Source of the DNA: an uncultured Pelagibacteraceae bacterium
GTDB taxonomy: Bacteria > Pseudomonadota > Alphaproteobacteria > Pelagibacterales > Pelagibacteraceae
NCBI GenBank assembly: GCA_902606665.1
Contig: CACLHE010000004.1
Location: 1 to 35,735 of the forward strand
DNA: 35,735 bases
Direction of reading: 5' to 3'
Part shown: positions 1-35,735 of the stretch, one piece after another
How positions within the stretch are numbered: the stretch's first letter is position 1
Layout of the letters: every line of letters starts with the position of its first letter
The notes under the pieces: model-generated
Seen by the model: only the letters and a program-made list of their open reading frames with translations
What the model was told of the DNA's origin: nothing
Databases searched by the model: none
Translations under genes and position numbers: made by a program

Positions 1-361
1 TTGTCATTCTTAATCTCGCTCTAGAATTAGCTAATCCATGCTGATTATCAAATTCACTTAATGAATTTTTAAATGTTTTAAACAAATTATCCAAAATAAC
101 TAAATGACTTTCTACATTTTTAAATTTATTTTTTAGCCAATCTTGATGTTTTAAACTAAGATCTTGCTGTTCTTTTATTTGTTTGATTGGCATTGAAAGA
201 ACTATAGTTTTTTTACCTGTTAATGCACAAATTGTACTTGTAACAGATGAATCAATACCCCCTGAAATACCTACAACTAAAGAATCTGGTTCCTTGGGCA
301 TTGATTTGCAATAATCTTGTATCCAATTTTTTATATAATCTATTCTTTTTGTTGTTTGCAT
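1..361 (-). CDS. nadE: NAD+ synthase, N-terminal part (truncated by window edge)
   Basis: My minus-strand reading from ATG at 361: MQTTKRIDYIKNWIQDYCKSMPKEPDSLVVGISGGIDSSVTSTICALTGKKTIVLSMPI...; SGGIDSS is the ATP pyrophosphatase P-loop of NadE. Not in the ORF track because it is open at the edge. Confidence 0.85.
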   Translation of the reverse strand, partial: MQTTKRIDYIKNWIQDYCKSMPKEPDSLVVGISGGIDSSVTSTICALTGKKTIVLSMPIKQIKEQQDLSLKHQDWLKNKFKNVESHLVILDNLFKTFKNSLSEFDNQHGLANSRARLRMT

Positions 362-413
362 AAATATTAATATCCTATTCTCAAAATAGATCTTAATAAT
401 TAAAATTCAATTA

Positions 414-1793
414 TTAAGATGCTGCTTTAATTATATTCTTTGAATATTGGGAGTTTTTCTTAATTTCATCAGATATTAAGAATGCCAACTCTAATGCTTG
501 ATTAGCATTAAGTCTGGGATCACAGTGTGTATGGTATCTGTGTGATAAATCTTTTTCTGATATTTTTTGTGCACCACCTGTGCATTCAGTAACATTTTGT
601 CCAGTCATTTCAATATGAAGTCCACCAGCATAACTTCCTTCGGCTTTGTGAACACCAAAGACTCTTTTAACTTCTTTTACTACGTTATTAAAGGGTCTAG
701 TTTTAAATCCAGTTGCAGACTTAATTGTATTACCGTGCATAGGATCACAAGACCAAATAACATTTAATCCTTCCTTTTTAATTGATCTGATTAATTTTGG
801 TAAATGTTTTTCAACGTTATCAGCTCCAAATCTCGAAATAAGAGTTATTCTTCCTGATTCATTTTTAGGATTTAATATATTACAAAGTTTAACTAATTCA
901 GTGTCTTTCAAAGTAGGTCCACATTTTATTCCTATTGGGTTTTCTATTCCTCTGCAAAATTCTACGTGTCCACCATCCATTTGTCTCGTTCTATCACCAA
1001 TCCAAACAAAATGTGCTGACGTATCATGATATTTTCCAGAAGTAGAATCTATTCTTGTCATTGATTGTTCAAAAGGCAAAAGTAACGCCTCGTGTGAAGT
1101 AAAGAAGTTTACAGTTCTTAATCTTCTATTGTGATCTGGATGTAATCCGCATGCTTCTATGAAAGATAGTGCATCACTTATTTTGTCTTCAATTTCTTTA
1201 AATTTTTTACCTTCAGGACTTTTTTTAATAAATCCCAAATTCCATAAATGGATTTTTTTCAAATCTGCAAATCCACCTTGAGATAAAGCTCTTAACAAAT
1301 TTAATGTAGATGCAGATTGAGAATATGCTTTAAATAATCTTTTTGGATCCGGCTTTCTAGCTTTTTCATTAAATTCTATTCCATTTATGTTGTCTCCTAA
1401 GTATGTAGGAAGTTCCTTTCCATCTTTTACTTCTATAGGTGAACTCCTGGGTTTGGAAAATTGCCCAGCTATTCTTCCTAACTTAATCACTGGCAAAGAC
1501 GCAGAAAAAGTTAAGACCAAAGCCATTTGTAAAATTACTTTAAACGTATCTCTAATATTATCAGGATGAAATTCAGCAAAACTTTCAGCGCAATCACCCC
1601 CTTGCAAAAGAAAAGCTTTTCCTTCAGCAACTTGAGCAAGTGATTTTTTTAAAGCTCTAGTTTCTCCAGCAAAGACTAACGGTGGAAATGAATTTATTTT
1701 TTTCAAAACCATAGAAAGTTCCTTCTCATCCTCATATTTTGGGATGTGCTTAACTGGATAATCTCTCCAACTATTTAATGACCATTTTTTCAT
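414..1793 (-). CDS. 3-deoxy-7-phosphoheptulonate (DAHP) synthase, class II
   Basis: ORF 414..1829; contains FLLQGGDCAESF, RIAGQFSKPRSSP, WIGDRTRQMDGGHVEF, WSCDPMHGNT and GGLHIEMTGQNVTECTGG, typical of class II (AroF/AroG-II) DAHP synthase. Likely start is the internal Met (MKKWSLNSWRDYP). Confidence 0.93.
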   Translation of the reverse strand: MKKWSLNSWRDYPVKHIPKYEDEKELSMVLKKINSFPPLVFAGETRALKKSLAQVAEGKAFLLQGGDCAESFAEFHPDNIRDTFKVILQMALVLTFSASLPVIKLGRIAGQFSKPRSSPIEVKDGKELPTYLGDNINGIEFNEKARKPDPKRLFKAYSQSASTLNLLRALSQGGFADLKKIHLWNLGFIKKSPEGKKFKEIEDKISDALSFIEACGLHPDHNRRLRTVNFFTSHEALLLPFEQSMTRIDSTSGKYHDTSAHFVWIGDRTRQMDGGHVEFCRGIENPIGIKCGPTLKDTELVKLCNILNPKNESGRITLISRFGADNVEKHLPKLIRSIKKEGLNVIWSCDPMHGNTIKSATGFKTRPFNNVVKEVKRVFGVHKAEGSYAGGLHIEMTGQNVTECTGGAQKISEKDLSHRYHTHCDPRLNANQALELAFLISDEIKKNSQYSKNIIKAAS

Positions 1794-1867
1794 ACTCAAC
1801 CTAAAGTATATATAATGTATACAAGACAAAAAACCAAGTTTGATTATATCAAGTAATAGAGTCTTTT

Positions 1868-3688
1868 TTATTCAACAGTTACTGATTTTGCTAAATTTCT
1901 AGGTTTATCTATGTCAAAGTTTTTTAATGAAGCTACATGATAAGCTAATAGTTGAAGTGGAACTGTTAATAAGAAAGGTGTTAAATCTTCATTAGTCATT
2001 GGTATCTCCAATGTAAATCTTACATTTTCACTAATAATTTTATTATTTTCATTTGTTAGCAAAATTACTTTTCCTCCACGAGCAATTACTTCCTGCATAT
2101 TAGAAATTGTCTTTTCAAAATATCTATCTTTTGGAGCTAAAATTACTACAGGCAAACCTTCTTCTATTAATGCTAAAGGACCATGTTTCATTTCTCCAGC
2201 TGGATAACCTTCTGCATGAAGATATGACAATTCTTTAAGTTTTAGAGCTCCCTCTAGTGCTATTGGAAAAGATGAACCTCTACCTAAAAACATTGCTCCC
2301 TTTGCCTTTAAAAAATCTTTTGCAATAATCGGTATATTATTTTGACAATAGTTTAATGTAACTTTTATTAAATCAGGAAGCTTTTTAAGATCATTAATTT
2401 TTTTTTCATAATTTAATTTAGATATTTCTTTTCTAACCTCTGAAATTTTAATAGCCAATACATAAAGTACTAACATTTGTCCTATAAAAGCTTTAGTAGA
2501 AGCTACTCCTATTTCTGGTCCGGCATGAATAGGTAAGACAAAATCTGATGATCTAGCTATAGAGCTTTCAACAACATTAACAATTGAACAGGTTTTTACA
2601 TTGTTCTTTTTGCATAAATCGAGTGCTGCAAATGTATCTGCTGTTTCACCTGATTGAGAAACAAAAATATATAAGTTTTTTTTGTTAAACTTTATTTTTC
2701 TATATCTAAACTCTGATGCTATATCAATTTCTATTGGAATATTTGTGAGTTCTTCAAACCAATATTTTGCAGCAGCACAAGAATGGTATGCGGTTCCGCA
2801 TCCAATTAAAACTATTTTTTCAATATCTTTTGGAATTATAGGAAAATTATATAAATTGATATCTTTTCTTAAATGATCTACGTACTCTTTAATGCAAGTT
2901 TTAGTAGTAATATTCTGCTCATTAATTTCCTTAGACATAAAATCTTTATAATCTCCTTTTTCTGCAGTATGCTTATCATTTGAAAGTGTCAAAATTTCTT
3001 TATTTATTTTTTTATTTTTAGAGTTATAAAAATCTATCTTATTATTTGTTAATACACATACATCACCATCATCTAAATAAGTAATTTTATTTGTCATAGA
3101 TTTTAATGCGTAAGAATCAGATCCTAAATAATTTTCTTCAGGACCATAACCGACAGCAAGAGGGCTTCCTCTTCTAGCTCCTACAACAATATTATTATAT
3201 TTTCTAAAAAGAATTCCTAATGCAAAACTACCATTAAGTGTTTTCAAAGTTTTATTAATTGCATCAACTAAATCATAATCCTTTAAAAAATCTGTAAGAA
3301 GAAATGTAATAACTTCAGTGTCAGTTTGTGACTTAAATTTATAACCTTTTTTTTCCAAGTTTTTTTTTAAATCATTAGAATTTTCGATTATTCCATTGTG
3401 GACTACTGAAACTTCATCTGAAGAGTGAGGATGAGCATTAACTTGACTTGGTACTCCATGAGTCGCCCATCTTACATGACCAATACCTAATGATCCATTT
3501 GATGGATTCTTAAATAAAATTTTTTCTAAATTTTCCACTCGTCCAGTGCATTTTTTTTCATTTATTTGACCATTAACTATTGTTGCAATTCCTGCAGAAT
3601 CATAACCTCTGTACTCTAATTTTTTTAAAGACTGAATTATATTTGATGCTACTAATTTATTGCTGGCTATTCCTATTATACCACACAT
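1868..3688 (-). CDS. glmS: Glutamine--fructose-6-phosphate aminotransferase (isomerizing)
   Basis: 606 aa; MCGIIGI N-terminal Cys nucleophile, GHVRWATHG, two SIS domains, C-terminal KPRNLAKSVTVE. Confidence 0.97.
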   Translation of the reverse strand: MCGIIGIASNKLVASNIIQSLKKLEYRGYDSAGIATIVNGQINEKKCTGRVENLEKILFKNPSNGSLGIGHVRWATHGVPSQVNAHPHSSDEVSVVHNGIIENSNDLKKNLEKKGYKFKSQTDTEVITFLLTDFLKDYDLVDAINKTLKTLNGSFALGILFRKYNNIVVGARRGSPLAVGYGPEENYLGSDSYALKSMTNKITYLDDGDVCVLTNNKIDFYNSKNKKINKEILTLSNDKHTAEKGDYKDFMSKEINEQNITTKTCIKEYVDHLRKDINLYNFPIIPKDIEKIVLIGCGTAYHSCAAAKYWFEELTNIPIEIDIASEFRYRKIKFNKKNLYIFVSQSGETADTFAALDLCKKNNVKTCSIVNVVESSIARSSDFVLPIHAGPEIGVASTKAFIGQMLVLYVLAIKISEVRKEISKLNYEKKINDLKKLPDLIKVTLNYCQNNIPIIAKDFLKAKGAMFLGRGSSFPIALEGALKLKELSYLHAEGYPAGEMKHGPLALIEEGLPVVILAPKDRYFEKTISNMQEVIARGGKVILLTNENNKIISENVRFTLEIPMTNEDLTPFLLTVPLQLLAYHVASLKNFDIDKPRNLAKSVTVE

Positions 3689-4326
3689 TATTTTCTCTTA
3701 TAATTTTTGATTTCTATTTGATTAGATCTTGTTAAAGCAAGAGATTTGTTTTTAACATTTTTTGTTAATGCGGAGCCTGCACCAACTACTGCTTTTTTAC
3801 CAATTTTAATAGGGGCTACCAACGAAGTATTTGACCCTATAAATGCTCCATCTAAAATATTGGTTTTATTTTTTTTCTTTCCATCGTAATTACAAGTAAT
3901 AGTTCCAGCACCAATATTTACGTTCTTGCCAATTTTGGCATCACCAACATAAGATAAATGATTAATTTTTGAGTTAATTCCTATTTTGCTTTTTTTTATT
4001 TCAACAAAGTTACCAACTCTTGAACCTTTGGATAATACTGAGCCTGGTCTTATTCTTGAAAAAGGACCAATGTTTACATTTGATTCTAAAATTGCATTCT
4101 CAATGTGTGTAAAAGGTAAAATTTCAACGTTGTTACCTATTTTTGTTTTTTTTCCTATTACAACATAAGGATTAATAACAACGTTCTTTCCAAATTTAGT
4201 ATCTTCTGATAAAAATACTGTCTCGGGTGCTTTTATAGTTACACCCATTTTCATAGCCTGATTGCGTAATTTTTCCTGTTTATATTTTTCTACTAAAGCT
4301 ATTTTCTTTTTGTCTGTTGATGTCAT
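3688..4326 (-). CDS. GlmU-like acetyltransferase (left-handed beta-helix domain only, 212 aa)
   Basis: IGPFSRIRPGS, VGNFVEIKKSKIG, INHLSYVGDAKIGKNVNIGAGTITCNYDGKKK match the GlmU C-terminal domain; no nucleotidyltransferase domain (no LAAGxGTRM motif). Confidence 0.88.
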   Translation of the reverse strand: MTSTDKKKIALVEKYKQEKLRNQAMKMGVTIKAPETVFLSEDTKFGKNVVINPYVVIGKKTKIGNNVEILPFTHIENAILESNVNIGPFSRIRPGSVLSKGSRVGNFVEIKKSKIGINSKINHLSYVGDAKIGKNVNIGAGTITCNYDGKKKNKTNILDGAFIGSNTSLVAPIKIGKKAVVGAGSALTKNVKNKSLALTRSNQIEIKNYKRK

Positions 4327-4397
4327 TAAGATTTCTCTTTACATTAATATAAACTTTGTAATAACTCACAAAATATTTCTTAATAATACTTATTAAA

Positions 4398-5081
4398 ATG
4401 AGTCAAAAATTAACAATTTTATTCGATTTAGATGGAACATTAGTCAACACTGCTCCTGATCTTATGCACGCACATAATTATATCATGAAAAAATATGGTT
4501 ATGATGAAAGAAAACTTCCCTTCATAAAAAAACTTGCAGGCAGAGGTTCTAAAGTAATGTTGACAAGATCTATGCACGAAATAGCTGAACTCTCTGGAAA
4601 AATTAAAAAAACAGATGAAATTGTTGAAAAAATGACAAAGGAATTTATAGATTTTTATAGCAAAAATATTCTTAGAGAAAGCACACTTAAAAATGGATTG
4701 TTAAATTTTCTAACATGGTGCAAAGAAAATTCTATTTTAATGGGAGTATGTACAAATAAACAGGAACACTTATCAATTGATCTATTAAAAAAAATTAAAA
4801 TTTATCATTTTTTTGATTATGTTGCTGGAGGTAATACTTTTAACCACAACAAACCCGATCCGAGACACCTGACTGACATCATAGAAATAATAGGTGGAGA
4901 TATAAACAAAACTTTAATGATTGGTGATAGCGAAACAGACTCAAATGCATCTAAAGCGGCAAATATTCCATTTGTATTAATTGAAGATGGTTATACCGAA
5001 AAGAAGACTAATGAAATATATCACGATTATCTTGTAAAAGATTTTATTGGACTTGAAGAAATTATTAAAAAATATTTATGA
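4398..5081 (+). CDS. gph: HAD-superfamily hydrolase, phosphoglycolate phosphatase-like
   Basis: FDLDGTLVNTAPDL, GVCTNK, KPDPRHL, MIGDSETDSNASKAANIPFVLIEDGY. Confidence 0.85.
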   Translation: MSQKLTILFDLDGTLVNTAPDLMHAHNYIMKKYGYDERKLPFIKKLAGRGSKVMLTRSMHEIAELSGKIKKTDEIVEKMTKEFIDFYSKNILRESTLKNGLLNFLTWCKENSILMGVCTNKQEHLSIDLLKKIKIYHFFDYVAGGNTFNHNKPDPRHLTDIIEIIGGDINKTLMIGDSETDSNASKAANIPFVLIEDGYTEKKTNEIYHDYLVKDFIGLEEIIKKYL

Positions 5082-5677
5082 TTGAATTTAAACTTTTTTT
5101 TGCACTAGTAAGTTATTATTTTGTAATGTTTGCTACTCCAGGACCAAATAATGCAATGTTAACTGCCTCAGGTATTAAATTTGGTTTTAAAAGAACTCTA
5201 CCTCATATGTTTGGAATTCCTTTTGGCCATGTTATTCAAATAACTCTAGTTTGTTTTGGTTTAGGAGCTTTGTTCCAAAAATTTCCAGCTATTCAATTTT
5301 ATCTTAAATGGCTCTGTTTTTTTTATTTACTATATCTCGGATGGAAAATTCTTGGTTCTTTATCTGACAGCGATAAAGAAAGCGGAAGACCTCTTAGATT
5401 TTATGAAGCTGCCCTTTTTCAATTTATTAATCCTAAAGCATGGGTTGTAGCATTAACCGCCTCGACTGCATTTTTTCCAAGTGGTGAAAATTTTATTATT
5501 GCCACTATGTTTGTTGCTGGAACCTCACCTTTTGTTTGTATACCTTCTATTTGCATATGGGCGCTTTTCGGTTCATCAATTAAATTGATAATCAAAAATG
5601 CTAAAATTAAAAAAATTATAGAATATTTATTAGCTATATTATTAGTCGTTACAGCTGTTATAATCGTTATTGACTGA
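5078..5677 (+). CDS. LysE/RhtB family amino-acid exporter
   Basis: FATPGPNNAMLTASGIKFGFKRTLPHMFGIPFGH and FINPKAWVVAL motifs; 4-nt ATGA overlap with the preceding gene. Confidence 0.88.
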   Translation: MIEFKLFFALVSYYFVMFATPGPNNAMLTASGIKFGFKRTLPHMFGIPFGHVIQITLVCFGLGALFQKFPAIQFYLKWLCFFYLLYLGWKILGSLSDSDKESGRPLRFYEAALFQFINPKAWVVALTASTAFFPSGENFIIATMFVAGTSPFVCIPSICIWALFGSSIKLIIKNAKIKKIIEYLLAILLVVTAVIIVID

Positions 5678-5689
5678 TATTTATGAAAT

Positions 5690-6586
5690 ATGCATTTTAC
5701 AAAAAAAAATTCTTCAGAAAAAAGGATTGAATTTAGAAATAAATTAAAAAATAAAAAGATTTTAAAATTTCCTGGAGCATACAATCCTCTTACCGCAAAA
5801 CTAATAACTGAAATTGGTTTTGATGGTATTTATATATCTGGAGCTGTTATGTCTAATGATTTAGGTATGCCAGATATAGGTCTTACTACATTAAAAGAAG
5901 TAAGTTATAGAGCAAATCAAATATCAAGAGTTTCTGATTTACCTTCAATTGTAGATGCTGATACGGGATTTAAAAATTGTAAAAAAACAATTGAAACTTT
6001 TGAAAATCTTGGTCTTTCAGGTTGTCATATAGAAGATCAAATTGACGAAAAAAGATGTGGGCATTTAGACAATAAAGAAATTATTCCACTAAAAGAAATG
6101 GAAAAAAAAATTAAATCTTGTGTAAGTGCTAGGATTGACAAAAACTTTTTAATAATAGCAAGGACTGATGCTAATACTGTCGAAGGATTAGATAAAACGA
6201 TTGATAGAATTAAAGCTTATGAAAATGTTGGAGCTGATATAATTTTTCCTGAAGCTCTGAATGATGAAAAAGAATTTGAAAAAATTAGAAAAAATTCAAA
6301 AGTTCATCTGTTAGCTAATATGACAGAATTTGGTAAATCTAAGCTTCTTTCCGCAAACGAACTAGAAAATTTAGGTTACAATATTGTAATATATCCAGTT
6401 ACAACTCAAAGATTGGCTATGAAAAATGTGGAAGATGGCTTGAGGGTCATTTTTAAGGATGGACATCAAAATAATATTATCGATAAAATGCAAACTCGAA
6501 AAAGACTTTATGAATTGGTTGAGTATGAAAAATATAATACTCCAGGCAAAAAAATTACAGATTTTAAGACAGACGGACATGAGTAA
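5690..6586 (+). CDS. prpB: Methylisocitrate lyase / isocitrate lyase-PEP mutase family
   Basis: FPGAYNPLTAKL, DADTGF, KRCGH catalytic motif, ARTDA, IFPEAL; directly followed by prpC. Confidence 0.87.
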   Translation: MHFTKKNSSEKRIEFRNKLKNKKILKFPGAYNPLTAKLITEIGFDGIYISGAVMSNDLGMPDIGLTTLKEVSYRANQISRVSDLPSIVDADTGFKNCKKTIETFENLGLSGCHIEDQIDEKRCGHLDNKEIIPLKEMEKKIKSCVSARIDKNFLIIARTDANTVEGLDKTIDRIKAYENVGADIIFPEALNDEKEFEKIRKNSKVHLLANMTEFGKSKLLSANELENLGYNIVIYPVTTQRLAMKNVEDGLRVIFKDGHQNNIIDKMQTRKRLYELVEYEKYNTPGKKITDFKTDGHE

Positions 6587-6589
6587 TTT

Positions 6590-7714
6590 ATGAGTGATGA
6601 TATAAAAAAAGGATTATTAGGAATAGTTGTTGACGAAACAACTATCTCGCAAGTAATGCCTGATATAAATTCTCTAACTTATAGAGGGTATGCTGTACAA
6701 GATCTCTGCGAAAAATGCTGTTTTGAAGAGGTGGCTTACTTAATACTTAATAAAGAATTGCCAGATAAAAAAAAGCTTAAAAAATTTAAAAAAGAATTGG
6801 AAGAAAATAGAAATATCACAATAAATCTTAGAGAAATTGTAAAACATATGCCAAAAAAATCTCATCCTATGGATGTGGCTAGAACGGTTGTAAGTGTTAT
6901 GGGTCTTGAAGATAAAGATACAAGTAATAATTCACCAATTTCTAACATGAGAAAAGCAATAAGAATATTTGCAAAAACACCAACTGCTATGGCTGCTTTC
7001 TTTAGAGCTAGAAAAGGTAAAAATGTAATACCCCCTAAAAAAGGCTTAGGTTTTTCAGAAAACTTCTTTTATATGTGTTTTGGAAAAATGCCTACTAGAG
7101 AAATTATTAAGGCTTTTGATGTTTCATTAATTCTGTATGCTGAGCACAGCTTTAATGTTTCAACATTCACTGCAAGAACAATTACAAGCAGTTTATCAGA
7201 TATTCATAGTGCTATTACTGGCGCAATAGGAAGTTTAAAAGGTCCTTTGCATGGCGGAGCTAACGAAGCTGTGATGAATATGATGAATAAAATTAAAAAA
7301 CCTAAAAATGCATTGAAATGGATAAATAATGCTCTTGATAAAAAAGAAGTAGTAATGGGTTTTGGTCATAGAGTTTACAAAAAAGGAGATTCAAGAGTAC
7401 CTACAATGGAAAAATATTTCAAAAAAGTTTCTAAAATAAAAAATGATAAAAAATTTCTTAAAATTTATGAGATAGTTAAAAATGTAATGATTGATAGAAA
7501 AGATATCTATCCCAATGTTGATTTTCCTACAGGGCCTACATACCATTTAATGGGATTTGATACAGATTTCTTTACTCCAATATTTGTTCTATCGCGAATA
7601 ACAGGTTGGTCAGCGCATATTATGGAACAACATGCGGCTAATAAATTAATTAGACCGTTATCTAAATACAGTGGAGAGAAGCACCGTAAAGTAATGCTTC
7701 TCAACCAAAGATAA
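6590..7714 (+). CDS. prpC: 2-methylcitrate synthase / citrate synthase
   Basis: 374 aa; LTYRGYAVQDL, GPLHGGANEAVM, MGFGHRVYKKGDSR, WSAHIMEQ; downstream of prpB. Confidence 0.87.
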   Translation: MSDDIKKGLLGIVVDETTISQVMPDINSLTYRGYAVQDLCEKCCFEEVAYLILNKELPDKKKLKKFKKELEENRNITINLREIVKHMPKKSHPMDVARTVVSVMGLEDKDTSNNSPISNMRKAIRIFAKTPTAMAAFFRARKGKNVIPPKKGLGFSENFFYMCFGKMPTREIIKAFDVSLILYAEHSFNVSTFTARTITSSLSDIHSAITGAIGSLKGPLHGGANEAVMNMMNKIKKPKNALKWINNALDKKEVVMGFGHRVYKKGDSRVPTMEKYFKKVSKIKNDKKFLKIYEIVKNVMIDRKDIYPNVDFPTGPTYHLMGFDTDFFTPIFVLSRITGWSAHIMEQHAANKLIRPLSKYSGEKHRKVMLLNQR

Positions 7715-7719
7715 AAAAA

Positions 7720-8043
7720 TTATTTTCCTGGACCTTTATATGCTGCTGCAATTTTTGCAGCGTTTGCCGCAACTTCATTAATATTAATTGCTTCACAAAC
7801 TGCAATATCGCAAAGAGCACCACTAGCTTCTGTCGCCATTTTAACGCCAGCGCCTTGCGCAAAAGTTCCTTCAAATACTGCTAAAAAATCATAAGGTCCT
7901 CTTAAACCAGTATATGAAACTAGTTTAGCTCCAACAGCTTCAGCTGCAGTTCGAGCTGCTTGTGCTCTATCTGATTTTGGATCTTTGCAAAAACCTTGAT
8001 ATCCTTGAGCAGTATATTTACCCAATGCATAAAATGTTGCCAT
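7720..8043 (-). CDS. GYD domain-containing protein
   Basis: MATFYALGKYTAQGYQGFCKDP...GPYDFLAVFEG; start placed at the ATG at 8043 because AAGGAG lies immediately upstream on the minus strand (AAAGGAGATCTTATG). The ORF track extends to 8058. Confidence 0.75.
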   Translation of the reverse strand: MATFYALGKYTAQGYQGFCKDPKSDRAQAARTAAEAVGAKLVSYTGLRGPYDFLAVFEGTFAQGAGVKMATEASGALCDIAVCEAININEVAANAAKIAAAYKGPGK

Positions 8044-8102
8044 AAGATCTCCTTTCAAGAGATTAGTTTACTAATAGAAATGTATTTAAGGAAGTAAATA
8101 AA

Positions 8103-9116
8103 TTATGAAAAAGCTTCCGCCCAAGTACCTTTGGTTGAAGCTTTAGAATATTCTGTTGCTCTACCTTCGAAAAAATTCATATGTTCAACTGCGTTCAACA
8201 TGGTGTCTAACCAAGTTAACGGATTTTTATTAACTTGGTAAATTGGTTCTAGCCCAAGTTGAACTAATCTTCTATTTCCTATCCAGCGAATATATTGTTT
8301 TACTTCATCGGCTGTTAAACCATTTATTGGTCCCATTTCAAATGCCAAATTTATAAAAGAATCTTCATGTGAAATTATTGTTCTACAAGCTTCATAAATT
8401 TCTTTTTTAAGCTGATCGGTCCAAATTTCAGGGTTTTCATCAACAAAAGTTTTAAATAACCTTATCATTGAATTGCAATGTAAAGTTTCATCCCTAACAG
8501 ACCAAGTTACGATTTGGCCCATTCCTTTCATTTTGTTTTGTCTTGGAAAATTTAAAAGAATTGCAAAACTGGCAAATAGTTGTAAACCTTCTGTGAAAGC
8601 GCTGAACACAGCAATAGTTTTTGCTATATCGTGATTGGATTTAACATCAAAACCTTGCATGTAATCATACTTATCTTTCATCTCTTTATATTTTAGAAAA
8701 GCAGAATACTCTGATTCAGGCATTCCTATTGTATCTAATAGGTGGGAATAAGCAGCAATATGCACCGTTTCCATAGCTGCAAAAGAAGACATCATCATTA
8801 ATGTTTCTGTAGGTTTGAAAACATTCATATAATGTCTTATGTAACAATTGCTTACCTCAACATCTGCTTGAGTAAAAAATCTGAAGATTTGAGTTAATAG
8901 ATTTTTTTCAGATGGATTTAGATTTTTTTGCCAATCTCTAACATCATCTCCTAAAGGTACTTCTTCTGGCAACCAGTGAATTCTTTGTTGTGTAAGCCAA
9001 GCATCATAACACCAAGGGTATCTAAAAGGTTTATAAACTGGGTTTCCTACTAATAAACCTGATTTTTTTTTTAAATTTTTTTTTGTATCTAATTTAGTTA
9101 CTGGCATGATAGACAT
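8103..9116 (-). CDS. nrdB: Class I ribonucleotide reductase beta subunit
   Basis: TQADVEVSNCYIRHY (Asp ligand), METVHIAAYSHLL (Glu, His and radical Tyr), RDETLHCNSM ligands. Start may be 9107 (MPVTKL). Confidence 0.95.
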   Translation of the reverse strand: MSIMPVTKLDTKKNLKKKSGLLVGNPVYKPFRYPWCYDAWLTQQRIHWLPEEVPLGDDVRDWQKNLNPSEKNLLTQIFRFFTQADVEVSNCYIRHYMNVFKPTETLMMMSSFAAMETVHIAAYSHLLDTIGMPESEYSAFLKYKEMKDKYDYMQGFDVKSNHDIAKTIAVFSAFTEGLQLFASFAILLNFPRQNKMKGMGQIVTWSVRDETLHCNSMIRLFKTFVDENPEIWTDQLKKEIYEACRTIISHEDSFINLAFEMGPINGLTADEVKQYIRWIGNRRLVQLGLEPIYQVNKNPLTWLDTMLNAVEHMNFFEGRATEYSKASTKGTWAEAFS

Positions 9117-11023
9117 TCTTCATAATTTTTTTCATCTTCACTTATTTTTTTTTCAGACGTTAATTCATTATTTATGTTCTCAGCTCTCTGAATTGATTTA
9201 GATCTGCAATAATAAAGGCTTTTTAGACCTTTTTTCCATGCTTGAAAGTGTATCTGGTGTAATTCTTTTTTATGAACATCCGCAGGTAAGAAAATATTAA
9301 TTGATTGAGCTTGTGAAACATAAGGTGTTCTTTCTGCTCCCAATTCTACTATCCATTTTTGATCTAATTCAAATGCTGTTTTAAATACATCTTTTTCTAA
9401 ATCAGTCAAGAAATCCAAATGTGCTACAGATCCTTGATTAGTTGTTATAGTAGACCAAATCTCTTCATTATTCTTACCATGCTTTTCAAGAATCTCTTTT
9501 AAATATCTGTTTCTAACATTATATGATCCTGAAAGAGTTTTGTGAGTGTAACTATTGGCAGCAAATGGTTCAACGCCTGGAGATGCACCTCCACAAATTA
9601 TAGAAATTGAAGCAGTAGGTGCTATTGCAGTTTTATTAGAAAATCTTTCTTTAAATCCATATTCTTCTGCATCTGGACATGCTCCTCTCTCCTCTGCTAA
9701 TTTTTTAGAAGCCTTGTCCGTGTGTGTTTGTATATGTTCGAAAATTTTTTTGTTCCACACTTTGCTCATAACAGACTCTAACGGTATTGATTTTTTTTGT
9801 AAAAATGAGTGAAGACCCATCACACCAAGCCCTACACTTCTTTCTCTCATTGCAGAATACTTAGCATCTTTAAAAGAATCTGGAGCTCTATTAATAAAGT
9901 CAGTTAAAACATTATCCAAAAAACGCATTACATCTTCAATAAAATTTGGTTCATCTTTCCATTCATCATAAGTTTCCAAATTTAACGAAGATAAACAGCA
10001 TACAGCCGTTCTATCATGTCCATCTTTATCTAGTCCTGTGGGTAATGTTATTTCGCTACAAAGATTAGATGTTTTTACATTTAAACCCGCTAATTTGTGA
10101 TGTTGAGGTATAAGTCTATTTACAGTGTCCACAAAAATAATATATGGCTCACCTGTCTCTACTCTGGCTGTTAATAATCTTATCCATAAATTTCTTGCTG
10201 ATATAATAGATTGAACCACACCATCCTTAGGACTTTTTAATGCCCATTCGGAATTTGTCTCTACTGCTCTCATAAAAGCATCACTAACTAGCACCCCATG
10301 ATGTAAATTTAATGCCTTACGATTAGGATCTCCTCCAGTAGGTCTTCTCATCTCAATAAATTCTTCTATTTCTGGATGATCAATTGGAAGGTAACATGCT
10401 GCTGAACCTCTTCGTAATGATCCTTGACTTATAGCCATGGTTAAAGAGTCCATCACTTTAATAAAAGGAATTATGCCTGAAGTTTTTCCTACTCTTCCAA
10501 TTTTTTCCCCAATAGATCTAAGATTTCCCCAATAGCTACCTATTCCTCCTCCTTTTGCTGCCAACCAAACATTTTCACTCCATAAATCCAAAATTCCATC
10601 CAAGCTATCCCCTGCTTCATTTAAAAAACACGATATCGGTAAACCTCGCTCTGTTCCTCCGTTAGACAAAACTGGAGTGGCTGGCATAAACCATAAATCA
10701 CTTATATAATTATAAATTCTTTGAGCATGTAAATTATCATCAGCGTATATGCTGGCAACACGTGCAAACAAATCTTGATAAGACTCATTATGTCCCAAGT
10801 ATCTGTCACTTAATGTGGCTTTTCCAAAATCAGTTAATTTTTTATCTTTTGATCTGTCTATCTTAATTGTTATTCCTTTTTCATTTTGAAAAAGTTCAGT
10901 TTGAGATGATAGGGAAAATAGATCAGGTTTCTTTTGGCCTTTATTACTGTTAAGTGCAAAACTGTCTTTTGAGCTTATTTTTTCGACAGCTTTTTCGATG
11001 GCTAAAGATACATTTTTATTCAT
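9098..11023 (-). CDS. nrdA: Class I ribonucleotide reductase alpha subunit
   Basis: 641 aa; FMPATPVLSNGGTERGLPISCFLN, NLCSEITLP, GLGVMGLHSFLQ, C-terminal ECLSCQ redox cysteines. Confidence 0.95.
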   Translation of the reverse strand: MNKNVSLAIEKAVEKISSKDSFALNSNKGQKKPDLFSLSSQTELFQNEKGITIKIDRSKDKKLTDFGKATLSDRYLGHNESYQDLFARVASIYADDNLHAQRIYNYISDLWFMPATPVLSNGGTERGLPISCFLNEAGDSLDGILDLWSENVWLAAKGGGIGSYWGNLRSIGEKIGRVGKTSGIIPFIKVMDSLTMAISQGSLRRGSAACYLPIDHPEIEEFIEMRRPTGGDPNRKALNLHHGVLVSDAFMRAVETNSEWALKSPKDGVVQSIISARNLWIRLLTARVETGEPYIIFVDTVNRLIPQHHKLAGLNVKTSNLCSEITLPTGLDKDGHDRTAVCCLSSLNLETYDEWKDEPNFIEDVMRFLDNVLTDFINRAPDSFKDAKYSAMRERSVGLGVMGLHSFLQKKSIPLESVMSKVWNKKIFEHIQTHTDKASKKLAEERGACPDAEEYGFKERFSNKTAIAPTASISIICGGASPGVEPFAANSYTHKTLSGSYNVRNRYLKEILEKHGKNNEEIWSTITTNQGSVAHLDFLTDLEKDVFKTAFELDQKWIVELGAERTPYVSQAQSINIFLPADVHKKELHQIHFQAWKKGLKSLYYCRSKSIQRAENINNELTSEKKISEDEKNYEECLSCQ

Positions 11024-11057
11024 AATAAGCTTATTTTATTAAAGTTATGTGTAAAAA

Positions 11058-11089
11058 CAACTATATGTTGTGTACACAATACACTTGAT
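11058..11089. promoter_or_regulatory. Candidate NrdR-type operator upstream of nrdAB
   Basis: caactatatgttgtgt (11058-11073) matches 13/16 of the NrdR box ACACWATATATWGTGT by eye; the next 16 nt acacaatacacttgat match 11/16. The junction is a perfect 12-bp palindrome TTGTGTACACAA (11068-11079). It lies 35 nt upstream of the nrdA start. Confidence 0.5.
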
Positions 11090-11197
11090 ATACTACATAG
11101 TTTAACAATTCAATAGAACATTATATGAACATTATTATAATAGCAAGGATAAAATTTAAATACTGATAATGAGGAAAAAATATTACATAAGTGGTTC

Positions 11198-12643
11198 ATG
11201 TCTAATGCTCATATAAATCCCTTTGGTTTCAGAGAGTACGATGCACGATGGTTATATCCCAAAGATATAAATAAAGAAGGAATAAAAGAAGTTGGAAAAG
11301 GTTTGGGTTCACAAATTATTTCAAAAACAAATAAATCTCCAAGAGTAATAGTTGGGCACGATTATAGATCGTACAGTGAAGACGTAAAAAAAAAACTTAT
11401 AGAGGGTTTAATAGATACTGGATGTAATGTTGAAGATATAGGATTAGCATTATCTCCCACAGTTTATTTTGCACAATTTAAGCTTAAAGCAGATGCGGTA
11501 GCAATGGTAACAGCAAGCCATAATGAAAATGGTTGGACAGGAATAAAAATGGGTATTGAAAAAGGATTAACACATTCACCAAAAGAAATGGATGAGTTAA
11601 AAAAAATTGTTTTTGAAAAAAAATTTATCAAAGGCAAAGGTTCATACAAAGAAATTAAAGAATTTAAGAAAATATATATTAATGATTTGACAAAAAATAA
11701 AATTAAAAAAAAAATTAAAGCTGTAGTAGCTTGCGGTAATGGTACAGCTGGAATATTTGCTCCTAAAATTCTTAAAGAAATCGGATGCGAAGTTATAGAA
11801 TTGGACTGTAATCTTGACTACAGTTTCCCTAAATATAATCCTAATCCAGAAGATCTTAAAATGCTAAATGCAATAAGTGAAATGGTAAAAAAAAATAATG
11901 CTGATGTTGGTTTTGGTTTTGATGGAGATGGTGATAGGCTTGGAGTAATTGACAACCTAGGCAAAGAAATTTATGCTGACAAAATTGGCTTGCTAATAGC
12001 CAGAGATTTAGCCTCAAAACATAAAAACAATAACTTTATTGTGGATGTAAAATCAACTGGTCTGTTTACAAACGATAAAGTATTGAAAAAAAATAATTGT
12101 AAAACTATTTACTGGAAAACAGGGCACTCTCATATCAAACGAAAAGTTAATGAAATAAAAGCTTTAGCTGGATTTGAAAAAAGTGGTCACTTCTTTTTCA
12201 ATAAACCCTTAGGTTATGGATATGATGATGGAATTAATTCAGCAATTCAAGTTTGCCATTTATTGGATAGTCAAAATAAAAAAATATCAGAAATGATGAA
12301 TGAATTACCTAAAACATATCAATCTCCGACTATGTCACCTTTTTGTAAAGATGAAGAAAAATATAAAGTTGTTGAATCTCTGGTTGATAAAGTGCAAAAT
12401 TTAAAAGCTAATAATATCAAAATTGATAATCAAAAAATTACCGATATATTAACTGTAAACGGTGTACGATTTTCTTTAGAAGATAATTCCTGGGGTCTTA
12501 TTAGAGCATCTTCAAATAAGCCTTCGTTGGTAGTTGTTACCGAAAGCACAACATCTGATAATAGAAAAAAGAAAATATTTGAATTTATTGATAATCTTTT
12601 AAAAAATACAGGTAAAATTGGTGACTATGATCAAAAAATTTAA
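11198..12643 (+). CDS. Phosphomannomutase/phosphoglucomutase
   Basis: FREYDARWLYP, VGHDYR, VTASHNENGWTGIKMG (phosphoserine loop), GFGFDGDGDRLGVID, GFEKSGHFFF. Confidence 0.92.
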   Translation: MSNAHINPFGFREYDARWLYPKDINKEGIKEVGKGLGSQIISKTNKSPRVIVGHDYRSYSEDVKKKLIEGLIDTGCNVEDIGLALSPTVYFAQFKLKADAVAMVTASHNENGWTGIKMGIEKGLTHSPKEMDELKKIVFEKKFIKGKGSYKEIKEFKKIYINDLTKNKIKKKIKAVVACGNGTAGIFAPKILKEIGCEVIELDCNLDYSFPKYNPNPEDLKMLNAISEMVKKNNADVGFGFDGDGDRLGVIDNLGKEIYADKIGLLIARDLASKHKNNNFIVDVKSTGLFTNDKVLKKNNCKTIYWKTGHSHIKRKVNEIKALAGFEKSGHFFFNKPLGYGYDDGINSAIQVCHLLDSQNKKISEMMNELPKTYQSPTMSPFCKDEEKYKVVESLVDKVQNLKANNIKIDNQKITDILTVNGVRFSLEDNSWGLIRASSNKPSLVVVTESTTSDNRKKKIFEFIDNLLKNTGKIGDYDQKI

Positions 12644-13473
12644 AAGGAAAAATAATCATAAAACAATTTACAAGCTACAATAAAAAGATAAGTACCAAAT
12701 ATTCTTCCAATTAATCTTTTGTTAAATTTATGAACAGTTTCAGCTCCAATCTTAGCCATAAATGTAGTAATTGGTATAAAAATTAGAAATGTTGGAATAT
12801 TTATAAACCCTAAACTTAATGGAACATTAATGTTAAAATAAGTTCCTGAAATCGCAAAACCGGTAGCTCCAATTAAAGCAATCAAGAATCCAATAGCGGC
12901 AGAGGTACCTATAGCTACATTTATTGGATAACCAAAAATTTTAAATATTGGAGTATTAAATACCCCTCCTCCTATCCCCATAGGAGCAGATAAAAAACCT
13001 GATAAAAAACCAAAAATAACTCTATAAATCAAATTTATTTTTCTCGGTGCAGGATTAATTTTTTCTTTTTCTGTCAAAAAATAAATAGCAAAAATCATAG
13101 TCATAATTGAAAAAAATAAAACCAAACCAGAAGTCTTTAAACTAATGGCAAATATAGTCCCGAGAACAACACCAATCATAACAAACGCTCCAAAAGTTCT
13201 AACAATACTAAAATCAACGGCCTTAAATTTCATATGTGTCATTGTTGATATAATTGAATTTGGGATAATAATTGAAAAAGATGTACCTAAAGCCATATGC
13301 ATAACATATGTATGTTCTACTCCAGCAAAACTAAATAAATAGAAAAGAATGGGAACCATTATTAGGCCGCCTCCTATTCCAAAAAAACCAGCCATAAAGC
13401 CGACTATTATTGCAGATGCACTCATTGCAACTAAAAGAAATATTATTTGATTTAGATCTAAATTTTCTATCAT
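12640..13473 (-). CDS. TauE/SafE family (DUF81) anion/sulfite exporter-like permease
   Basis: GFMAGFFGIGGGLIMVPIL and FLSGFLSAPMGIGGGVFNTPI duplicated motif. Confidence 0.9.
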   Translation of the reverse strand: MIENLDLNQIIFLLVAMSASAIIVGFMAGFFGIGGGLIMVPILFYLFSFAGVEHTYVMHMALGTSFSIIIPNSIISTMTHMKFKAVDFSIVRTFGAFVMIGVVLGTIFAISLKTSGLVLFFSIMTMIFAIYFLTEKEKINPAPRKINLIYRVIFGFLSGFLSAPMGIGGGVFNTPIFKIFGYPINVAIGTSAAIGFLIALIGATGFAISGTYFNINVPLSLGFINIPTFLIFIPITTFMAKIGAETVHKFNKRLIGRIFGTYLFIVACKLFYDYFSF

Positions 13474-14462
13474 GCAATTGTTTGGTTTGCTTTTTCGTTA
13501 TTTTGTACAATGGTCATTATATGTTTTACTTTTTGAAAGTCTGAATCTCTTGCCATCATATTTTCACTTAAATATCTTTTCCATTTTTTAGAACCAATTT
13601 GTCCGTGATATAAACCAACAGTATGTCTCATTATATGGTTTACTTTGGTTCCTAGTTTAACTTCTTTTTCTAGATACTTTAATAATTCTGTTGCTATATC
13701 TTCTCTTGTGGGGCTATTTTTAACATTAAATATTTCTCTTTCTATATCAACCAGAAAATAAGGATTTTGATATATTGCTCTACCTATCATTACTCCGTTA
13801 CAAATTTTTAAATGATTTTTTATTTCCTGAATTTTAGAAATTCCCCCATTTATCACAATTTCCAAATCAGGATTTTCTCTCTTTATATTGTAAACCATTT
13901 CATAATTTAATTTTGGAATATTTAAATTTTGTTTTGGAGTAAGACCATTAAGTATAGCTTTGCGCGCATGAATTATAAAAGTTTTGCATCCAGCTTCTTT
14001 CATCTTTAATATAAATTTATTTAAATAATTAAAATCTTCAGTTTTATCAAAACCTATTCTTGTTTTAGCTGTAACAGGAATATTACAAGATTTGACCATT
14101 TCGTTTATACATTCCGCAACTAAGTCTGGCTCTTTCATTAAGCATGCTCCAAACATATTTTTTTGAACTTTTTTACTTGGGCATCCTAGATTGATATTAA
14201 TTTCATCGTACCCAATATCTTCTGCTATTTTAGCTACTTCCGCTAATTCTTTTTTATCTGAACCTCCTACTTGTAAGGCCAAGGGTTTTTCTTCTGGACT
14301 AAAGGCTAATATTTTTTTTCGATCTCCGTGAAGAGCCGATTTTGTTGCTACCATCTCTGAATATAACATTACATTTTTGCTTATCAGTCTTAAGAAAAAA
14401 CGATCATGCCTGTCCGTGCAATCCATCATTGGAGCTACAGAGATTGTTCTTTTCATAAACAA
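13470..14462 (-). CDS. dusA: tRNA-dihydrouridine synthase A
   Basis: SVAPMMDCTDRHDRFFLR, INLGCPSKKVQKNMFGACLM, VTAKTRIGFD, IHARKAILNGLTPKQN, NGGI, MIGRAIYQNP. Confidence 0.93.
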   Translation of the reverse strand: MFMKRTISVAPMMDCTDRHDRFFLRLISKNVMLYSEMVATKSALHGDRKKILAFSPEEKPLALQVGGSDKKELAEVAKIAEDIGYDEININLGCPSKKVQKNMFGACLMKEPDLVAECINEMVKSCNIPVTAKTRIGFDKTEDFNYLNKFILKMKEAGCKTFIIHARKAILNGLTPKQNLNIPKLNYEMVYNIKRENPDLEIVINGGISKIQEIKNHLKICNGVMIGRAIYQNPYFLVDIEREIFNVKNSPTREDIATELLKYLEKEVKLGTKVNHIMRHTVGLYHGQIGSKKWKRYLSENMMARDSDFQKVKHIMTIVQNNEKANQTIA

Positions 14463-14494
14463 ATTCTCGATTCTATTTTTAATGAATTATATTA

Positions 14495-14953
14495 TTATTC
14501 TGTTTTGCTGTCAGTTTCTGGTGAATCTTCATCGATATTTTGATCGTTTTCTGTAATTTCCGTTGCTTTTATGTCTTTGTCTGACTCTACTGAAATCTTT
14601 TCAGGCATCCTTCTAACTCTTTTTGAAGGTAAAATAGCTGCCCCACTTTTAGAGATTTCTCCTCTATATATTTTATCAAAACTATCTTCTTGCTCTATAT
14701 CCAAATCTTCTAATTCTTTAGGTTCATCTTTAATTTTTCTTAATTTATTGATGGCAGAATCTTCTATGGTCTTAAGTGAAATTTTGCCTTCACCGATCTC
14801 TCTTAATGATATTACCGTATTTTTATCATTGTCCTCAGGAACAAGAGATTTATCACCAGCATTTAATTGCGATGTTCTTTCCTTAGCAAGTAAAACTAAG
14901 TCATATTGGCTAGCAATTTTTTCTAAACAATCTTCTACGGTAATTCGTGCCAT
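14495..14953 (-). CDS. rpoZ: RNA polymerase omega subunit with long acidic C-terminal tail
   Basis: MARITVEDCLEKIASQYDLVLLAKERTSQLNAGDKSLVPEDNDKNTVISLREIGEGKI is a classic RpoZ N-terminus. Confidence 0.93.
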   Translation of the reverse strand: MARITVEDCLEKIASQYDLVLLAKERTSQLNAGDKSLVPEDNDKNTVISLREIGEGKISLKTIEDSAINKLRKIKDEPKELEDLDIEQEDSFDKIYRGEISKSGAAILPSKRVRRMPEKISVESDKDIKATEITENDQNIDEDSPETDSKTE

Positions 14954-14989
14954 AAGATGTGCAATAAGTAATGAAAAGCATGAATAAAA

Positions 14990-16219
14990 TCAAGTTTTAT
15001 TTTGTAAAACTGGTTTATATTTATTTTGAAAAATTAATAAGAGACCTATGGATATTACAGTGTAAACTGAACATAAAACAGCAATATTTTCTATTGTGTA
15101 TCTTAAATCAATCAAAAATCCAAAAACTGCTGTGGCCAGAGCGGTTGAAAAAACCATTAACGAACCAGTTAAAGCTTTAATAGAACCTAAATAATTGACA
15201 CCATAAATTTCAGCCCACAGAGAAGACAATAAAACATTGGTCAAACCGTTAGTTATTCCCAAAAGCCCCATAAAGATAAAAGCTGAATAAGGATGTTTTA
15301 GAAGAACCAAAGTTAATAAACTAAATAAAAGAGGAATATTAAGAATAGGTAGTAATTTTCTACTGCTGTATTTATCAACCAAAACTCCTGACAAAAATAA
15401 AGTGACAACTGTAAGAACGGAATAAAGCATAAATGCTTTAGCTATCGCATATTCACCCCATCCTTTTGATTCAATTATAAACGATTGATTGATTACTATA
15501 CCTGTAATTATAAATGCAGGCGCTAACAATGCTGGTAGCATAGTATAAAATTTAAAATCTACTAATACTTCATTTCTTTTCCAGCTTTTAATTAATTCAA
15601 ATTTATTTTTATCATTTTCTGTCAATTTTTCTCTTGATAAAATACTAATATCTTTAACAGTAAAAAAAGAAAATAAAGGTAAAATTAATAAAATTAATAT
15701 TGAAATTTGTATCCACAAATCTCTCCAATAAACAAATGAAAGAAAGTAAACAATCATGATTGGTAATAAAAATTCACCAAGAGACATTCCAAACCAAATA
15801 TAGCTTAATGCTTTTCCTCTTCTTTTCTCAAAATATCTAGATACTGCGGTAGAGGCAGTATGAGCCATTAATCCTTGTCCTGATAGTCTTAAAAAAAATA
15901 TACCAACAAGTAAAAAAATAACTCCATTAACAAATGAAAAAAACAAAGCCGCTATGAATAAAAAAATTGTAACTAAAATGGAATAGTTAACTAATTTTAA
16001 ATCATCAATTTTTTTTCCTAACCATATAAGAACAATACTGCTACATAATGTAGCTATTCCATATATAGTTCCGAATTCTCCATGTGTGATATTTAGTTCA
16101 TTTCTTATATCTGAATTAAACAACCCTATGAAAAAACTCTGTCCTATAGATGAAAAAAATGTAAAGACGAAACCAAAAATTATTATTTTGAAATTAGATT
16201 TAACTATATCTATAATCAT
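14990..16219 (-). CDS. Major facilitator superfamily transporter
   Basis: About 12 hydrophobic segments; FGTIYGIATLCSS, GQGLMAHTASTAVSRYFEKRRGKALSY typical of OFA/monocarboxylate-like MFS. Confidence 0.85.
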   Translation of the reverse strand: MIIDIVKSNFKIIIFGFVFTFFSSIGQSFFIGLFNSDIRNELNITHGEFGTIYGIATLCSSIVLIWLGKKIDDLKLVNYSILVTIFLFIAALFFSFVNGVIFLLVGIFFLRLSGQGLMAHTASTAVSRYFEKRRGKALSYIWFGMSLGEFLLPIMIVYFLSFVYWRDLWIQISILILLILPLFSFFTVKDISILSREKLTENDKNKFELIKSWKRNEVLVDFKFYTMLPALLAPAFIITGIVINQSFIIESKGWGEYAIAKAFMLYSVLTVVTLFLSGVLVDKYSSRKLLPILNIPLLFSLLTLVLLKHPYSAFIFMGLLGITNGLTNVLLSSLWAEIYGVNYLGSIKALTGSLMVFSTALATAVFGFLIDLRYTIENIAVLCSVYTVISIGLLLIFQNKYKPVLQNKT

Positions 16220-16222
16220 AAT

Positions 16223-17095
16223 ATGAGTTGTAAAGTTTCCTTTATTGGTCTTGGTGTTATGGGTTACCCTATGGCTGGATATATATCAAAAGCAGGACAT
16301 AATGTAACTGTTTATAATCGAACGAAATCAAAAGCTGAAAAATGGATTAAAGAGCACAAAGGTAAAATTGCTGAAACGCCTGAGGATGCTGCAAAAGATT
16401 CCGATTTTATATTTACCTGCGTTGGTAACGATAATGATTTAAAAGAAGTAGCAATAGGAAAAAGAGGACTTTTTAATACTATAAAAAAAAATTCAATATA
16501 TATCGATAATACTACCGCATCAGCTACGGTAGCGAGAGAGCTTTATAAAAACGCAAAAGCACATGGTTTTGGTTTTTTAGACGCGCCTGTTTCTGGTGGA
16601 CAGGCCGGCGCAGAAAAAGGAGCTCTTACGGTAATGGTTGGTGGTGACCAGAAGGACTTTGATAAAGCAAAAGACGTAATTAATTGTTATAGCAAAAAAG
16701 TACAACTGCTAGGTCCTGCTGGCAGTGGTCAACTAGCAAAAATGGTAAATCAAATTTGTATAGCTGGTTTAGTTCAAGGATTATCGGAAGCAATTAATTT
16801 CGGTTTGAATGCTGGATTAAAAATGGAAGATGTAATTGATGTAATCTCAAAAGGCGCAGCACAATCATGGCAAATGGAAAATAGATATAAGACAATGATT
16901 GATGACAAATTTGATTTTGGTTTTGCAGTTGATTGGATGAGAAAAGATTTAAAAATTGCTATGGACGAAGCTAAAAAAAATAATTCACCTTTACCTATTA
17001 CAAAGATTGTAGATGAATACTACGAGGAAATCCAAAAAATGGGTGGAAATAGATGGGACACCTCTAGTCTAATAAAAAGATTTAGAAAAAAGTAA
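16223..17095 (+). CDS. Beta-hydroxyacid dehydrogenase (3-hydroxyisobutyrate dehydrogenase / tartronate semialdehyde reductase family)
   Basis: FIGLGVMGYPMAGYISKAGHNVTVYNRT, DAPVSGGQAGAEKGALTVMVGG, GSGQLAKMVNQ. Confidence 0.92.
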   Translation: MSCKVSFIGLGVMGYPMAGYISKAGHNVTVYNRTKSKAEKWIKEHKGKIAETPEDAAKDSDFIFTCVGNDNDLKEVAIGKRGLFNTIKKNSIYIDNTTASATVARELYKNAKAHGFGFLDAPVSGGQAGAEKGALTVMVGGDQKDFDKAKDVINCYSKKVQLLGPAGSGQLAKMVNQICIAGLVQGLSEAINFGLNAGLKMEDVIDVISKGAAQSWQMENRYKTMIDDKFDFGFAVDWMRKDLKIAMDEAKKNNSPLPITKIVDEYYEEIQKMGGNRWDTSSLIKRFRKK

Positions 17096-17710
17096 GTGCT
17101 GAAAAATAAACCTGATTATTACAACGATTTAGATAAAGTTTATCTCAAAATATGGGATCTACTAAAAGTAGGTTTAAAAAATAGAGACTTACCCTTCCAT
17201 ATCCCGGTATTTATCTGTGGTGATAAACAAAAATCTGATGGTCGTATAGTTGTTTTAAGAGGCGTTGATACTAAAGAAAAAAAAATTTGGTTTCATAGTG
17301 ATATTAGGTCGAACAAAATAAAAATTTTAAATTCTAATCCGGAAGCTACTTTGTTGTTTTATGACAAAAATGAAAAAATTCAACTAAGGATTTCTGGAAA
17401 TACAAAAATCAATTACCAAAACAATATAACTAAAAAATCATGGGAAAAAACTGCTCATATGAGTAGACAATGCTATTTAGGTGATAAAGATCCAGGTGCA
17501 AATATTTCTATACCTACTTCTGGATTAACTCCTGAGGTTGATAATTTAAAATATACAAAGGAAGAAAGTGAAATTGGTTATAAAAATTTTTGCGTAATCG
17601 AAACTTTTATAAAATCTATAGAGTGGTTATATTTAGCTGCTAAAGGACATAGACGTGCCCATTTTTCTTTAAAAAATAATTCACTTGAAAAGAAATGGTT
17701 AATTCCTTAA
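17096..17710 (+). CDS. Pyridoxamine 5'-phosphate oxidase-like flavin-binding protein
   Basis: VLRGVDTKEKKIWFHSDIRSNKI, ATLLFYDKNEKIQLRISGN, SIEWLYLAAKGHRRAHFSL; GTG start directly after the upstream stop. Confidence 0.75.
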   Translation: MLKNKPDYYNDLDKVYLKIWDLLKVGLKNRDLPFHIPVFICGDKQKSDGRIVVLRGVDTKEKKIWFHSDIRSNKIKILNSNPEATLLFYDKNEKIQLRISGNTKINYQNNITKKSWEKTAHMSRQCYLGDKDPGANISIPTSGLTPEVDNLKYTKEESEIGYKNFCVIETFIKSIEWLYLAAKGHRRAHFSLKNNSLEKKWLIP

Positions 17711-17725
17711 GTAATAGATATTAAT

Positions 17726-18280
17726 ATGTCTCTTACAAAAACACCGATTTGTAATTTTGGTGAAAAAGCAAAAGATTTCAGTTTAAAATCAACAGAAAAT
17801 AAAAAGATATCATTAAGAGATGTTGCTGGAAAAAATGGTACCTTAGTTATGTTTATATGTAATCACTGTCCTTATGTTAAAGCCATAATTAAAAATCTTG
17901 TAGATGATGTAAAATTTTTAGAAAATTTAGGTATTAAATCTGTCGGGGTAATGTCTAATGATGTGAACAATTACCCTGATGATTCATTTGAAAACATGAT
18001 TTCTTTTTCAAAATTAAACAATTTTTCCTTTCCTTATGTAATTGATGAAACGCAAAATGTTGCAAAAGCTTATGGAGCTGTATGTACTCCAGATTTTTTT
18101 GGATACAATAAAAATCTTGAACTTCAGTATCGTGGTAGAATTAGAGAATTAAAAGACTTAAAACCAACTAGTACTAATGATAGTGATTTAAAATTAGCTA
18201 TGAAATTAGTAGCCAAAACTGGAAAGGGACCTGAAAAACAAATACCCAGCATGGGCTGCAATATAAAATGGTTTAAATAA
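17726..18280 (+). CDS. Thioredoxin-like/AhpC-TSA family protein (CNHC motif)
   Basis: GTLVMFICNHCPYVKAI, YVIDETQNVAKAYGAVCTPDFFGYNKNLELQYRGRI. Confidence 0.85.
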   Translation: MSLTKTPICNFGEKAKDFSLKSTENKKISLRDVAGKNGTLVMFICNHCPYVKAIIKNLVDDVKFLENLGIKSVGVMSNDVNNYPDDSFENMISFSKLNNFSFPYVIDETQNVAKAYGAVCTPDFFGYNKNLELQYRGRIRELKDLKPTSTNDSDLKLAMKLVAKTGKGPEKQIPSMGCNIKWFK

Positions 18281-19377
18281 TGTTTTTAATAGTAACTAGA
18301 AACTTTCCGCCTGATGTTGGTGGAATGCAAAGTTTGATGGGCGGATTGGGAGAAAGTTTAATAAATCATGGTCCTGTAAAGGTTTTTACATACGAATTTC
18401 CTAATTCAAAATCATATGATGATAAATCACAAATGAGTATTGAAAGAATAAAAGGAATTAAACTTTTTAGGAAATATAGAAAAGCAAATCTAATTAATAG
18501 CTTTATGAATACAAAACCTAATATAAGAGCTTTAATTGCTGATCATTGGAAAAGTTTAGAAATAATAAAAACAGAAAATATTAGAAAAACTAAAATATTT
18601 TGCCTTCTTCATTCTAAAGAAATAAATCATGACGTTGGGTCCTCATTGAATAAAAGATTAGTTAAAAGTACAAACAATGCAGATTTTATTATAGCCAATT
18701 CAAATTTTACAAAAAATTTAGCTATTAAAGTAGGAATTGATTCATCTAAAATAAATGTAATATTTCCAGGGATACCAAAGCCACAGAATATAGAAAACAT
18801 TGAAAAAATTAAAGCTGAAAAGATTTTTGATAATTCTTTTCCAAGAATAATTACTGTATCAAGGTTGGATAAAAGAAAAGGTCACGATAAAATTTTAATG
18901 TTAATAAAAAATTTAAAACATAAATTTCCAAATATAAAATATGTATCTATTGGCTTTGGAAAAGAAGAAAAAAATTTATTAGATCTTATTAATGAATTAG
19001 GTATAGAAAAACAGGTAACCTTTTTAAAAAATATTGATTCAAATCTTAAAAAAGCTTTGATTGCTGAAGCTAATTTATTTTTAATGCCTTCCAGAATTGA
19101 AAAGAAATCAGTTGAGGGTTTTGGAATATCATTTATCGAAGCAGCTTCATACGGTGTTGGATCAATAGGTGGTAAGGATGGTGGAGCTTCAGATGCTATA
19201 ACTCACAATAAAACTGGATTGCTTTGCGATGGTAGTGACCTGAACTCCATTTATGATTCTATAATTAAATTTTTCAAAAATGAAGATTTTGTAAAGTATG
19301 GAAAAAATGCAAAAGAGTTTTCAGAACAGTTCCATTGGGATAAAGTTGTAAAAAATTATCTAAAATTAATAAATTAG
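18280..19377 (+). CDS. Glycosyltransferase family 4
   Basis: FPPDVGGMQSLMGGL, VSRLDKRKGHDKIL, FLMPSRIEKKSVEGFGISFIEAASYGVGSIGGKDGGASDAI. Confidence 0.9.
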   Translation: MFLIVTRNFPPDVGGMQSLMGGLGESLINHGPVKVFTYEFPNSKSYDDKSQMSIERIKGIKLFRKYRKANLINSFMNTKPNIRALIADHWKSLEIIKTENIRKTKIFCLLHSKEINHDVGSSLNKRLVKSTNNADFIIANSNFTKNLAIKVGIDSSKINVIFPGIPKPQNIENIEKIKAEKIFDNSFPRIITVSRLDKRKGHDKILMLIKNLKHKFPNIKYVSIGFGKEEKNLLDLINELGIEKQVTFLKNIDSNLKKALIAEANLFLMPSRIEKKSVEGFGISFIEAASYGVGSIGGKDGGASDAITHNKTGLLCDGSDLNSIYDSIIKFFKNEDFVKYGKNAKEFSEQFHWDKVVKNYLKLIN

Positions 19378-20303
19378 TTTATTTTATTCTTAACTTCAGT
19401 ATAAACCTCTTCTGCTTTAAGTAAGTTTAAATCTTCTACAGTAATAGCTTTAAATTTTTCAGTTTCGATAGAAACTTTTTTAGCTGTTGTATGGTATCCG
19501 AAAAGAACTGTTCCTTTTTGTCCAAGATGAGCCGCCATATGAGCTGGTCCAGTATCATTTCCAATTACATAACTTGCTTTAATTATTAAACCAGCCAACT
19601 CCATGATATTTAATGGATTATTATTTTTTGTTATAATAGTTGCATCAATTTTTTTTGCTTCCTCCATTTCATCACCTGATGGAGCTATTACAATCTCGTA
19701 GCTAGGATGTTTTGTTTTTAAAATTTTTATTAAATTATTATAAAATGGCCATTTTTTATGTGAAAGCTGTGGAGAACAAAATGGAAAAAGTAAAATAAAT
19801 TTTTTTCCAAAATATTGATTTACTATTTTATCTATACTAACAGCTGCCCAAGAAAAATCTGGTTTTAGTGTATATTTTGTTTTTATGTTTGAGTAAATTA
19901 ATTGCTGATTAAATCTTTCTAATACACCCTCGTTATTTGAATTATTTTTTTTTTCATTTTTTTTAGCTACAATTTCTGAACTATTCCATGTTGGTCTATT
20001 TAATAAAAATTTTCTATAAAATGAAGTTCTAGATGAATTCTGTAAATCATAAACTTTAGAAAAATTAAATTTATCAAGTAATTTTTTTAGTTTAACTAGA
20101 TATACTAAATTCCATCTTGGAAGCCTTTTATCTATTAACACTCCATCGATATGAGGACATTTACTCAGTAGCTCAACATAAGGAAAAGTTGTTAAAATAA
20201 AGATCTTGTTATTATTGTGATTTTCCCTAATATCTCTAATAACACCACTTATTTGAACAATATCGCCAAGTGAGCCAAGTTTTATTATCAAAATATTTGA
20301 CAT
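19374..20303 (-). CDS. Glycosyltransferase family 9 (heptosyltransferase-like)
   Basis: ILIIKLGSLGDIVQISGVIRDIREN, VIGNDTGPAHMAAHLGQKGTVLFG. Confidence 0.9.
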   Translation of the reverse strand: MSNILIIKLGSLGDIVQISGVIRDIRENHNNNKIFILTTFPYVELLSKCPHIDGVLIDKRLPRWNLVYLVKLKKLLDKFNFSKVYDLQNSSRTSFYRKFLLNRPTWNSSEIVAKKNEKKNNSNNEGVLERFNQQLIYSNIKTKYTLKPDFSWAAVSIDKIVNQYFGKKFILLFPFCSPQLSHKKWPFYNNLIKILKTKHPSYEIVIAPSGDEMEEAKKIDATIITKNNNPLNIMELAGLIIKASYVIGNDTGPAHMAAHLGQKGTVLFGYHTTAKKVSIETEKFKAITVEDLNLLKAEEVYTEVKNKIN

Positions 20304-20340
20304 GAGATAATTAAATTTAGTAAATCAATTTATCACATAA

Positions 20341-20742
20341 ATGGGTAACAAATCTAAAAAAATACTCTCAGAAATATCAGCTGGTGAATTATTGGATAAA
20401 ATAAGCATTTTAGAAATTAAGCTTGATAAAATTCAGAACAAAACAAGCCAGGATGAAATTACTAAGGAATACAAATTGCTAAAAGATGCCAAAAATTCAA
20501 ATATAGAGGAAGACGAAAAAACTACAAAACTTTTCAAAGAACTAAAGGAGACCAATCTAACACTTTGGGACATTGAAGATAAAATCAGAATCTGTGAAAA
20601 AAATAAAGATTTTGGTGATAAGTTTATTGAACTTGCAAGAGCTGTTTATTCAACTAATGACAAAAGATCAAAAATTAAATCTAAAATAAATGAGACTCTT
20701 GGTTCAAATATTAAAGAAATAAAACAATACGTCGACTATTAG
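20341..20742 (+). CDS. DUF6165-like small protein
   Basis: ISAGELLDKISILEIKLDKI and LWDIEDKIRICEKNKDFGDKFIELARAVYSTNDKRSKIKSKIN; charged helical protein found next to LPS glycosyltransferases. Confidence 0.65.
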   Translation: MGNKSKKILSEISAGELLDKISILEIKLDKIQNKTSQDEITKEYKLLKDAKNSNIEEDEKTTKLFKELKETNLTLWDIEDKIRICEKNKDFGDKFIELARAVYSTNDKRSKIKSKINETLGSNIKEIKQYVDY

Positions 20743-21413
20743 TTGTAGTTATATTTTTTTTCCAAAAATTTAATAAAATTATGAATTATAAAAGTCATTA
20801 TTAAATATATGCTTCCAGCTACAATAAATACTTCTACAGGTCTAAAAGTTGTAGATATAATATGCTTTGCAACTCCTGTAAGATCGAGCAAAGTAACAGT
20901 GCTTGCCAAAGAAGTGCCTTTTAACATTAATATCATTTCGTTTCCGTAAGCGGGCAATGATTGTCTTATAGCTATAGGCAGTTTGATTTTAAAGAAAGTA
21001 TTTATTTTATTTAAACCAAGTCCTTTGGCAGCTTCTACTAATCCTTTATTAACAGTTTCAAAAGCTGATCTAAATATTTCTGATGAGTAAGCTCCCGTAT
21101 TTAAAGTAAACGCTATGATCGCACATGAGTAAGGTTCTTTTAGAATTATCCAAAGAAAAGATTCTCTTATCCATTCAACCTGACCTAGTCCAAAGTAAAT
21201 TATAAAAATTTGGACTAACAATGGAGTTCCTCTTAAAATGTAAGAGTAATAGTATGATATATAATAAAGAATTTTATTACCACTTGTTCTTAGTGCTGCA
21301 AAAAAAACACCAACGAAAATACCAAAAAAGAGTGATAATAAGGTAAGTTGAATAGTTAGTTTTGTTGCCTTTAATAATCTTGGCAAATGCTCTAACATAA
21401 AGTCTAAATCCAT
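20739..21413 (-). CDS. Polar amino-acid ABC transporter permease (HisM-like)
   Basis: RGTPLLVQIFIIYFGLG, NTGAYSSEIFRSAFETVNKGLVEAAKGLGLNKINTFFKIKLPIAIRQSLPAYGNEMILMLKGTSLAS. Confidence 0.92.
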   Translation of the reverse strand: MDLDFMLEHLPRLLKATKLTIQLTLLSLFFGIFVGVFFAALRTSGNKILYYISYYYSYILRGTPLLVQIFIIYFGLGQVEWIRESFLWIILKEPYSCAIIAFTLNTGAYSSEIFRSAFETVNKGLVEAAKGLGLNKINTFFKIKLPIAIRQSLPAYGNEMILMLKGTSLASTVTLLDLTGVAKHIISTTFRPVEVFIVAGSIYLIMTFIIHNFIKFLEKKYNYN

Positions 21414-22106
21414 TTAAAACCCCTTGCTATAATTTTTTTCTAGTTTATTAAACATTTTCATACTAAGAAAAGTTAGAAATAAATATAAAACAGCAGCAAA
21501 AGAATAAAAAAACAAAGGATCTCTCGTATAACCTGCAGCTATATAGGACTGTCTCATAATTTCTACTAACCCTGTAACTGAAATCAATGAAGTATCTTTT
21601 AGAGTTATTTGCCAAACATTGCTTATGTTTGGTAATGCTAATCTCAACATTTGAGGAATTATTATTTTGTAATAGTAAATTTTCTTTTTAAATCCTAAAA
21701 CTTCGGACGCTTCAAATTGACCTTTATCAATAGATTGCACTGCACCTCTAAATACCTCAGTAGAATAAGCTCCCGAGATAATTCCTATTGAAAAAGCCCC
21801 TGTTAAAAAGGCATTAACTTCAATATAACCTTCGTATCCGAATATTTTGGCTACATACATCACTGCTCCACTTCCGCCAAAAAAAAACAAATATATTACC
21901 AAAAGTTCAGGAACACCTCTAAAAACAGTTGTATAAAAACTTCCAATTAAATTTAATATTTTATTTTTTGATAATTTAAATGACGCAAAAATTGCAGCTA
22001 AGAAAAAACCAATAAAAATAGCAGCTAATGCAACTGCTATGGTCATGAGAGTGGCAAAAAAAAGTTCGTCACCCCAACCTGTATCACCGTAAGCTAAAAG
22101 TCCCAT
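21414..22106 (-). CDS. Polar amino-acid ABC transporter permease (HisQ-like)
   Basis: FRGVPELLVIYLFFFGGSG, SGAYSTEVFRGAVQSIDKGQFEASEVLGF, EAA loop. Confidence 0.92.
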   Translation of the reverse strand: MGLLAYGDTGWGDELFFATLMTIAVALAAIFIGFFLAAIFASFKLSKNKILNLIGSFYTTVFRGVPELLVIYLFFFGGSGAVMYVAKIFGYEGYIEVNAFLTGAFSIGIISGAYSTEVFRGAVQSIDKGQFEASEVLGFKKKIYYYKIIIPQMLRLALPNISNVWQITLKDTSLISVTGLVEIMRQSYIAAGYTRDPLFFYSFAAVLYLFLTFLSMKMFNKLEKNYSKGF

Positions 22107-22109
22107 AGA

Positions 22110-22144
22110 TTTTAAGGCGATAGAATAAGACTATCGCCTTAAAA
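22110..22144 (-). promoter_or_regulatory. Perfect 14-bp stem / 7-nt loop hairpin between binding-protein and permease genes
   Basis: ttttaaggcgatag (22110-22123), loop aataaga, ctatcgccttaaaa (22131-22144): the arms are exact reverse complements. It ends 3 nt before the permease ATG. Confidence 0.85.
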
Positions 22145-22152
22145 ATAAATTA

Positions 22153-22983
22153 TTACATTGAAGCGTCAAAGCCAAACCACTTGATGGCTAATTCGCTGAT
22201 TTTTCCATTTTTTCTTGCAGTATTAATGGCTTTATTAAATCTTTTTAAAAGATCAGTATCGTCTTTTCTAATACCCACGCCAACACCATTACCAAATGCT
22301 CCACCAGAAAAAGTTGGTCCAACAAGAACAACTGGTTTTCCAGATTTTTCAGCATAATCAGTAAAAGCAACTGCTGCAGCTAATGCCGCATCAATTCTTC
22401 CTGCAGCTAAATCTAAATTTACTTCATCTTGAGTTTTGTAAGTTCTAACTTTTACATTTCCTACATCTCCAGACTCTAAAAAGTTTTGGTGAATAGTTGC
22501 TGTTTGAACACCAATAGTTTTCCCAGCAAGTGCAGCTGTTAAAGTTTTTAAAGCTTTTTTAACATCGCCACCACCTGTAGATAGATTTATTGCTTTAGGA
22601 GTATCCATTCCTTCAAGAGATGATCCCTTCATTACTGCTAGAGAAGCAACTTCGTCTGCATAACCTTGAGAAAAATTAATTGTTTTCATTCTCTCGTCGG
22701 TAATAGACATTCCTGCCATGATCGCATCGTACTTTCTCATAATCAATCCTGGAATCATTCCATCCCAATCTTGCTCAACTATCGTGCAATCAGCTTCCAT
22801 GTATATACAAAGAAAATTAGCAAGCTCAACTTCGAAGCCAATTAATTTTCCAGATTCATCTTTTGCATTCCATGGTGGGTAAGCACCTTCTGTTCCTATT
22901 CTTATACTATCTGCTTGCGCGCTTGAAAAAAATATCATTAACGCAGCAATAGAAGATAGAAATAATTTAAATATGTTTTTCAT
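22153..22983 (-). CDS. Polar amino-acid ABC transporter substrate-binding protein (HisJ/ArgT-like)
   Basis: Signal peptide; IRIGTEGAYPPWNAKDESGKLIGFEVELANFLC, QDWDGMIPGLIMRKYDAIMAGMSITDERMKTINFSQGYA; AGGGGG SD-like sequence upstream of the ATG. Confidence 0.95.
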   Translation of the reverse strand: MKNIFKLFLSSIAALMIFFSSAQADSIRIGTEGAYPPWNAKDESGKLIGFEVELANFLCIYMEADCTIVEQDWDGMIPGLIMRKYDAIMAGMSITDERMKTINFSQGYADEVASLAVMKGSSLEGMDTPKAINLSTGGGDVKKALKTLTAALAGKTIGVQTATIHQNFLESGDVGNVKVRTYKTQDEVNLDLAAGRIDAALAAAVAFTDYAEKSGKPVVLVGPTFSGGAFGNGVGVGIRKDDTDLLKRFNKAINTARKNGKISELAIKWFGFDASM

Positions 22984-23070
22984 ATTCCCCCTTATTTATA
23001 AATAATTAGAATTGTAGGGTTAAAAAAAAGATTATTCCAGAAAAATTATTACGTGAAATAGTTGAATTAT

Positions 23071-24114
23071 TTAAGAATTCATTATGGAAGATGCGAAATT
23101 CCAACGACAATCAAAGCTTGGTATTACTACCTCGTCTAATTTAGCGTTTCCAAAATTGTCTGAAAGGACTTTTAACCAATTATTAACTTGCTTAGGTTTT
23201 TTTGAAAGAGTTCCTACTTGAGCAGTTATTACACCACCTGGTTTAAGTATTCGTTTTAAACCTTTCATATTTTTTGCTGCTAGATCTATACAAAACTGGT
23301 CATCATTAAGATCCACAAAAATTTTATCATATTTCGAATCTTTAACTTTTTTAATACTTTCAAAAGCATCGCCCCAAAAAGTTTTTACATTATTATTTGC
23401 TTTTACGTCTCCACATATTTTTGTGAGGTGTTTTTGACAAACTTTCACAACTTCAGGATCTAGTTCATACCAATCAATCAGATCAAATCCTTTCGATAAA
23501 CATTCTCTTGCGACTCCTCCATCTCCACCACCAATTATCGCTGCACTTGAATTTTCCTTAGATAAACTAAGTGCTGAATTCACAAACTGACCGCTATATT
23601 TTTTTTCATCTTTTTCTGCAACCTGTAATTCACTGTCTATGAATAGAGCGTTACCAAATTCTTCAAGTTTCATTATTTCAACATGCTGTCCCACTTTTGA
23701 TACAAAATTTTCTAATACATCATTAACTATATAATATTTTTGATGACCTGGAGTGCTATATAAGTCTTCGTATATGCCTTTATTACTTCTATCAAAATTT
23801 CTAACTACTGCTCTTTCGTGCTTAATTTCACTTTTTAAAATATCTAAAGCTGATGTTGGTGAAATTTTTGCACAAGTAAAAAAATCAAAACTTATTATTC
23901 CTCTTTCTGGAAAAGTATGAAAGCTCATGTGACTTTCTGCTAAAAGCGCAAGACATGTATATCCTTGTGGTTTAAATACTTTCTCAGCTATATTAAGAAC
24001 TTCTACCTTAGCTTTTTTAGCTATTTTGTAGATAACTTTAGTGTAAAATTCAGGTGAATAATCACGTTTTACGCCTAAAAAATCTATTGTTACGTGTTCT
24101 CCAACTTTTTTCAT
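23071..24114 (-). CDS. Fused S-adenosylmethionine decarboxylase - spermidine synthase-like aminopropyltransferase
   Basis: N-terminal prokaryotic AdoMetDC: ESHMSFHTFPERGIISFDFFTCA (pyruvoyl-Ser, catalytic His and Cys). C-terminal aminopropyltransferase fold: AAIIGGGDGGVARECL and DKIFVDLND. One 347-aa ORF. Confidence 0.92.
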   Translation of the reverse strand: MKKVGEHVTIDFLGVKRDYSPEFYTKVIYKIAKKAKVEVLNIAEKVFKPQGYTCLALLAESHMSFHTFPERGIISFDFFTCAKISPTSALDILKSEIKHERAVVRNFDRSNKGIYEDLYSTPGHQKYYIVNDVLENFVSKVGQHVEIMKLEEFGNALFIDSELQVAEKDEKKYSGQFVNSALSLSKENSSAAIIGGGDGGVARECLSKGFDLIDWYELDPEVVKVCQKHLTKICGDVKANNNVKTFWGDAFESIKKVKDSKYDKIFVDLNDDQFCIDLAAKNMKGLKRILKPGGVITAQVGTLSKKPKQVNNWLKVLSDNFGNAKLDEVVIPSFDCRWNFASSIMNS

Positions 24115-24202
24115 TTTTTTAACGACTCTCTACATTTTTTTTAACTTGTTTTTTTATTTTTTACAAATAAAAATTGCTGTTAATAAGTAATGGAGTTTTA
24201 TT

Positions 24203-26236
24203 TTGAAAAATAGCTGGTCAAAAAAAATTGTAAAAAAATATATAAAAAGGTACGAAAAACTTGGCTTTTCAGCTGATTTAGCGCTTAGAGTCTACACGAC
24301 TCGCCTTCTTGGAAGAAATAAAGAATTAGTTTTGCATGGAGGAGGAAATACTTCTGTTAAAACTACGACTCAGGACATTGATGGAAAAAAATACAAAGTC
24401 TTATGTGTAAAAGGCAGTGGATGGGATATGGCAGATATAGAGCCTGCTGGACTTCCTGCAGTTAAACTAGAACCATTAATAGCTCTAAAAAATAAAAAAT
24501 ACTTATCTGATGAAGATATGGTTGCTTACCAGAAAAAAAATTTAATCGACATCAAATCACCCAATCCTTCAGTGGAAACATTCCTGCATGCTTTCTTGCC
24601 ATTTAAATATGTGGATCATACTCATGCGGATGCTGTATTAAATATAACTAATAGACCTGGTGGACTAAATTTATGTAAAAAAATATTTGGTGATAAAGTC
24701 AGTGTAGTTCCATATGTGATGCCAGGATTTATGTTGGCCAAAAAAATACATGAGATTTATTCAAAAAATCCAAAAATCAATTGCTTGATATTAATGAATC
24801 ATGGAATTTTCACTTTCGCTAATGATTGTAAAGAGGCTTATGACTTAATGATAAAATATGTATCCAAAGCTGAACAAGCAATAAGAAAATTAAAAAGTAA
24901 AAAAATTAAACAAATTAAAAAATTTCCTATTAAATTTAGCGTACATGAAGTTGCTCCAATAATAAGAGGTCTTCTATCTGAAAATAAAGATCAAAAATTT
25001 GTTGTTAATTACAGATTAAATAAACACTTAAAATATTTTATCAATGGAAAAAATGTTAGATCCTATTCTTCTAAAGGAACAGCAACTCCAGATCATGTGA
25101 TTAGAGTCAAGCCTTTTCCGTTAGTAATAACTCCAAAGAAAAATTCATCTATTGAGGATTTTAAAACAACAGCAAAAAAAGCTTTTGAAAAATATCGAAA
25201 AAAATATATTCGCTATTTCAATGTTAATAAGAAAAAAGTAAAAGAAAAAAAAGTAATGCTTGATACAGCCCCAAGAGTAATCTTAGTTCAAAATGTAGGA
25301 ATGTTTAGCGTTGGTAAAGATTTAAATGCAGCAAAAATAGCAGGAGATTTAACAGAAACTAATGCTAAAGTTATTGGTTCGGTTGAGGAAACTTCTACTT
25401 ATAAATTTATTCCTGAAAAAGACTTGTTTGATGTTGAATATTGGTCTTTAGAACAAGCAAAAATTAAAAAAAAGAAAAAATTACTTGAAGGAAATGTTGC
25501 TGTCGTTACTGGAAGTACTGGAACTATAGGATTTGAAACTTATAAAATGTTTAAAAATTATGGAGCTGAGGTTGTTTTGCTTGATAACAATTTAGAACGT
25601 TTAAAAGAAGTTCAATCTAAAATTAAGGATCTTTGTATACATTGTGATGTCACAAATAAAAAAAGTGTAAAGAATGCATTTAAACAAATTTGTGAAAAAT
25701 TTGGAGGTATTGATATTTTAGTTTCAAATGCTGGAGCCGCGCCTGGAGGTTCGATAGGTGAAGTAAGTGATGAAGTATTAAGGAAAAGTTTTGAAATTAA
25801 TTTTTTTGCTCATCAAAACTGCGCTGCTGAAGCAACTAAAATAATGATGAAACAGAATATTAATGGTTGCCTTCTTTTTAATATTTCAAAACAATCGGTA
25901 AATCCTGGAAAAAATTTTGGTCCTTATGGGTTACCTAAATCTGCTTTGTTGAGTTTATGCAAACAGTACGCTGTGGATTATGGTTCTTACGGAATTAGAT
26001 CTAATGGTGTAAATGCAGATAGAATTAGAAGTGGTTTAATGACCGACAAAATGATTAAAACTAGAGCCAAAGCAAGATCAGTTACTACTGATGATTATAT
26101 GAAAGGTAATTTATTATTAAATGAAGTTAAAGCAGAAGATGTGGCTAAAGCATTTTTTCATTTGGCTGTTTCAAAAAAAACTACAGGTGCTGTTCTTACG
26201 GTTGACGGGGGAAACATAGCTGCATCATTAAGATAA
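24203..26236 (+). CDS. Bifunctional class II aldolase / short-chain dehydrogenase (RhaD/RhaEW-like fusion)
   Basis: N-terminal aldolase: VLHGGGNTSVK, VDHTHADAVL, LMNHGIFTFA. C-terminal SDR: VVTGSTGTIGFETYKMF, VSNAGAAPGG, NISKQSVNPGKNFGPYGLPKSALL (YxxxK), VDGGNIAASLR. Confidence 0.92.
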   Translation: MKNSWSKKIVKKYIKRYEKLGFSADLALRVYTTRLLGRNKELVLHGGGNTSVKTTTQDIDGKKYKVLCVKGSGWDMADIEPAGLPAVKLEPLIALKNKKYLSDEDMVAYQKKNLIDIKSPNPSVETFLHAFLPFKYVDHTHADAVLNITNRPGGLNLCKKIFGDKVSVVPYVMPGFMLAKKIHEIYSKNPKINCLILMNHGIFTFANDCKEAYDLMIKYVSKAEQAIRKLKSKKIKQIKKFPIKFSVHEVAPIIRGLLSENKDQKFVVNYRLNKHLKYFINGKNVRSYSSKGTATPDHVIRVKPFPLVITPKKNSSIEDFKTTAKKAFEKYRKKYIRYFNVNKKKVKEKKVMLDTAPRVILVQNVGMFSVGKDLNAAKIAGDLTETNAKVIGSVEETSTYKFIPEKDLFDVEYWSLEQAKIKKKKKLLEGNVAVVTGSTGTIGFETYKMFKNYGAEVVLLDNNLERLKEVQSKIKDLCIHCDVTNKKSVKNAFKQICEKFGGIDILVSNAGAAPGGSIGEVSDEVLRKSFEINFFAHQNCAAEATKIMMKQNINGCLLFNISKQSVNPGKNFGPYGLPKSALLSLCKQYAVDYGSYGIRSNGVNADRIRSGLMTDKMIKTRAKARSVTTDDYMKGNLLLNEVKAEDVAKAFFHLAVSKKTTGAVLTVDGGNIAASLR

Positions 26237-26237
26237 A

Positions 26238-26444
26238 CTAATCATCTTTTTTCTTTTTTCTAATCTGCTCTTCGCAATATTTTTTAGATTTTTTTAAATC
26301 AAAAGATTCTGACGTTCTTTTTTCACCTAAAACACATGCTGAAATAGATTTTTCTATGTTATATTCAGCAAAAATTGTTTTAAGAAAATAAATAAGAACT
26401 ATAGCAACTACAATAAAAATTACTTTTGGAATAATTTTTTTCAT
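26238..26444 (-). CDS. Small single-TM membrane protein, function unknown
   Basis: ORF track 26238..26465; start probably at the internal Met (MKKIIPKVIFIVVAIVLIYFLKTIF...), giving 1 nt between SMR stop and start; one TM helix plus a charged, Cys-containing tail. Confidence 0.6.
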   Translation of the reverse strand: MKKIIPKVIFIVVAIVLIYFLKTIFAEYNIEKSISACVLGEKRTSESFDLKKSKKYCEEQIRKKKKDD

Positions 26445-26445
26445 T

Positions 26446-26784
26446 TTAATTATTAGTCTTACCAATCAAATTAACCATTAATACACCTATAATAATAAAA
26501 GCTAATCCGATATTTGTATAAAGATTAGGTGTCTGATTGAATTTAAAAACTCCAACTAACACCGTTGCGATAATACAAAGTCCTGCAAATGAAGCATAGG
26601 TTATACCAACAGGAATAACTTTCATTACAAGTGATAATGTAAACATACATAAAACAATTGTAATTGCTGTGATAATACTCGGAATCAATACTGTAAATCC
26701 TTGAGCGCTCTTTGCAAAACCATTAGCTGCTGTTCCTAAAGCAACTGCAATAATTAAAATTACGTAAGCTGAAATATTGCTCAT
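26446..26784 (-). CDS. Small multidrug resistance (SMR)-family-like 4-TM transporter, apparently lacking the TM1 Glu
   Basis: 112 aa, four TM segments; SAQGFTVLIPSIITA and SLVMKVIPVGITYASFAGLCII resemble SMR SEGFTRLWPS and IPVGIAYAIWSG. Confidence 0.8.
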   Translation of the reverse strand: MSNISAYVILIIAVALGTAANGFAKSAQGFTVLIPSIITAITIVLCMFTLSLVMKVIPVGITYASFAGLCIIATVLVGVFKFNQTPNLYTNIGLAFIIIGVLMVNLIGKTNN

Positions 26785-27857
26785 TTAAATAATTTTTTTA
26801 ATCCTTCTTTAGACGCTTCACAAATACCTTTTTCGGTTATTAATCCTGTAACATATTTAGCGGGAGTAACGTCAAAAGCTAAGTTCATTGTTTTGCTTTT
26901 TTTAGGATAAATTCTTACTTTTTTTACTTTATTACTCTCATCCAATCCTTCTATATGAGACAGTTCTTCGGAATTTCTTTCTTCAATTGGAATATCTTTA
27001 AAGTTTTCTATATTCCAGTCAATTGTTGAGCTAGGTAAAGCAACATAGAAAGGAACATTATTATCTTTAGCTGCCAAGGCTTTTAAATAAGTACCAATTT
27101 TATTACAAACATCTCCAGTTGATAGAGTTCTATCAGTTCCAACGATACACATGTCTACCTCGCCTCTTTGCATTAATATTCCACCCGTATTATCTGCAAT
27201 AATTGTATTAGGAATTTTTTCTTCATTTAATTCGTATGACGTTAAATTAGCTCCTTGATTTCTTGGTCTTGTTTCATCAACCCAAACATGAACTGGAATC
27301 CCTTTTTTATGTGCATGATAAATTGGAGATGTTGCTGTTCCCCAATTTATTGTTGCAAGCCAACCAGCATTACAATGGGTTAATATGTTTACTTTATCTT
27401 TCTTTTTATTATAAATTTCTTCAATAATTTTTAATCCGTTTAATCCTATATTTTCACAAAATTTAACATCTTCTTCGCAAATTGCTTTTGCTTCGTCTAA
27501 AGCTACTTTTAGCAATTCATTATTATTAACCTCTGATAATTTCTTCATCATACGATCAACTGCCCACTTTAGATTGATTGCCGTTGGTCTTGATTGAATT
27601 AGCTCCTCTGCACTTTTCTTTATAAAGTTAGGATCGTTTTTTTCCATAATAGCTAAAACAATACCGTAGGCTGCAGTTCCACCTATTAATGGAGCCCCTC
27701 TAACCTCCATAACTTTTATTGCATTAATCGCATCTTTTACTGTTTTAAGATCTTTAATTATAAATTGATGGGGTAGTTTTGTTTGATCAATAATTTTAAC
27801 TGTTTGACTTTTCTCATCAAACCAAATTGTACGATATTCTTTTCCTTCTATTTTCAT
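26781..27857 (-). CDS. mtnA: S-methyl-5-thioribose-1-phosphate isomerase
   Basis: MEVRGAPLIGGTAAYG, ILTHCNAGWLAT (catalytic Cys), DETRPRNQGANLTSYEL, VGTDRTLSTGDVCNKIGTYLKALAA. Confidence 0.94.
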   Translation of the reverse strand: MKIEGKEYRTIWFDEKSQTVKIIDQTKLPHQFIIKDLKTVKDAINAIKVMEVRGAPLIGGTAAYGIVLAIMEKNDPNFIKKSAEELIQSRPTAINLKWAVDRMMKKLSEVNNNELLKVALDEAKAICEEDVKFCENIGLNGLKIIEEIYNKKKDKVNILTHCNAGWLATINWGTATSPIYHAHKKGIPVHVWVDETRPRNQGANLTSYELNEEKIPNTIIADNTGGILMQRGEVDMCIVGTDRTLSTGDVCNKIGTYLKALAAKDNNVPFYVALPSSTIDWNIENFKDIPIEERNSEELSHIEGLDESNKVKKVRIYPKKSKTMNLAFDVTPAKYVTGLITEKGICEASKEGLKKLFK

Positions 27858-28726
27858 TTATTTAGAACTCTTCCAGCTACTGTTTTTAATTTTTTAATTG
27901 TTTTTTTAGTTCTTTTTTCTGGAGCTGTAATAATTGCTACATCTAAACAATTATTTGTTGGATCTTTTGGATCTATATGGTTTTCGAAATTTTCTATAAT
28001 ATTTTTTACCATATTTTTTGCTTTAGCTGCGTTACCTAATAAAACTTTAATCACTGTCTGAACATCAACATTTTCATGATCAGGATGCCAGCAATCATAA
28101 TCGGTAACCATAGATACTGACGCATATCTAATTTCTGCTTCTCTTGCTAATTTTGCTTCAGGCATATTTGTCATTCCAATAACATCTGCTTTCCAAGATC
28201 TATATAAATTAGATTCGGCTAATGTTGAAAATTGAGGGCCTTCCATGACAACATAAGTTCCTCCTCTTTGGTAATCTATTTTTTCTTTTTTTATAGCTTC
28301 TTCGCAAGCATTCATTAAACCATTGGATGTCGGGTGAGCCATCGAAACATGAGCTACTATATCTTCGTCAAAAAAAGTTTTCTTTCTCGCAAAAGTCCTA
28401 TCTATAAATTGATCAACTATTACAAATTTTCCTGGTGGCAAATCTTCTTTTAATGAACCTACAGCAGATACCGAAACAATATCGGTTACACCTAATTGTT
28501 TTAAAGCATCTATGTTAGCTCTGAAATTTATATTTGATGGTGAAATTTTGTGACCTCTTGCATGACGAGGTAAAAAACAAACTTCTTTTCCTTTATATTT
28601 TAAATTTAATATTTGATCGGAGGGTTTTCCCCATGGAGTTGATATAGATTTCCATTTTGGATTTTGCATCCCCTCTATATCATAAAGCCCACTCCCACCT
28701 ATTATTGCAAGTTTGTTTTTTGTCAT
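27854..28726 (-). CDS. mtnP: 5'-methylthioadenosine phosphorylase
   Basis: IIGGSGLYDIEG, LPRHARGHKISPSNINFRANI, SAVGSL, VVMEGPQFSTLAES, IGMTNMPEAKLAREAEI, DYDCWH. Confidence 0.94.
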   Translation of the reverse strand: MTKNKLAIIGGSGLYDIEGMQNPKWKSISTPWGKPSDQILNLKYKGKEVCFLPRHARGHKISPSNINFRANIDALKQLGVTDIVSVSAVGSLKEDLPPGKFVIVDQFIDRTFARKKTFFDEDIVAHVSMAHPTSNGLMNACEEAIKKEKIDYQRGGTYVVMEGPQFSTLAESNLYRSWKADVIGMTNMPEAKLAREAEIRYASVSMVTDYDCWHPDHENVDVQTVIKVLLGNAAKAKNMVKNIIENFENHIDPKDPTNNCLDVAIITAPEKRTKKTIKKLKTVAGRVLNK

Positions 28727-28774
28727 AAATTAATATAATTAATATGATCTTTTTTATTAACTTTGAAGAAAAAA

Positions 28775-29302
28775 ATGGATTTAAAAAAATACATAAGAAG
28801 TATTCAAGATTACCCTAAAAAGGGGATTTTGTTCAGAGATATTACAACCTTAATTAAAGATAAAGATGCATTCAAAGATTGTATAGACCAGATGTCTAAA
28901 ATATTAGTGAAATTAAATTTCGATAAAATTGCTTCTATAGAATCAAGAGGTTTTGTTTTTGCTGCACCGCTTTGCTACAACTTATCAAAATCATTAATTT
29001 TGATGAGAAAAAAAGATAAATTACCTGCTGAAAAATATTCTCAAGAATTTAAGCTTGAGTATGGGCAGGCAACATTAGAAATACACAAAGATTCTATTAA
29101 ACCTAAGGAAAAAGTATTAATAATTGACGACTTAATAGCTACGGGCGGAACTGCTGAAGCTGGAGCTAAATTAGTTGAGCAATCTGGCGGAATAGTCTCT
29201 GGATTCATATTTGTGATTAATCTTTTTGATTTAGGTGGAAAAAAACTACTGGAAAGTAAAGGATATAAAACTTTTAGTCTAATTGATTTTCCTGGTCATT
29301 AA
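28775..29302 (+). CDS. apt: Adenine phosphoribosyltransferase
   Basis: DLKKYIRSIQDYPKKGILFRDITTLIKD, ESRGFVFAAPL, VLIIDDLIATGGTAEAGAKLVE. The track's TTG start at 28763 is less likely than the ATG at 28775. Confidence 0.94.
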   Translation: MDLKKYIRSIQDYPKKGILFRDITTLIKDKDAFKDCIDQMSKILVKLNFDKIASIESRGFVFAAPLCYNLSKSLILMRKKDKLPAEKYSQEFKLEYGQATLEIHKDSIKPKEKVLIIDDLIATGGTAEAGAKLVEQSGGIVSGFIFVINLFDLGGKKLLESKGYKTFSLIDFPGH

Positions 29303-30312
29303 AATTCTTTCTTAAGCCAAGTTTCAGGCGTAAGTTCATTTTTTATCTCAAGATTAATATTATAATCAAAAGGTCTAACGCCTCTTTCTTTTATATAATT
29401 AAACGTTTTTGTAATTCCTGTCTTTAAATCAGTTTTTGTTTTATAATTTAGAAGTTTTCTTGCTTTATCGGCTGAACAACTAGCATACTTTACTTCTCTT
29501 GGACGATCTTTTTTATAAATAGGTTTTAAATTACTTCCAGTAATGTTTGAACAAATTTCAGAAACTTTATTGATGGTCACAAATTCTTCATCGGGACCTA
29601 TATTAATAACCTGCTTATTTAAATTTTTCTGATCCAGCATCGGTATAAGACAAGTAAGACAATCGTCTATATATGAAAAACATCTCTTTTGTTCTCCATC
29701 ACCATAAATAATTGGAGCTTTTTTCTGTAGCATTCTATTTATCATGATTGATACAACATTTCTAAAAGGATCATTATATTTTTGTCTTGGTCCAATAATA
29801 TTATGTGGTACTGCTATAACCCATTCAATATTATTTAATTCACACAGGTTTATTAAAACATTTTCTGATGCCACTTTAGAAATAGCATAAGGATCAACAG
29901 GCTTAGGCTTCATATCTTCTGTAAAAGGTGTATTTTGATCTCCATATCTAGCCATAGATGAACAAAATATTATTCTTTTAACTTTATTAGAAACAGCTGC
30001 CGTAAAAACTGAAACAGATGCCAAATAATTATTTTTTGTTATCTCGAATGGAGAAAATACTGATAAACCTTCATGCGCAGTTGCTGCACAATGATAAACT
30101 ATTTCGACACCTTTCATTGCTTCTTTCATTTTCTCTAAATTGCAACAATCAAAATTAAAAAATTCAACATTTTTTGGTACATTATCTTCGTATCCACCAG
30201 ACATATTATCAATACCAACAACCTTATGATTTAACTGGGATAATTTTTCAGCTAAATGCGAGCCTAAGAAACCTGCTACACCTGTAACTAAAATTTTTTT
30301 CGATTTACTCAT
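29299..30312 (-). CDS. NAD-dependent sugar epimerase/dehydratase (extended SDR)
   Basis: KILVTGVAGFLGSHLAEKL, IFCSSMARYGD, DPYAISKVASENV, GDGEQKRCFSYIDDC. Confidence 0.88.
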   Translation of the reverse strand: MSKSKKILVTGVAGFLGSHLAEKLSQLNHKVVGIDNMSGGYEDNVPKNVEFFNFDCCNLEKMKEAMKGVEIVYHCAATAHEGLSVFSPFEITKNNYLASVSVFTAAVSNKVKRIIFCSSMARYGDQNTPFTEDMKPKPVDPYAISKVASENVLINLCELNNIEWVIAVPHNIIGPRQKYNDPFRNVVSIMINRMLQKKAPIIYGDGEQKRCFSYIDDCLTCLIPMLDQKNLNKQVINIGPDEEFVTINKVSEICSNITGSNLKPIYKKDRPREVKYASCSADKARKLLNYKTKTDLKTGITKTFNYIKERGVRPFDYNINLEIKNELTPETWLKKEF

Positions 30313-30351
30313 TTGAAGTTTTGTATATTTTTAATTTCTATAAATCAATAT

Positions 30352-31197
30352 TTAAACTTTTGGTCGATACCAAGAGCTTTTTCCTATTATGGCATTAAAC
30401 AGACCTGACATTCTCTGAAAATAAATTTTTCTTTTTTGATTGTTAAATGTTAAAGAATAAATCAATACTTTTGCTATTGCAGAGCTTAGTTTTGGTAAAA
30501 CAATAAAAAATGAAACAAGAAATCCTTTATATTTTTTATGATAGTTGAATGTAGACCACATCCAATGCCAATTTCTCGATAATTCCATTTCATGTTTTAT
30601 AGATTCGTTATGAGAGCTTGCTCCATCATGATAAACCTTGATATCTGGAACTAAATAAATTTTTTTTCCTCTTTCAACTAATCTTTTGCATAAATCTATT
30701 TCCTCAAAATAGAAGAAAAAATTTTCATCAAAAAAACCAACATCTTCAAATTCGGACATTTTAATAAACATTGCAAATCCTTTAACATTTTCAACTTTAA
30801 TAGGTGAACCGCTTTCTAAATAATTTTTGCTATCCTCATCTTTTTTCTCCTGTATATAAGGACCCATAATTGCAAAATCAGTAATTTTTTTTGTTGTTTT
30901 AATAAAATTTTCTAATGCTGAATTATGAAGTGTAGAATCAGGATTCAAGATTAATGCATACTTCGTTTTAACCTTTTTTAGACCAATATTGTTAGCTTTT
31001 CCATAACCCATATTTTCACCAGATAAAATACATTCGACATTACTATATTTTTTTTCTAAATTTTGTTTGATTGCTATATCGTTAGAATTTTCTATTATTA
31101 ATACCTTAGTATGTTTATCGATCGAATTTAAACAATTATTTATTTTCTCACTGCTTCTAAAAGTTGTTATAATAACTGTTATATCTTTAATTGACAT
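30352..31197 (-). CDS. Glycosyltransferase family 2 (rhamnosyltransferase-like)
   Basis: VIITTFRSSEKINNCLNSID, GENMGYGKANNIGLKKVKTKYALILNPDSTL, FFYFEEIDLCKRL. Confidence 0.9.
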   Translation of the reverse strand: MSIKDITVIITTFRSSEKINNCLNSIDKHTKVLIIENSNDIAIKQNLEKKYSNVECILSGENMGYGKANNIGLKKVKTKYALILNPDSTLHNSALENFIKTTKKITDFAIMGPYIQEKKDEDSKNYLESGSPIKVENVKGFAMFIKMSEFEDVGFFDENFFFYFEEIDLCKRLVERGKKIYLVPDIKVYHDGASSHNESIKHEMELSRNWHWMWSTFNYHKKYKGFLVSFFIVLPKLSSAIAKVLIYSLTFNNQKRKIYFQRMSGLFNAIIGKSSWYRPKV

Positions 31198-31277
31198 TAT
31201 TTAAACATAATTGATTTTATACTCTAATACTTTTAACACTTTTAATTTATTAGGTCAGGTCTTTTTTGTAAATAAAT

Positions 31278-32312
31278 ATGAAAAAATTTGTTGTAACGGG
31301 TGGTTCTGGATTTATAGGAAGCAACTTAGTAAAGTTTTTACTTAAAAAAAATTATTTTGTTATTAATATTGATAAATTAAGTTATTCAGCAAATCCCTAT
31401 AATTTAAAAGAGGTAAGAAAAAATAGAAAATATAGATTTTTTAAACAAGATATTAATAATCAAAAACAAATATACAGTATATTAAATAGATACAAACCTG
31501 ATTGTATTTTTAATCTAGCTGCAGAAACGCATGTTGACCGATCTATAGATAATCCTAAGAGTTTTATTAATAGTAACATTTTAGGTGTTTTTAATTTGCT
31601 TGAAGTTCTCAATAAATATTTAAAAAAAAATAAAAGAAAAAAATTAAAATTTATTCATATTTCTACAGATGAGGTATATGGAGATTTAAAAACAAATAAA
31701 AGATCAAACGAAGATTTTCCATACAATCCGAGCTCTCCTTATTCTTCGACAAAGGCAAGTGCGGATTTACTAATAAAATCTTTTGTAAGAACTTATAAAT
31801 TGCCTATTGTGATATCTAATTGTTGTAACAATTATGGTCCAAATCAATTTCCAGAAAAATTAATACCAAAGCTAATTTTTAATATTATTAATAAAAAACC
31901 ATTGCCAATATATGGAAAAGGTAAAAACTCAAGGGAATGGATATATGTAACTGATCATTGTGAAGCTCTATTGAAAATATTTTTTAGAGGAAAGATTGGT
32001 CAGAGCTATAATGTCGGATCGAATCAAAATATTAATAATCTTAGTTTAGCAAAAAAATTGCTCAGGATTGTAAAAAATGAAAACTATAAAATTAACAAAA
32101 AAGTTAAAATTTTATTTGTCAAGGACAGGCCTGGACATGATTTAAGATATGCTCTTAACAGTAACAAAATATATAAAAAATTAGGTTGGAAATCTAAAAT
32201 ATCAATAGATAAAGGATTGCTACAAACTTTCGAATGGTACTTAAAAAATAAATCTTTTTTTTATAGTGTTTCAAAAAACCTTCATATAAATAGATTGGGA
32301 TTAAAAAAATGA
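31278..32312 (+). CDS. rfbB: dTDP-glucose 4,6-dehydratase
   Basis: FVVTGGSGFIGSNLV, AAETHVDRSIDNPKSFI, ISTDEVYGDL, YSSTKASADLLIKSF, NCCNNYGPNQFPEKLIP. Confidence 0.93.
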   Translation: MKKFVVTGGSGFIGSNLVKFLLKKNYFVINIDKLSYSANPYNLKEVRKNRKYRFFKQDINNQKQIYSILNRYKPDCIFNLAAETHVDRSIDNPKSFINSNILGVFNLLEVLNKYLKKNKRKKLKFIHISTDEVYGDLKTNKRSNEDFPYNPSSPYSSTKASADLLIKSFVRTYKLPIVISNCCNNYGPNQFPEKLIPKLIFNIINKKPLPIYGKGKNSREWIYVTDHCEALLKIFFRGKIGQSYNVGSNQNINNLSLAKKLLRIVKNENYKINKKVKILFVKDRPGHDLRYALNSNKIYKKLGWKSKISIDKGLLQTFEWYLKNKSFFYSVSKNLHINRLGLKK

Positions 32313-33184
32313 TTAATAAAGGAATTATATTAGCAGGTGGTACTGGCACTCGCATGAGTCCTTTAACGAAAGCTGTTAATAAACAATTATTACCGATCTA
32401 TGATAAACCTTTAATATATTATCCTTTGTCGATATTAATGCTTTCAGGAATAAAAGATATCTTAATCATAGTGAATAAAGGTCAATTAAGTCAATTTAAA
32501 AAAATTTTACCAAATGGAAATAATTTAGGAATTAAAATTACTTATGTAGAACAAAAATATCCCAAAGGCTTACCAGATGCATTTATTCTTGGAAAAAAAT
32601 TTGTTGGAAAAAGTAATGTAGCTTTAATTTTAGGTGATAATTTTTTTTATGGACAAAGTCTAACTAAAAAATTAAAGGAATGTGTTAGACTTAATAAAGG
32701 TGCATCTGTTATTTTGCATCCGGTCAGTAATCCTTCTTCCTATGGAGTAGCAACCATTAACAAAAAAAACAAAATAACTAAAATAATAGAGAAACCAAAA
32801 AAATCATTTTCGAATTTAGCTGTTACAGGTCTTTACTTCTTTGATAATGATGTAATTAAATATAGTGAAAACTTAAAACCATCAAAAAGAAAAGAAATTG
32901 AAATAGTAGATCTATTAAATAAATATAGAAAAAAAAATAAATTATCAGCACATTTTCTTGGTAGAGGTGGAGCTTGGTTAGATACTGGTTCTATAAAAGA
33001 TTTTTATAGCACTTCAGCTTTTGTTTCTACATTAGAAAAAAGACAAGGCCTTAAAATAGCATGCTTAGAGGAAATAGCCTTAAACAACAAATGGATAAAT
33101 AAATATAATATTATGAATGCAATGAAATTTTATGGCAAATGCAGTTATTCGCAATACTTGTCAACTTTCATTAGAAGAAAATGA
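32309..33184 (+). CDS. rfbA: Glucose-1-phosphate thymidylyltransferase
   Basis: ILAGGTGTRMSPLTKAVNKQLLPIYDKPLIYYPLSILMLSGI, ILGDNFFYG, GLYFFDNDVI, GRGGAWLDTGS. Confidence 0.94.
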   Translation: MINKGIILAGGTGTRMSPLTKAVNKQLLPIYDKPLIYYPLSILMLSGIKDILIIVNKGQLSQFKKILPNGNNLGIKITYVEQKYPKGLPDAFILGKKFVGKSNVALILGDNFFYGQSLTKKLKECVRLNKGASVILHPVSNPSSYGVATINKKNKITKIIEKPKKSFSNLAVTGLYFFDNDVIKYSENLKPSKRKEIEIVDLLNKYRKKNKLSAHFLGRGGAWLDTGSIKDFYSTSAFVSTLEKRQGLKIACLEEIALNNKWINKYNIMNAMKFYGKCSYSQYLSTFIRRK

Positions 33185-34003
33185 ATTTAAATCTTTCCTA
33201 ATATCATAAAAAATTATTGGCATTATTGAATATTTTGTATTTTTTTTAAACCAATAAGACATAAATCTTTCAGCTAAGAAACCATAAATTCTTGTTTTTC
33301 CATAACCTTTTAAATTTTCAAAACCAAATAAATTTTCACACTTTTCAAGCCATGGAAACAATTCCTCATAATATCTTTTTAATTTCGACTTTGATTTGCA
33401 AATAAACATATTGTGTGGGTTAAAGGAAACTTCCGTATTAACAAAATTTTTGAAATCATTCTTATTATTCATATCAAGCAAATCTATTGCATTTTTTAAA
33501 TTGTTTTCCCCATGCATGAAATCAAAATGAAAGTTTATATTTCTCTTTGTTTCACTAAAAAGTAACGCTGGTCTTTTTATAAAAATTTTTAATCCTTTTT
33601 TAAGAAATTTCATTGTTCTCCATTGATTGATGAACATGGGCTCACCAAGAATAGCTTCATAATTTTCAAATTCTTTGGGTATTTGTTTCAAAACTTGAGT
33701 TTCTAAACTTTTAATATTTATTTCATTATTGTTAAAATTTTTTAAACTCCAAAATTTTCTGTATTGGCAGAATCCTATCCATTTATCATCGAGTTTATCT
33801 AAATAATTTTTCCAAATCCAATAGTGGTAAGTGTATTCTCCATAATTTTTATTTTTCTTTGAAATATTTATTCCAGATTTATCACTCAACCAATTTTCAT
33901 TAAATTCTTTTTCTCCAAGGCCAACTGGGATGTAACCTAATTCTTTTATAAATTTATAATGATTTGGTTCCAAGGTTAAACAAAACATATTTAAATTTTT
34001 CAT
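33161..34003 (-). CDS. DUF4422-type glycosyltransferase-like protein
   Basis: YGEYTYHYWIWKNYLDKLDDKWIGFCQYRKFW, NPHNMFICKSKSKLKRYYEELFPWLE, RIYGFLAERFMSYWF. Confidence 0.75.
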   Translation of the reverse strand: MKNLNMFCLTLEPNHYKFIKELGYIPVGLGEKEFNENWLSDKSGINISKKNKNYGEYTYHYWIWKNYLDKLDDKWIGFCQYRKFWSLKNFNNNEINIKSLETQVLKQIPKEFENYEAILGEPMFINQWRTMKFLKKGLKIFIKRPALLFSETKRNINFHFDFMHGENNLKNAIDLLDMNNKNDFKNFVNTEVSFNPHNMFICKSKSKLKRYYEELFPWLEKCENLFGFENLKGYGKTRIYGFLAERFMSYWFKKNTKYSIMPIIFYDIRKDLNSFSSNES

Positions 34004-34008
34004 AAATT

Positions 34009-35136
34009 TTACGATTCTATTAATTTTGATAAATTATTAATTGGTATATGAATACTTCCTTGTTGATTAGGAAATTGAAAATTATCTGTTTTTTTTGCTT
34101 CAACAGTTACTGAATTATAATTTAAATCATTTTTTAATGCTAAATTTTCTATTGGGGTACCTGAATCGGAACTTCTTAACTCTATAACTTTTGTTTTAGC
34201 TTTACAAAAAGCAATGTTAGCAAATCCTCCTCCATGTAAACCAACAATACTTTCTGCATTAGCAAATAATTGAACTTGGTCAATAAATTTTAGGTTATGT
34301 AACTTTATAAATGTATAATTTTTTTCTAATAAATATTTTTTGACTTCATCTTCATTAGATATGAATCTTTGGGGTGTCTTCTTTAATGCATCATCATTTC
34401 TATCTATATAAATCTTTTCTATTTTTTTAACATCACTAGCTTCAGCTTGGTTTACAAATGCTTCTTTAAGCCATTTTGAAATCCAAACTGGCATATTCAT
34501 TATATCTCTTGTGGCATTTCCACTTATCATTACAGGATGATCTGTCACTACCAGTTCCTTAGCTTTAATGTGTCTAAATTTTTTACTTGAAAGTCTTTTA
34601 TGTAAAGGAATGTTAAGACAATCTAATGTTTCAATCTGAAATTTTTTTATATGATCGGGTAGTAAAAAATAATCTACATCGTTTAAATTAAAAATTTTGC
34701 TGCATAGGGAAAATCTTGGCAATACATCAAATAACCAATGCCAGTAATTATTATTCCCTCCCCCTCCTGTAAGCAAAGACAATACTCTACCATTAAAATC
34801 TCTTAACTTTCTCGGTGTACCTTTTTTAAAAACAATATTTTCTTTTATATTTGAATTAAATATTTTTGAATCATATGTATGTCTCAATTGAAACGATGGT
34901 TCTTCTATAATTTTATTATCAATTAAAATCGCAGTATCTTGAATTCGGTCAGTATATAATCTTCCATTTGAAATGTTGAAAATTCTATAACTTAAATCTT
35001 TATCAGCTTGAACTGTTTTAACATTTATTCTTTCATCTGTTTTAGTATTTATGGATTTTTCTACTTTGCCATAAATTTTAAAAAAGATTCCGTATGAAAC
35101 TATTTTAAATATTTTTTGTAAAAATTTCTTAATCAC
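34009..35136 (-). CDS. Glycosyltransferase family 61 (DUF563-like)
   Basis: GGGGNNNYWHWLFDVLPRFSL, KIYIDRND, VGLHGGGFANIAFCKAKTKVIEL. Confidence 0.85.
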   Translation of the reverse strand: MIKKFLQKIFKIVSYGIFFKIYGKVEKSINTKTDERINVKTVQADKDLSYRIFNISNGRLYTDRIQDTAILIDNKIIEEPSFQLRHTYDSKIFNSNIKENIVFKKGTPRKLRDFNGRVLSLLTGGGGNNNYWHWLFDVLPRFSLCSKIFNLNDVDYFLLPDHIKKFQIETLDCLNIPLHKRLSSKKFRHIKAKELVVTDHPVMISGNATRDIMNMPVWISKWLKEAFVNQAEASDVKKIEKIYIDRNDDALKKTPQRFISNEDEVKKYLLEKNYTFIKLHNLKFIDQVQLFANAESIVGLHGGGFANIAFCKAKTKVIELRSSDSGTPIENLALKNDLNYNSVTVEAKKTDNFQFPNQQGSIHIPINNLSKLIES

Positions 35137-35148
35137 TGTTTCAATAAT

Positions 35149-35225
35149 TGGTAGCGGGAGCTGGAGTCGAACCAGCGACCTTTGGCTTATGAGTCCAACG
35201 CTCTAACCAACTGAGCTATCCCGCC
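35149..35225 (-). tRNA. tRNA with CAU anticodon, probably elongator tRNA-Met, CCA encoded
   Basis: Reverse complement GGCGGGA-TA-GCTC-AGTTGGTTA-GAGC-G-TTGGA-CTCATAA-GCCAA-AGGTC-GCTGG-TTCGACT-CCAGC-TCCCGCT-A-CCA folds as a cloverleaf. Acceptor GGCGGGA/UCCCGCU (G1-U72) resembles alphaproteobacterial elongator Met. Confidence 0.88.
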
Positions 35226-35362
35226 ATTAGTCTTCTTTGATTTATAATACTTTTTATTTTTAGTTCAATACAAGTATAATCGAGACATGGCAATTTTAAG
35301 AATTGAGTTAAATTTCTTTGAAATTAGATCAAAAAGATTATAAAGATTATAGAGATATTCTT

Positions 35363-35735
35363 ATGGATGAAATTACATCATTAGCTATTCTAATATTTGG
35401 AGGATTGTCACTACGATTTGCCTTAACTTTATCTGGTCAGGGATGGGCAAAATCTCACGCCCAAACTGTTGCTTTTATGATTCTTCCCGTAATAACTTTT
35501 GTAATAACTAAAACGATCGCAGGTAATATAGCTTTGTCTCTAGGTATGATTGGAGCCTTATCAATTGTTCGTTTTCGTCACCCGGTAAAAAGTGCTTTAG
35601 AATTAATTATGTATTTTGATTTAATTACTATTGGAATCGCGACTAGCGTGCGAACAAAATGGGCAATCCAATTAATAATATGCACTATAGTCATTATATT
35701 TGCTGTAAAAATTTTTCAAAAAATTACTCAAAAAT
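35363..35735 (+). CDS. DUF4956 domain-containing membrane protein (5' part; runs off the window)
   Basis: My reading: MDEITSLAILIFGGLSLRFALTLSGQGWAKSHAQTVAFMILPVITFVITKTIAGNIALSLGMIGALSIVRFRHPVKSALELIMYFDLITIGIATSV...; GMIGALSIVRFR is characteristic of DUF4956. Not in the ORF track. Confidence 0.8.
   Translation, partial: MDEITSLAILIFGGLSLRFALTLSGQGWAKSHAQTVAFMILPVITFVITKTIAGNIALSLGMIGALSIVRFRHPVKSALELIMYFDLITIGIATSVRTKWAIQLIICTIVIIFAVKIFQKITQK

Follow-up and report, generated by a model that had tools for sequence, protein, structure and literature searches.

A class II aldolase/short-chain dehydrogenase fusion linked to mtnA and mtnP is a probable MTA salvage enzyme in Pelagibacteraceae

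The window analyzed here is a stretch of 35,735 nucleotides (contig C4) from the genome of an uncultured Pelagibacteraceae bacterium. This genome is 752 kb in size, has low GC, and is 60% complete; single-cell genomes of Pelagibacteraceae (SAR11) are the closest relatives with names. Near an aldolase/SDR fusion gene, the window encodes genes that form, use, and recycle parts of MTA:

23071-24114, minus strand: speD-speE fusion (SAM decarboxylase-spermidine synthase), the MTA source (PF02675, PF01564, TIGR03330)
24203-26236, plus strand: aldolase/SDR fusion ORF, 677 aa (Pfam and NF006192)
24203-24907, plus strand: class II aldolase domain of the fusion, predicted active, residues 1-235 (Pfam, alignment, match to 3m4r)
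24908-25480, plus strand: middle domain of the fusion, predicted degenerate class II aldolase fold, residues 236-426 (AlphaFold and Foldseek)
25481-26233, plus strand: SDR domain of the fusion, residues 427-677 (Pfam, alignment, structure match)
26446-26784, minus strand: SMR-family small exporter (PF00893; no NCBIfam cut-off reached)
26781-27857, minus strand: mtnA, 5-methylthioribose-1-P isomerase (TIGR00512, 419 bits against a cut-off of 279)
27854-28726, minus strand: mtnP, MTA phosphorylase (TIGR01694, 318 bits against 275; NF006492, 464 against 437)
28763-29302, plus strand: apt, adenine phosphoribosyltransferase (TIGR01090, 206 bits against 186)

The speD-speE gene is divergent from the aldolase/SDR gene. 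The mtnP gene overlaps mtnA by 4 bp, mtnA overlaps the SMR gene by 4 bp, and the three seem to form a single operon on the strand opposite to the fusion. Many SAR11 relatives also have the SMR gene between mtnA and the fusion, in some cases with further ORFs inserted, and its product possibly exports a polyamine or the end product of the pathway. No RNA element or riboswitch scored above Rfam thresholds around the locus, and a promoter and terminator scan of the locus gave no signal above shuffles. When recurring neighbors were surveyed, with functions judged from sequence starts, no downstream enzyme for methylthioethanol or methylthioacetate was conserved among them; apart from mtnA, mtnP, and apt, the recurring neighbors were lineage-specific genes with other functions.

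The fusion is present in one copy in its own genome. It starts with TTG, as it does in most SAR11 relatives, and more distant homologues have ATG at the equivalent site. Pfam assigns residues 30-225 to Aldolase_II (E 4e-24) and residues 431-613 to adh_short (E 5.5e-35). The motifs named in the preliminary description were all found: HTHADAV (H139, H141), NHGIF (H200), TGSTGTIG (436-443), and YGLPK (Y575, K579). Alignment with FucA-type enzymes assigns H139, H141, and H200 as metal ligands, E125 as the catalytic residue, and GGGNTS and KGSG as phosphate-site motifs. The aldolase domain thus has the HxH, the distal His, and the acidic catalytic residue of a class II aldolase metal site, and these four residues are invariant in 50 of 50 aligned NF006192-type proteins, whether their genes are linked to mtn genes, to sn-glycerol-1-P dehydrogenase (G1PDH), or to neither. 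The three His ligands are also invariant in the aligned RhaEW proteins. The SDR domain has TGxxxGxG at 436-442 and the S562-Y575-K579 residues, and D461 follows its second strand, in agreement with an NAD type. Two copies of the fusion are disrupted by a frameshift or stop (L184 6001-8030; G357:C1:1268665-1270468), which could be assembly error or decay.

The AlphaFold model of the fusion is good (pLDDT 83.5, pTM 0.85). Within it, the N-terminal domain aligns with 3m4r (TMt 0.90) and the C-terminal domain with SDRs. The middle region (236-426) has a weak class II aldolase signal in sequence and lacks the metal His triad; folded alone, its best Foldseek match is the FucA structure 2opi (TM 0.58, E 1e-4). 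A TPDH motif is conserved in this domain. Because the middle region by itself resembles class II aldolases in the fold search, the protein is probably laid out as an active aldolase, a degenerate aldolase, and an SDR, and in this model the middle domain may take the place of a partner subunit. Internal duplication was not significant in a sequence-profile test, but the fold search does favor it.

Protein family models are useful for separating the fusion from rhamnose enzymes with similar domains. NF006192 (PRK08324.1-6, "bifunctional aldolase/short-chain dehydrogenase") is the best NCBIfam model, matching residues 1-677 with 888 bits against a cut-off of 639 bits, while the RhaD model TIGR02632 gives 468 bits, under its cut-off of 567.75. 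Because the first cut-off is passed and the second is not, the default name is neutral and does not indicate rhamnose. The preliminary description had stated that the gene is annotated by homology as rhamnose catabolism and that its default annotation was likely to mislead; NCBIfam cut-offs contradict the former, and the latter was mostly not borne out. A protein from the rha locus of Rhizobium johnstonii 3841 shows the opposite pattern on the two models. This protein and those from other alphaproteobacterial rha loci served as RhaEW comparators in place of B. subtilis YuxG and C. aurantiacus RhaEW. In a tree of 61 fusions and relatives, RhaEW proteins form one clade with support of 100, and the window protein lies outside it, among mtn-linked proteins. 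Trees built separately from the aldolase half and the SDR half both set RhaEW apart. The phylogenetic comparison proposed earlier, on whole proteins and on aldolase halves, therefore places the protein outside the RhaEW-type rhamnulose enzymes. At the position of the FucA catalytic Glu73, all 50 NF006192-type proteins have Glu (Glu125) and all eight RhaEW proteins have Asp. The two groups have 39 fixed or nearly fixed differences, several of which are within the SDR substrate loop.

Conservation of gene order in relatives is informative about the role of the fusion. The fusion ORF is present in 25 of 60 relatives, and in SAR11 it adjoins speDE and mtnA almost wherever contig extent allows. Six SAR11 genomes with mtnP and mtnA but without the fusion have a solo aldolase of 211-221 aa in the same slot, in the order mtnP-mtnA-aldolase-speDE (L031-L036). 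This solo aldolase is of FucA/DrdA type (PDB 1fua, E 1.6e-49; DrdA 6btd, E 8.8e-40), and it never co-occurs with the fusion in the relatives. Because the slot is identical, the solo enzyme probably performs the same cleavage as the fusion; no other single observation argues as strongly that the two share a reaction as this replacement of one aldolase by another in the operon. Two SAR11 genomes that are 99% complete (G026 and G033) have neither mtnP nor mtnA, and neither the fusion nor the solo aldolase. The distantly related genome G040 of family f2 (51% identity) has an apt-mtnP-mtnA-fusion run on one strand, and the other 23 genomes sampled from this family are without the fusion, mtnP, and mtnA. 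The run in G040 is followed by a weak agmatine-deiminase-like gene that scores below its cut-off (L037 10244-11383), a possible further link to polyamines. Universal methionine salvage in SAR11 was rejected because its dioxygenase ARD (PF03079) was found in 0 of 60 relatives.

Linkage between the fusion and mtn genes extends beyond SAR11. In a class-wide sample of 386 alphaproteobacterial genomes, 69 encode the fusion, defined as a score above the NF006192 cut-off. The mtnA gene is present in 65 of these 69 genomes versus 119 of the 317 genomes without the fusion (Fisher p 1.3e-19), and ARD is present in seven of the 69. Among the 51 fusions with a listed mtnA position, 27 are within 2 kb of mtnA, 26 of them on the same strand. 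Wider stretches add five fusions that adjoin mtnA and three that adjoin mtnP, so at least 35 of 69 fusions are adjacent to one of these genes. About one third of the fusions have no nearby mtn gene, and most such genomes have mtnA elsewhere. Context was also assigned by BLAST for 80 loci from GTDB genomes, which include Pelagibacteraceae, Rhodospirillales, Reyranella, Enhydrobacter, Ferrovibrio, Bradyrhizobium, and Gemmatimonadota; mtnA or mtnP is within 6 kb in 49 of these loci, and rhaI in none. Genome G406 carries mtnP-mtnA-fusion.

A minority of NF006192 proteins (L122, L123, L126), found in Rhizobium, Agrobacterium, and a small-genome alphaproteobacterium (G089), are encoded in a cluster with a sn-glycerol-1-P dehydrogenase-like (G1PDH) gene and an ABC sugar transporter, with no mtn gene. 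Because this minority exists, and because one of its members (L122) groups near SAR11 in the tree, on a long branch, the subfamily is not uniform in substrate and is hence an imperfect predictor. Two of these clusters (L123 and L126) also hold a HAD hydrolase and a glycerol-3-phosphate dehydrogenase, and the clusters look like a sugar pathway that has yet to be assigned. An unfused relative of 413 aa, with the aldolase and middle domains but no SDR, is encoded in the lsr autoinducer-2 uptake operon of Paracoccus aminophilus pAMI4 (L125 8001-9242), where it perhaps replaces an AI-2-phosphate processing enzyme.

After MtnA, the known routes are universal methionine salvage, the MTA-isoprenoid shunt, or an aldolase. 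The locus encodes mtnP, mtnA, and an aldolase together, the gene set of the DHAP shunt (in which mtnN/mtnK can replace mtnP), and the lack of ARD in the 60 relatives also accords with this shunt. Reading the sequences in this context, we consider it very probable that the fusion is the aldolase of this MTA salvage route and that its SDR converts the released aldehyde. The preliminary description had suggested that a RhaEW-like fusion was recruited to 5-methylthioribulose-1-P (MTRu-1-P), and genomic context, mtnA/mtnP linkage, solo-aldolase displacement, the separate clade, and the Glu/Asp difference strongly support that suggestion. The probable action of the SDR half on (methylthio)acetaldehyde, and apt and the SMR gene as neighbors, are additions to it. 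For the substrate, the coupling of the two activities, and the redox direction, we infer the following scheme. SpeD and SpeE would generate MTA, which MtnP would split into adenine, rescued by Apt, and 5-methylthioribose-1-P. MtnA would isomerize the latter to MTRu-1-P, and the N-terminal aldolase would cleave this to dihydroxyacetone phosphate and 2-(methylthio)acetaldehyde. If 5'-deoxyadenosine entered instead of MTA, the aldolase would cleave 5-deoxyribulose-1-P and release acetaldehyde. The fused NAD-dependent SDR would then immediately oxidize the aldehyde to (methylthio)acetate or reduce it to 2-(methylthio)ethanol, which would pull the unfavorable cleavage forward and keep the reactive aldehyde from escaping. 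The equilibrium of the aldol cleavage is against products, at about 1e-4 (PMC6079011), and a fused aldehyde-removing enzyme makes sense because the equilibrium lies so far toward the ketose phosphate.

Oxidation and reduction by the SDR appear about equally plausible, with oxidation slightly favored because of the RhaEW precedent and the predicted NAD preference. RhaEW is NAD+-dependent and inactive with NADH, and it yields neither DHAP nor lactate without NAD+ (PMC3870299). The known DHAP shunt reduces the aldehyde to 2-(methylthio)ethanol, and the enzyme named for this step in PMC5893883 is "a putative alcohol dehydrogenase"; the fused SDR is a candidate for the same step or for an oxidative alternative. 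Cleavage of MTRu-1-P followed by NAD-dependent oxidation to (methylthio)acetate might constitute an oxidative branch of the DHAP shunt in SAR11 and many Alphaproteobacteria, which we regard as a tentative proposal with somewhat less than an even chance. Such a branch, which would detoxify MTA and recover carbon, would differ from the reduction to 2-(methylthio)ethanol already described. Among the papers that a literature search covered, none mentioned the fusion in MTA metabolism, and an earlier mention elsewhere is possible.

Some observations count against a role in MTA salvage. In the window, the fusion is transcribed from the strand opposite to mtnP-mtnA. In addition, MTRu-1-P needs FucA-type (3R,4R) stereochemistry, and RhaEW cleaves the 4S epimer. 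DrdA has 3R,4R stereochemistry, as inferred in PMC6079011. Alternatively, the main substrate of the aldolase could be 5-deoxyribulose-1-P, derived from the 5'-deoxyadenosine that radical SAM enzymes release; the SDR would then act on acetaldehyde, and MTA would be a side or equal substrate. MtnP, MtnA, and Ald2 of the DHAP shunt accept both substrates, and DrdA prefers acetaldehyde (PMC10986504, PMC6079011). However, the MTA producer speD-speE adjoins the gene in nearly all SAR11 loci, and no radical SAM gene was noted at those loci, so we consider this as the main role unlikely; the two roles are compatible with each other. Another ketose phosphate, derived from imported sugars, would make the proximity of mtn genes a matter of chance. 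The minority G1PDH/ABC context in Rhizobium, Agrobacterium, and G089 is in line with such a substrate, but the mtnA/mtnP linkage seen in dozens of genomes from different alphaproteobacterial families, together with solo-aldolase displacement, is far beyond chance, and no sugar transporter was seen adjoining the gene in the window. This explanation is accordingly very improbable.

Least probable of all, to a degree that leaves it almost no weight, is a conventional role in L-rhamnose catabolism, with the protein acting as a rhamnulose-1-phosphate aldolase/lactaldehyde dehydrogenase (RhaEW). Its domain order is identical to that of RhaEW, at 30-33% identity, and it scores 468 bits to TIGR02632, under the cut-off. 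Gene content points the other way. As the preliminary description had stated, there are no rhamnose genes nearby: no rhamnose-catabolism gene occurs among the window ORFs scanned, and the rhamnose isomerase model TIGR02629 (rhaI) has no match in the 60%-complete genome. The same search found rhaI in 0 of the 69 genomes with an NF006192 fusion, yet each of the 11 RhaEW-type fusions in the same 386 genomes has rhaI within 6 kb, and nine of them adjoin it directly. The separate RhaEW clade, and Glu in place of the RhaEW-specific catalytic Asp among the 39 differences, also argue against this role. The model cut-off, the tree, and the linkage to rhaI led us to reject a function in rhamnose catabolism. 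At 31278-33184 (plus strand), 5 kb from the fusion, are rmlB, which passes its NCBIfam cut-off, and an rmlA-like gene that narrowly misses its own; these are genes of dTDP-deoxysugar synthesis for the cell surface and give no support for rhamnose catabolism.

SAR11 bacteria require reduced sulfur (PMC8437039), and MTA is released by Prochlorococcus (PMC11698098); therefore, the way SAR11 handles MTA matters for how carbon and sulfur are exchanged in the surface ocean. If the fusion does function in MTA salvage, it would supply an enzyme for the DHAP-shunt step at (methylthio)acetaldehyde, for which only a putative enzyme has been described (PMC5893883). This single candidate for the step occurs in 69 of the 386 alphaproteobacterial genomes sampled, and many SAR11 cells have it too. 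An NCBIfam family named only by its domains would also gain a function, cleanly apart from RhaEW.

Several known systems are close to the fusion. RhaEW/YuxG (TIGR02632; PMC3870299) shares with it the aldolase-middle-SDR order, the metal His triad, the SDR S-Y-K residues, and the Asp for NAD, and it carries out two consecutive reactions on one chain, as is proposed for the fusion. It differs in sequence (about 30-33% identity), in clade, in having Asp rather than Glu at the catalytic position, in the SDR substrate loop (SKN..AASPNASAY in RhaEW versus SKQAVNPGPDFGPY in the fusion), and in gene linkage, which is with rhaI/rhaK/rhaS for RhaEW and with mtnA/mtnP for the fusion. Ald2 (EC 4.1.2.62; R. 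palustris RPA4655) and DrdA have the proposed reaction, upstream MtnP and MtnA, and a catalytic Glu as in the fusion. They are set apart by their description as solo class II aldolases: enzymes of this FucA type have about 215 aa and no SDR, and DrdA is FucA-like with about 220 aa, whereas the fusion has 677 aa, belongs to another class II aldolase subfamily, and carries an SDR. The solo FucA-type aldolase of SAR11 shares the slot of the fusion but has no SDR and only about 24% identity, in an end-to-end alignment. The solved structure closest to the aldolase half is 3m4r, from Thermoplasma acidophilum (43% identity), a PDB entry that gives no function and covers only the N-terminal aldolase domain.
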